In this document: piece after piece, positions 1-64,000 of the stretch | Numbering within the stretch: the stretch's first letter is position 1 | Layout: each line of letters begins with the position of its first letter | Origin: Endocalyx cinctus | Taxonomy: Eukaryota; Ascomycota; Sordariomycetes; Amphisphaeriales; Apiosporaceae | Assembly: GCA_001600455.1 (NCBI GenBank) | Contig: BCKC01000009.1 | Coordinates: forward strand, 1,798,001 to 1,862,000 | Length of the DNA stretch: 64,000 nt | Reading direction: 5' to 3' | Notes under the pieces: model-generated | Database searches by the model: none | What the model was told of the DNA's origin: nothing | The model's input: the letters and a program-made list of their open reading frames with translations, nothing else | Made by a program: the position numbers and the translations under genes

Positions 1-9
1 TTAGTTATG

Positions 10-200
10 CCTGAGTTTACGAAGGGTCTTCTACACGCCTCTACGGAACCATCTTTAAAAGCCTTTAAATATATACAATCCTGCATAAGTACATAATTCA
101 AAACTTATTATATAATAATACCATAATAACACTATAATTCAAGTTATAGTAAAAATTGCAATGTAAACTCAGGACGTTCTGTGGGCTGCAAGCTCACCTC
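10..200. repeat. TIR-bearing dispersed repeat, copy 1
   Basis: CCTGAGTTTAC at 10-20 is the exact reverse complement of GTAAACTCAGG at 163-173, so about 164 bp are bounded by 11-bp terminal inverted repeats. Similarity to the copy at 5586-5715 covers the left end (including CTACGGAACCATCTTTAAAA) and the right end, and continues past the right TIR into a tail containing GTGGGCTGCAAG and CTCACCTC. The interior differs between copies. No coding capacity is seen, so this is MITE-like or part of a longer degenerate transposon. No clear target-site duplication was found. Confidence 0.65.
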
Positions 201-411
201 TCGTATTACAATACTTCATTCTTTCTTTAACCTCCTGATTAAACGGAATTAGCCAATAATTCCAGCGGGTGTTCACAATATATGCCCGCATTGTGAGAAA
301 AATGAGGACATCGAGCTTAAAAGAACCTGTCTTTTGCCTTTTCCTTTTTCCTGTTTTCCGGCCGCGTGTATGTAAATCTCTACGCGACTGTAATACCAAA
401 TAGAAATTAAT

Positions 412-3400
412 CTATCGCGCCTTAATAATGTTCTTCCTTGCAAATCCACGTTGATTTGGTATTCCAACATCAATTCCGAAACGCTCGGTCTTTCCTTCAC
501 CTACAAGTCCCTGCCCCAGTGTTAAATCCCACCACCCAAGACTAAACCGCGAGTCAGCAAGCAACTTCTCCAACTCACCCTTTGTCATCCACTCAGTCCC
601 AGGCGGCATATTTATGCGACTACATAAGTTACTACCCGCAAAGAGTGCCATTATGCTAGCGATGGAGAAGACATCTCGTGGTAATATGCCTCTGATATCC
701 GCCAGCCAAAATCCCAACGCCCCCAGCACAATCATAACGCCGAGAAGAACCTGGAGACTGGCCTTTGACGTAAAGTTGACCTTGAGGCGTGGAACCTTCG
801 TTGAAACCGACCCTGTTATCTGTTTCAGTTCATTCGAAGACATATTTATACTTTTTCGAAAGATGGGCGAGTTTATAACCTGAACCATGTACTGTCTATA
901 TAAGTTATCGACTGTATTATGCAATCGATGCACGTTGTTCGGCCCAAGTAAGTCCTCCTTAGGTGGACCGTCCAGACCGAAGAGCATAGTCTGCATGAAA
1001 CCATCGAATGGGGACTCGCTATTAACTTCTTCTGACCCGGGCCAGTTCCAATCTGTTTTCTCAAAGTGTTGTTGAATTCGATAATGGAAGGTTTTGGTAC
1101 TATTGACAGCTGTGATAATTGAGACGGCTGTAGCTTCATCTGTGACTGGGGGAGAGCGAGTATTACTAAGCCCGAATCTCGTTGTTGATTGCGATGTTGA
1201 ATGCCTGTATAGATCAGGTCTAAAGTAGAAGGAAACGTTTGTTTCAACCCGTTGAATTTCTTGGTAGCAGTAAAGCCCCGTAATATTGGTAGTAGATGTA
1301 GAGTTTTCTTCTAACATGCCGAATGTGATGCCGATAGAAGGGCATCCATATTTATTGTTCGGTTGGCCGTTTTGAGATGAAGAGCTATCGTCGAACACAC
1401 TTCCCTCTTTATCTGTACCAGAATTTAGATTGCTGAACCCCACCCAAGGTCCCAGATATAAATTTGAAATAGCCCCAAACCAAACCCTCGACGGCTCTAG
1501 TGTTACTTGCAGGCTTGCATTGCTCTGGGGCACCAGAGGTTCCTCTCCGCAGCCACGAGGAAGAGGATAGAATGCCTCAATCTCTCTAACTCCATTCGAG
1601 ATTTGAATTTTCACCTCTTTGACTGGCTCACACTGTAATCTCGGCCTTAAGGCATGAAGTACCATGTACGCTGGGTCGTTATATAACCTGGGATTGGAAG
1701 TGTTAAGGGATGAGACGGTGTGCTCATTTAAAGCAAGTCCCGTGATATCAGGAAAAACTAAGTCTCCCCAGATACCATCCGGAATATTTGTATAATTTTT
1801 GAGGATATTTTTCAGTAAATATGCAGCCCCTCCATCATCTTGAGCACTATTAGCCCACGACGTATCCCACGTGGTTGCAGTGAATGCTGTAAGTCCCGTT
1901 GAAACTATAGCATTAGGATCAACTGCCCAAAGGCCCGAGACGATAACAGTTAAGAAGCTGCCTATCAGCGCAGCCGTAATTGAGAAGAATGCGGCGGAAA
2001 GCCTATTCACCAACGCGTAATACCAGGCAACTGGAGGCATCATTTGAATTAGATTTACTAATATGCCACGGCCAGCTGAAGCTGATTTAGAGCGAAGGGA
2101 ACTGAAAGGAGAGTATGATGTAATTGTGAAGTCCAGACTATTAAAGAGGGTCGCTATCGTTAGTGCGAGAATACTAGACGGGTATCGTACATAGTAGGCC
2201 GGGGTGCTCATGGAATTGGCTATGCCACTGTTCTTTTCTGATAGTTGATAGAGAATCTCTAAGCAGACAACAGAAGTAATTGGCAGAGCGAAAATTAGCA
2301 CAACCATGGGAATGCGAGCTAAAAGAGGTATCCATTGTCCCTTTTTTACCATAGGCTCGCTTGAGACACGCAGAATCTGGGCAAAGTCGTCTATATTAGT
2401 ATCATGTTGTAATTTGGTTCTATGTTGATGTTGGGTAGATAATTTTTGATTTTGTATTGCTTTTATATAGAAATCGCCATTTTTTTTAAGTGAGGTTTTG
2501 AAGCTGGTAGCTTTTAATCTTTCAGTAAGCTTGGAAGTTCGAAAGTCTCCGCAGCCCTTTAGTAAAGACTGTAAAGATGGACTGCTAACTAGGATTGCGC
2601 TATGAGAGGCGAGTAAGGCGGTATCTTGGGGACTTGCATTTCGTGGCGCGATAAAAGAAAGAGTTAATGATAGGATACTTAAAGTAATGAAACCCGCAAC
2701 CATAAGCCATGTTGAAAGTGTTTGGACGTGAAGCCTATTTTCCGCGTAAAAACCATAGCTGTCCGAAAGGGGTTCTCCGGGGACTAAAAAGTTCGCTTGA
2801 ATTAAGTGGCAAGCCAGTCCGCTGAATGTCGTGATGAAGTATTTTTTTAACGTCTCGATCTCAAAGAAGCGATCGGATTTTGCAGAAGTATCGTTTAAAG
2901 CTTTCGTCATAAGACGAAAAATATTATCCGAGGAAGATTGAAAACCTACGTGAGTATTGAGCACACCTTCAATCTCGCTGTTATATTGTACCATGGAAAA
3001 GATTATCTCTCCTAACTTGACGCCACTCAACCCGGGAAGATGATTGTCCATAGTTGATTTAGGTGTTCGTTGTAAGGTGAAGCTGCCATCAGCTACATTG
3101 TTGGTCAATGCTACCGCTTCAAGGCGATAATTGATCTTGCATATTGCTGCTGTAGTTGCCATAGTCATGCCAGGTTTGATGATGACCTGTGTATTATTGT
3201 CTGCTTCTGTTGAATTGATAGCAATGAGAGCAAATCGGAGATCGTGGGGGGTTTCAAAATCCAAAAAAGTTAAATTGCTTCTGGATATTTTACTGTCATC
3301 GCCGGAACAGTTTACTCGAAGTATTCGATATTGCGGGCAAATGGTTAGGTCTTCGCACTTATAGATCGATATGGGCCTATTAGAGCTGCCGACAGAACAC

Positions 3401-4539
3401 GAAGGACTATCGAAATGAACCTGGGCATCAGACGAACTAGTGCCGGTGACAGTTGCATTTGCGTCTTCACAAATGATGTCAGGTACAAAAGCCTGTGTGG
3501 ATGCCGTGATATTAATGATGTGACTTCGGTTGGTTGTCGGGTTGAACGTCTGAATGGTAACATCATCGAGAATACCAAGAGGAGGTTGGAACTTGTTATC
3601 AAGTTCACCGATGTACGTATATACTGACGTGTCTGAAATATTAGTATAATACGGAATATGTTCCTCCTCACCGATGTGATAGAAGCTGCTATTTCCATCA
3701 GGGATTGTCACAGTCTTTAAGAACTCAGTTCCATTGAATTCGGTGGCAGTGGTAATTGGGAATTTTCCAGTGAGTATGGTTGATGAAGGAGCTAAGAATA
3801 TAGTCGAGACTACGATAATAGCTTTAAGAATAGTAAAGCTAATAATAGATGCGACCACAGCCCAATGCCGATTCTTGATTGCCTTCAATAAACTTGTTAT
3901 TTGCAGAGGAGAGATGTAATCGAGTAGAACGGACTTGGATGCCATTACCGGATCCCCCGTCATTGCCTTCCAAGGTTGGCTTAATTTACAGTGGTAATCA
4001 ACCTGTCTCCACAAACCAACAATAATCGTCAAAACGATAGTTGGGCCATAAGTCCAAGTATAAGGATTGGATGAGAAGTCGAGAGCGAATCCATTTGCAT
4101 GGGCATTATACTTCAAGAGAAGTAGTAGAGATATCCATAAACTAGTGAAAAGTGCTGTAAATCCAAGTAAAACTCCTTTATGTAACCATAGTGACGACCA
4201 CAAGCTTTGAGAACTCTGCTTCGGCTCGTTTCCTTTACCAAGATTCCCTTGGGTATTACTCAAGAATCGTGCATCATCTGGTACAACTGGAACCGAAGGG
4301 TATAAAGAATCCGTGAAAGATTCGTCCATCTGTGTATTACTAGAGGTATTGAAAGACAGGAAGGAATGTCGATTTTCGTATGGAAGATGATTAACGCTGA
4401 TGCCGTTGGAAAACTCCGCAGGAGTTGAATTTGGCTCGGAAATAGTATAATCGGCTGCGGGGAAATACGAAGAGTAATTTTCAGCTTCTCTTCGTCCCAC
4501 TTCTATCGGTGGCCAGTCATGACTGGTGTCTCTTAGCAT
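412..4539 (-). CDS. Large fungal multi-pass membrane protein, DUF3433-like
   Basis: An uninterrupted 1375-residue reading frame opens with ATG at 4539. Hydrophobic segments lie near residues 122-143, 165-178, 227-250, 610-635, 743-763, 787-803, 848-870, 1262-1282 and 1290-1305. They are separated by long hydrophilic, Asn/Ser/Thr-rich stretches with many N-x-S/T sequons, which suggests extracytoplasmic loops. The blocks around the third transmembrane segment and around residues 740-870 resemble each other, as expected for the duplicated DUF3433 region of fungal plasma-membrane proteins of unknown function. That assignment comes from recognition, not a search. No introns are needed. The gene is less GC-rich than the housekeeping genes to its right and sits between two copies of the TIR repeat. 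Function is unknown. Confidence 0.8.
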   Translation of the reverse strand: MLRDTSHDWPPIEVGRREAENYSSYFPAADYTISEPNSTPAEFSNGISVNHLPYENRHSFLSFNTSSNTQMDESFTDSLYPSVPVVPDDARFLSNTQGNLGKGNEPKQSSQSLWSSLWLHKGVLLGFTALFTSLWISLLLLLKYNAHANGFALDFSSNPYTWTYGPTIVLTIIVGLWRQVDYHCKLSQPWKAMTGDPVMASKSVLLDYISPLQITSLLKAIKNRHWAVVASIISFTILKAIIVVSTIFLAPSSTILTGKFPITTATEFNGTEFLKTVTIPDGNSSFYHIGEEEHIPYYTNISDTSVYTYIGELDNKFQPPLGILDDVTIQTFNPTTNRSHIINITASTQAFVPDIICEDANATVTGTSSSDAQVHFDSPSCSVGSSNRPISIYKCEDLTICPQYRILRVNCSGDDSKISRSNLTFLDFETPHDLRFALIAINSTEADNNTQVIIKPGMTMATTAAICKINYRLEAVALTNNVADGSFTLQRTPKSTMDNHLPGLSGVKLGEIIFSMVQYNSEIEGVLNTHVGFQSSSDNIFRLMTKALNDTSAKSDRFFEIETLKKYFITTFSGLACHLIQANFLVPGEPLSDSYGFYAENRLHVQTLSTWLMVAGFITLSILSLTLSFIAPRNASPQDTALLASHSAILVSSPSLQSLLKGCGDFRTSKLTERLKATSFKTSLKKNGDFYIKAIQNQKLSTQHQHRTKLQHDTNIDDFAQILRVSSEPMVKKGQWIPLLARIPMVVLIFALPITSVVCLEILYQLSEKNSGIANSMSTPAYYVRYPSSILALTIATLFNSLDFTITSYSPFSSLRSKSASAGRGILVNLIQMMPPVAWYYALVNRLSAAFFSITAALIGSFLTVIVSGLWAVDPNAIVSTGLTAFTATTWDTSWANSAQDDGGAAYLLKNILKNYTNIPDGIWGDLVFPDITGLALNEHTVSSLNTSNPRLYNDPAYMVLHALRPRLQCEPVKEVKIQISNGVREIEAFYPLPRGCGEEPLVPQSNASLQVTLEPSRVWFGAISNLYLGPWVGFSNLNSGTDKEGSVFDDSSSSQNGQPNNKYGCPSIGITFGMLEENSTSTTNITGLYCYQEIQRVETNVSFYFRPDLYRHSTSQSTTRFGLSNTRSPPVTDEATAVSIITAVNSTKTFHYRIQQHFEKTDWNWPGSEEVNSESPFDGFMQTMLFGLDGPPKEDLLGPNNVHRLHNTVDNLYRQYMVQVINSPIFRKSINMSSNELKQITGSVSTKVPRLKVNFTSKASLQVLLGVMIVLGALGFWLADIRGILPRDVFSIASIMALFAGSNLCSRINMPPGTEWMTKGELEKLLADSRFSLGWWDLTLGQGLVGEGKTERFGIDVGIPNQRGFARKNIIKAR

Positions 4540-6759
4540 CGTGTAATTGATTTTCGTTCAGTAGGTTACGTGAACATGTAAATGATATATATAATCGTCA
4601 TGGACATTGAATAAAAGTAGTAATTAGAAAAGAACAATAGGAAGAGGATATTCTATAATATTATCGAAAACCCGATGAGCTAAAGGGGTCGTCCATTATA
4701 ACTAGTATCAAAAGCCACTCAGCACAGCCTACCTTGATATAATGCATGTCAGCAAATAGGATTAATTACATAAATTAAAGTTATATCATACTATAACTCG
4801 GGCATCATACTGGTTGTTACACCAGCGCTTGCACCACGCCCTTGTTGTATTTCGCAATAAAAGTGCCTTGATGTATTGGTGCGGGTGGCATGGATAACAA
4901 AAATGCACTGTTCAAAGTGGCATTCGGCAGAGCTAAGCAGGCTGGCGGTGTTGTTGCGGATTAAAATCGCAAATCTTGAAAGGGAAGATGGAACATTAGA
5001 ATCAATATTGCAACGATATATAAGGGTAATACTTTGGAGTACTTATTTCGTGTTACATAATGTAGAATCTTATTAAATAGGCGTTTAAAAGCAAGTATAT
5101 AATATATATATATATATATTGCAGTAAGATTTCAATGAGGAAATTGATTCACTTTACATTTAAAAAATTGTACAGACTTATGTGGTTTTATTATGATCAA
5201 TCTCTAAGCCGTAAAAGTCGTGGTTGATGCCATTTAGGACTACGCCCTTGAAGAATTCAAAGTACGGACGCGGTAATAGGGCAACAGATTGGGTGAATAT
5301 GGAGGATCCTGGCCCCGATCAACGAAATAGGGGCCAAAGTTCCATCTATAACATGCAGACTTATCTTGAAACCAGCTCATCATAGCAGTGCGCCTGCGCC
5401 GCCACAGACCTGAGGCTGAGAGAAAATCCTCTAGATAGCTAAAATTTACTCTAATTCTTTTAATAATAGCCAAACTTTTAGTTATTATTCTCTCGATCTT
5501 AAAACAAAAGTATCCACCTTAATATTATTTAATTTTATATAATATCGAGGAAGGACGGGAACACCGCTATGCGGAACCATGTATGCCTGAGTTTACGAAG
5601 GCTCTTCTCTACGGAACCATCTTTAAAAACCCCTGTCGTTTTCTTATCTTATCTTTTCTGTGTAGCACAGTAAAAATTGTAAACTCAGGACGTTCTGTGG
5701 GCTGCAAGAAGCTCACCTCCCGTTTCTAGCTGGGTGGTTCCTTGGGTTTAAAGGGATATATTTTGATGTAAGATAAATGGTTTGATATACGTGGTAAGGA
5801 CCAATTATTCGATAGAAATAATATGTAAACACTGGTTTCGTATAAGCCCCGCCCGCTAGAGAAATCATTCTGATGAACGACATAATGTGATGGCACATAC
5901 GATGTTACGGCATGGCTGAGAGCCACCTGTAAGGTAATAGGTTAGTTAGGTAATATATTAGATAAGGAGGTTGTTTGTTAGGTAATGAGGGGATATTTCC
6001 TCCTCCTGAATGATAGTTGGAGTCTCTCAAGTCCAGAGAGACTCAGGCATAGGCTTGAGTCAGCATGTTGACCTCCCATATTAATAGATGGATCTGTTAT
6101 TGCAACTTTATAAGCCGCTTATAAACAATGACACTGTTTGAAAAGACTACTCAAATGAACAAAAGATGCTGTGTAATTAAGATTCATCATATAATTACCT
6201 TTTGTACGATATTTTTGATAATTTTTAGAACAAAGAACACCCCCAGACCCCTTAATGAATGTTCATTAGTACTATCACCTGAGACTAAAATCATATAATT
6301 TCATACCAGATCAACCAGAAAAGATCACGTGGTAACTTTCCCCTTAACTACATGGAACGTCGATTTTACGTAGTAGAACATCCTACTACTTAGTAGCCGG
6401 TATTTAGCTAGTCTTTATACTTCTACAATGTACTACTCTTCGGCCTATAAATCAATTTCTATAATCAAGATCACTTTTATGGATATACGACACGATATTG
6501 TTGGGAGATATTTATTTTCTACTAATACAAGGAATATGGAAGGTAAATGGTGACTAGGTTAATAATGACACTTACCTAGCGAAGACTTCATGATGTAACT
6601 AGAGTCACAAGTAGATAGGGCTCGTTTATTTGACGCTAGCCCACTGAACACCCCTTTTGGGGGTGTGACCAAATTCCATCACTATTTTTCTACTTAGCGA
6701 GCTCTAGCAAGCTCACACACTCTCTCAGCTCTTCACAGTTTCAGTACTAGTTGAAGAGC
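4540..6759. other. Gene-free AT-rich intergenic region
   Basis: No credible coding region is seen. It contains a TA-rich microsatellite near 5096-5118, the second TIR repeat (5586-5715) and many short A/T tracts. A 7-bp inverted repeat (ACACCCC, then GGGGTGT, 6648-6666) lies about 100 bp past the stop of the small gene at 6760; it may be part of that gene's 3' UTR, but no function is shown. Confidence 0.6.
5586..5715. repeat. TIR-bearing dispersed repeat, copy 2
   Basis: This copy has the same orientation as the one at 10-200. The terminal inverted repeats are CCTGAGTTTAC at 5586-5596 and GTAAACTCAGG at 5679-5689, giving a shorter 104-bp core. The right flank again carries CGTTCTGTGGGCTGCAAG and CTCACCTC. 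The core shares CTACGGAACCATCTTTAAAA with copy 1 and lacks roughly 60 bp of its AT-rich interior. A short stretch at 7739-7757 (GTGAGCTTGCAGCCCAC, reverse orientation) matches only the shared tail. Confidence 0.65.
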
Positions 6760-6894
6760 TTATTTGCTAGGCTTGGTAGGAGGAGGCTTGGGCTTGGTAA
6801 TGCCGGTGGTGTCGTATCCACCTCGTCCGTAGTTGACAAGGTCGCTTCCAGAGGACGCAGACGGAGAGGAACCAATTTGAGAAGAAGCAGCCAT
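6760..6894 (-). CDS. 44-residue Ser/Gly/Pro-rich small protein
   Basis: ATG at 6894 opens a 44-codon frame ending in TAA at 6760-6762. The product has a Ser/Ala-rich N-terminus, a central NYGRGGYDTTG block and a basic, proline-rich tail (KPKPPPTKPSK). It has no signal peptide, no transmembrane segment and no CAAX end, and should be disordered and cytosolic. Support for a real gene comes from the non-random composition and from a TATAAATA box about 180 bp upstream in the same orientation. The leader between them is also open and TG/TC-rich. The GRGG motif recalls small GRGGAGN-type fungal proteins (DUF3602), but only this short motif is shared, so I assign no function. Confidence 0.55.
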   Translation of the reverse strand: MAASSQIGSSPSASSGSDLVNYGRGGYDTTGITKPKPPPTKPSK

Positions 6895-7071
6895 TTTGGT
6901 TGACTAGTTTTAAAGGATTGGTGTGTTGTGTTGGCTTTTGAGTATTGGCTTTTGATATATGATGCGAGATGGAGTATTTGCGAGCTTTTGTGTTAGTGTA
7001 TGTATCAGTTGGTTTTGTTTGATGATGAGATGATGAAGTTCGAATGTTGGTTCAATGATTGATATCGAGCG

Positions 7072-7079
7072 TATTTATA
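7072..7079 (-). promoter_or_regulatory. TATA box of the 44-residue protein gene
   Basis: TATTTATA on the + strand reads TATAAATA toward the small gene at 6894. It lies about 178 bp upstream of the ATG, leaving room for a leader of roughly 150 nt. Clear TATA boxes are uncommon in filamentous fungi and usually mark strongly expressed or inducible genes, so induction is an inference. Confidence 0.5.
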
Positions 7080-7932
7080 TCCAATCTCGAGCCGAGAGAA
7101 CGGTCTGCGGCTTTGCTCACAGCCATACAGTTTGAAGTCTTATGGATGTTCCTGAACTTTCAGTGTTAGGTATTTTCCGTAGAGTTTTGGAAGATCATGA
7201 GTATTTCGAATGCGGTTATAGAGATAAATGTTTTTTTCTTCCTCCTCTTAAATGGTCTCACTATTAACTTTTATGTATAATTCTTCCTACATTTGTATTG
7301 CTTGTACGTAACGCTGATCTGAAAACGAATGATAATAATAAACGTGTGCCTCTGGTAAGACACTATGAAGTTTACATTAACAAAGCTATTGCTAAGGTCA
7401 GCCGGTGAAATGTCAGAAAGGCTAATATGTTGATAGATAAAGGGAGGGGGTAACTACTCAGGTATCTTGGGAAATTCTCGTAATGATAGTTGCTTTGGTA
7501 ACACGTAGATGATAATTTTGACTGCTTTCCTAATTCTTCAGCAACCTGCATGCGATACCACATAGCACCCTAGCTAACTGATTTTCTACTCTAATTATAA
7601 ATGAATTCATTCTCAGTTATATAAAATACGACTTTGAGCTATTAAAACTACATATAGAAGCTTATATAAGTAAATTTGAAAGATATGATACCGTATTCTG
7701 TCATTTCATCTACTACTCTAATCCTCCATATATAGGGGGTGAGCTTGCAGCCCACGGAAAGACTTGAACCTAGTCAAGTTTAAGTTAAAGTCAAAGTTCA
7801 AAGGGAAATGTGAATTCTGGAATTTGTCTGTAGGTGAATTAATTAGATAGATAGCTTGTAAACGCGTATTTAATAATAATCACTTCAAAGGTGGACAAAT
7901 AGATAGCGAGGATCAGTTTTACTTCAGTCCTA

Positions 7933-7987
7933 TATACGAGGTCTTAAATACGAGGTCTTAAATACAAGGTCTTAAATATAAGTCTTT
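7933..7987. repeat. 14-bp tandem repeat, about four units
   Basis: Units TATACGAGGTCTTA, AATACGAGGTCTTA and AATACAAGGTCTTA are followed by a decayed fourth unit (AATATAAGTCTTT). A single similar unit, AATACGAGGTTTTAAATA, occurs at about 47437-47454. No function is apparent. Confidence 0.7.
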
Positions 7988-8148
7988 GAACTTGTTGCTA
8001 CAACAATACAGCGAGAAAATCTCTTCAACGTTCTTTATTTATGATAATTAATTTTAATTACTGAAAAACATGTCTTTGAAGGTGGGAACTTATTTGCATT
8101 AAACAGCTAATTAATTATTATAATTCAGCAATCACTTACTAACCCTCA

Positions 8149-8422
8149 TTTTGAAGTAAGGCTTTTACCTCCTCCAGAAGCTCAAGTCTCTCATATATTT
8201 CAAAGACATTCCCGTTCGCCGGAGCGCCTCTAGCTATACCCAGATTTCGCTATTCTGTTCCCCCAGTGATGCTCCATTGACGATCAACAATTTGACGACA
8301 TCCCTAGCTCCCTGTTCCGCCGCCCAATGCAATGGTTTCGTATCGTGCTCGAGCGTCCTCGACTCCTCACCTGCGCATAGTTTCAGGAGCTTACTTCCTT
8401 GATATCCCCATAGGCTTTTCAT
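8149..8422 (-). pseudogene. Ankyrin-repeat protein remnant, 3' part
   Basis: Reading leftward from about 8422, the sequence encodes KPLHWAAEQGARDVVKLL followed by IVNGASL, a typical ankyrin repeat with the LHWAA and VVKLLI signatures. The frame stops soon after GASLGEQN. Moving to the adjacent frame just past that point recovers a coding-like tail (RNLGIARGAPANGNVFEIYE, then RLELLEEVKALLQNEG) ending in TAG at 8149. This looks like a 1-nt frameshift in a gene whose 5' part is gone; an LTR-like repeat begins just upstream at about 8486. A short intron at the junction is an alternative but no good splice sites were seen. Confidence 0.6.
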
Positions 8423-8485
8423 CTTAGTATCTCAACTTCGCAGGAAAACCCTGCGGTTTCGCTACAGGGCACATGTAAGAAAAAA

Positions 8486-8700
8486 TGGGGTACGTTGGAG
8501 TATGGGGTCGCGCAGTTACGTAGCCAGAGCTTAGCAGTGTAATTCTAAGAGCCTAATAATATATCTTATTGATTCTTGGCCTTCCTATCTCTCTCTCGAG
8601 CGGCGGAAGCCCCTCCTTATATAGACCTATTCGACGTGGGCTACCCGGAGGGTAGCCGTGGCCACGCTTCTAACAACTGCTCCACCTAATATCCCTGACA
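8486..8700 (-). mobile_element. Solo-LTR-like dispersed repeat, copy A
   Basis: About 215 bp closely match 62458-62666 over nearly the full length, including the block GCAGTTACGTAGCCAGAGCT and the end TAATATCCCTGACA. Read on the minus strand the element begins TGTCAGGG, a common LTR start. TATATAGA within it may be a promoter TATA. No internal retrotransposon coding sequence lies nearby, so a solo LTR is the simplest reading. The left boundary is approximate and no target-site duplication was recognised. Confidence 0.6.
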
Positions 8701-8896
8701 GAACATCTTCGATCTTCGAGGGTGTCTATCGTGCAGCCGGTAGCGGCGAAGTGAAGACCTATCTCTTCGCAATAGCTCTTACCTAAGAGTGCGGTACTCT
8801 CGTTGGTGTGCGGTGGGGCAAGCATAGCTGGAAAACGAGACTTTCGTAATTCATCGTGGCCCGATGTGGAAGCGTTTCACTCTTCATATAAGGGAA

Positions 8897-9121
8897 TGGT
8901 GTAGGTTGGAACGTAGGGTAGCACAGCTACGTAGACGGAGCTTAGCGGTGGAGCAATACTATACTTTTAACAGCCAAATAACTGTTGTATTGGTTCTTGA
9001 CTTGTCTACTATATCTAGAAGGCGGAGTCCGCCCTTTTATACAGACATATCCTCCTTGGAGGGTAACCACAGGTACGCAGCTTAAAATATACAATAAACC
9101 AGTACCCCTACTACCCTGACA
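8897..9121 (-). mobile_element. Solo-LTR-like dispersed repeat, diverged copy B
   Basis: This copy has the same orientation as copy A and lies 196 bp from it. Shared landmarks appear in the same order: GCTACGTAG near the left end, ATTGGTTCTTGACTTGTCTA, a GGCGGA/GCCC step, GGAGGGTA and the terminal CCCTGACA. Many substitutions show it is older or belongs to a related subfamily. The 196 bp between A and B match nothing else in the window. Confidence 0.5.
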
Positions 9122-9229
9122 CACGTTGCCTGTCAATATCAGATATGACCAAACGGACGAGAGGCACTAAAAGGTTGATCACGTGCAGAAAGAGATACGA
9201 GTGACAGGAGGTTAACCTGATTTGTTAAT

Positions 9230-11727
9230 TTACTCTCTGACTAGGTTTCTGGCCCTTCTTCTCTCCTCTTCTGTTAGCACCCACTGAATGCCATCATCAT
9301 CATCATCGCCACCCAACTCTTCCCATTCCTCGTCCTCCATGTTGGCGATCATAAGGATCTGGCTAACCCTAGAGAATGATTCTCTCGCACTGTATTTACT
9401 CTTGGCGACGGTGCCGATGATACCGGAGAAGTCGCGCTCCATGCGGATGGCACCGTACGCGTTTATCTTGCCGCTGTAGCTCCACACTCTTTTTTCGAGC
9501 GTACGTGCGAGGTTGAGTGCCGTGTGATCCATGAGCGTGGTGAAGGTTTTGGGTGTCATGAGTCGTTGTATCGGCTTCACTAGAGAGTCCCACCCTTGCT
9601 CAAACAGCCGCTGGACCCGGTCTAGCACGCTCTCTTCGTCTTCATCATTCTGCTGTGCTAACTCGATCATTTCTTCTTCCGTGCGCCGGTAATCAGCGTC
9701 GCGGAAAGTGTTTGCGAGTATGGGCTTGAATCTTGGCCTGATAACGTTATTAAACAGTACCTGCAAGCCTTCGTTGAGGAGATCCGTTGTCTTTACGGTG
9801 AAGGTGGTATTCAGGGAATTGAGGGTGGTTGTAACGAACGTCACGTCATGTTCAAAGGGGAATGACGCAGCGATGAGATCCGGTTGGTCAGGCGATGTAC
9901 TGACACGTGCTGATATGATTCGTGCTAAATATTCGTTGGCAACGTCAAGACTGTTAATCAGAACGATGAATGATATAATTTTGTCTTCCGGTGGGAACCC
10001 TCCTTGAACCACCGGCGTGGGATACGATTCGTCTCGCATCTTGCGTTGAACGTATCCAACAAAATCCGAACCCAAGATTTTACCAAGACTAGGGATAACA
10101 TCTCCCACCACAACTCTTTGTGAGGTAGACATAGACTTTTGAATAACCGCACTGACAATATACATGACGTCATCAACAGCAGATATAATGTAAGGTGCAT
10201 TGGCGGTGATTGGGTTATTGAGATTCAGTGACAAGCCTGGGGGGGACTCATCCATCTGAAATGATTTTTCGACAGATCTCCGGAAGAAGAAGGCGGCCAT
10301 TGTATTATAAGGTGCAATCAGTTTCGCTGAGACTTTTCGGTTCAGGTTAGATTTGGTAAGAACTTCTGGGAGGGACAGACTGGCATCTTCAGCGGCATGG
10401 GGATCCTGTCAAGTGTTAGATGTGCTTTCTTTTTTAAAAAAGGTAATGAAGGGTTGGTTATACATACTCTACACTTTCCAGCTAGGAATTTTGAATAAAG
10501 AGACCATCGGCCAAGCATAACTGAGATCTCGTTCAAAAGACCGTCGACTTCTTTCATATTAACACCTTCATCCTCGCTGTCGCGGGGGTTCGTCCCAGCG
10601 CCTATAGCTGGCGAGTTCATTCGAGGAGTGCCTGTCAGGGTCCTATGCTGAAGTTGGAAACTAGAAACAAGGAAAGAGAATGGGTAGCTCTTCACATCGG
10701 TCAACCGTCTATCAATCCCTCTCTCGTCGCTCCAAGAATCAAGTATAATACCACCTTGAACATCGGCTTCCATCTGGATCCTTTCAATTACTCTTACCAT
10801 TTTACCCTCGCCATAATGTCTTTCAACAAGGCCACCGTGACTTTCAACTATTTGTGCGATATGCTCGAAGAGCTTTGTAAGAGCATTGGCATAGAAGAAC
10901 CCATCTTTCCTTCCAGCAGATCCGGACCCTTCCTTCAGAGTTCCTCTGGCGGAACCTGCGATTCCCTGACACACGTATCGGCCATAAACGTCTAACCCGA
11001 CGTCGCCCCTCCCAATAAGAGGGAAAAGCTTAAAGAACCTGGTGACTTTAGCACCATCACCCTCTTTGGCAGCCTTTTCAAACTCGCGGAGGAATAGTCC
11101 ACACAGGCTTTCCCTCGAATTTTCAAGCGTCACCCAAGGCGCGTCTGGCACCTCTACACTGGGCACGATCGCAGATGCGAAGCCGCCACGTATGATACTC
11201 TCTGGTACCTTGCTTGCGCGGGAGATGTAACCAGCAGCGGCTTCCCAATCTTGGGGTGCACCCATACTGCCTACGACGCCATGAACGCAGGCCTTAAGTT
11301 CTGCCACCTGTTCTACAACCCTCAACGTTTGCTGCACCCTGTCCTTTTCTAGATCCAGCTCTTTAACGCGATTAGATAGCCGACCGGCGGTATCGGCGGC
11401 GATGGATAACATGCCATTGCTGATGGACCTCGTAGCGATGACTTGAGAACCAAGGTTTGCTCGTAGGAGGTCGAGTCGCCCTAGTTCCCGAGAGAGGTCG
11501 GCTTGAGAAGAGATAAGGGAGTTTAGACGGTTGGTTATAGAGGTTTCATGTTGGTGTAAAGCTGCCAACGTGGCGCGGACGTCAGCTAGAGATGATGCAT
11601 CGTGAATGGAGGGGCTGATAGAGTTTGAAGTTGATGCTTGTGTTCGATAGTTATTATTTTGCTTATCAGTTAATTTGTTGGTGGAATGGGCTGAAGAGTC
11701 GCCATTGGGGATACTGTTGGCGGACAT
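9230..11727 (-). CDS. COG4: Conserved oligomeric Golgi complex subunit 4
   Basis: Two exons, complement(9230-10405, 10468-11727), encode 811 residues. The 62-bp intron has donor GTATGT and an acceptor ending in ACAG, and both exons are phase 0. COG4 is a lobe-A subunit of the tethering complex for retrograde vesicles within the Golgi. The N-terminal half carries the coiled-coil region expected for COG subunits (about residues 45-150, heptad-like Leu/Ile spacing). The block RRLTDVKSYPFSFLVSSF and the later SDFVGYVQRKMRDESYP are recognisable COG4 landmarks. Length fits fungal COG4. I chose ATG at 11727 because the frame upstream has only GTG; an acidic GGDDDDD stretch precedes the C-terminus. 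It is divergent from SUA5. Confidence 0.88.
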
Positions 11728-12309
11728 TGGAAGATTGTTTGGAGTAAGTGCATATCGACTTCGAATGTCAAGCACGGGGTTTGCGCCTTGAACATGGCCT
11801 TTCTGATGGATTTTGGAATAAAGAATGCCACGCCACCAATGTCAAGTGTCAGTTCCGCGACTGGAGAAATAATGGATATGTGGGTTCCTCCGCCTAATAA
11901 AATGATATACAGTACACTAACCTAGGCCCTAGGCAGCCTAGGGCAGTAAATTACCTGAGCGGGTAAGTAAGCTCCAGTAAATTATTACCAAAGGTATATA
12001 CTACCCCCCCCCCCTAGCACCTACATATTCCACTATAATTGCGGCTCTACCATCTACTGTAAAAGCCTTTCTAGTGTGCCTGATTTAAATACTGCAATGT
12101 CTTGGCATGACGAATGAGAGGTCAAAATGATATACGGAGTACTCATAAGAAACTTTTCGTGAGTGAGTCAACCTGACTTGATATATATTGAAGGTCTATC
12201 CACCTTAAGATCTTCCCAACATTCCAACTAAAATTTCAGTCAGATAACTTACCTGCGTTACTATATTATCTTAGTTGGAAAAACAAGCAAGTTGGCGTCT
12301 CAAATTTTT
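11728..12309. other. Divergent COG4/SUA5 promoter region
   Basis: No coding sequence is seen. It contains an 11-bp C run at 12004-12014 and AT-rich stretches. It must carry the promoters of both flanking genes, but no specific motif stands out. Confidence 0.5.
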
Positions 12310-13713
12310 ATGAGGCTTAGACTAAAATCTGTACGAGCTTTCACCCACTCCTACAGTAAAATGTCCCAAGATCTACCACTAGGGGGGACTGCAAGGCTGA
12401 ACACGCAGCTTAAAAAAATCTCGGAAACATCTCTAGGCACATTTAAGGATAATGGAGACCAAGAAAAGACGTCCTTATGGGAGGTGGGAGGATCCGAGTC
12501 CACAAGTATGAAAACTCTTAGAGAGGCCGCTGGTCTTTTAAGGACGCAAAATATACCTGTTGCTTTTCCAACAGAGACCGTTTACGGATTAGGGGCTGAT
12601 GCCACCAGAAGTTCGGCTGTTAAAGGTATTTATAAGGCAAAGGCGCGACCCTCGGATAATCCGCTTATTATACACGTCTCGGACTTGGCCATGCTCCGGG
12701 AAATTCTCACGCCTCAGAAAACGATAGCCGAAAATAAAACTAACGGGACTGGAAGTCATGATCCGATTCCACAGATATACAAACCACTTATAGAAAAGTT
12801 CTGGCCAGGACCATTAACGATTTTGATGCCTAACCCGAACCCTTCCCGCCTAGCTCCCGAAGTGACCGCGGGGCTTAAAACATTTGGCGTAAGGATGCCG
12901 GCGTCACCCCTCGCTCGCACGCTCATCAAACTCACCGGTGCTCCCTTAGCGGCTCCCTCGGCCAATGCCTCTACCAAGCCGTCGCCAACTACTGCCGGGC
13001 ACGTGCTGGAAGACTTGGACGGGCGCATCGAGCTGATTCTCGATGGCGGCCCATGCTCCATTGGAGTGGAAAGTACTGTCGTTGATGGCCTTTGTGACCC
13101 GCCCGTAGTTCTACGGCCAGGAGGTGTGGGAATAGACGAGCTGCGCGAGTGCCCTGGATGGGAAATGGTCGAAGTCGCGTACAAGGATCAGAGTGAGGCC
13201 GGTAACAAGTCGGCACCCAGGGCCCCTGGTATGAAGTACAAACATTACAGTCCCAAAGCTACGGTGATCTTGTACGAGGCGAAGTCGCAAGGCTGTGCAG
13301 ATGGGATCGGCAAGGAGAACGTTAAAAGCTACTCGCGGGAAGGCCAAGACCTGCGAGTTGGCGTCATTCGGACTCGACATTGGCAACCTGCTGCTGGGTT
13401 GGCTTGTGGGGAGTTTAACACTCAGGGGTCGGTGCAGAGCGGCGATGCATCGACGAGGGAGGATAATGTCGAACTCCACGTAGAAGAAGCTGAACTGTAC
13501 GATACCGATAGTAAAACCCCAATAGGAAAGATTATGGATATTAGCATAGGACAGGACACGAGAAGTATAGCACAAGGTCTCTTCGCCGCTTTGCGAGAAT
13601 TAGATAGGAGAGCTGCCGACGTTATCTTTGTGGAGGGCACGGTGGATGATGAAGATATAGGTGCAGCAGTCATGAACAGGTTGCGCAAAGCAGCTTCTCT
13701 GATTAGAACTTAG
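12310..13713 (+). CDS. SUA5: Threonylcarbamoyl-AMP synthase
   Basis: A single exon encodes 467 residues from ATG 12310. Sua5 makes threonylcarbamoyl-AMP from threonine, bicarbonate and ATP, the first step of t6A37 modification of ANN-decoding tRNAs. The YrdC fold spans about residues 70-270, with PVAFPTETVYGLGADA and the KARPSDNPLIIH substrate/ATP-binding block. The APGMKYKHYSP linker starts near residue 304 and leads into the C-terminal SUA5 domain, a two-domain layout typical of archaea and fungi. Residues 1-17 (MRLRLKSVRAFTHSYSK) are basic, hydroxylated and free of acidic residues, like a mitochondrial presequence. A second in-frame ATG at 12361 would give a shorter cytosolic form. Confidence 0.93.
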   Translation: MRLRLKSVRAFTHSYSKMSQDLPLGGTARLNTQLKKISETSLGTFKDNGDQEKTSLWEVGGSESTSMKTLREAAGLLRTQNIPVAFPTETVYGLGADATRSSAVKGIYKAKARPSDNPLIIHVSDLAMLREILTPQKTIAENKTNGTGSHDPIPQIYKPLIEKFWPGPLTILMPNPNPSRLAPEVTAGLKTFGVRMPASPLARTLIKLTGAPLAAPSANASTKPSPTTAGHVLEDLDGRIELILDGGPCSIGVESTVVDGLCDPPVVLRPGGVGIDELRECPGWEMVEVAYKDQSEAGNKSAPRAPGMKYKHYSPKATVILYEAKSQGCADGIGKENVKSYSREGQDLRVGVIRTRHWQPAAGLACGEFNTQGSVQSGDASTREDNVELHVEEAELYDTDSKTPIGKIMDISIGQDTRSIAQGLFAALRELDRRAADVIFVEGTVDDEDIGAAVMNRLRKAASLIRT

Positions 13714-13884
13714 AACAGATAGACCGGAGGACTCCATAAAACAAGATATACCTAATGACATGCAAATATGTTTTTGTGTCTCTTTCTTTTGCACCAACGC
13801 CATATAGAACAGTACCTTCTCTACTTCTCTTTCTGTTCAGTTTCTTTTACTCTTCCCCGATCCCAAGCTTACTCTTTACAACCC

Positions 13885-14656
13885 TTACAACCCTTGTCGT
13901 AGCCAATCGGTCAACTTAGCCCTTCCTAATTGTGCGAGGTTATTGACACCTTGTTCACTAAGATCGATGCGGCTTAAGTTAACGTCCTGCGTGGGCGCCT
14001 TGCTAACTCTCTGTACGATGATGGTCGGGTCTGTCTCTAGAATGATACCGTCATCTACGATCTCGTCAATGGCGAGTGATACCAGGTCGTAGTTCTCGAC
14101 TATCGTTCGCTTGTCCACGGATTGCCTGTCACGCTTCAGTTAGTTTTTTTCCCGCCTTTTCTTGCTTCCACTGCCTTTGACCCCTGCCGTTTTGAGAATG
14201 GAGGTGAACGAACTTGAATAATAGATGGAGAGAGTCCCTTAGAGCGAGGATGACATTGTACAGCAGAACCTCGTTTTCGTCCAATCCGCCGACGACGTAC
14301 ATCATAACGTCGGATTCCATCTTATATAATACAATCCGGTTATCGTAAAGGATGATGTCGCCCGTCTGCTTCGCCGTTTTCTCTAACAGACCCTTCTCGA
14401 AAGACTTCTGCGATTTTACGTCCCCGAACGGCGAGGTGCTCGAAGTGCTGGATGCTACAGAAAGAATTTCTGGTTAGATAATATTATGCCCAGTAAATCA
14501 TCCACCCAAAGCTTCTCTTGTAATCTGTAGGGAGTAGAGGGCGTACATACGAGCATGGTGGGGTGAGTTGTAATATTTCGCGAATATTCTTGAGCCATCG
14601 TCGACACTGAGAATGATGATCGCATTGACCGACTGAAGGGACATTCCTGGCGCCAT
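13885..14656 (-). CDS. RET3: Coatomer subunit zeta, with an apparent frameshift
   Basis: Three exons are clear: complement(13885-14125, 14214-14455, 14551-14656). The introns are 88 and 95 bp, with donors GTTCGT and GTATGT. The product is the small longin-like subunit of COPI, which coats Golgi-to-ER vesicles. Exon 1 encodes MSLQSVNAIIILSVDDGSRI and FAKYYN; exon 2 the LLEKTAKQTGDIILYDNRIV and LYKMESDVMMYVVGG blocks; exon 3 the VDKRTIVENYDLVSLAIDEI tail. Exon lengths sum to 589, one base too many. The excess maps to an AAAA run at 14400-14403: upstream reads VKSQKSF and downstream reads EKGLLEK only in the next frame. No alternative splice site repairs it. Gene identity is firm; integrity is doubtful. 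It converges on SUA5. Confidence 0.8.
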
Positions 14657-14985
14657 GATTTGGGATTTATAATTAAGTGATAATTCTAGAGGGAAAGCCG
14701 AAGGTATTCGCACGTCATAACATAAAAATAAGTCTTGTACTGTCGATTACATCTGTACACAGATACTCCATTCAGATATTACCCTAGAAATCGCTTAGAC
14801 ACCTATCGGTGGTCGGAATATTCATCAACTGGATACTTTACTCTGGCAACTCGATAACATATTAGGCCACATATCCATGGAGGCTAGTGGATACTCTCAG
14901 ACTCCTGACGACAGACAGGGTTACATAAAGTTATGAATTGCATAAAATTAAAATTAAGCCCCTGAACCAATTAATTTTCCACTTT

Positions 14986-15022
14986 ACGCGAACCTGACGC
15001 GACCCTTTTCTAATTTACGCGT
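14986..15022. promoter_or_regulatory. Cluster of three MCB-type ACGCG boxes upstream of MCM4
   Basis: ACGCGA at 14986 and 14997 and a full MluI box ACGCGT at 15017 lie within 37 bp, 185-221 bp upstream of the MCM4 ATG. ACGCG is the core of the MluI cell-cycle box bound by MBF (Mbp1/Swi6 family) at G1/S genes, and MCM genes are classical targets. Position and clustering make this a strong candidate for periodic control of MCM4. The interval also serves the divergent zeta-COP gene. Confidence 0.65.
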
Positions 15023-15206
15023 TCTCAATCTAGCCCTGAATCAAATAGATCATATTATTTTGCGTGGATCTTTTCGCCCCTCTTTCATCTCTATTCTTTT
15101 ACAACAACAAGACCAAATCCACTGGTTTACCTATACTGTTCTCTCAACGTTTAATATTATAGGTAGTCGTTCATTTATGTACTCTAAATAATTTATTCGA
15201 GTCAAG

Positions 15207-18200
15207 ATGTCTTCACCTTCACAGCGGCGTCAGCGAAATTCGCAATCGAGTACTCCAAGTCGAAATACACGAAGTTCTCAGGCCGCCCGTAGTAGTCCTG
15301 CCAACGCCACTGCGCAAAACGGAAATACCGCCACCCCTCGTAATCCTCGACCATCTCAGCTAGCCTCGAGTCCTCTATTTTATCAATCTTCTCCTGCAAA
15401 CGGAAACAGCGATGTATCGTCTCCTCTGCGACACAATACCGAAACTCAGAGCACCAATGCTGCTCCTAGCTCGCCCTTGCGACATATGACACATTCTCAA
15501 AGCACCGAACATGACGGTGAAAGAACACCAAGGGCCAGCGGTCTTATGGGCGGTAAGTGAACTCGATGATCTTAATCAAAAGAGGCAAGATGTTAATCCA
15601 ATCTTTGTAGAATCGTCGCCCATCAGATACGAACCTAGTTCAACTCCTATTCGGGCCTTACACCCCCAATCCGACCTTCGAAGCGAGAGCAGTGGCTTAT
15701 TCGTCGGCGGATCTGCAACTCCGCGTGCTAGGCCCAATCGAAGAGGAGATATTAATTCCGAGGTATTGAGCAGTAGTCGGGGCGGCAGCCGAGTGATTCT
15801 AGACGATGCTGGCCGCGTTGTCCGTGAAATTCATTCCGATGCGGCCACATTCTCCAATCTAGATCCTGGTACCTCGGACGCAGATATGCTAGGCGGACAA
15901 GATAATGCTACTATTTGGGGTACTACGGTTTCTATCGACGATACTTATGCTGCATTCAAGGACTTCTTGAAGAATTTTACGAAAAAATACAGGATGTGGG
16001 GCCAAGGGATGACTACAGAAGAAACCGATGCCGATCCAGACGCAACTTCGAAACCATACTGGGAGGAGCTTCAGAATATGCTGATCCTTGGTCAGAGAAT
16101 TCTATACATTGATATCCGAGATTTCAAATTATACCCTCCCACTAGGAAGATGTGGCACCAAATCCAGCACTATCCCCAGGAAATTGTGCCCCTTATGGAT
16201 CAGTCTGTTCACGACGTCATGATCGAATTAGCTCAGGCTGAAATGGCGAGACAGAGAAGTCAGAGTAACGGTGCTTCGGCAACGCAACGAAGTACCACTC
16301 ACAGCTCTGACGTACAGTTTCCCAGCTCGGAGAGAAGCGAGGAGCCTCAAGTTTCCCAGAGACCCGCGCAAGGTCCTACGCTGGAAGAGACAGTCATGGA
16401 CCAAGCATACATGACGAGACCGTGGGGCTTGGATGATGTGATAAACTTGCGGGACTTGAATCCCTCTGATATGGACAAATTGATTTGCATCAAGGGGCTG
16501 GTTATTCGAACCACGCCAGTAATTCCAGATATGAAGCAAGCCTTTTTTCGATGCAACGTTTGCAGTCACTCACTCCTGGTGGGCTTAGACCGAGGCAAGA
16601 TCAAGGAGCCAACCGAGTGCCCTCGGCCCAGGTGCAACTCAAAGAATTCCATGCAAATCGTTCATAATAGGTGCGAATTTGAAGACAAGCAGGTAATCAA
16701 ACTGCAGGAAACACCCGATGCCGTCCCTGCTGGTCAGACACCGCATTCGGTCTCCGTTTGTGTCTACAATGAGCTGGTAGATTTCTGCAAGGCCGGTGAT
16801 CGAGTCAGGATCACCGGTATCTACCGTGTCAGTCCAGTACGTGTGAATCCGCGCATGCGAACAGTGAAGAGCATCTTCAAGACTTTCGTAGACGTGGTTC
16901 ATGTAGTCAAGGTTGATGACAAGAGACTGGATGCAGACCCTTCAACTCTCGAGAACGCTGTGAGCGACCCGGACAACAACATCGAGGAGACCCGAAAGAT
17001 AAGCCCCGAAGATGAGGAGAAGATAAAGGCTACCGCTGCTCGTTCTGACATCTATGAGCTCCTTTCACGATCTCTCGCACCATCAATCTACGAAATGGAC
17101 GACGTCAAGAAGGGCATTTTGCTGCAGATGTTCGGTGGAACGAATAAAACCTTTGAGAAAGGAGGTAGCCCAAAGTATCGTGGCGATATCAACGTCTTAC
17201 TCTGTGGTGATCCTTCAACTGCCAAGTCGCAGCTTCTACAATATGTACACAAGATTGCCCCTCGTGGTGTTTATACTAGTGGTAAAGGGTCCTCGGCGGT
17301 CGGTCTTACTGCATATGTCACCAGAGACCCGGAAACGAGACAGTTGGTGCTCGAATCCGGTGCGCTGGTCTTGTCTGATGGCGGTGTTTGCTGTATTGAC
17401 GAATTTGATAAAATGTCCGACGCTACTCGTTCTGTCCTTCACGAAGTCATGGAGCAGCAAACCGTTTCAGTAGCCAAAGCTGGTATTATCACGACTTTAA
17501 ATGCCAGGACCAGTATATTGGCTTCAGCCAACCCCATCGGTTCGCGCTACAATCCCGACCTACCTGTACCTCAAAATATCGATCTACCTCCGACGCTTTT
17601 ATCACGATTTGACCTCGTGTATCTCATTCTTGATCGGGTAAACGAGTCGACCGACCGCAGAATGGCAAGACATTTGCTTTCTATGTACCTAGAGGATAAG
17701 CCCCAATCAGCGCCTTCTAGTAATGAAGTCCTTGTAAGTTTTTCTTCCCAAATCTTTAGTTATAAACTTGTCCCTAACAGATGAATGTCTAGCCTGTCGA
17801 ATTCTTGACGTCTTATATCTCTTATGCCCGCGCCCATGTTCACCCCACGCTTTCGCAGGATGCTTCAAAGGCGCTCGTGGAAGCGTACGTGAACATGCGC
17901 AAACTTGGTCAAGACGTCCGCGCTGCCGAGAAGCGCATCACGGCTACCACCCGTCAGTTAGAGTCTATGATTCGCCTGGCTGAAGCCCACGCGAAGATGC
18001 GGCTGTCCAGCACCGTCACCCAAGCCGACGTCCTGGAAGCCGAGCGACTCATCCAGTCTGCCCTCAAGACGGCGGCGACCGACGCTCAGGGTCGCATCGA
18101 CATGAGTCTGCTCACGGAAGGCACCAGTGCTGCGGAGCGAAAGCGCAAGTCGGAACTCAAGGATGCCGTGCTTCGCCTGCTGGACGAGTTGACTAGTGGT

Positions 18201-18374
18201 GGTCAGAGCGTGCGATTCAGCGAGGTCAGCAGACGATTGAGTGAGGGAGCTAGCGTTTCTGTTGAGCCAGCCGACTTTGCCGAGACTATGAGGGCGCTAG
18301 AGATGGAAGGTCTGGTCATGATTAGCGGTGAGGGCGCGAGGAAGAGCGTGAGACGAGTAACCGGTGTCGCATAA
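15207..18374 (+). CDS. MCM4: DNA replication licensing factor MCM4
   Basis: Exons 15207-15552, 15611-17733 and 17793-18374 encode 1016 residues; introns of 58 and 59 bp have GTAAGT donors. MCM4 is one of six subunits of the replicative MCM2-7 helicase. The first 180 residues are Ser/Thr/Pro-rich with many SP/TP sites, the usual CDK/DDK-regulated tail. A zinc finger (CNVC and a later Cys pair) starts near residue 430. The AAA core has Walker A GDPSTAKSQLL (about 649), Walker B CCIDEFDKM (about 709) and the arginine finger LLSRFDLVY (about 779). The C-terminal winged-helix region is in exon 3. Splice phases close exactly, including the ALMGE/SSPIRY-type junction. Three MCB boxes lie upstream. 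Confidence 0.96.
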
Positions 18375-20185
18375 TCGTTTACAGGGGCAAGGCATCCAAT
18401 CGGGAAATGAAGCGGAGAGGATGTTTTGGTTTGTTTTCGGCGCTTACGAGATGAATATCAGGAATTACGCTACATGTATCAATCAATTCATGTTATAAAA
18501 TGAGACGACGACCGTTTGCCTGGAGAAGAAGATACCTAATCAACTGAAGCATGTCATAATTTCTGATATCGAATTTAAATTCCCACGTTTTTGTTTGATT
18601 ACACAGATTAGTAGCATGCCAAATTCTCGGAGTCTATGAAGTGCCGAATGTCAACGTAATATGCAATCGACATCACATTTCCAAGATATCGTCAACATTC
18701 AACCCGCACTGACTGACGACATCCAAGTTTGATTACACATTTTCCCCCTTTTAATTTTTTTAATGACTATTGAACTCTGTACTCCATTAATTAACACCAT
18801 TTAGTTAGAGCCTACCTCGACGAATGCGTGTAATGTGCGACATAGGACATGGTTTATACACAGCTGATTGGAGGGCTGCTTATACCAATCGGTCATACCG
18901 GCAATTGCTATTTGCGTATATGCGAAAGGTATTTCGGGTATCCCATTCTTTTCCTGCTCAAATCCAATTTTGATCCATTCTTTTCCCTCTCAGCCTTGCT
19001 AACTATGCATTCCTTCCTTCCTCTTTCACATCATGGACTCGTCTGCCTACGAGGCATTCAATTCTCTTTTCGGCCGCCACGAAGTTCGCCTTAAAAAGAT
19101 AAAGTTGCCGCGTTGCTTCGCAATCAACTCTGCCACTCGGCCAGCTCATATGCAGCCCACGGGGGCCGGTCGCTCTTTGACCACTCGCGCATGATGAAAA
19201 TACTTACTGGTCATATTCTGTCATGTCCATCCATATCGTACTAAATCTTGTGCCTTACTTTTCGGAACTTGGTCTATGCAGGATTATCGTCACCATGACG
19301 ATGATTTTGCTGCTCATTTTTCTTTATTTTCTGCATTACTTATTGAAATTAGACAAAACGCATTTATTGAATGGCGAGATGCGCATATATATATATACAT
19401 ATATATTTGTCTATGCCTAGTCTATATATTAAATTGATGTATCAATTTTTCTTTTTCTTTTTTTTGCTTCTCTCGCTCGCTCTCTCGCGCTCTCTTTTTC
19501 TCTCTTCCCCCTTCTTTTTTTTTTCTTTTCCCCAATCCCCAATGATAGTTCATTTATTATGCATATGCACCATAGATTCGGTATGAGTAACCCTTAGAAA
19601 ACACCACCCTGCAACGTCAACTTGGGGCTGTGAAGGGGTTAGGGGCCGTAAATGATCTGGAAACCAACCAACAGGACGGTCAATTCCTCAATTCGAATAG
19701 CGAGCCAGCTTCTTTTCACCCAGACCAGTAAGAGGCCCGTCACTTTGATCGTCTTATAGTCAATCGTGCAGGCAGCCTGCAGATTTTATTATACAGTATA
19801 CCATAACGTACCATCGTCATCTTTTCACTTACTTCAATAGGTAGGATTTTATTATTCACAGGTACTTGCGGAATAAATGTTTGACCAATAATATAATTTA
19901 GTTTGCTTTATTCGTCCAAAGAAAAAAAAAAGCGAATTAAGTCTGCATCTGCGGTACGACAAGACAAGCAGGGCTATGTAGAGTAAGTACTGTAAGTAGG
20001 TACGTGACGCAAAAGTATATGCTAAACTAGGCTATCATCATCCTCGCATATGCTGATTCTGTATTGGAGACACAAACTGCAGCATTGTCTCCTGCAAGCT
20101 ACTTAGCATCTTTCTGTATCCATCTCATGTATGTACGTCAATAAAAAAGTCCACCTTATTGTTTTTGGTAAGATGAGATTTAATC

Positions 20186-20212
20186 AAAAAATAAAATAAA
20201 ATAAAATAAAAA
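20186..20212. repeat. (AAAAT)n microsatellite
   Basis: About five units of AAAAT/AAATA lie in non-coding DNA. It is a simple-sequence repeat with no visible functional role. Confidence 0.8.
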
Positions 20213-21136
20213 CGAACCTTTTTTTTAATATAGCGTTACGTCGAAACAAGTAGTATAAGTAAGTTCACCCCGGCATAGGCCTTTGTGCTGCCTGTTGATT
20301 GCTCATACTTGTAGCCTACACATTAGATCGAGTTATCGTCGTAGCTCTCCCTCTTTCTCTCTCACTCACTTTGTATTTCTGACTCTCTGTATCTGCCTCT
20401 ATCTCTCCCTCTCTTTATATCTCTTACTCGATCTTCCCGTTTCCATCTTCTCCTCTTCCTTTCTTATTTAAATGAGAGGGGCAGCCTCCCAAAGATCTGT
20501 AGCAAATTGATAAATACTCCAACTTAAAATTCCTACTTGATTTTACACTACTTTTTCTTTCCACCATCTTTTAGACTTGATATCAAACCCACTTCGGAAG
20601 CCTCACCGTAAAGAGTGCGGGTTACCCTATTAGGTGGTATCTCGTCTCGGTGAATCTACAGTCATATCACTCATCCATACGCCTTCATAATCGAATATTG
20701 ATCGAATTCTTTTCAATACATTATTTTCTTATTTCGTCAATTAATGATTGCTTTGACTGAACTCAATATCTGCGGGGTAAGCGTTTTTCTTGATAATTTA
20801 TTTATTTTTATTTATTTTTATCTTTTTTTCCTATTTTGTGTAATTTTTTTTCTCCCCTGTTGTTGTTCAATATTCTCCAATCGACTCAAAGAAACGGCTC
20901 CAGTAATTGGTTGCCAACACTTGTACCGCTCTTTCACAAGCACTTCCCCTTGCCAAAGAAAATGAAAACCCCGTCATCCAAACAGGAATCGACAACTGGC
21001 ACCATACGAATATTACCGGATTTTTTTCACTAACACGAAGAGTCATAGTATCTACATTTTTACCGACATAGGACTTGGCTTGGTACTGCGTATCCGTAAG
21101 ACGTCTCTATTTCGAGAGTACCGGTGCACCACCACA

Positions 21137-21374
21137 GTAAGTACGGCGAATAGCAATAAGTCTACAAACACCTTCAATTTTTCCATCAACTGGCTTCGCC
21201 TTATTTATTACCTGGAAATTAATACTAGATCCTGCATCCACATATATCGCTTTCATATTTTCTTTTCTTTTCCTTTATCTAGAAAATTACTGCGCTATCC
21301 CTCCGTCTATGCTTTTTCTACTTCGTTGATCAATCAGCTAATTTTACAAATTAGTGAATAAAATCTAAGTGCAG
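21137..21374 (+). other. Candidate 5'-UTR intron of the AAA ATPase gene
   Basis: A perfect donor (CA/GTAAGT) at 21137 is followed by pyrimidine-rich sequence and acceptors TCTAG at 21282 or GTGCAG at 21374, 40 bp before the ATG. Splicing here would remove AT-rich, non-coding DNA from the leader. A second weaker donor (GGGGTAAGC) lies near 20775. No transcript evidence is available. Confidence 0.35.
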
Positions 21375-21414
21375 GCTCTCTTTTACACTTTATCGTGGTC
21401 ACTTCGACTTAATC

Positions 21415-24400
21415 ATGTCCGGCCTTGACATGAAAACGGACTCGAAAGAAGTCATAAACAATCACGTAACGGACCGTCGGGAGGCAACTATCAAACCAGC
21501 AGATGAAAATAAACCTTCTCGGCCGGATGAAACCAACTCGTCCCCTGGAAAAAAGTCGCCGAAACCTAATGGATCCAAAGAAGTAAAAAAGGCCGCCCGA
21601 AAGGATCAGAAGAAGGCCAAAAAGTCAAAAATCAGCAAAACCCCGCCAAGTGACAGTCCCTCTTCCGGCGATAGCGAAGACGAGGTTGAAGACTCGTCAT
21701 CAGATGACTCTGTTGAGTCAGACCCATTTGCTAATGATCACGCTCATTCGAAGAAGAAAAAGAAGACGAGTTCAAAGAAGGCTCAAGATGGTCAAAAAGA
21801 TCTGAGTAAATCGTCAACGAAGACCAGAAAATCTAAGAAGAAGACCAATTCTGACGTTTCTTTCGAAGCGGCCGAGACTTCAAGCTCCGAGTCTTTATCC
21901 GATGATGAAAGCGGTGCCATGCAGTCGCGAAACTCCGATAGAAAGGACCAGGATAAGGTCAAAACCTTAAAGCACCAGATCGAGATGATGAATTTCCAGA
22001 TGCAGCAAATGAAACGTCAGATTTCCGCCATGGCCGGCGTGCCTAATATGCCTCCGCCTACTTTTAACCCGCCCGGCGGCCTTATCCCTGGCGACATTTC
22101 GCGCAATCCTCCGCTCAACTCATATGCGCATCCCTCCGGCTCAGTCCCTTATGACTCGGGTCCAGGTATGCTAAAATGGGGCATGTTTGCCCCCCCGGGA
22201 AGTCGTGGTTCTCGTTCTCGTGGACGACTCAATTCACGGCCATATTTAGACGATATGGGAATGGACGCTGGGCAAGACGATGATGCTGCTTTATATGATG
22301 GAATCGACGACTTAGATCACCGACGTAGCGGTAGTCGCAGTTCTAAAAACAAGGGCCGTGTGGTCGCCCAGCGTATGGATTTTATGCGAGTCGATGAAGT
22401 ATGGGATACCCAGCTACACCAATACAAGCTTCAAAATACTGTTGTGGCAAAAAAGGATGCTCAGTACGATGAATTTCTTTTTCATGTGCGGAGAACTTTT
22501 GATTGGGAAGGTAAATTTAAAAGTACTATCGTCGACATCAAAAGCAAGCCCCTGCGTGAGGTACTGCAAGAGGTCATTGGCACCATTAAAGGGCTTAGTC
22601 TCGTGGAAGACACCCCGAAGATGGATCCCAACATTCTTTTCCTGTAAGTCACGAGCTCCATTCTAAAAGTTTCCCTTGTAATAAGCCAACCTCTTATAAT
22701 ATTCCCAGGTATCTTGAAGACATGCGGGCGCATATGAAGGCACTGAAAGAACAAGAACCTGAAGGCGAAACTCGGAAAGAGCGTAAGAAGTCCGAAAAAG
22801 AAATAGATAACAAGCGACGCCACTTGAAGGTACTCGTCAGGTTCTTGGATACAGATTATTCTCACATCAAGAAGTCGTAAGTCTTTTTTTTCCTACCATC
22901 ATACACCTCAGATGGATAGACTCAAATTAATGAATCACGTTTCAGGCTGTATCCAATGCTGGAGAATGGTCTCATTACCTTCGAACTGTTGTGGGCGTTA
23001 TGGAAGCCAAACACACTTGTATATACCACCACCTATGGGTCTGTCGACCAGCCTCGCGTCTTCAAGGCGGAGATGGCAGACAAGCACTACCACGTCCTGA
23101 AAGGGGAGATGTACTATATCGACGGCAAGGTACGTAATGGGCATGTTACAAACTCAATTTTCGACTTGGAAATTTATTAACGTACGACTACAGTTCCTTG
23201 AATTCGACGGCAAACAGTTTGGCTACGGAAATATGACCGAAGAAATTGGCGAATTCCGTGGCGCTCGCAAGATTACAAGTCTCCCCTGCTACCCGCTGAA
23301 GTATCATAAAAATGAAGCTGAGCTGCGGAGTCAGCTGATTGAGCGTGGCAAGAAGTTTGTTGGCCTAGGTGGCATGCATTACAAGGCACACCAGGGTATG
23401 GCTTTCACAAGAAAAAAGAAGTCTATTATGAAGGTGAACATCAATGGTCGCATCATGATCGACCCAGCCATCCATCGTCGTATAAATCCGAACTACCCTC
23501 TCTCTCATGTCCGGCCTAAGGATCACGACTTTATTGAGGATGAGGATGATACCGACGATGAAGATGGTTGCCTCTGCGACTCCGATCATGAGGGCGGGGT
23601 TGATGAGGATGGTCTGGAGAAGAATACCAAATTCGTGACAAAGATCTTAACGGATAAAGACGGTCATGTTCACATCGCTCAAATCCCTAAGGAGATGCTA
23701 GAGACTACTACGCAAGAAGCAAAGCTCGACGAAGTTCCAATGAAAAATTCCGCAGATGAAAATGACGAAGAAAATAAGAATAACGAGGTTAATGGCGATG
23801 ACAAAGACGAGTCAGCGACTCCCGAGTTTACGGATGAAGAATACCTAATTGCATCCCCGGTGGTTTTGGGTTTTGCATTCGCCGAGAAACTTTGGCTGGA
23901 GTTTACAGTTTCCGGCGTTAAAGATATTTCCTGGAATGAGAATGCGTACGCCTCATTAGTATTAGAGTCCAAGACGAAGGATATAGTACGAGTAAGTGTT
24001 CTTAAATCGGATTTTCCCGATTTTCATCCTGTCCTAGATAGCAAGTCGCGAATAGCAAACTAACTAACAATGTATTTTAGGCCCTCGTTGAATCCCATAA
24101 GTATCATCCTGCCGAGAGCATCGATGATGTCATCCAGGGTAAAGGCAAGGGACTCGTAGCGGTCCTCCACGGACCTCCTGGTACGGGAAAGACCTTGACT
24201 GCCGAGGGCATCAGCGAGTTGCTCAAGTGCCCCCTGTACATGGTATCCGCCGGTGACCTCGGCACTGATTCTAGATACCTCGAAGCCGAACTGCAGAAAA
24301 TACTTGATATATGTCATGCTTGGGGTGCGATTTTGCTCCTCGACGAAGCCGACGTGTTCCTCGAGAAGCGAAATATGCAGGATATCCACCGAAATGCCCT

Positions 24401-24901
24401 AGTGAGCATCTTCTTAAGACAGTTGGAGTACTTCCAGGGTATCCTGTTCTTGACTACCAACCGCGTCCAGGTGAGCCTTTCAACTAAACGATGCGAACAT
24501 GCACTCTTTCTCTTCTAAGCAAGGATGTCACTAACAAGAAAACTTGAATGTAGACTTTTGATGACGCTTTCCAGAGTCGGATCCACATAGCACTTCGATA
24601 TGACGATCTGGATATTAAGGCTAAGAAGGCCGTGTTCCGGATCTTTATCGAGCGGGCGCGACAGGTTGCCGGGATTGACCTCACGCCCTTCACCGATCAG
24701 GACTATGCTGACCTCGCCCGCCACAATCTCAACGGCCGGCAGATCAAGAACACGGTCGGCACGGCGCAGGCGCTCGCCGTCCAGAGGCACGAACCCCTCA
24801 GCATGCGGCACATCCGCCAGGTCCTCGATGTACACCAAAATTTCGAGAGAGACCTCAAAGGCGGCCCAGGATACCAAGATGCGATGCGAAATTATTACTA
24901 A
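21415..24901 (+). CDS. DUF7025-type AAA family ATPase
   Basis: Six exons (21415-22643, 22709-22876, 22946-23129, 23194-23991, 24081-24470, 24554-24901) encode 1038 residues. The first 180 residues are a low-complexity Lys/Ser/Asp tail, followed by a short coiled coil (KTLKHQIEMMNFQMQQMKRQ). The middle domain contains LYPMLENGLITFELLWALWK and FDGKQFGYG, as in the DUF7025 region that precedes AAA domains in many filamentous fungi. An acidic linker with EDEDDTDDEDG follows. The AAA core has Walker A GPPGTGKT (about 825), Walker B ILLLDEADVFLE (about 877), sensor TTNR and the arginine-finger region FQSRIHIALRY. The family is expanded in Pezizomycotina and its substrates are not known. Nuclear location is only a guess from the basic N-terminus. 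Confidence 0.85.
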
Positions 24902-25589
24902 ACCTCAAACTCCGCCATTTTTTCTTTCGGTTCTTCGGTGTACGGACGGGCTTATTACAAGGTTCAGCTTGCGAGTATGACACGCAATTCGTTTGATTTC
25001 GGTTTACATAAAAGAAAAAAAAAAGTTCATTTCCTTTCTTTTCTTTTTCTTACTCTTTTCTTATAAGGACAACATGGTTAAATGCGTTAAAACATCATTC
25101 ATGTTATGCGAAGTGAAATAAGGAGTAGGTTATGCCGGTATAGGAGTCGAGGAAATATTTAAAATACAGCAAGACATATCATACGCATGGATATACAAGT
25201 CGTACTCTTTTATTTTCTCTTTCTTTTGTCGTTGTACAGGCGGCTCACTCAAAACTAGATAGTGATGTTTTCATATAAATTCTAGTTCTCTCTTCAACCA
25301 AAATTAGCATAGTTTGTGAGGGATGGCTCTCAAGTCTTCTTCTCTCTGTGACCAATACGATGAATTGCTTCTCTTTACAGTGTTCATTAGCATTTGAGAA
25401 ATTATTACCATATTCGCGTGTAGATGTGACTAAGCGAACACATAATTGGTCTGATTAGTGTCTGGTACTAAGAGAAGAATGAATATCGTCGATTCTAAAC
25501 CACTTCATTTCGAAAAGACCGATATGCCGAGCGCTTTGAGTAGAAGAATAAAATTATGGGTATCTTAGAAATAATTAATAAAAACTTCC
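24902..25589. other. Convergent intergenic region, ATPase to RPC31
   Basis: AT-rich 3'-flanking DNA of two convergent genes. No coding sequence, repeat or RNA gene is recognised. Confidence 0.5.
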
Positions 25590-26495
25590 TCAAAAGTCCA
25601 TCGCATTCTCCCCAATCCCTTCTTCTTCACCGTAATCATCAGCGCCACCGTCATCGAAGTACTTCTCGGCGTCGTAATCTCCTCCGCTCTGGTCGTCGTC
25701 GTCGTCGAAGTCATCATCTTCTTGGGACAGCATATCCTCTTCCTCATCTTCTTCATTCGCGCCTCCAGCGGCTCCATCGCCGTCGCCGTCGTCGCCGTCC
25801 TTGATCGTCCTCTCGATCAAGGCCTTGCGCTCCTCCTCCGACATGTTCTTCCAGCCGCGATGCCTCCGCCTGGCGGCGTCGACCGACTGCTGATGGCCGC
25901 CCTTGGGGCCGCCGGTATCCTTGCCGTCCAGGGTGGCCCACATCTCCTCGGGGAAGAAGTCCTTCACCCACAGGTCCCGGCAGCTCCTGAGGTCCGGCAA
26001 GGTCCGTCGCTCGTCCACGAACCGGTGGCTGTACAGCGCCCCGACGGCGTGGAAGGGGTCGACCGCGGCCCGGTTCCGCACGCCGTACCGCGCGTTCTCC
26101 TGCTCTCGGTCGTACGGCCGCTGTCGGGGCTCGGTCGGCAAGGCGCGCTCCGCGTGCAGGGTTAGGTGCTTGTGGGTGTAGAGGCCCGAGGATCGCGTGT
26201 CCCGTCGGAATTTCACGAACGCCGCTATCGCTCGCTCTTCTGACGGGGTGAGGGGGTGTGCAACGGGGGGAAGGTAGGTTTTCTAATTGTTTTTATTAGA
26301 AGTCAGCAAAAAAAAAAAAAAAAAAAAAATTGATAGCAAAAATGAAATGCGTACCGGATACGTATCTTGTGGTTGATCTATAGCCACAAGAGTCAGATCA
26401 TCACCGACTGGCATGCCTTGCGGCGCTCTCTTGATCATAGCGCCGCCGCGACCGCCGCGACCACCACGCCCTCCTCCCCTACCGCGACCGGACAT
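25590..26495 (-). CDS. RPC31: RNA polymerase III subunit C31 (RPC7 family)
   Basis: Two exons, complement(25590-26282, 26355-26495), encode 277 residues; the 72-bp intron includes a long A/T run. C31 belongs to the C31-C34-C82 subcomplex of RNA polymerase III that supports initiation on tRNA and 5S genes. The N-terminus is an RGG/GAR segment (SGRGRGGGRGGRGGRGG) followed by the conserved IKRAPQGMPVGDDL-type start. The middle contains SSGLYTHKHLTLHAER and DLWVKDFFPEEMW, and the last 70 residues are very acidic (EEDEEEDMLSQEDDD), the family hallmark. Its exons are much more GC-rich than the flanks. It is divergent from the HSM3-like gene. Confidence 0.85.
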
Positions 26496-27087
26496 GTTTG
26501 GGTGAAATTTCGATGTTAATTTAGTTCGAGGTTCTAGTTTACTTAAAATTCGTGTCGTTTTTTTCTGTCGTCTAGTTTCGGGTTGTCATACCGTTAAAAA
26601 ATTGTAAGTATAGACGCATGGGATGTTTTTATAATAGAAATGTGACTCTTCACTTTCATTATTTAAATCAAGAAAAAAAAAAAGAAGGTTAATCTAGTGG
26701 GGTCCTGATTAAGGTTTGTTCAGCCACAAGTACCCCGCGGCAGCTATCGGGTAGCTTGCACACTAACCTAGCTGCCTAGTCCACTATAGTATAGCTTCAG
26801 CCACATGTTCCTTCCGTCTCTCACCCCACCTTATTAATTAATCAGTTGGTATACAGACAGAGCAGACTGACGGAGTATACGCAACTCCCTCTCTACCTAT
26901 TTTTAACTCTAAGTCACCGTCTGTCTGCCTACGGATCCTTTGATATTTAGAGAAATCATATTATCTTTCTCAAACATTTTCACTCTCGTATTCCTCTCGA
27001 AATCATCGTTCTGCAATCACATTTCTTTCTTCTTTTCAACATCTTAATACGCACTATTGATTTCTACTCTAGTTCACATTGTTAACT
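26496..27087. other. Divergent RPC31/HSM3-like promoter region
   Basis: No coding sequence is seen. The right half is CT-rich, as expected for the leader of the gene starting at 27088. I recognise no specific operator. Confidence 0.5.
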
Positions 27088-28234
27088 ATGAGCCGCATCG
27101 CTGTTAATATGGAAAGAGATAATATCCCGATTACCGGCATTGATGATCTGGAAGCTCATTTAGATGACTTGATTGCTGATCCCACTCTACCTTTGAATGT
27201 GAAGCTGTTCGATGATGTAGAGCTTCAGCTTACCGGTAAGTCTCCCTTCCCAGTAGTAATTTCATATTATACACTAATCTTGATTTGTAGATACCAACAT
27301 ACTTCCACTTATACCTCGCCTACTTCCCAAAGTCACGGAGATCCTAAAGCATTACCAACAAGACCCAGCTACTTTATGTAGCCTAGCCATTAGACTTCTA
27401 GGGCCCCTTAACTTCACTCAAGTATTATCTCTAGCTTCCGAGGATGCTCTTATACAAGCTATGCGATCTCCTGCACCTTCTGCGAACCTTCTTGCTTTGA
27501 CGGTTCTTGAGAAAGCAACTCGGTCGCCTGGAGACACTGCTATCTTAGCTGTAATGAACAATCTCGTCACTCATTTTCTCACCCAATGGCTGAGCTCACC
27601 TAACGTTGGTGTCGGGGAGAAAGGGTCGAGAGTTCTGGGAGATTTATTAGATGTTGACTGTGATATACCTACACCCGATGGAATCGCTGTTAATGGAAAT
27701 GAGATCGCCGTCAGAAAACCTCCTGGACAAGGGCTCATGTGGCGTCGCATATTCCACGACCGTGACATTTATGGACTTATCTTATCATTATGTACTGCCG
27801 GTCCCCACCAAAATGCCGATGGAGGACTCAGCGACCAACAGTTGACCCTAGCCCAAGGTCGCCTACTGCGAATATTACCCCGCCTGGCGGCTTTGAACTT
27901 TGCAGCCGTATCGCAAACCGAGTTCACTGAACTTAACCAACGCTACGCCAATTTCAACAGTAGTGGCGGGCTGTTGCAGTTTGCTGCATTACACATGATC
28001 GATCGGGACGATGTGTTAATGCATCTAACCCTCATCGACTTTTTCGAAACTTTATTGAGTATTCAAAGAGTCACCCCATACTCGACCTACAAGATGGACA
28101 CACTGAAGAAATTGGTGGAAGAAGGTACTAGAAACGATGATAGACTCAAGACATGCATCGCGACTCTACATGAACGCACAGTCCCTGAGGAAGCTGATGA
28201 TCTGAGACGTTTCATAAGGGATTGTGCTTCGTGA
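27088..28234 (+). CDS. HSM3-like protein (26S proteasome assembly chaperone)
   Basis: Exons 27088-27235 and 27291-28234 encode 363 residues; the 55-bp intron has donor GTAAGT and acceptor TTGTAG. The product is an all-helical repeat protein: the first 110 residues (LEAHLDDLIADPTLPLNVKL, then LPLIPRLLPKVTEIL) alternate Leu-rich helices as in the N-terminal domain of Hsm3. Hsm3/S5b binds the Rpt1 C-terminal domain during proteasome base assembly and was first described in yeast as a mismatch-repair modifier. The product is shorter than the roughly 480-residue yeast protein. ATG 27088 is used; a second Met lies seven codons further. Similarity is at family level, and another ARM/HEAT-like protein cannot be excluded. 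Confidence 0.65.
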
Positions 28235-28360
28235 CGAGACTGATGATGGTCATGAGCAGTTTAGAAAATTTAAACTTATATTTGTATGATCCTGGCACTG
28301 CTTTCAATCCATCTCATAATCGAAATCCAGTTCTTCTTGTGAGATCCCTGCCTCCCATAT

Positions 28361-28387
28361 ACTATACTATACTATACTATACTATAC
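28361..28387. repeat. (ACTAT)n microsatellite over a predicted stop codon
   Basis: Five ACTAT units lie between two convergent genes. The predicted TAG of the Zn2Cys6 gene on the minus strand (28372-28374) falls inside it. Because the unit is not a multiple of three, length changes would alter the end of that protein if the model is right. Confidence 0.75.
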
Positions 28388-30441
28388 ATGATGTCTCTAA
28401 CATAGATTATAGAATGCCCGTCCTCAGATAAACCAATAACGCAATGCTCTAAAAGAGTTGTTGTAACACTAATATTTAAAATTCCTCCAATTTCATCGGG
28501 TCCGGTGTCTTCCAACCGCTCTTCCAAGAAATAAGGAACCACCTTAAGCACCGGAACTCGTGGAAACGGATTGCTTATAAAACATGATAAAAACGTATAT
28601 TAAACAGATATATTACTCACTGGTAATCCGTAATGTATCTCAGTAGCGACAACCCCACCCCTGAATTTCGACGCTGATATCCTGAGTCTTCAAAAAGGGA
28701 CAACGACCGGTATAGCCCTTCACGTTAGCCATTATGGTTGGTGCCGACCAACTACCGATAGGTGGAGGTTGCCGATATTCTTCCATGACTGTCAATCCCT
28801 TCACGCAAAAGCTCTGTTCTTCGAATGTTACCGCTGATTCGTATGAAAACGCCAGAGCCGCCGTAAACTCGACTGCCAGGGGTCTTTGCTCTTTCATCCA
28901 AGCGTATGACATCCATATTTTCCTACTCCACGCATAACATTTCTCGGCCAGATCCGGCGAGTCTTGGTTCATCACTTGGTTTGCCTTCTCCAGATGCCGG
29001 CATATAACAATCCCGAACATGGCATGGTAATAAAAACTTTTCGCCGTATCGAAATCGGAGAATTCATATCGTGTTGGTATGACGTCAAAATCTTCGATGC
29101 TCTGCACTTCTGTTATACTTCCAGACTCCATCAAGGAGGTGAAGACCGTCTTTTCCTGGTGCTCTATGTATTCCAAGACCGGAGTTGCCCTAAGAATAAG
29201 CTCTGCCGCCGTCATCGTGTCGGCCGGAAATTCACATAATAAGCGGACCAACTGCGTCAGCGTAGGCCAGACAGCCAGTTCTACCAATAATCCGTACATC
29301 GACTTGAGGACGGGCTTGATGCGGATACTCGCGATGGCTTGCGTCAAAGCCGATTGCCAAGCAGTGCTCATAAAAAGACTGTCTCGTCCGAGTCTCACGT
29401 CTTCCTGCAACTAAGTGGAGGTTAGCTTCACGAACACCCTTTATCTTATTATTCCCGTCTGTGAGGGCAGCCTAAGAAGTAAATACCATATTGTAGAAGC
29501 TCTCAAAGGTGAGATGGATACCCAACTCGGTGAAATTTTGTTGTGGGCCCCCTTTGGCAATGACCGCCGTCAGACCACCAGCGTGATTTTCTTGGTTGCA
29601 TCCTCGTTCAAAATCGTAAACCACCTATACCGCCGTCACCAATATTTGGTCAGCGGTTATTTTGAACAGTTTGAACTCGTTCCTATGACTTGAATAAGCT
29701 CACCTCGACCTTCTGTAGTAGTGCCTGTGCAGCAAGTGTGTCGGTGAGTTCTTGCCGATTGGGGTCTTCTAGAGAGGTCTGCAGACTCCTCAAGGCACGA
29801 TCATAAACCCAGGCATCGAGCCACATAGATGGCGGTAGGTTTCGCTGACTATTCGTCCAAGAACTTGTGACTAATTCCACGGCGTATTGGAGAGTTGTAC
29901 TTTCGCTGCTGCTCAACTGTTGCGGTAACAGCCTCAAGGACGACCCGAGAATCGTCAAATCGTGCCCGGTTTTCTGGGCAGTATCGAGACACAATGTCAA
30001 CTTTGCGGCTAATTTTTCCATCGGGCTCATGGCCAGCTTTGGTGGCGGTCTTGGATGAAGAGGACCACTCAGACGCATGCGGTGAAAACTGCACCCTCCC
30101 TTTGAGTATTGCTTCACGTCGACGAAAGTTTTCTCTTCTCGGGGAGAGCGACCGCCCAAACGGATCTCCCCTCCCCTGTTAACGATCAATTCGTCGGTCG
30201 GAATTGTTGGCGCTTCGTTGTGACTACCGTTAACGACAAACTTCAACTTGCTTCGGGCGCCGGAACATGTCCGACCGGCTTTTGCGCAAGCTCCGCACGT
30301 GGGCCAATTCTCGTCACACTATTCGGAGTTATGAGCGATAGGATCGATTATAAACAGAAAATGTGGAGGGCGACGGCGACTTACCTTTGTTTTACGCGAC
30401 CGGCAGAATTGGCACCGATTACTTTTTGGTATTCCGACCAT
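28372..30441 (-). CDS. Zn2Cys6 transcription factor, six exons
   Basis: The model is complement(28372-28573, 28621-28681, 28756-29410, 29487-29624, 29704-30318, 30385-30441), 575 residues. The DNA-binding cluster has Cys 10, 13, 20, 27, 30 and 37 (CQFCRSRKTKCDENWPTCGA), with the first intron exactly between Lys19 and Cys20. No classic fungal_trans motif is obvious. The C-terminal half is a helical DUF3468/Fungal_trans_2-like region (VVYDFERGCNQENHAGGL; GLSLLRYITDY; NPFPRVPVLKVVPYFLEE). Exons 1-4 are well supported. Exons 5 and 6 rest on coding-like sequence and phase; the last intron uses an AAG acceptor and the C-terminus is uncertain. Without those splices the protein would end at 28640. 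Targets are unknown. Confidence 0.75.
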
Positions 30442-31275
30442 CGTTAGATTGAGTCAGCTCGACGTAGGGAAGCTAGGTATATGCAGAGAAGGACGGAATA
30501 GATCTAGTTGATTACTGAAATGAGCTTATAGTAAGTGAGGTCGAAGTTTGACATGCAACAGCAGTTTGGTCGACCTTTAATAAGACCAGAGGTGTTAATC
30601 AAAAGTGGGAGGGTATCATGGTTCTCACATGTCTTTGCTTACTTGGTCAAATCACAGATGAAATCACGGTTTCTATTCATGCATCTAATACGAGCGATGC
30701 TACTATCATTATCTCGCTATCGATTCCCCTCCCTCTACCCCCCTAGACGTCAATTATGGATAGGCTGATTACATAGTAGGGTTGATCCGGCCCATGACCT
30801 ACACTAGTATACAGGATGGCATGTCCAGTCGCATGCAAGTTCCCGTCCCTGTCTCTTTTCTCTGCATACATACCCATGTCAATGCCAAAACCAATATGCC
30901 AAGAGGTAGGGTTACAATGAGGCTAGGGTTTGCATATTGTAGCGGTCAGGATGGGCTGCTACACTATGATCTTGGAGTTACACAATAGTCTTAGAAACCG
31001 TTCATCGAAAGTTCTCCCCACCGAACCGGTAGTGCCGTTAACGCTGATGTCAATCTTTCCTTGAATAGCGTCTTTTCGGCATGGCAGGGCTGACGGCGCA
31101 GCAGTTACCCGGCATTCACTAGCATAACTCTCGAGCTTAACGTGAGCTGAATACCTGGATCCATGTATCCTCACCAATTCCAAACACAGCACAAACCCCA
31201 ATTCAGCTGCTCCTCTATTTTCGGAACGATCTAACGTTATTTTCCTCAGTATATTGACGATCTTCTCGTGAGTGA

Positions 31276-31280
<5 letters not shown>

Positions 31281-31310
<30 letters not shown>
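31281..31310. repeat. 30-bp poly(A) tract
   Basis: An uninterrupted run of 30 A. It could be the tail of an old retroposed transcript or simply a homopolymer; no target-site duplication or recognisable retroposed sequence is adjacent. Confidence 0.8.
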
Positions 31311-31311
<1 letters not shown>

Positions 31312-31793
31312 ACGATCTCGTACTAAGACGTTGTGGTGGGTCAAGACGGAAGAGACGCTATAGCGACCCGACAATCTTATTAACTACTTGCATATGCCGT
31401 CGCACAGCATTGGTTTGACAACGCGTGTTGCAGGGCTTTAATTAGAAGAGAGGAAAAACCGCCGTTCTTATGTATTTACACATCATCTGAAGATACCAGA
31501 AATAACTTGAAGTGACGGAGACTTTTGATAACCTCAGCACTCAGATTGAAAAGTTACCGGGTGGCTGTTTTTTTTTTCTTTGCTTAACTTTACCATCTGG
31601 CCACAAATAATTATTACCTCTATACACCACTGTCTTTTTATTCGTGCGGCGAACAGTCCGTAACTTTTTCTGTATAACGTGATTTGTCTTACTTGGCCTC
31701 TACCCTTTTCTCTTTCTTAGACATCGATAAACTTAGTTTTGGAATTCTTTCTGTTGAGTTCTCTATTCTGACCCAGTTTAATAATTTAAAAGT

Positions 31794-31904
31794 ATGGTTC
31801 CAGCATACTCATCGTTCAAGCGCAATTCCGCACCGATCAACAGACAAGACCGCAACATGAAGCCCGAAAAGGGAAATATCGACTACCCCAGGTTTCTGGC
31901 TTAG
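31794..31904 (+). CDS. Possible 36-residue small ORF
   Basis: ATG 31794 opens a 36-codon frame, basic and Asn/Arg-rich (MVPAYSSFKRNSAP at its start, NIDYPRFLA at its end), ending TAG at 31902-31904. It follows a CT-rich stretch and AATTTAAAAGT, which looks like a fungal leader. A canonical-looking acceptor (TTCTTCCAG) occurs near 32380, so it might be a first exon or an upstream ORF. No homologue is recognised and chance is quite possible. Confidence 0.2.
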   Translation: MVPAYSSFKRNSAPINRQDRNMKPEKGNIDYPRFLA

Positions 31905-34900
31905 TGCTTACGTGAGACAAGGACAGGCCTCCCTAGTGAAAACCCCTCCGATATCGAGCCAATTCGACAATCACTTGGGCGGTCTATTCTTGTTCAATGA
32001 ATTTCACTCTATACGTAATTTGGTTGGATAATGCTTGTTTCGCGAGCTTAATACTAAAACGAGATACGATGTTGAATTTCTTGTGTTGAGCCACGAGCGT
32101 CAAGGTTCTTTCTAATGGGTTCGTAATTCATCAGCCAATCGAAGAGCAAATTCGCTGGGAGACTTCAGGGTCCTCATAATAAAAATCCAACACTTGGGTA
32201 ATCCTATCCTAGGTTATATAATTATACTACTTACCTAAGAATCCGGAATGGCTCGGCTGAGAATTCAGCTGATGATTGTGCTATCTTTTTCACGTTGCGC
32301 AATAAGTCTTACCGCCTCTGCACCACTATCGTGGCTGACCGTCTGACTTGTTCTCCCTTTTTCTTTTTCTTCTTCCAGGGTATACTTGGCGAATTAGGTA
32401 ATATGGTCATATTGTCATTGAACAAACCTTGGAAAAGACGAAAATGAAACCTGACGCAATATATGAAAAGTAGGTGTGCGTTGCGCATACTTACAATGCA
32501 TGTAAATCTTCAAAGACCGAACACCAAAGCAGATAACGAGAGGGAGGGGGTCGCACGACGCCGACGTCAAAAATCGGTAATTATCCAATAGCATGGTGGA
32601 GCAGGGGGTCAGACTCGCTGTAAGATGAACTATCAACTCTCCTCTCGCTATCGTATTACATACCGCATGCAATACACCATTATGTAGGTATGTTACGCCA
32701 CTTAACTTAACCATTCTTTTGTTACGATTTTCTTAAACTTTGCCTGTGAAAAATTGAATCAGTAGTTGAGAAGCGCGGTTTAACGGTTATGCATGAAAGT
32801 TCTTTTTGATTCTTTCCATGATATGGTTCAGATCAACATTACGTCTATCTCCCTCCCTTCCTCTTTTTTTTTTTTTTTTTGGTCTTTTAGTAATTCATAC
32901 CTCTCATCTTTTCTTCTTCTTTTTATCAAATTCAACTTGATCAGCCCTATATTATTTCATAGTGGGGAAGACTCCATCCCTTCCCCTACTTTTGGGATAT
33001 TTTACAGGGTACTGAACTCGTAATGATTTATTAACTTCAGAGATTGATTGCACTAATCGTAATAATACCTGGCTATTATTCACTTTGAAGCCAACTCCAC
33101 TCCGTCGCATCGTTGCCCTACTCGGCCGATATTCTTGTCTTATCTCCTTAAATCTCAATTTTTGAACATTATGTAAGGACGGCTATTCGTAAACCCACTG
33201 ATTGGCAGATATGCCTGATGGATATGATATCAAATTCACACGTGGTATGAAAGGGCTCCCCGTGATGGTGTATATCTATATCCTCGTTTCTCGTATTGGA
33301 CTTTTTCGAATGGGGTCCATTCTTAACCAAGTCCAAGAAAAAAACTGGGAAGCGGGAACTGTGGCTTGAGATCCGCGCGTTTGTGAAGTAACCAATTAAA
33401 AGTAACAATTCACCATCCACAGGCACGGCACTTTTACATCCATAAAAAATAAATAAATAAAATAAAATGAAGACGACGTAATAGTATCTCGAGGAAGCGA
33501 GCACGAATAATCAAATGAGTCGTACGAGAAAGGAAGATGAATGGGTTATTAGTCATGCGTAAAGAAACGCCACTTCGGAGTCGATCCCGATATTGCTTGA
33601 TAGGTCTTAAAATCAAATATCCACCCATGTGGGAACAATGCACCAGTGGTATGTACATGTTTATTTTTATATCCTTGATCCTACCCTACGTAATCTACGT
33701 AGTGTAGTATCTCGTACTTGTCGACAGGTTCACCTTGGTAAATTTGTGGGAGGCGATCTCTCCTGACTTCACCTCCAGACCCCCTAGAACTTACTCGGTT
33801 CTTACGTGAAATATCCTTTTCTCCCCTTGATCTCCCTCCCCCCCCCCCCTTCTCTTCGCAGCTCTTCAACCTTCTTCTTGCTTTAAGGATCAATTAGCTT
33901 TCCTGGAGTCTGGACCGAGCAGTGACAGCAGTGGCGTCCGAAGATGCAGGGAGAGAAAGAGTGGGGAAAAAAAGGGACGAGTATACAGAAAGTGACATAG
34001 AGATAGAGAAAAGAAGACATATTCGATGTCAACACGGTCTCGCGATAATGTCGTCCGGGTTCACTGATGTGACAAGGGGGCAGATCAAGTATATGGACAA
34101 GGGGAGGAAAGAAAGGGGTTTGGGCGGAAGAAAGGTGGGGAAAAGAGAGAAAGGAGTATCTATAGAGTTTGATGATGGAAGAAGATAGAATAGACTGTAG
34201 TATACCGACTATACTGACCTGATTCCATAAAATGCAAAACGATGCATGGTGAGATCCGAACCGAATATTCTAGATAAGTAAGCGAGCATACTTACTCCGT
34301 AAACTTTTCTTACTGCCGCTCAACGATCGCGTCGCATCATCAATATCTAAAATGTTGATTTTGCTTCTCTACTTGATTTTCACAGCTTCCACCATCATGA
34401 GACCAACGCCTTCTCGACCCATTACTTCCTTAAGAAAATGATAATATAATTATGTACTTTTTAACTTTAAAGTGAAGTGACAAAAAAATCTCGTCATCCT
34501 CGCATTATGACCAATTCAAATTTATCTATAACCCCGGACTAAGAACCACGTAACTATAACGCGATCTTACCATCTTACCAAACAATACTACTATTACGGC
34601 GGATTCGCTACATGTGCCGAATTCAACATCAGCCAAGGCATATCGATGCAAAATTGTCTCCGGGCGGAGTCCCTCGGGGTCAAGAAGAATTCCGTATATC
34701 TGACACATCTTTAATATAATTACCAATACATTCCGAGAAAACTATGAGACTGGTTATATCTCGAAAACTTTTTATTTTTTACCTGTTCACGTAATATGTA
34801 GGACCTAATATTAACACAAAGACTCAATATATATATAGTGTTAAAGTATATCAGATATGTGGTAGTACGCCTCGTCCAAGGCAGAATCAAGAAATTTGAT

Positions 34901-35531
34901 ATTCTCTTGAATTGATGGCTATCTTACATGCGAGGAAGACTACCAATTAATATCAAGAATTGAGATCTAATTATATTTCAATAAAGCTACCTAACGCATA
35001 ACCGCAACTATAACATGAAAATTTCTTCGCGATGATAATTTCGTCAAGTCTGAGTGAATATAAAAAGTTTCGATCTGACTTGAACGAGATATTCATACTA
35101 TGTGAGATATGGGCTCCTGAGATCGGTCTCTCGCCAGATCCATCATCACATCGTAAGTTCCAAGCTCTGAAAAGCAGCTTGGCCTAAAAAAGAAAACCGA
35201 TCTAAACGAGATACTCAGTCCTAGGGTGATGGTCGATTGATACCTTTACCAGAGGAGGGAAAAGAGACCGGGAGGAACGGGGGGTGGCGAAAAGGGGGAA
35301 ACTACTCACTCCTTGCTCGATTAATACTTGATCTGCTATATTTATCCCTACCACATGCAACTTTACATCCTCATCCATAACGATCCCCCAAGCCATCATG
35401 TCTTTTTCTACAGATAGACAATCGAGCAAGTAGGTCCCTAAGTCTTACTTTACCTTCCTCTCTCAATGACTGCCGACATGTCATCTCGACTCAAAGCAAA
35501 TTCATTTCTGGAGCATGACAAATCAATGATA

Positions 35532-35570
35532 CCCGACGAACCGGCCCGACGAGTTGGCCTGACGAGTCGG
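35532..35570. repeat. 13-bp tandem triplication
   Basis: CCCGACGAACCGG, CCCGACGAGTTGG and CCTGACGAGTCGG follow each other without a gap in otherwise AT-rich DNA, about 330 bp beyond the stop codon of the SEC7 gene. It is GC-rich and internally semi-palindromic. Function is unknown. Confidence 0.7.
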
Positions 35571-35897
35571 CATAATAATAAGAATAATGAGTAAATAATA
35601 TGCGCCTATATGTATAGATACAACATAAGTTCCGTGAACTTTTCTTTTGTGTTACCGCAGACATACAACAACGCAACATGACCTGTATCTATCTAATTTT
35701 GTAGCGGACCTACCCGAAGTTGGACAAAAAAAAAGTGACAACAGAATCTCCCCCTCTTACAAATGACATGAAGGGAAAGTAAGATAAATGAAAAAAACAA
35801 GTAATGTAGCAAAATGTAACACGGATAGATAGATTTAAAAAATAAAACTTGGTTTTCTTTTTCTTCCATCATACACTAACATTCTCCTTATTCAACC

Positions 35898-38800
35898 TCA
35901 ACCTTTCATCGTATTATTCCCCACTTCTCCCTCTTCCGCTCTACTTATAGTATCTGGAGCTGCGGCGTGGCTAGCGATGCCTTCCTTCTCCTCTTTACCG
36001 TTACTAGCGGCAGCAGCGGCGGCGTTAGCCACCATACCCTCGATGCCGAGTGCCACCTCTCCCACGCGTCGGAGGACGGAAAGCAGCGCAGCCCGTAGAT
36101 CGGAGCTGATCTCCTTCCCTAACAACTCCACCACCAACGGGTAAAAGGCGCGGACGTGTTTTTCGAACTCGGCCTCGGGCCAGATCGCGTACCCTTCGAG
36201 CACGTCTACGACGACCGGCCTCCATGCGACGATGTTACGCTGCTGCGACTCTTCCTCAAGCGCGAGGTAGCCCCGGATCACGTCCTTGCACAGTGGCACG
36301 AGCGCCTTCTCAACCTCGGTCTTACTCTCGGCCCTCGATGGCGACGTGTCGCTAAACATGCGGAACAGGATCTGGATATATGTTGCCGCCGCACCGCTCT
36401 CCTGTTTCAGGAGATTCGGAGGCTGCTTCATGAAACCCTCGCGCCAGAGCCGCATGCGTAAGTCCTTATCTTCGTTGAACCGGCGGGCAAAAAGGAATGA
36501 CTTCTTGAGTAGTGCCATAAGCCGCAGCAACTCCATCGACGGAATCTGAGCGTATACCGCGTCGTTCGAGAACAGCTCGTTGACCGTCTCGATCATTAGT
36601 AGCTGTAACACACACCGCGAGATGATTCGGTTAAAGAACCGTCTGCGGGCGGCGGTCACAACCACTGGTTGTTGCTGAAGTGACGAGGTCGGTTTGTAGT
36701 CTTCGAGCGGAGTCGCAGGAGTGGTATTCGTTGGAGTGGGGAGAGATTCACTGATGTTTTGAGTCTTCATAGGCGATTCAACTTCAGCATCAGTATCGTG
36801 CTTCTCGCTTCCGTTTGTTTTCAATGATTTCTCATCTGGTGATGAGTCACTTGTGGGTGTAAGGGGTGGCACTTCGAAGGTAAGTCCATTTGGAGGAGGC
36901 GACAGAGTAGGTGGTGGCACATTGATAGTCCCAGCCGAGAAGAGTTGGTAGGCAGTGGTTCGTTCAAATAATTCACAGAACGCCCCCACAATCTTCGACC
37001 AGTGTTCTGAGCTGAACTTCTTCACGTTCTGAAGTATGAGCTGTTGTAAGCAGTTGCTACCGATTCTTGCGATAGTATCGTTCTCCTGGCATATGCAGAG
37101 AGTGAGTAGCTCGAGGAAACGATCGAGCATATATTCAAGTGCATCGAAGTAGTGTGTAAATAGAATAATCATGTTGCGAAGAGCTTGGATCATCGTGGTA
37201 GATAACCATACTGACAGCTCTTCGTGACTGAGGGCGTTGGACATCTCCGGCCTGGATCGTAAGACCATAAAAATAGGATATAGTTGCTGCCTCCATAATA
37301 TGTCCCAGAAATCCGAAGGGAAATCACCGCCGTATCTGAGTAGTGCCTCGAAGAAGTAGTTCAATGCGTTTGACCGAACCTCGAGATCTTCTCCAGTCAT
37401 GAGAACATCGTGGAAAGCGAAGAGGATAGGGAACCAGAAGCCCTCCTCCACCGACGTGCCGCCTTGTTTTCTTGCCAGAGCATCTGCCGATTTAGTAGCC
37501 TTTTTATCCGTGCCTAATGACAACGGACACTCCGGCGTCTTGAGCATGCGTGGTATAATCGACTTTAGAGTTTCCATCGCTTGCAAACTCTTTTTCTGGA
37601 ACCTAATATTCTTGGAGAACTCGGTCAAACAGACGATCAGGTCCGTAAATGCACCCTGGGAAATAACCACACCAAACCGCGTTTTATATACCAAGGTGAC
37701 ATTCTCGTATGCCAAAGTTACAATTACTTCGTTTGGATCCCGGGCGGCAACAGTGAACGCCCCAAACATGGTTCGCCACCCAGACCGGATGTTTTCTCCT
37801 CGAGCTTGAATCATCTGAACAAGACATCTTAAAGCCATATCTTTTACCGTTAAGTTAACAGAGTTAGCCATGACATGTTCGAATGGCTTCAAGAAATCTT
37901 TTTGAAACTTGAAACCAGGCAGCTCCTCGATTTCCATGAAGCGCATCGACAACTGTCGGAGAGAATCGAGCGCGAAGTATACGATGGCTGTATTGTTGTG
38001 GCATCCAACTTTGTTGAAGTGTTCACCGAGGACAGCCCAAATATTTGTCCACTCGAAACGCACACGAGTCATGTTGTAGTAACTGATCTCAACAATCTTC
38101 TGCAGACTGTATGTTCGAGGAGATTCGTTGGAGCCAGAAACTTTGATCTCATCCCAACTGACTTCGGTCAAAGCTCTGGCAAAATGAACAATGGCTTCGC
38201 CGTTGAGACGAGCCGTGTTGCTAAATATGCGGTCAACACTCTTGATGACCTCGTCTGACCTACTTTCGAGGGCAATTTCTGTGGAGAAGCCCCTCGTCCC
38301 GGGGTTAGATCGATTTCGCCGACGTGTCGAAGCCGTAGATTTCCGTGACTCGTTAGTGTTTGTCCTCTCGGGAGGTACGAAACGCGCTTTAGACACGTCA
38401 GGAATTGAGCCTTCGTCGACACCTCCGGTGATCAATTGCAGTCGATCCAGCTGGCTGATGCACATAAGGATGTCCTTCCAGGACTCTTTCAAATAATTGC
38501 CTTCGGTTTGGCCGAGTTCGAGAATAACTCTCAGTGCCTCGATATTCTTGGCGAGGATTTCTTGAGGGTTATTCATGTTCGTAGCGTTCTTGAGGGCCGA
38601 CATGAAAGCCTCACGAGGGGTCGCTAGGTCGAATAGACAGGCTATCCTCGTAGCCTGCTTCATTCCCTCCAAGCACAATTTGTTCACATCCAAGTTATGA
38701 GCTTTTTGCATCTGATTCGAGAAGGCGGAGAAGAACGACATCCATGTCACGTCGAACATAGGGCCGACATGTTTGAACGAAGATGCTGGTATAAACTTGA

Positions 38801-41540
38801 TACCTGCTCGCGCCGCATTCTTTCGCTGATTCTTAAATAAATTCTTGAACAACTGTTCTGAGCGTAGCGATATCTCCTCGGACTGCTGTACGTAGGCTTC
38901 GCGCTGTAAATCCCTTCCTACGTTGGAAAAAGCCTGTCCAATTCCCGCAGCAAAACCCGTTGACGGTGCTGTTGGCACGCCGGCGGCCGCAGCGGCATCT
39001 CGTTCACTCTTCAAGACAATTTCATTGCCCGCAATTTCGTCATAAATTCCATTGAGATACTCCGGAGGCAAGTCGGCGTTGTCGTTGATACCCCTGTTGT
39101 TCTTGATGAAATCTTCCTTGCTCATACGCCTGGCAATCTTACTGCTGTGAAGATCTGTGTTCAACAAAATGACCGAGTACGCGAGGACGTAGGCGGTATC
39201 GGCATTTGCGAAGGCATTAGGATTTCCCATGACGTATCGGTTCGCAAACTTCAACATGAAACGATCAATCTTCTGGGCCTCTCCGGGAAGACGGAAGGAC
39301 TGGAGGAATTGTCGTAGAGCGTCGACGAAGCGCCGTTTAGAAAAGTCCATGGTATCCACAAATGCGTGCATGATCTCGATATTTTTCGGCTCACCTTCAC
39401 CGAGATACTCTCCGATCTGAGCCTTATCTAACCTCTCATCAGAAATGAGGAAGTTGGCAATGTCAGTGGGGCTATCGCTGGGGATGAACCCGGACTGGAT
39501 CAGCAACTTTATGCCTTTCTTCGGCTTGAAGTTGAATTGTCGAATAGCATTTGAAAGTGCCGTCTTCCGAGCCTTCTCTTTTTCAAGCTGAGCCGGATCA
39601 TCCTCGAGAACCGGCGTTGAAGGGGGGATGGGAGTCTCGAAACGCGAATTGCTGTCATTCATGGACGGGTCTATTGACTCCCGGATGTCATCCATCGAGG
39701 GACGGATGTCGCCGTCGGGGGCGGCGCCGTTGAGTTCGGGACGCCCAACAACGGACCAGTTTACAAGCGACCGCAACGCTTCCACGAGCGAGTCTAAAGC
39801 TGCTCTTTTCATGACATATTCTCTGGGAATATCAGGTTCTGTCTCAGCCGGAGGTGCAATGTCCCGGATATTTAGGGGGGGTGGGAGGACGCCCTTCAGT
39901 TGCCATTCGGATGCGCTATTGACGGTAGAATTCTTTTCCTCGTACAATTGCACCTGGGTTGAGGTGACGGTTACAGGGGTTATGGCAATTCGCGCCAGAT
40001 CTTCAATAATAGTCTGGAAGATGTTATCCACATGAGAATCGCAGTCATAGTTGAGGTAAAATTCGACCAATCCCCGAGGATCGCCGCAAAATCTAATTAA
40101 GATGCTGAGGAAATAAAGCTTTTGGGTGGGAGGGGCGGTCCTTTTAGCTAAAAGCGCCAAGTAGATTTCATTGAGGAACACCTCAATTTCTTTCTGTAGT
40201 TGTTATTAGAAGCGTACTACGAGAAAATTACAGGAGCGGGGCCCTACCTTGAAAGGAGCTCGCATAAACTTCAACATGAGCCAGAAAATCTCACAGCACA
40301 CCTCGAAGACTTTGTCGACCGAACTAGCACCATTTCTTGTTATACTAAGACACAAGTAAAATTTGGTGGCCTGAAGAAAACTGGTGGGTTCGTTATTTTT
40401 TGTATTGGTAATTGTACACAATGGCGAAGTGAAGACGGCGATGTGGTTATTCAAGAGGGTGCGGATGAGGTGTAGAGATACAAGTTTCGATCGCATATGT
40501 TGGCCTCGGAAATCATATAGCTGATCGGGAGGAAGGACTTTGGTGGAGAGATTGCAAAAGGAGCGGAAGACGAGATATGCATCACGTATATAGACTTCGT
40601 CTTCGGCTTCTAACGATTCGGCGGTATCTTCTGCTTCGGTTGGAACATCGCTCTGAACGGTCTGTTCCGACACGCTCCTCGCGATTTTCTTGTTGGATTT
40701 TATCTGGGTTACCATCGTAGGACCGTCGCCCAAGTTCGAGTCGTCGAAGCTCTTTCTATGTTCGAGATCCTTGAGCGTCAGCTTTCCGACCCCGTCGTTG
40801 GTCGATTCCTCGGGAGAGGTCTCCGATTGCTCTTCGTTGGAGGCGACTTCGGCGGATTCGTCCTCGTCGCGGGAGACGCCGTTGCCGTTGGCGATGGACT
40901 CGGCCGGGTCGAAGGTGACGTTGCTAGAGCTGTGTTTCAACTTGCCGAGGTTCACGCGCGCCTCTTTCATGTGTAATCTCATCTTGACACGCTCGAAAAC
41001 CATGCCGACCATCTGGGTCAGGGTACCCTGGGCGGCCTGCTGGTTTTCGGTGCTTCGCGACAAGAGGAAGACATTGTAGACCTGGCGCACGGCCTTGAGC
41101 AAGCCGGCGCCGTGGACAACAATCTTATCGTTCAACACGGCGGCCAATAGGGCCTGGACGATATGGCGCTGGACATCGACGGGGGTAATCTCGCCTTGGA
41201 AGCAGTCGCATATGGTGTCGATAGCTCGGTCTATCATAGGGGCTCGCTCGGTGCCATCTTCCTGAGTGGCGCCGTTGGTAGAGCTAACGGAGAAATAGGA
41301 GGAGGAGATAAGTTTTTGTATAGAGTCGAGGGCGGTGTTGATAAGCTGGCTGCTGCCAGTCTTGGTAGCTAGCTGTAGAGGAGCAAATATGACATCGGGG
41401 TCGGGTAGTTCAGAAGAGGAGGCTTCTTTTATAGCATTGACGGCCTTCTCGGCAAGTTCGTGTAATTGCTTATTCCTCTGGGCTTCCTTGGAGGAAGCGA
41501 TAGCCTCGAGGGAGGAGACCACGAAGACTAAGGAGCTCAT
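35898..41540 (-). CDS. SEC7: Large Arf guanine-nucleotide exchange factor (SEC7/BIG family)
   Basis: Two exons, complement(35898-40193, 40248-41540), encode 1862 residues; the 54-bp intron splits K/KEIEVFLNEIY. The protein activates Arf GTPases at the trans-Golgi. It has the full BIG layout: N-terminal DCB (about 1-230), acidic Ser-rich linker, HUS domain (VFEVCCEIFWLMLKFMRAPF; FLNEIYLALLAKR) and a Sec7 domain at about 645-830. HDS repeats and a Pro/Ser-rich stretch before the last domain follow. The catalytic glutamic finger is visible in FRLPGEAQKIDRFMLKFANR, and AYSVILLNTDLHS is the second Sec7 signature. Length fits filamentous-fungal Sec7. It is the longest gene in the window and has only one intron. 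Confidence 0.95.
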
Positions 41541-43641
41541 CGCGGCCGAGTAATGAACGATGATGATGATGCTTGTGCCATTCGGGAGGGTCGGTTTTAA
41601 GCAAGTACGATATATTCTATTATAATGGAGACTTTAGTATTCTTCGTCTTGTAATTTGTATGGTTTCTGAGATCTTCTGTCGTCTCTCGTTTCTAAAGAA
41701 GAAGAGCAGGGAAAAAAGGGATTGGTTATAGGTAGCAATTGGTATCTGAAATTATAAAATTATTCAAAGGTGATTTTACTTGGCTGATGAATGACAGGCT
41801 GCTGGCTTCTCCGAGGCTATGATTAACGGCCACGTCCCCTAAGAGATGGAATTTGATAGAGATATTTTAGGTTAGTTTAGTTGATGACAGAATGCTACAG
41901 TACACAATGTTAATAATAAGATCGACCCTTGCTTACGGAGTCGAAAAGAATCCACTATTTTAATAAAATACGGGTATGGACCATCCATGGATCCGTATTT
42001 TGGGATTACATACGAAAGTTCTATTACATAATTTCGAGAAGGTCCCGAAGATGAGATTTCATACGTAAGCAGCTGGCAGGTAGGTGGCTAGGGTGGGCTG
42101 TAAAGCCACGGGTAACTACAGCCACAGTATTTTTTTTTTTTAACAACAAAGCAATCACTAGCCACACAATTGTCACCCTTGTTTTTATGCATACGGTCCA
42201 ACCAAACTCAGACAGCAACTTGTTCCAATAATATATAGGTTAATATCATAATGTATACGGAGTATATGCGTATGCATTAATTCCTATTTTGTCGGAGAAA
42301 ATAATCAATTTTGTGTGTCTGAGACAATGGACTAGGATACTAAAAGCTGTCAAAGTTATTGGATATGAATTGATTGGTCTAGTTGAATTATACATATATT
42401 AGTACTTGTAGTAGGGCCACGTATAAATTGACATGATGATATATCCATGGATACATAGTAATTGAATAACGACTGATGGACGATATTGTAATATGATTTA
42501 ATGTCAAACAGCACTTTTGCTGCAAGAGACTTGTGTATTGATTGATTCAATTATTTATTTTTTTCCAAGATCTGAAAGTGTTCGGTTGCCGGATTCCTTT
42601 AAATACCACAGCAAGTCCGTCCATCTGTCTGTGTACTATGAAGAGCTTGAAGTTTCAAGGTAGATCCAACCAATCAGAAATAAGTCGCAAAACGGATTTA
42701 GTTGGGGAGCTCCATAAGTCCATTGCGGTCCCTACAGATTCCGATATAGGACATGACCTTGATTATTTCACTACTGCTTGAATTCTATAAGGTTAGTATA
42801 TATGTAATGTACATAAGCAATAATTCATCTTCGAGATAAAGTAAAAGATAGAACGGAAAGATATAGAAGATTAAGTAAATAGTACAGAAAGGAAATAAAA
42901 ATGTCAATGGAGAATTGAGAATTGATTAAGTTTATATAGAATTGGAGGATAGGTTGTATATATATATTTATATATATATTTATATTTATATTTATATTTA
43001 TATGCAATTCCTTTCAATTCTCAACACTTTTTTTTTCCCTATCAAAAAAGACCCCCAATTTGCCTAGTAATACATCTTATCACGAAAATAATCCGCCTTC
43101 GAATTTAGACCCACAATAGCTGCAGCCAGTCAGATTTATTTGCTAAATCCAAACCAAGAATAGTGCATTTCAGCACGGAATAGTGAATTCTTGTAGTGGT
43201 TGTAGTCAACTGTATCTCAATAGTCTTAGCACCCTTGATTTCCCCTAGTGTTTTGTTGACCATCATTTGACAATTTTTTTTTTCTTTTTCCGCCTCACAT
43301 AATCGCGCTTTTCCTTCTATCACCACCAAGAACCAAAGAACAGAAAAAAAAAAAAATAGCTGTCAATCTCTTCACAGCTCCCTTTTTTTTACCCTCCTCT
43401 ATCAATTATACCCAATTGATCTAGGTCAATTTCTATCCGGTGCCGACATTTTGTCTGTTCTTTTTTTTTTATTTCTTTAGGTGTTTTATATTCTCTAGCG
43501 GACTTGGTTATTTTCCATTTCCCTCGTCAGCTGAATATAGCTTACCTATTCTCTTCGATTTTTCCCTCCGCCATCCGAAATCGATACCAGTAATATTCTT
43601 ACACCGAAATATATACCTCTTTTTTCCATATCAACAGCAAA
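41541..43641. other. Divergent SEC7/LAT1 intergenic region
   Basis: About 2.1 kb, AT-rich, with no supported gene. It contains a TTTATA-type microsatellite at about 42958-43003. The final 350 bp are CT-rich, which fits the promoter and leader of the E2 gene at 43642. Confidence 0.5.
42958..43003. repeat. (TATATT/TTTATA)n microsatellite
   Basis: About 46 bp of alternating TATATATATT and TTTATA units in intergenic DNA between two divergent genes. No protein-coding role is seen. Confidence 0.8.
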
Positions 43642-45090
43642 ATGTTCGGCGCCGTATTAAGAAGGCAAGCCCTTCGGACCTCAGGTCTCCGATCTGGCTC
43701 CATATCTCTAGCTAGATTTTATGCCTCTTTCCCGCCCCATACCATCATCAAAATGCCCGCCTTGTCGCCTACCATGACCGCCGGAAACATTGGTGCTTGG
43801 CAAAAGAAGGCCGGAGACTCCATCGCCCCCGGTGACGTTCTAGTCGAAATCGAAACCGATAAGGCTCAGATGGACTTCGAGTTCCAAGAAGAGGGTGTTA
43901 TTGCCAAGGTCTTGAAAGAGGCTGGTGAGAAGGATGTGGCCGTCGGAAACGTATGTCGCTTACTTACCTACCCTTTCACCACATTTATCCCTCTTTGCTT
44001 TACTAATATTTTCTCTTTCAAATTATAGCCTATCGCTGTCCTCGTCGAAGAGGGTACCGATGTTTCGGCCTTCGAGTCCTTCAGCGCCGCCGATGCTGGT
44101 GGTGATGCCGCCCCTGCCGCCCCCAAGGAAGAGAAGAAGTCCGACTCCAGCTCGAGCTCCGCCCCGACCTCGGCACCCGAACCTTCCGCCACCGAGTATG
44201 CCTCTGAAGGCAAGCTTGAGCCTTCTCTTAACCGTGAACCCAACATGACCCTCGGCGCGAAGCGTTTGGCTAAGGAGATGGGCGTCGCTGTCTCGGCTCT
44301 GAAGGGCTCCGGACCCGGCGGTAAGATCACCGAAGACGACGTAAAGAAGGCCTCCTCCGGTTCTGGCTCCGGTCCCGTTGCTTCCGCCGCCGCTTCGTTC
44401 CAGGATACCCCTCTGTCCAACATGCGCAAGACCATCGCCCGCCGTCTTCAAGAATCCACCCAGAACAACCCCCACTTCTTCGTCAGCAGCACTCTGTCCG
44501 TCTCTAAGCTCTTGAAACTCCGACAGGCGTTGAACGACTCGGCCGAGGGCAGCTACAAGATTTCCGTCAACGACTTCCTCATCAAGGCCATGGCTATCGC
44601 TTCCAAGAAGGTCCCCGCCGTCAACTCGTCGTGGCAGGGAGACTCTATCCGCCAGTACAGCAGCGTTGACGTCTCCGTCGCCGTCGCCACCCCTAACGGT
44701 TTGATCACCCCTATTGTTACCGGTGTTGACGGTCTTGGCCTCGAGGCCATCTCCGCCAAGGTCAAGGAGCTCGCCAAGAAGGCCCGCGACAACAAGCTTA
44801 AGCCCGAGGAGTACCAGGGTGGTACTATCTCCATCTCCAACATGGGCATGAACGCCGCCGTCGACAACTTCACCGCCGTCATCAACCCGCCCCAGGCCGC
44901 CATCTTGGCCGTCGGTACCACCAAGAAGGTCGCCGTTCCCTCGGCTGAGGAGGAGAGCGACGTCGTGTGGGACGACCAGATCACCGTCACGGCGAGCTTC
45001 GACCACAAGGTCGTCGACGGTGCCGTCGGTGCCGAGTGGATGAAGGCGCTCAAGAAGGTTATCGAGAACCCTCTCGAGCTTTTACTATAA
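43642..45090 (+). CDS. LAT1: Pyruvate dehydrogenase E2, dihydrolipoamide acetyltransferase
   Basis: Exons 43642-43950 and 44029-45090 encode 456 residues; the 78-bp intron has donor GTATGT and acceptor TTATAG. E2 forms the core of the mitochondrial pyruvate dehydrogenase complex and transfers acetyl groups to CoA. The first 28 residues are Arg/Ser/Ala-rich with no acidic residue, a matrix-targeting presequence. A single lipoyl domain follows, with the lipoylated Lys74 in ETDKAQM. After an Ala/Pro/Ser linker comes a peripheral-subunit-binding domain (about 167-210; [19 protein letters not shown]). The acetyltransferase domain carries the catalytic motif DHKVVDG near residue 428. Length matches fungal Lat1, and strongly GC-biased third positions suggest high expression. 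Confidence 0.96.
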
Positions 45091-46047
45091 ATACAAACAT
45101 AAATGTGGAAAGAATTTTCGTATCGTTATAAATCCAAAAATAAACAATTCAACCAGAGGGAGGGCGTCGGAAGGGTATGAATTTCGTTCTATAGACCATG
45201 GAAAAAAAGGGAGTCGTTTGAATTTCTCCCTCAAATTCTTTTTTTGTAGCATTAACGCCACGCCATCATCACACCCTTCTGTAATAATAAAACGAGCTTT
45301 TTAAACATGATGAACCAAGAATATATTCCTTTTTTTTTTTAGTAATTTCTTTCACTTGCGCTGAAGATGACGGAGTACGATTCTAGCTAGTCATTGACTT
45401 AGACTGAGGCGATTTCAATAGAGTATAAAACGGGCGGCTTTGTATATGTATGCGTAAATCTCGGTCAAGCGTCTTAGAGATGGTGGCCCGCGTGGGATAC
45501 ATATAATTAGATACGACTAAAAACTGGAAGAGTTGATAAGACTGAAAACGAAGTCTTAACATGTTAGGTTTTAGAAGAGTTGAGAATCGACTCTTGGCCG
45601 AGTCAATGATGAAAAAACTGCAGTGCGGTGATATGATTTTTCCATTTCCGTCGCTCGCGGGTATAAGTAAATAAAAGGGGTGAGGTACCAGTTTAAGCTC
45701 AAGGTTGTATCTACGTGAACCTTGTAGTGAGCGCGATGTGAGAAGTTTTCTTCCTGCGAGAGGAGCATCCACGGGGTACCACATGTTAACAGGGATTCTT
45801 TCATCCGATAACTATTGTAAATTCATGAACTCGTATAAAATGGCAGGGCGAAAGTGACAAACAAAATCCAAAACCTAACTCGACATTTTACTACCTACAA
45901 TTTCTTTCATCATATAATACCTGATATGCCTCTACACGTCATTGATCCCTCTCCCAACTCTCTTGTACAAGTCAAATACTTTTCGTCTACCCCACCGTAT
46001 TTTGATACGAGGCAGAGGGCTTCTCTCGACACAAACCGCGCCCCTCT
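45091..46047. other. Convergent intergenic region, LAT1 to oxygenase
   Basis: It holds the 3' flanks of two convergent genes. A 133-codon ATG frame on the minus strand (45383-45784) has no recognisable domain and ordinary non-coding composition, so I do not call it a gene. Nothing else is seen. Confidence 0.5.
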
Positions 46048-47227
46048 CTACTGCGGCGCAGCAGCGGTAGGAGCGCGATCAGCCAGGGAGGAGATACCCA
46101 AATTCTTAGCCTGCTGATTGATCCACTCGGACGCGGTCAGCCTCTCCTCCTCCTCGGGCCCGTCGGGGATCCCCTCGGCGCGGATCTGCTCCATGATGGT
46201 CGCGTTCTCGGGCCGCACGAAGTAGACGACGCTGTACCGCGGGAATTTCCCCTGGACGCCCGGGGCCGGGACGACGCGGTGGCGGCCCGAGCAGAAGACG
46301 CCGTTGGTGAACTTCACCGCCGCGTCGCCGAGGTTGATGATGGCGCAGCCGGGCTTGGGTCGCACCCATAACCACTCGCCGGCGACGTCGGGGTCCCCGT
46401 TGTGCAGGTACGCTTTTCGGGACGATTGCGAGTAGACTTGGAGGCCGCCGAGCCAGTTCATGAGGATGGTGATTCTTTGGGTCGTAGATCATGGTTAGTG
46501 CAAAATTGAAGAGAGATATTTAGTTTCAACTTGTGGGACGAGAAAAAACTTACGTGCCAAAGTCCGTATGCGACGGGGTCTGAATCTCGGGCATATCCTC
46601 CGTATCCCTAGCGGGACCCTTCGTGACGCGTATGTGATCGTCGGAGCGCTCCTCGATGCGATGCCTATTATCGAACTCTTTTCGATCGACGCCCAGCTTC
46701 TTCGCCAGGACGGACAAGACGAGCAAGCCGGTCCCGTGCGCGGCGCGGATATACTCGGCGAAGCGATCGCGGTTCCGCAGGACGACCTCGGGCCACCGGC
46801 GGGTCATGTCGGCCTCGGACTCGGCGATCATGTCGTTCTTGCCGAGGTTGAAAAACTCGGCCGTGTCCCGGACGCCGGTCTTGGGGTCGGCGAGCGTCGC
46901 GCCCGCGCGCTTGTACCCGTACAGCGAGGTGCCCTTCATCTCGTAGCCGAGCTTCTCCGGCAGCGGCAGGCGGAAGACCTCCTCCGTCAGGGCGACGACC
47001 TCCTCGGACCCGCGCGCGATCGCGTCGCCCGAGGGGCACCCGGCCAGGTCGAGGTAGAAGAACCCCTTGCGCTGGCACTCCTCGAAGACCCGGTCCTGCT
47101 CCGCCGCGTCCTCGGCTAGCAGCTTGGGCAGCGAGATCGTCTCGAGCTCCACCGTCGGGAATCCTTCCGGGAAGGGCGGGTACAGATCCGGCGTGAATTC
47201 GCGGGGGTGCTCTTCCTTGTGGGGCAT
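46048..47227 (-). CDS. 2-oxoglutarate/Fe(II) dioxygenase, isopenicillin-N-synthase-like (first copy)
   Basis: Two exons, complement(46048-46474, 46554-47227), encode 366 residues. The N-terminal DIOX_N region contains FEECQRKGFFYLDLAGCP. The Fe(II) site is visible: His220 and Asp222 in HTDFGT, split by the intron right after, and the distal His in SGRHRVVPAP (about 288). The 2-oxoglutarate-binding Arg is in RYSVVYFVRPE. The intron has a CACTAAC branch point and an AAG acceptor; this choice keeps the expected HTDFGTITILMNWLGGLQVY. ATG 47227 is used because the frame upstream lacks ATG. Such enzymes hydroxylate or oxidise small molecules; the substrate is unknown. Exons are markedly GC-rich. 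A Zn2Cys6 gene lies 1.2 kb upstream. Confidence 0.85.
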
Positions 47228-48474
47228 GATGGGCTTACGACACTGTCTTGTCAGCTGTTGATTGGAGTGATTGAGATGGGATAATAGTGGCGAATTCGTT
47301 TTTTTTTTAAGGAGCAATTAAAGAAATAGTAAAAGAAGCAGTTGAGGTGAACTACCCAAGTGTATAATATCACGGGTAACTTGGAATATAATGTTTCACA
47401 TGAATAAAGTTAAATTTATATGTGGATAGAATATCAAATACGAGGTTTTAAATAAGAGGAGCATGCTTCAACTTTATATAAACGGGGATTGTATCATCAC
47501 TTACCGCTCTTTAACTAGTTAGATTGAATTAACCGTCAACTACCTAGGTCACCAGCTAATCGAAACTGCCGCCGTTCTGTTTCTAAGAGTGCCAATTATT
47601 TGCGAAGAAGGTTGTGAGACGTAGAATTGATGATCATAGGACGAATTTCCTGAATATTTCCTCGTTTGGCATAAATCTGAAAAAGTAAACGAAGGATTCG
47701 TGGAGTGAGGGGTAGAGCAAGAGGTCGGAGATATAAAATTGGCGATATATTGACTACGTGGAGAATAAACTTATCATGTGGAGTCGTAGTAAGTAGGTAC
47801 ATCCATGGAGACTGGACGGTTGTTTTGAGTCAAAGTATACTCGAGCCAGTAACTCATGTGGCTAACCAACTGCGCTTAGCACTTCCATTTGGATGCTACG
47901 TTATGTGTAGCAGATCCCCATATCCGGGTCCGTGTCACGGCAATGTGCGCAAACTAAGAGAAATCCGGATAGACCCGAGGTACCAAGCGGATAATGTTTA
48001 ATTGGATCGGGCCAGTATGAGCGGTCCTTCGTGGTATCCACGATACCGACTCCTGGGAGCAAGTACCGTATCGTACACCATCGGGAGTTCGATGAATTTC
48101 GGCGAGTCCGCGCGATTGAATCACCAGCATGTGATGTCACATCATCTGCCATCCCCGCAATCTCGACATAAACTGCCGCCGATTATACATGCAAATTGTT
48201 AAACATGCACTTTTCCCTCGCATCAAACGAATGACCTTTCACATATCTGACATTACGAATAATTCATAACAATATCGTTGCTTACTTAAGTATTCAAGCT
48301 CGACGTCAGATCATGGTTACTCCATCGAATGAGCTTTGGGGGTACACAGGCGTTTCTTGGCGTCACTCTGACAAATAACTCGGCTCGGGTTTAAAATTAC
48401 CTAGCCATAATAGTATTTCATCCCATTCATTCCATTCATTCCAGCGTAACTAAGGTATGTATACTAAAGCATAG
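47228..48474. other. Intergenic region between oxygenase and Zn2Cys6 gene
   Basis: It holds the oxygenase promoter and the 3' flank of the regulator gene. A single AATACGAGGTTTTAAATA unit at about 47437-47454 resembles the tandem repeat at 7933. A short CATTC repeat lies near 48424. No gene is recognised. Confidence 0.5.
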
Positions 48475-51189
48475 TTACCACAATATTGGAGCTGATCCCG
48501 ATAGCATAAGATTGGGGTCCTGGCCCATCCCTAGGGCAGATTCAATGTTTGTGAAGTCGAAAAAGAAATTCAGCGTCTGTGAGTTTCGATTAAGTGCATT
48601 AGTACCAGTTTAAGTGAGAATGAAATTGGAATAGTCCATTGGATAGGATAAAAGGACTCGGCTCGGAAAGGGGGAAAAAAAAAGAAAGGAAAAAGAAAAC
48701 TCACTGAAGGATCAATTGACCAGTCAGGATCCAAATTCATTGGAATATCCATATCAAACTGATCCTGCTCCTCCGATTCGGAACGAGGTTCTTGGACAAG
48801 CTGGTTTTTCAACAACTCGAAGACCCTCTTTTCGGCCCTGAACGCCACCCGGAAAGCCTCTTCTCGCAGCGCGTTGGTATCGAGCTGACCTTCCATCAAC
48901 CTCTCCAAATACCCCATCATAGCCAGGGCAAGAACGTAGCCCTTGATATTCGTCTCGCCCGCCTTGATGCGCTCGAGCATGTATTGTATAAAGTGGCGAA
49001 TGATATTGACCAAATCCGGCCGCGGCGTCGGCGGGCCGATATCGCCGTCTTGCTCTTTCAGATGGAGATGCAGCTCGAAAGCGATAGCCATCTGAACCTG
49101 GGTCATGACGGACCTGAAACCCCCGCCGGAGCAGATGCAGAGCCGGCCCAGTTCGTTGTTCGAGGTATCGAGAGCGTCCGCGTCGACGTCGAGGTCTAGA
49201 GACTCCTCGACCGGGCGTAAGCGCGAGGACGGCGACGACGGGAATACGATGTTGTATATCTTGGCGGCCGAGTCGACCGTCGCTTTCCGCGAGAAGGAGT
49301 ACGCCGGATCCTTGATCGCCTGCGAGATCCAAGGGATGTGTAGCGCCATCATGTGACGCCGGAGCGTGAAGTCGACGAAACGTCTTTGGAAATCGGTCGG
49401 TCGCCGCGAGTTCGAGGAAGGGGAAGAAGAAGAAGAAGAAGAAGGGGTGGTAGCAGCAGAGCGGGAGAAGGTCTGGATCGTCTGCGATAGGCCCTTGTAC
49501 GCGGCGCTAAGCTGATCGTGCAGACCCATCGTTTCTTCGTACGTGCCCTTGGACAGGACGTTGTTCAGGCCGCGCACGACGGCCATCCGGGCGGGGAAAG
49601 TTTCGCGCAACGCCAGCGCCACCGACATGTCCGTGAACTGATCGCGCGGCTTAGACGTCAGCGTCGTTTCGGCATTGCTCATCAAGTCCTCGTCGTCGAC
49701 GTTGGCGGGGGCGCAGGTGTCTGAATTGATGAGAGAGACCATCGGCGGACCGCCGGAATCCAAGCTCGTCATCAGCTCGAGCTCGAGGATGCTGTTCCAG
49801 AGCCGCCGGCGGAGCTCCGAGTTTAGTCGGGTCATGCCGGGAAGCTTGCTCGGGTCCCGGTGCAGGCCCATGTATATGGCCGACCTCATCAGCGATCCGG
49901 CCGAGATCCACACCAGGTCGCCGCCGACGGACCCGGTCTCTCGGGCTATGCAGAGGAGAACGGAGGACTGGAGACACTGGAGGTTAAGCCTAGTCTTGTG
50001 TATCGGGGCGAGGAGCCAAGCCTGCGCTTCGTAGATCCATCGATTGGCCGACTTGCGCATGGTGAAGCGGTCGTCGTAGGTGGTGCTCCCTATCGCCATG
50101 ACCAGCTGAAGTTGGATGATGAAGGATTCGCTGGTCGATTCGGGAGATTCCCAGAATTTTTCGTACTCGTTTCTGAACGTGGGCACGTGGAGGACGCGAA
50201 TGACGGACTCTAGCGTGCGCAGGTAGCAATTTACAAGTTGATCGGCTACCTCCCGAGGGGGGATACCGTCTCCGAACTTGATGCCAAAGTCTGGGGTTCG
50301 TTGACTCTTGACGGTTCGAGCCAACGTTTTACACCTGTTCAAGTGCCCGATAGTCATGGTTATTTGGTCTTTAGTCTGCATATGGAAGGCTTCCAAAATT
50401 GTTCTGAACTATACATACATATCATTTATTTCAGCATAAGTAAAAGGGAAAAAAACTAAAGAAAGAAGTATTTTTATTGAAGACTGGTATGTGTATGTAG
50501 ACGGGCTGACTTACGTGTGATATACCGTTCATCCAATGACTCTGTCCGAAGTATCTAGTCTTTGACATAGTACTCCTATTCATAGAGTGTAGTTGAAGAT
50601 CGGCTACGACATAGGTCTGGATGGTCTCCTCCGCAGACTCCTCCCGTTGACTATGCTGAGCCTGGTGGCTATCGTTAATTTTGGTCTGCCCCGTGGCTTG
50701 CTCGAGTTTACGTTCGAGCTCTAAGACACGAGCTGTCAAAGCCGAGTAATCATCAAACACTAATGGAGAAGTCGGGCGGATAGGAGTAGATCCGCTCAGC
50801 GAAGGAGCTAGAGGTTCATCCCGATGATGACTTCTGTTTTCTTCGGCTCCGGAAGTTGAGCTTTGGGTGGATGAGGTGGTTTTATTTTGGTTGTCGTGGT
50901 TAAGGTTAGGTTTAAGTGTGAGTGGTATAGGTGGGTAAATATGAAATGTCCGATCATCTGATACCGCACCTGCGGACGAGGAGGATCCGGCCGATAGGGT
51001 AGCAGCAGAGTTACGAGGAGGGTGGGCAGGCTCAAATACGCAGATCTTATGCCGAGACCGAACGCAGGCGCTGCAGGGGAGATTACGATCACATCGTATC
51101 TTGGACTTCCTACAGCTCACACAAGCTAGCGCAGGCCTTCGTCGGCGACCATCGGGTTTAGCTAGCTTCGGGGTATTGGTATTATCCAT
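48475..51189 (-). CDS. Zn2Cys6 transcription factor with fungal_trans domain
   Basis: Three exons, complement(48475-48576, 48705-50408, 50515-51189), encode 826 residues; introns of 128 and 106 bp. The zinc cluster has Cys 23, 26, 33, 39, 42 and 50 (CVSCRKSKIRCDRNLPCSAC), preceded by four arginines. A dimerisation coiled coil follows at about 145-167 (LTARVLELERKLEQA). The middle homology region starts near residue 260 (VNCYLRTLESVIRVLHVPTF; WISAGSLMRSAIYMGLHRDP; RRRLWNSILELEL), the PF04082 pattern. The short last exon (TLNFFFDFTNIESALGMGQD) completes the protein with a hydrophobic, acidic end that could be an activation segment. Ser runs lie near residue 530. It may control the neighbouring oxygenase, but that is inferred only from proximity. 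Confidence 0.9.
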
Positions 51190-53700
51190 AATGAATTTTT
51201 GTTTTTATTTTAATTCTTTATATGTTCCCTTCTTGCATATAAATATGTAGCCGAGATCCAAAAAAAAAAAAAAAAAAGAGAAAAAGGAGAGTACCTAGAT
51301 AGTTCTCAAGTAAAAGTATGTTGGGCTTCGGACAATCACACAAATCTTATGAGCGGGTATAAGATGGATTTGTCGGACTTATTTGTAAAAGGGGCTATCT
51401 TGTAAGTTCGGCCGATTTATGAAAATATGTCCGAGTCAGTAGTCAATATGATTGGCTGTTTAAATTGAATTCACCGAGTCTTGGCACTTTATATAAGCAC
51501 GGGAGATTTATATTTTGATTTATTTATTTTTAGACGTTCAAATATGACCTATTGTGCTTCTATGTATGGATGTAAGTTTACTCAATTACTCAATTACTCG
51601 TGCGAAATTGATTCTTATTGCTTATCGATTATTTGTCATTGAAAGCTTGTCTAGAGCTTACAGCTACTGCATTTCTATCTTGTAGCTACCGTAATAAATA
51701 CTTCGTCACACAATCCGTGGAGTCTGGACGAAAAATAGAATTTACCAAGATGTTCAAGTTGTTTTTTTTTTCTCCTGCCCGAGGAGGCAGTATTGTATTC
51801 CAAGTGTTCGGGATATACTGAGTACAGTCGTAAAGAATGTACAAGCTATCTAGCTAGGTAGATATTTAATTTGACTGAAAGTTGCAAATCTACAAAAAAA
51901 AAAAAAAAAAAAAAGAACCCGAAGAACCACACCACATGTTCATGGTCTTCCGTGAGTATGCGCCGGCTTGGGAGCAATCTATACGGAATATGAACAGTAA
52001 CCGTACGCATCCAAGGGTAAGAAGAAGAGCAGTGGAAATTTCTTGGATAAGAAGAGCGAATATAACGTGTGTGCGCGCCGCTGCCGCCCTGTCCTGCCTG
52101 TCAACCTGTCAGCCTGTCTGCCTATTAGGGGAAGTGGGGTACCCTAAATCACCCCGCCTGCCCCAGCCCACTTCTAGCGTATCGAATCTCGATATATCGA
52201 TGCTTCAAGAACCGTCTAATGGAACAAGACCCGGTACATTAATATACTATTTGCTACACTCTTTGCTACATTTACTGTCACCGACCGGGTATTGTCTTTG
52301 TCATTTTGTAACTAGTTACTCTAAGACAAATAGGGGATATGTCGCAACCGTGTAACAGTCTCTCGTTCTTCTCCTCGTAGCTAGATGCGTACCATGATAA
52401 GTCTAATACGAGAGGACTATCATATACTCGGTATATTTGTTCCAGCTTGAAAGTCCTTTCATGGCTTGGTCCCGGCGTAACCTGATCTCAAAGGCACCTT
52501 GATCTATCTTTCCGCTGGTCATATGCAAACCTACTCAGCCTCACAAGTAGCTGGTCTGGTTTCAGTGTTTGTGTAGACTCTCGGTATTTCCGTAGAATGG
52601 CTCATCACGTGCGATACTTTCATGTGATGTTGTACATTTTAGGTCCAAGATAATATTGTCAGAGATGTTATAATATTAATGTTACGGCCAGCTGAGGGTT
52701 GGTGACACCTACTCCATAATGGCATTTGTACCTTTTCAAAAATACCTTAGCTTACTTAATACTTTCCTTTTCTCAACTTGTGGATCTACGATGAATATAC
52801 TGATTACTTCGAGCCTTTCCCTTGATATATCGTATAAGACATCACACCCACGCCTACAGCGGTAAAAAGGACCACCTAGGGGGGTCAATCTAGGACAGCG
52901 ACGACTCGGAAATAATTAATAGAAAGACGTGGAAATGTTTTGGGAATTAATTATCACTTCGAGTAGATCCCCTGCGCAGCCTGCGGAAGCGGCGGTCGGC
53001 TCCCAAGGAGGACTCGAGGTTCCTCGCCGGCTACCCCAGCCGCTAGATGCTCAGCTTTGAGTACGGCAGCCAGGCCTTCACCGGTCGGTTCATCGCCGTG
53101 GCTGTGCTCAAGATGGATGGTGCTTTCGTGCCTGCCGGTGGATACATAAAACCAACTATCTCGGTTATCCCATCATATAATTATCATAACTATGTAATAT
53201 AATTGACTAGGTTACTTAATCAGTGACCTCAAAGTGGCATCAGAAATCTCAATACGTAGCAAGGGATATATAGGTAGTTGAAATGATAGTATTAGGGTAG
53301 TTAAATCTTCATGTTGACTGGAGGGGTCCTTGGACTATTCAAGTTGGTTAACTTAGTTACGTAATTAAAGCAGGGCGACATGCTATTGGTTAAGGCAAGG
53401 CTTATAAAAGGATCGAGCATGGCTGTATGGTAGTCTAGATACGTCGTATTATATCATGGTGAAGAGAGAATTAATAGTTAATACTGGTGGAAGGGATATG
53501 GGGCCACACAGGGATGTCCGTATTTGGAGCTGAGCCTTTAGGTAGCAGTGTCACGTGCCTTGGTATTATCTATGGTATAAAAGGCACCAAATCCCGCCTA
53601 CCTCCTGCACTCTCCACTTACCATCCTTCATCTCTTTCTTATCCCCCATCTTTTAAAACCCCGAATCACTTCCAAATACTTTATTTTCTTCACCCGTCCC
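51190..53700. other. 2.5-kb intergenic region with a coding scrap
   Basis: Mostly AT-rich DNA without a supported gene. It contains A runs near 51260 and 51893 and a CCTGT-rich stretch near 52085-52125. A GC-rich coding-like island at 52972-53150 is listed separately. The last 100 bp are CT-rich, consistent with the leader of the VIT/vWA gene. Confidence 0.5.
52972..53150 (+). pseudogene. GC-rich protein-coding remnant, unidentified
   Basis: About 180 bp stand out by high GC in AT-rich surroundings. One frame reads RRSAPKEDSRFLAGYPSR, a TAG stop, then MLSFEYGSQAFTGRFIAVAV and LKMDGAFVPAGG, which looks like real protein sequence interrupted by one nonsense codon and losing character on both sides. 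I do not recognise the family. It may be an exon of a decayed gene or a captured fragment. Confidence 0.4.
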
Positions 53701-56250
53701 ATGGCTCGCCGTAAGACAACAAGTATAAAAGGTAACACCACCCCACCACTGATTGGTTGCTGGTACCCCTTTAATAAGCCGGAATCCGCATGGCAAATTC
53801 GACGGTCCTATCTTCCCTTGTCAAGCCTCCGAGCGCACACGGTTATCAAAGATGTTTCCTCACGCACCACCATCACCCAATCATTTATAAACGAGACCAA
53901 TGAGCATCTCAACAACATGGTCTATTCGTTCCCAATGTATGCCGGTATTTCCGTCGTTTCCTTCAATGCAACCATAGACGATCTGAAGATAACTGGGGTA
54001 ATCAAGGAGAAGGAACAAGCCCGCCACGAATACGAAGAATCTGTCACTAAGAGTGAGCATGCTGCGCTTCTGGAGCAGCTACCCGAAGCCTTAGATGTCT
54101 TCACGACACATATTGGCAATGTACCAGCAGGAAGTAACGTAACAGTAGAGATCGTTTACATAAGCGAGTTGCACTACGACGCTGAAACTGACTGCACACG
54201 TTTCACAATCCCATCTTCTATCGCCCCTCGCTATGGGGCTACCCCTGACAACATCCTCAGCTCGGTGTTGCTATCTTCAACTGTTCGAGACCCTATTCAG
54301 TTTATCGTTGACGTGGAGAGCCCAGAAGGTTGCCCCATCAGACAAATTCAGTCGCCCAGCCACCCTATCGCTGTTAAGATAGGGCGCACTACAAGCATGG
54401 CCACCAAGGCCTTCATGCCCCACCGAGGGTCCGCAACATTGTCGTTTGACTGCACAAATCTCGATAAAGACTTCATTGTCATGGTGGAGGTAGAAAATGC
54501 AAATCTACCTAAGGCGCTCCTCGAGACACATTGCTCGATTCCGAACCAGCATGCACTACAGGTGACTCTTGTGCCGAGGTTTCAGCTACAAACCGGTTCC
54601 AGCGAGATCGTCTTCCTTATTGATCGATCCGGAAGCATGCGAGGTCAGATGAAATTGGTGATACGAGCAATGAATACGATGCTGAAGTCTCTTCGATTTG
54701 GCGTCAAGTACAATATCTGCTCCTTTGGGGATCACTTCACCTTCCTTTGGCCAAGAAGCAAACCGTATAACCAGACAACCCTCGACCAGGCCTTGAGTTA
54801 TGTTGATGCTATGGAGGCTGATTTCGGTGGTACCGAGATGATCGAACCGGTGAAAGATACGCTATCCAGACGCTATGAAGATCTGCCCCTCAGCGTTATT
54901 CTCTTGACTGATGGGCAAATCTGGTCTCAGAACGAGCTTTTCAGAATTATCAGTGACTCTTCGGAACAAGGTCACAGTCGGTTCTTCTCTCTGGGAATTG
55001 GCCGAGAAGCTTCTACAGCACTTGTTGAGGGAATCGCTGCACATGGAAAGGGGGTAAGTCAGTTCGTTGCCGAGGGGGAACAAATGGACAAGAAGATGGT
55101 TCGACTTCTCAAGGGTGCTTTGATGCCCCACCTGGATAACTATTCCCTCGATTTGAAATACAAAAGCGAGGGAGATGACTGGGAAATGATCGAATCCACC
55201 GATTTATCTGGAGTTACCATCGCATTGCCATTACGAGAAAAGGGCAAGAGCACCCAGAAAGCTGCTCTGTCATTTTTCAACACCTCAAGCCAAGATTCGG
55301 GTGATGAAGTAGATGAAGATCATACGGAAAGTAAGAAGGTCGATAGATTTTCCCACGTGCCCAATGTCTCCGCTCCGCTGGTTCTCCAGGCCCCATTCAG
55401 CCTCCCTCCCCTCTACCCCTTTTCACGGACGACCGTGTTCCTCTTACTTGACTCGAGCATTGGCATTCCCGAGTCTGTTTTCTTCCGAGCCTCTACAGAC
55501 GAAGGACCAATCGAGCTGGAGATAAAGGTAGAAGATGTCGGCAAAGGGGAAACGATCCATCAGCTTGCTGCCAGAAAGGCAGTCTCAGAGCTCGAGCAAG
55601 GCCATGGCTGGCTTAGCAAGGCAGTTGACAAAGACTCCAATACGCTGCTGCAGACCCAATATGAGAGTTTATTCGACGAAATGGTCGAACGCGAGGCTAT
55701 TCGACTCGGGGTCATGTATCAAATCGCCGGGAAGTGGTGCTCATTTATCGCTCGCGAAGGTGATCAAGAGCATAAACCAGTTTCATTTGGTGGCAAGATC
55801 CCTAGGCCCTGTTCCACCGGGGGTTTAGCTCCGAGAAGGCAGCTAGCTTCTAAAGCCGCAAGAAAATCAGCTCCTTCTAGGAGCGTAGGTCCGGTGAAAA
55901 GGAAGCGCATAAGTAGGACAGGACGAGATCAGAGCCCAGAATCCGAATCCACTGGCGAAGAAGATATTACGCAAGCTCTAATCCGACTTCAGAAGTTTGA
56001 CGGATGTTGGGAGTTAGAGCAATCCTTGCTGGACATTCTCGGTGTCAAGCTAAATAAATCTAAGAAACAGCTTCAGGAGAACTCTGTAACCGCGACTGCT
56101 CTTGCCGTAGCTTTCCTTCAAACCTACGCGGCTGATGAGGCTGATTCTTGGGAGCTTGTCGTAAAGAAGGCGATGGAATGGCTGAAGGGACAGAAAAACG
56201 TTGATGCAAAGATGGAGGTCAAAAAGGCCGTAGAACTTTTATCCGGGTGA
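53701..56250 (+). CDS. VIT and von Willebrand factor A domain protein carrying an H3-tail-like segment
   Basis: A single exon encodes 849 residues from ATG 53701. The N-terminal VIT domain (about 20-160) contains [20 protein letters not shown] and [14 protein letters not shown]. The vWA domain has a complete MIDAS start, Asp308-x-Ser310-x-Ser312 in FLIDRSGSM, and later GGTEM (Thr site) and [10 protein letters not shown] (Asp site), so metal-dependent binding is expected. Near the C-terminus, [20 protein letters not shown] resembles the conserved end of PARP4/VWA5-type proteins. Between them is a basic stretch, residues 705-736, resembling the histone H3 tail (listed separately) and followed by [11 protein letters not shown]. 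The molecular role of fungal VIT/vWA proteins is unknown. A nuclear role is only inferred from the basic KRKR segment. Confidence 0.92.
   Translation: [849 protein letters not shown]
55813..55908 (+). other. Histone H3 tail-like segment inside the VIT/vWA protein
   Basis: Residues 705-725 run [18 protein letters not shown] then SAP. Against the conserved H3 tail residues 10-30 ([20 protein letters not shown] and P) only two positions differ: Leu709 for K14 and Arg713 for K18. Lys718 corresponds to K23, Lys722 to K27, Ser705 to S10 and Ser723 to S28. After a two-residue insertion, GPVKRKR parallels H3 GGVKK, placing Lys733 near K36. The H3 comparison is from general knowledge of the very conserved H3 tail; no alignment was run. 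Confidence 0.85.
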
Positions 56251-56494
56251 GTGACTATGTGAAGGAAATACTAGGTGTTTATTTATCTCTCCTGTTTTAT
56301 TTCTCTTCTGGTAATGAATCTGTATAAGCATGATAGTTTTCTACTCCCATGATGTTCTTAGGACATGCTCACTGAATCTTGATTTCACGGTTTAAAGTTA
56401 CTTCCCGCCAATGTCAAAATTTCCCAACTAGCAGATATTCATGAATATGCCGCAGGTTATACTGGTACTTCATCCGTTTAATGAACTGAAAAGT

Positions 56495-58625
56495 CTAAAC
56501 ATCCTCTTGCCGTAATACCTTCTCAACATGACGTTGGTTCTTCTTCAAGTCATTGTCTAATACGTCATCAAGGATAGCCTGGCCCTGCTTCGCAGCCGCA
56601 ACTCTCGCTAGTTTCAATCTACGTGTATCTTTCTCGGTCTGGCGAGTTACCCACCATGTGACCAGTGTAGTAATGACTGTTTCGAATAATTGAAATCAGT
56701 GCCCGAAAAAAAGACAAGTTTTGATGAGTTTAGAAGAAGAAAAACCGGTCGAGATGAGAGTTACTTGAACAAACAGTTAGAACTTACTACATATGCCAAC
56801 AAGGCCCATGGCAACGGCAAAGGACACTTGATACTTGGGCGCGTACGCGGCGCGAAAGATCTGAGGACCGATTGCTCCGCCAATCTGTCCATAACTATTG
56901 ACGAAGCCGATGGAGAAGGCGGATCCTGTGGCCCGGCTCGTAGTCTGTACGCGCCAGGGCCACATGACCGGATACCACGCCGCGGTCACGGCGTTTCCAA
57001 TCAAAGTAGCTGCATATACACCTCCGGTGTTCGGATAGGCGACTAGGACCGAGTAACTCGCGATTATAATCACAAGGAAGGTAAGAGGATACAGGGGTCT
57101 AGGAAGTCTACCGTTGTCGGCGAAGACTCCAGTCACCCCTATCACTGTGAGACCGGTGATAGTTATGGGTATGTTAAGAAGCTGTGCCTGAGCGATGGTT
57201 CTGAAATAAAATTAGAGAAAGTGACCGGGATAATATTGGAAGGGTAGTGCTTACGTGAATCCTAGATCGGCGATGACAGTTGGCTGGTAGAATCGTACAC
57301 CGGAAGTGCCAACCGTAAATGATGCCCATATTAAAGTAAACAACCATAATCTCTTATCTTTAAGAGAATCGATGATCTCACTCATTTTGAAATCTTGCTC
57401 CGCAGCCCTCGGGGCGTTAGACGGTAGGCGTGCTTGGACAAAAGCTTTTTCTCTGTCTGTGAGCCAAGAAGCCGTTTCGGGAACTTTATTGACAATGTTA
57501 ATTGGCGGGGTTTTGGTAACAATGGAGTCTATTTTTTTTTTTCTTTTTGGCTTTTGAAAAGTACACTTACAATCTGGCAAGAGAAACCATACTACTATTC
57601 CAAGAATGATAGTCAATATTGCTTCCACAAGAAACAGCCTAGTTATGGGTTAGATTTAATTTGCCCCTATTTCCGATAGCTAGTTCTCAGCTTACCATTG
57701 CCAGCCAGATAAGCCGCCAACACCCGAGGCGTGGTCAAACGCAAATGCCAATATTCCACTGACTATTCCTGAGAGGTTACCGCATATATCTATCGACGTA
57801 TTTCACCATTAGTCATTTCTGTAGGTACAGTTGATATTCGACTAACTTACAGAAGTACAAAAGCCTCAGTGACATCTCGTCTGGCCGATACCAATAAGTC
57901 ATCTGGAGTACAATACCTGGAAACATTCCAGCCTCGGCCTGATATTCATGTTAGTAGGTTAACCATTAGCAAAAAAGAAAATCAGGCTTTTAATTCACTA
58001 ACCAAGCCCAAGAAGAACCGAGCAGCATACAAGCCTGACTTGTTAGTAACGGCGACATGTAATGCAAGCACGATCCCCCATGTGACCACGATGCGGGATT
58101 GCCAGTGAGAAGGCGAAAACCGTTTCAACAACAAATTCGAGGGTGCTTCTCCCACTATGTATGGTATCTGTTTATCGAAAGATTAGATTACACCTTTGAG
58201 AAAGCCATAGCTTACGACGTGGATGGTTTGAATGTTCGGCTACTTACGTAATACAAGACTGCAACCAGCGCATACTGATCAGATGTAAGACCTAATTGGG
58301 TCATGATATTCTGGTCCGTTCCTCTATTCATAATACGAGCATTAGAGACGTTATCGTAATCCAAGTTTTTGAACATGAAGATAATGGAACAGAGTGGCAT
58401 TAGGTGCCAGTCTATACGCCGCATCAGTTTTTTCTCCTCTTCAGCTGTCAACAGTGTCCGAGCTCGCATCCTCTCTTCATCATAACCTTGGACTTGACTA
58501 GCGGTAGAATCATCGTTTAGATTATCTCCCCTCTTTACACGATGGAAGGTATCAGAGGCGTTCGAGGTATCTGTTGCATCGGTCACGCTCATGGTGATCG
58601 CTTCTGGGTTCTTGGTCGTGCTCAT
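56495..58625 (-). CDS. MFS transporter, Dal5/allantoate permease-like anion:cation symporter family
   Basis: Eight exons, complement(56495-56676, 56788-57200, 57255-57483, 57571-57638, 57696-57789, 57851-57938, 58003-58167, 58248-58625), encode 538 residues with all phases consistent. Dal5-family carriers import organic anions such as allantoate, nicotinate, pantothenate or biotin precursors across the plasma membrane. Landmarks are RRIDWHLMPLCSIIFMFKNL and LDYDNVSNARI in the first membrane region, YIVGEAPSNLLLKRFSPSHW, AARFFLGLAEAGMFPGIVLQ, and WQWLFLVEAILTIILGIVVW with FLLPDFPETASWLTDREK. RATGSAFSIGFVNSYGQIGG is the late-helix motif, followed by a long basic cytosolic tail. The 87-bp intron at 57484-57570 has no stop and is a multiple of three; it uses an AAG acceptor. 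The substrate is unknown. Confidence 0.92.
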
Positions 58626-59750
58626 GATATTTACCACAAATGCTCAGATCATAATCATTTCATCGAAAATTATTTTGTAGAATTGAAAAGAAAAGTATGA
58701 TTAGGAAAATCACGGTATAGGTATGTAGTGGTCAAGCCTAAGGGTTTGCTTAGATAACTACATTTCCTATTACCCAATATGGACATATATGAGCACGCCT
58801 TTCCAGCATTAGATATGATCATAATCAGATAGGTGGGCCTAGAAAAGAAGAGGGCACCGTGTTTACGGTATCATTGCTACACCGGCCGATACAACTATTT
58901 ACACCAGACTCAAAAGCGACGGATAGTAGGGCAATGCCACAGAGGGGTAGTTATCTCACACACAACATATCTAGGGCCCTGCAAAAACATAGCAGCCTGT
59001 CAATCAGTCCTCGTGTCTCTTCAGATCCAAATAATGAGATTTAATTGTGTCCCTTATTGGCCAACATGACGTTTTTCTTTATCGAGTTTTTTCTCCAAAA
59101 AAAAAAGTCGTCATCGGCCAGGATGATCACGAAACGGCTTAGCATGCATCAGTCATTGTGGGTCATCGAAGAGAGAAATAATTGAGTCGCAGCAATTCAA
59201 GAATGCTTATAATATAAGGGATAAAGACTCATTTATTTTCTCATAATCGGATAGGAGCACTAAACTATGACCAATCCCTAGGGGCTCAAGGGACCGGCAA
59301 ACTCCATCCGCCATCACACATATGCAGCCCAGTCTTGGTTTCTGCACACCAAAACACCAAAGTATCAGTCATGTGATTTTATTATCTCCAATGCATGGGT
59401 ATTTGAATCCGAGCGAGCATAATGTCCTCTGACTTCTGGTGCAATATATATCTATGATTGCAAGTGTAATGTCTGCTTGACACCATCCCAAGGGAATATA
59501 CAGGCGATAAAAGATGCCGTTCTTGCGCCTGCTATTTAGTCACTGACCTCGGCTCACTAAGGAGGATGACATTGCTGAAAATTATACTCTAGAACTATAG
59601 TTAATATAGGACTTGCAGCGATCTCAGTCCTATAAGAGAACATCGACTGTGGGGCACGAACTAGTATTTCAACCAGGTGCGCTATTAAGATGAGGTACTG
59701 AAAGAATTATACGTTCGAATTTACGCTTTATAACCTGGCATGGTTGTAGA
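58626..59750. other. Intergenic region, transporter promoter
   Basis: It contains the promoter of the leftward transporter gene and the 3' flank of the second oxygenase. An A run lies near 59097. No coding sequence or repeat family is recognised. Confidence 0.5.
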
Positions 59751-61065
59751 CTAGTCATAATACTTGGCAGAGACACCGCCCAAAATTGGCTGTTCAGACA
59801 CATCGCTTCTCGGCTGATCCTTAGCAACACCTTTCGCAACGCGAGCCTTGACCCACTCTCCGGCGGTAATACCAATCGCACCGTTATCCGTGTTCTTGTT
59901 GTATCCCAAGCGGTCTAATACTCCGCTCACGACGGGCTTCAGCTCGAGATTGTCCTCGGGCCTCACGAAGTACAGCACTCCCAAGCGGTCTATCTCGGCT
60001 TGGTCCGGAGGCGGGGCCACGACCCGGTGGATGCTGCTCTTCAAGAACCCGTTGGTCAAGAACTCGAGAGAATCTGCGAGGTTCACCGTGATACTCTCGG
60101 GGTACGGCTTGACCCACTTCCACTCTCCTTCCGGAGTGCGCACTTGCAACGCCGCGACCGGCTGTCGAAACAGCAGCGTCAAGCTGCCAAAGTCGGTGTG
60201 CCCTTTCACCCAGATATTTTCGAGAGCCTTATTCTGCTCCGGAGTCCGATGATGGTACTTCATGTACCGTAGATGACAATCGCTACGCTGCCCGTACCGG
60301 TGGTGCTTCAAGAAATAGTCCTCGGGAAGCTCCAGGATGATGGCGAAAAGGACGAGCAGCTTTCTAACGACGTTATCATGCACGTGGCGTGCGAAAACTT
60401 CGATGGGCTCCCGGTTCTCCGTGATGATGGAGGGGTGCGGACGCTCAAGCTCCGGAATGAATTTGGGGATGTTGTATATCTCCGTGTTATCGTATACCCC
60501 TGGTCGCACCTCCTGAAATGGTATTTGTCCTCACGTTAGCTCACGAAATGAAATTTGGTGGGAGAGAAGAAAAAGAAAAAAAAAAAAAAAGCTTACGCGA
60601 ATACCGAGAGGTTTGTATCCATTATAGCCTCCGTTTTCAAGGTCTGCGCGATACTTCAACTTCTCATCTGTCGACAATTGGAACACCTCTTTTCCAATTG
60701 CGAACTGCTGGTCAACTTGTTCTTGCGTAAGACCAAAGTTGATGATATAGAAAAAGCCTGGTAACTTGTGTTAGACAGATGCGTAGAGTATTGGTAGAAT
60801 GCAAATTAAACTAACCAATTTTCTGGATGGCCTCAAAAAGTTGAGTCGCGAGTTTCTCTTTCCCTCCTGGTTGATCAAATTGGGATATGTCCAAGGTTAC
60901 AAGATCCGCCCAGTCGACTATAGGTATTGAATGTAAGTTTCTTCGTCATAAAAAATATTGCTGGGGATACTGGGGTTCTTTACGTTCATATTTCGTCTCG
61001 GGAAACTGGTGATACTTAGGGATAGCACCGTTTTCCCGTACGATATTCGTAGCAACTGCCGCCAT
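59751..61065 (-). CDS. 2-oxoglutarate/Fe(II) dioxygenase, isopenicillin-N-synthase-like (second copy)
   Basis: Four exons, complement(59751-60512, 60597-60757, 60816-60917, 60984-61065), encode 368 residues with matching phases. The DIOX_N region carries LFEAIQKIGFFYIINFGLTQ and GGYNGYKPLGIREVRPGVYD. The iron ligands are His220 and Asp222 in GHTDFGSLTLLF and the distal His in SSIHRVVAPPP (about 277). The Arg of RLGVLYFVRPED should bind 2-oxoglutarate. It shares family and active-site layout with the enzyme at 46048-47227 but differs widely in sequence and intron number, so the two are not a recent duplicate. It lies between the transporter and the D-2-hydroxyacid dehydrogenase on the same strand. 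The substrate is unknown. Confidence 0.9.
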
Positions 61066-61827
61066 TTTCAGTGCGTATGAACTTATTAATCTTTATATAA
61101 GTTGATTAAGTGTGTTGGTTTAAAATTATCGCCCGGCGAGTAAATAGATTCGCAGCTTGCGACGATGCCCTTGCATATAAAGTACAAATCTCTAGATAAG
61201 AAGCGATGGCCAGAAGTCATCGCCGATGATCACTACGTGACCACTTGATGAGGGGTAACTTGCACATCCAACTTTTGAACTCGCGATGGCGCCCTTTAGC
61301 TTTTCGCAATATGTATGGGAGATGACGAATATTGGAGACGAGACTATTCCCCACCCCACCATCACAAGCTGTCCGTCCAGAAAAGGGTTTCACCGAACGA
61401 TGCGTCCAATGCATGCCCCATGAAGAACAATATCAAGTAGATCTGAGGGGAGAGATTCATTATAGCTCCACTTATACATTAGATGAACTTCCGCCGTCTC
61501 CTGTGGATCCAATGTGAGGAGTGTTTATTAAGCATCGCGTCCGCGCACATCAGCTAGTGAGATGGTATTTTTTAATCTATGCAGGGAGAATTGATAGTTA
61601 TTAAGACTGCAGTATTGGAAGATCAGTCAAGATCTTTCCATGAATATACTTCAATGCCCCCAATACCTACGGTAACAACGTCTTCTCTTTACCTCGTCCT
61701 AACTTTCTCGGCTACGTTCCGGCCTAGTGAAGCTGCCGTCGCAACTCCTAGTATCTTAAATACTTATATCTATTTATTTCAGGCATCTTTCCAAGCTGAT
61801 TTCTGACTTTACCAACTAATAGACTCT
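61066..61827. other. Intergenic region upstream of the second oxygenase
   Basis: This is the oxygenase promoter side. A 75-codon ATG frame (61579-61806) precedes the pseudogene at 61828 and may be its decayed 5' part, but it has no recognisable motif. Confidence 0.45.
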
Positions 61828-62150
61828 AAGGTTATAGCGGCTGATCTAGAGAGCATATCTACTAGTTTGGGACTTAAACTTCAAGCAACAATATATCCTG
61901 CTCCACCAACAGAAACCGCTGCAGATAATGATCTGGTTGAAAAATGCTGCGCTGTTGCTGCATCGAGCTCCAAATCCTTGATCATGTACGAGACCTACTC
62001 TCGCAGCGCCTATTTGATGTATTTGAGTGGAGAAGATGGGCTCATGCATCCTGCTCAATAATTCCATTGCTTTATAAGCAAAAACTGCAGGAAGAGCAAG
62101 TCTTAGAATGGGTTGAGACTAGTAGGGGCTTGGTTGGACCGACAATCTGA
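61828..62150 (+). pseudogene. Frameshifted gene remnant, unidentified
   Basis: One frame reads DSKVIAADLESISTSLGLKL and continues through YPAPPTETAADNDLVEKCCA and MYETYSRSAYLMYLSGEDGL to MHPAQ, then stops. The adjacent frame, entered at the same spot, continues with SIIPLLYKQKLQEEQVLEWV and ETSRGLVGPTI before TGA at 62148. The two parts read as one protein broken by a 1-nt indel. A TAG acceptor-like site precedes the first part. I do not recognise the family. The remnant lies about 310 bp from an LTR-like copy. Confidence 0.5.
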
Positions 62151-62457
62151 GATCATAATAGTGCTATAATAAAGCGAACACTTGGGATTATGACATTACT
62201 AACATGTATTTAATACTCGTAACGCATCAGTACATAGCAATTGTCAGCCATAAATCTATAGGTCTAAGAAGGAGGTAAGACTTAGTGAGATAGGTTTCTG
62301 ATCATGAACTATACGATGCCTCGATAATTTATCTTGAAACATATTTCTTGAGGCATAATTTGACTGAACTTAGTTATGGGCCAGTGATTTCAGCAGTAGA
62401 TGAGAGCATAAAGAAAATAAAAATCTTGAGCAAGGCACTCTTGAAAATTCCATATTT

Positions 62458-62666
62458 GTGAGGTTATGTGGTACGGTTGTGCAGTTACGTAGCCAGAGCT
62501 TAGCAGTGTAGTTCTAAGAGCCTAATAATATATCTTATTGATTCTTGACCTTCTCTATCTCTCTCGAGGGTGGATGCCCCTCCTTATATAGATCTATTCT
62601 ACGGGGCTACCCAGAGGGTAGCCGTAGCCATGCTTCTAACAACTGCTCCACCTAATATCCCTGACA
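62458..62666 (-). mobile_element. Solo-LTR-like dispersed repeat, copy C
   Basis: This is the closest match to copy A (8486-8700), with only scattered substitutions over about 200 bp, including GCAGTTACGTAGCCAGAGCT, AATAATATATCTTATTGATT and the end CCTAATATCCCTGACA. In minus-strand orientation it starts TGTCAGGG. It ends only 6 bp from the stop codon of the dehydrogenase gene, so it supplies that gene's immediate 3' flank. Left boundary approximate; no target-site duplication recognised. Confidence 0.6.
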
Positions 62667-62672
62667 CCGGCA

Positions 62673-63900
62673 CTATTTCTCAAAATTAGTAAGATCTCCC
62701 GATATAAAACCTTTGATACGATCTCTAAGCATCGACTTCATAGTCAATACGGTTTTCGTCGAGAAATAGCCAACGTGGGGGGAGAAAGTAATATTAAGGT
62801 CCTTCGTATCTTTTGCCAAGAACCTGCTATGCTTCGGGGTGCTAGCTGGTTCATGGTCCCAAACATCTACGGCGACTCCTGAGATACGTTTCTCTCGCAG
62901 TGCCTGTATCACCGCATCCGTCCGTATAGCGCCTCCTCGAGAAACGTTGATGATAATCGTCTCCGGTCTCATGACGGCGAGCTCAGGGGTATCGATCATA
63001 TGAAGTGCATCCTCGCTAAAAGTAGAGGCTATAAAGAGCACCGTAGCTGATTTTATGACTTCTTCGAAAGGTATTCGTGTCTCACCACTCCTTAAGGGCA
63101 GCCCCTTTCTCTCGGAAATTAGAACTTCCATCCCCAAGCCTCTGCAGAGCGTTTCAAGACGTTTGCCTAGCATCCGTATTAGTTTATCCTCAGAACATTG
63201 GAAGAAATTTGTCCATGTAATTCTTACCTATGTGACCATGGCCAATGACCCCAACGACCTCCTGCTCGATCGACGGTGGCGGGCTTCCATTGGCGGTTTG
63301 CATTTTATAGGCGATACTACTTTCCCGCGTCCAAGCATTTTCGCAGTCGCTATCCACCTCTCGCATAGCATTATGGAATATGACGGTTTTACGTCTAGCG
63401 GCGAAATACTACGTGCCTCCAAGTCAGTGAAGAGAATCGAGAGGACCGTGTGTCGGCTCTACTTGCCATGCCCAGTGCGTGATCAGCGACGGCAGGGGAT
63501 GTGGACCCCGCACATTTTGCTACCTGGATGCCTCGACGATGGCATTCCTTCACATCAATATGGTTTATGCCGGCAGAGGGAGTAATGACACATTTCCTAA
63601 ATGGGCATTTAGATAAACTGTAAAGTTTGAATAGAAACACGACTAGAAGTCGCACACGTACAAGTAAGGTGCTTCCCCTAAGCTCTCGGCGTTGATATGA
63701 GTCTGGATGGCGATTACGATGCTGGCACACTGTATACGGGAGCGGACTTCGTCGGCCTTGATAATTCGATGATAACTTATAAGCTCATGGGAACGTGGAG
63801 CTGTGTCGACTTCATCGATTGGCAAGTGAACTTGCTCTAGGGCTACGATTACTTCATGTGTGTCTGAAGGAAACTGATTTGGAAGTTTGAGTGCATTCAT
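62673..63900 (-). CDS. D-isomer-specific 2-hydroxyacid dehydrogenase
   Basis: Four exons, complement(62673-63166, 63228-63408, 63467-63596, 63662-63900), encode 347 residues. The family reduces 2-oxoacids or oxidises D-2-hydroxyacids with NAD(P). The Rossmann loop is GVIGHGHIGKR (about 175-186). The catalytic set is visible: Arg in INVSRGGAIRTD (about 260), Glu in DVWDHEP (about 289) and His in FSPHVGYFSTKT (about 314). The substrate-domain block ITPSAGINHIDVKEC and ADHALGM also fit. The second intron (63409-63466) is GC-AG, donor ATG/GCAAGT. The canonical alternative would break the YFAARRKTVIFHNAMREVDS block. The stop codon is 6 bp from an LTR-like repeat, so the 3' end may have been altered. 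ATG 63900 is the only upstream ATG in frame. Confidence 0.88.
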
Positions 63901-64000
63901 TTTCCCCGATAGATCGTGGTTACGCGGAAAGGATGCGGGGTACAAAAAAGACACGCACGCTGAAAGAGAGAGGCAGAAAAAGCATTTAGAATTCTAGATA

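Follow-up and report, generated by a model that had tools for sequence, protein, structure and literature searches.

Why would a VIT/vWA protein carry part of the histone H3 tail, and is the likeness real? The question comes from a gene in the 64,000-nucleotide stretch of Endocalyx cinctus DNA analyzed here (the window), in whose product (the window protein) a reading made from the sequence alone had noticed a near-perfect match to H3, with K14 changed to Leu and K18 to Arg. Translation of the forward strand bears this out: residues 705 to 726 are identical to H3 residues 10 to 31 at 20 of 22 positions, the exceptions being K14L and K18R. The match is one residue longer than the 21 (H3 10 to 30) first counted, since H3 residue 31 also agrees.

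The H3 segment and the protein that carries it

Database and genome searches agreed with the translation. With the 32-residue stretch as the query, phmmer retrieved histone H3 chains (E value, 9.5e-7), and with the whole window protein it reached H3 at 2.7e-5 over residues 704 to 741. In a six-frame search of the organism's genome, with the H3 tail encoded there as the query, the H3 gene came out at 4.2e-21, the window protein at 4.5e-5, and the next place at 1.1; only the first two were above noise. A degenerate DNA pattern for QLASKA was uninformative in the same genome, with 64 matches versus 49 for the backward control. H3-tail scores of at least 60 were obtained for 53 of 242 VIT/vWA proteins (window protein included), a proportion that is not a population frequency, because the set was drawn from the best matches: the window protein, 6 VIT/vWA proteins from a motif-directed search, the best 120 of 1155, and the best 120 of 1772, with 4 of the first 120 and one of the second (P0005) already included. 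The counts exclude P0001, P0007, P0009, P0010, P0011, and P0013, which are partial or not VIT/vWA proteins. The reversed H3 tail, used as a control, had a maximum score of 51. Shuffled tails reached 55 in 1 of 4840 comparisons and 60 in none, which excludes chance and low complexity, as the sequence-only reading had expected. The H3-tail mimic in the window protein is confirmed: it is a statistically significant histone-tail sequence in a non-histone protein, located in a part predicted to be disordered.

Table 1. Positions in the window of the VIT/vWA gene and of the features of its product
Feature	Position	Strand	Basis or remark
VIT/vWA protein gene, 849 aa	53701..56250	+	uninterrupted predicted ORF; first in-frame ATG 53701, stop 56248-56250
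N-terminus MARRKTTSI (degenerate H3 1-8 counterpart)	53701..53727	+	H3 R2, K4, T6 kept; predicted disordered
VIT domain, residues 40-153	53818..54159	+	Pfam VIT 8.4e-32
vWA domain, residues 302-455	54604..55065	+	Pfam VWA_3 6e-29
Disordered linker, residues 689-751, between folded core and C-terminal helical domain	55765..55953	+	pLDDT <50
Internal H3-tail mimic, residues 705-726 (H3 10-31 with K14L, K18R)	55813..55878	+	translation, phmmer, codons, conservation
Basic stretch of 10 residues after the mimic	55879..55908	+	likeness to H3 32-40 not conserved
C-terminal helical domain, residues 753-848	55957..56244	+	five predicted helices, pLDDT mostly high

Pfam places the VIT domain ahead of the vWA domain (Table 1), and a Pfam scan with E values up to 1 found neither a PARP (ADP-ribosyltransferase) domain nor a histone domain or fold in the window protein. 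Within the vWA domain, D308, S310, S312, T378, and D404 are invariant in a 54-row alignment; going by the vWA metal-site motif, we take them to be the metal site. No hydrophobic run is apparent by eye in the N-terminal 12 residues, and residues 1 to 14 have pLDDT values below 50, so that both H3 pieces, N-terminal and internal, lie in regions predicted to be disordered. Two further VIT/vWA genes are present in the same genome, and both lack the H3 mimic. The nearest solved relative in a whole-protein search is PARP4 (7.6e-23), and passages of PMC10539598 place the fungal VIT/vWA members in an intracellular clade; the label "adhesion-type" in the sequence-only reading is not supported.

Conservation, distribution, and retained residues

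The H3 segment occurs at the same place in all 22 members of the window protein's clade, the 21 others coming from records other than the window's. The segment is not universal in the wider family, as 189 of the 242 VIT/vWA proteins have no detectable copy; the comparison of orthologues proposed in the sequence-only reading thus favors the idea within the clade but not beyond it. Mean pairwise identity in the 22-protein clade (window protein included) is 0.84 over residues 711 to 726 and 0.77 over residues 1 to 9, compared with 0.70 for the VIT and 0.73 for the vWA domain, and drops in the flanks of the mimic to 0.32 (residues 695 to 704) and 0.17 to 0.28 (residues 725 to 744). The early part of the mimic is less conserved (0.58 over residues 705 to 714), and the C-terminal domain is as conserved at its beginning (0.83 to 0.84 over residues 755 to 774) as residues 711 to 726, so strong constraint is not peculiar to the mimic. 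When the mimic is aligned with the organism's own H3 gene, 5 of its 22 codons are identical (random recoding mean, 7.6) and 15 of the 20 conserved codons differ synonymously, synonymous sites being saturated. These 15 synonymous differences rule out a recent insertion of H3 DNA, the origin that the sequence-only reading had named as fatal to its proposal. The mimic is shown to be older than the clade's divergence and, as judged from these alignments, under strong amino-acid constraint.

The orthologues also carry a second piece. An H3-like N-terminus, mostly MARTKQTAR (H3 1 to 8), is present in 19 of the 22 clade members. Two gene models of the clade lack this stretch, P0026 starting just before the VIT domain and P0050 inside it. 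The H3 tail is thus displayed, in the predicted proteins of the orthologues, in two pieces, 1 to 8 at the N-terminus and 10 to 31 internally. The N-terminus of the window protein is degenerate compared with that of most orthologues and still keeps R2 and K4. The pattern M[AVST]R[TA]x[QM], which itself fixes R2 and leaves position 4 free, picks out 29 H3-like free N-termini, and K4 is found in 26 of them; with positions 4 and 5 both free it is found in 25 of 31, versus 0 of 11 internal copies. Removal of Met1 is assumed for these termini. A free N-terminus that resembles H3 and has R2 and K4, as in RBBP4-binding motifs, is therefore present as a putative motif; R2 and K4 are contact residues of such N-terminal motifs. 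The internal tail occurs in 28 of 29 proteins with the H3-like N-terminus versus 25 of 213 without it, counts uncorrected for kinship (this set of 29 contains P0086 but not P0028, and the K4 set the reverse). With kinship removed, co-occurrence of the two halves was not significant: a mean of 2.4 of 9 independent pairs was concordant and 0 were against, and the reverse test gave 3.4 of 13, few pairs being informative in either.

Mimics are spread over at least three fungal classes. On a tree, the internal-mimic label changes 16 times, with at least 13 of the changes forced by well-supported branches, and the N-terminal label changes 12 times; this tree, in which the long branches of P0052 and P0058 come together, leaves gains and losses indistinguishable. 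It took in 148 of the 242 proteins: all 123 from the earlier searches and, of the later ones, the 6 that have either label and every sixth of those that have neither (19). Tandem copies are present in 11 proteins. Seven relatives carry a partial copy of the H4 tail (H4 5 to 22 or part of it), in register, and H4 K12 and K16 are replaced in all seven. The same H3 tail sits in an acidic loop of an unrelated reverse-transcriptase-like family of Leotiomycetes, one member of which, P0013, bears the database label "Histone"; the H4 mimic is absent from these proteins and from P0011. H2A tail mimicry was not above control, and a yeast-H2B candidate in P0087 (score 62; shuffled maximum, 56) fell over its H3 copy. 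The N-terminal half, the H4 mimic, the copies in tandem, and the frequent loss of acceptor lysines are observations beyond those of the sequence-only reading.

Across the 53 mimics, the best-retained part is H3 P16 to S22: P16 is kept in 53, R17 in 52, L20 and S22 in 51 each, and Q19 in 49. G13 is kept in 40 of 53, and K14 in 9 of the 45 mimics that begin at or before residue 13 and in 10 of 40 intact G-x-[AP]-P-R frames. The window protein reads G-L-A-P at this Gcn5-type frame, the acceptor lysine being replaced by Leu. By sequence comparison, the acceptor lysines (H3 K14, K9 of the N-terminal piece, and H4 K12 and K16) are mostly replaced and the recognition residues kept. This pseudosubstrate feature is not universal, since up to a quarter of the mimics still have K14. 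H3 32 to 40 is poorly retained (K36 in 7 and K37 in 9 of 53), which speaks against the suggestion that GPVKRKR parallels the K36 region.

Candidate roles of the mimic

These patterns suggest a non-histone protein in which near-copies of the H3 tail, and in some relatives of the H4 tail, have been kept by selection and would bait or block the chromatin-marking machinery. Our main reading, which we put slightly above even odds (about 0.52), is that of an intracellular VIT/vWA protein with a two-part H3 display that binds histone-tail complexes as bait or pseudosubstrate. A VWA5A/PARP4-type protein of a xylarialean fungus would show the H3 tail in two disordered parts: H3 1 to 8 at the free N-terminus, a piece that most orthologues have intact and that is decayed in the window protein, and H3 10 to 31 in the linker ahead of the C-terminal domain, with part of the H4 tail added in some relatives. 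The protein would then compete with the real H3 and H4 tails for one or more nuclear complexes that bind them. The likeliest partners would be complexes in which a reader of the H3 N-terminus in its free, unmodified state (a PHD finger or an RBBP4/Hat2-type WD40 protein) is joined to an acetyltransferase or methyltransferase that acts further along the tail, and the VIT/vWA core would recruit, hold, or inhibit the partner complex. Domain matches of RBBP4, Suz12, and EZH2 type are present in the organism's genome. Gcn5 is described in parts of PMC4964394 as recognizing G-K-X-P, and a frame in which G and P are kept and K is replaced therefore looks like a pseudosubstrate. Of the decoy idea in the sequence-only reading, the selected mimic and its conservation in orthologues stand, and a role as decoy is plausible. 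A more elaborate version is doubtful: a multivalent "nucleosome-tail decoy" of Pezizomycotina VIT/vWA proteins, combining the free H3 N-terminus, H3 10 to 31, and in places H4 with acetylation sites uncharged, would titrate or dock a complex that modifies H3/H4 tails (through an RBBP4/Hat2-type or other N-terminus reader; Hat1-Hat2, NuA4/SAGA-like, or PRC2), and the same bait would have evolved in the reverse-transcriptase-like family of Leotiomycetes.

The segment could instead be a genuine substrate, with K4 (in orthologues), K23, and K27 methylated or acetylated by H3 enzymes and the mark switching a reader-dependent interaction. Methylated H3-like motifs do occur in other non-histone proteins. 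The QLASKA and AARKSAP contexts of K23 and K27 are intact in the window protein, the latter as the sequence-only reading had stated, PRC2-type domain matches exist in the genome, and K23 and K27 are kept in 48 and 46 of 61 core copies, which were picked by a pattern containing both lysines with up to 4 changes. Among the 53 mimics, however, K23 is kept in 36 and replaced in 17, and the K27 position, where reached (49 mimics), has K in 34, R in 11, and another residue in 4; the best-kept residues are 16 to 22, not those around K27, and K14 is mostly lost. We consider modification unlikely, and K27 does not hold the central place first given to it. Because K23 and K27 vary, no single partner is pointed to.

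Less probable still is a linear motif for another partner that also acts on H3, such as a protease, a 14-3-3 protein, a kinase, a ubiquitin ligase, or the vWA domain of the protein itself. The conserved core QLASKA spans the H3 clipping region, and R26, S28, and P30, kept in 45 to 47 of 53 mimics, would be compatible with a phosphoserine reader, but such a motif alone would leave unexplained both the free N-terminal MARTKQTAR and the presence, in the same linkers, of H4 copies. An import signal of histone type, read by a Kap123/importin-4-like karyopherin, is improbable. According to passages of PMC5677370, Kap123 binds H3 1 to 28 and H4 1 to 34 as import signals, and many homologues without the mimic have GLFG motifs instead; yet the same passages have Kap123 using K14 and K23 and not reading residues 15 to 22, with binding weakened by K14A or K23A, mildly by H4 K16A, and also by K5Q/K12Q. 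Of the 45 mimics that extend back to residue 13, 36 have lost K14; H4 K12 and K16 are missing from 7 of 7 H4 copies, and residues 16 to 22 are best kept. The window mimic, with L at 14 and K at 23, lacks the K14-K23 pair.

An evolutionary conflict, in which the tails serve as arms-race baits (e.g., against rival nuclei or mobile elements that target chromatin), would account for a patchy distribution, for copies in tandem, and for repeated recruitment by unrelated proteins, as seen in the label changes on the tree, the 11 tandem proteins, and the reverse-transcriptase-like family. We regard it as very improbable: the motif is stable, not fast-evolving, within the xylarialean clade, and we know of no antagonist. 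No supporting point was found for chance, low complexity, an error in the assembly, or a recently inserted piece of H3 DNA, and these explanations are refuted by the shuffled tails (none of 4840 at 60), the saturated synonymous sites, and the presence of the motif at one place in every one of the 22 clade members.

Relation to known systems

The window protein shares its order of VIT, vWA, and C-terminal helical domains with human VWA5A, Dictyostelium Vwa1, and PARP4, by position and with the helices predicted; passages of PMC10539598 describe a CTD after the folded core in DdVwa1/VWA5A. It differs from PARP4 in having no PARP domain, and from intracellular VIT/vWA proteins as those passages treat them, where histone-tail sequences are not mentioned. 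Literature searches found no published description of a VIT/vWA histone-tail mimic, and for fungal VIT/vWA proteins, whose function is not stated in the literature found, the main reading supplies a concrete hypothesis. The contrast between residues kept (R2 and K4 at free N-termini, P16 to S22) and lost (K14, H4 K12/K16) amounts to a mutational scan, done by nature, of the features that a partner would need, which makes the identity of that partner directly testable with peptides. H3-tail antibodies and motif-based name transfer may also hit such proteins, as with P0013. Compared with the H3 and H4 tails themselves, the copies are in register (H3 1 to 8 in orthologues, 10 to 31, and H4 5 to 22 or part in relatives) but stand outside a histone domain, have K14, K12, and K16 mostly replaced, and are split over two places.

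SALL4 and BCL11A have FOG1-type N-terminal RBBP4-binding motifs. RbAp48/Nurf55 binds FOG1 1 to 15 and the H3 tail very similarly (in parts of PMC4139204), and K4 methylation blocks its binding of the H3 N-terminus (in parts of PMC8792015). The orthologues share an H3-like N-terminal peptide with this motif, for which binding here is putative, and differ in copying H3 literally and in adding a second, internal H3 segment.

Most known histone mimicry is, to our knowledge, viral or consists of single short motifs in a small number of chromatin regulators. G9a, JARID2, influenza NS1, and EZHIP are histone mimics, and the BAZ2B linker is presented as an H3 mimic in parts of PMC5663869. All share with the window protein an H3-like stretch in a non-histone protein. 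Those mimics are, as far as is known, short and single, while the VIT/vWA mimics are long and split, some in tandem and some of two histones, in several fungal classes: a cellular family outside the chromatin field whose two-part copies are stable within a clade and either recurrent or ancient.

The H3-like segment and its host protein

The H3 tail mimic that the sequence-only reading had claimed for a VIT/vWA protein was borne out by translation, by phmmer, and by a six-frame search of the 44.76-Mb Endocalyx cinctus genome. H3 chains of the PDB were matched by a 32-residue piece at 9.5e-7 and by the whole window protein at 2.7e-5 (phmmer); when the organism's own H3 tail was searched against its genome, the H3 gene was found at 4.2e-21, the window protein at 4.5e-5, and the next match at 1.1. 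Of the 22 mimic codons, 5 are identical to those of the own H3 gene, 15 are synonymous, and 2 are changed, while random recoding with the window gene's usage would leave 7.6 identical. Synonymous sites are therefore saturated, yet 20 of the 22 residues are kept. The same comparison rules out a recent insertion of H3 DNA, an alternative that the first reading had raised.

Features of the VIT/vWA gene and its product
Feature	Position	Strand	Basis
VIT/vWA protein gene, single open frame, 849 residues	53701-56250	+	starts at first in-frame ATG
VIT domain	residues 40-153		Pfam
vWA domain	residues 302-455		Pfam
Internal H3 mimic, H3 10-31 with K14L and K18R	55813-55878 (residues 705-726)	+	translation

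Residues D308, S310, S312, T378, and D404 are invariant in a 54-row alignment and are read as the vWA metal site. In the AlphaFold2 model built from this alignment (mean pLDDT, 81; pTM, 0.80), residues 753-848 form a predicted helical domain, and pLDDT falls below 50 at residues 1-14, 178-194, 514-545, and 689-751. The low values at 1-14 and 689-751 place both H3 pieces in parts of the protein predicted to be flexible. Upstream, TATAAAAG at window positions 53576-53583, ~120 bases before the start codon, was picked out by eye as a possible core promoter element.

Conservation and distribution of the two H3 halves

The homologues among the matches listed are VIT/vWA proteins, mostly from Pezizomycotina where named, the closest being those of Xylaria (66-67% identity). 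A tree of 148 core sequences places the window protein in a clade of 22 proteins, itself counted, whose named members are Xylariales or Xylariomycetidae by their record names. No orthologue in this clade lacks the segment: all 22 carry the internal mimic. Mean pairwise identity in the clade is 0.84 at residues 711-726, compared with 0.70 for the VIT domain, 0.73 for the vWA domain, 0.32 at 695-704, and 0.17-0.28 at 725-744. Judged by these identities, residues 711-726 are a constrained island within a drifting linker. Over the mimic's opening residues, 705-714, identity is only 0.58; residues 755-774, at the start of the C-terminal domain, reach the same level as 711-726 (0.83-0.84). A second conserved motif resembling RRSARLQ follows the mimic in 14 of the 242 VIT/vWA proteins examined, all within this clade; the window protein lacks it.

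The clade also copies the other end of the tail. Nineteen of its members have an H3-like N terminus, in 14 of them exactly MARTKQTAR, which is H3 1-8 placed where the histone has it. The remaining three are P0026 and P0050, homologues whose gene models lack the N-terminal stretch, and the window protein, in which MARRKTTSI keeps H3 positions R2, K4, and T6. The exact start occurs in 18 of the 242 proteins and a looser pattern in 29; 28 of these 29 have the internal tail, versus 25 of the 213 others, kinship being ignored. Among independent pairs, on average 2.4 of 9 go in the direction of this association and 0 against it, with significance out of reach.

Mimicry is older than this clade. At a score of at least 60, which 0 of 4,840 shuffled-tail comparisons reach, internal mimics are found in 53 of the 242 proteins, 11 proteins having tandem H3 copies. 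Carriers include Xylaria, Nemania, Hypoxylon, Poronia, Clonostachys, Cylindrodendrum, Exophiala, and Clohesyomyces, spanning Sordariomycetes, Eurotiomycetes, and Dothideomycetes (taxonomy checked for one species each of Xylaria, Clonostachys, and Exophiala and for the Clohesyomyces species). The tree of 148 sequences requires 16 changes of the internal label, at least 13 of them forced by well-supported branches, and 12 of the N-terminal label; this tree is compatible with a single old origin followed by many losses as well as with gain on several occasions. An A25C substitution found in Xylariales, Exophiala, and Clonostachys alike is consistent with, but no proof of, common descent.

The mimic is absent from 189 of the 242 proteins, including every named Fusarium protein among the matches listed (scores below 45), and from the two other VIT/vWA genes of the same genome, which counts against a general role. 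At least two Nup98-like GLFG motifs occur in 99 of the 242 proteins; the 53 mimic carriers account for only 4 of these, in a Fusarium-rich sample with kinship ignored. VIT/vWA proteins thus seem to be either FG type or histone-tail type.

Residues kept and lost, and a proposed role

Across the 53 internal mimics, the most constant residues are P16 (53), R17 (52), L20 (51), S22 (51), A21 (50), and Q19 (49), followed by R26 (47), P30 (46), S28 (45), and K23 (36). Position 18 is K in 36 and R in 13, and position 27 is K in 34 and R in 11 of the 49 mimics that reach it. Among the 45 mimics with a match starting at or before residue 13, only 9 retain K14 (A in 14, M in 9, L in 2, and others), and of 40 frames with G-x-[AP]-P-R intact, 10 have K. 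Thus the acceptor K14 is usually missing although the rest of the recognition frame is preserved. Of 29 H3-like N termini picked by a pattern that leaves position 4 free, 26 have K4 (25 of 31 with position 5 also free); K9 is kept in 1 of 29. None of the 11 internal copies reaching residue 4, several of them close kin, has K there (6 have R, 3 have G, and 2 have S); lysine 4 is thus kept only behind an H3-like free N terminus.

Seven relatives carry H4 5-22 or part of it in the linker besides H3, e.g., QGGKGLGVGGALRHRRIL. These homologues (P0222, P0224, P0226, P0228, P0229, P0052, and P0008, five of them from the Clonostachys group) score 54-73, compared with at most 46 for shuffled tails. None of the seven keeps K12 or K16 of H4: K12 is replaced by V, L, or Q and K16 by L or M; the latter change resembles the lysine-to-methionine histone mutants. 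The window protein's best H4 score is under the reporting limit of 45, and H2A and H2B tails gave nothing above controls that the H3 part leaves unexplained.

Such a pattern, with recognition residues retained and acceptors lost, typically marks a competitive bait or pseudosubstrate. Gcn5 is described as recognizing G-K-X-P (PMC4964394), and the H3 N terminus as being bound by RBBP4-type proteins much like FOG1 (PMC4139204), with K4 methylation blocking that binding (PMC8792015). The genome has matches to RBBP4-, Suz12-, and EZH2-type domains. Because of this combination, we propose that the window protein holds or blocks some histone-tail-binding complex: it would contact nuclear or newly made-histone machinery, and the mimic would bind that machinery and compete for it. 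Alternatively, K23 and K27 of the mimic may themselves be modified, a substrate role that the sequence-only reading had suggested for the K27 region. Retention of K23 in 48 and K27 in 46 of 61 core copies agrees with this, given a search pattern that contains both, but modification leaves both the loss of K14 and the H4 copies unexplained. A role as an import signal read by a Kap123-type karyopherin is weakened, since Kap123 depends on K14 and K23 and leaves residues 15-22 unread (PMC5677370), the opposite of what the mimics conserve.

H3 tails in other proteins

Histone mimicry of this kind had no earlier description among the literature matches listed, a weak negative from titles and abstract openings on histone mimicry, fungi, VIT/vWA, and PARP4/VWA5A, with few subscription papers and no bioRxiv. 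A second fungal family, with a reverse-transcriptase (RT) domain match below the curated cutoff and possibly corresponding to the rvt cellular genes, carries a copy of the H3 tail within an acidic loop (motif matches P0007, P0009, P0010, and P0013, in the last of which the copy is in two parts). The two named examples are from Cudoniella and Hyphodiscus; for Hyphodiscus, a taxonomy check gave Leotiomycetes. The orthologue in the E. cinctus genome (G000:C3:4938398-4941613) has the acidic loop without the H3-tail copy. Residues 1-43 of P0011, a eukaryotic vWA and U-box protein, start with H3 1-42, with K4R and K18R among the changes. The RT-like family is unrelated to the VIT/vWA proteins. Its copies and the one in P0011 both suggest that recruitment of the H3 tail happens repeatedly.
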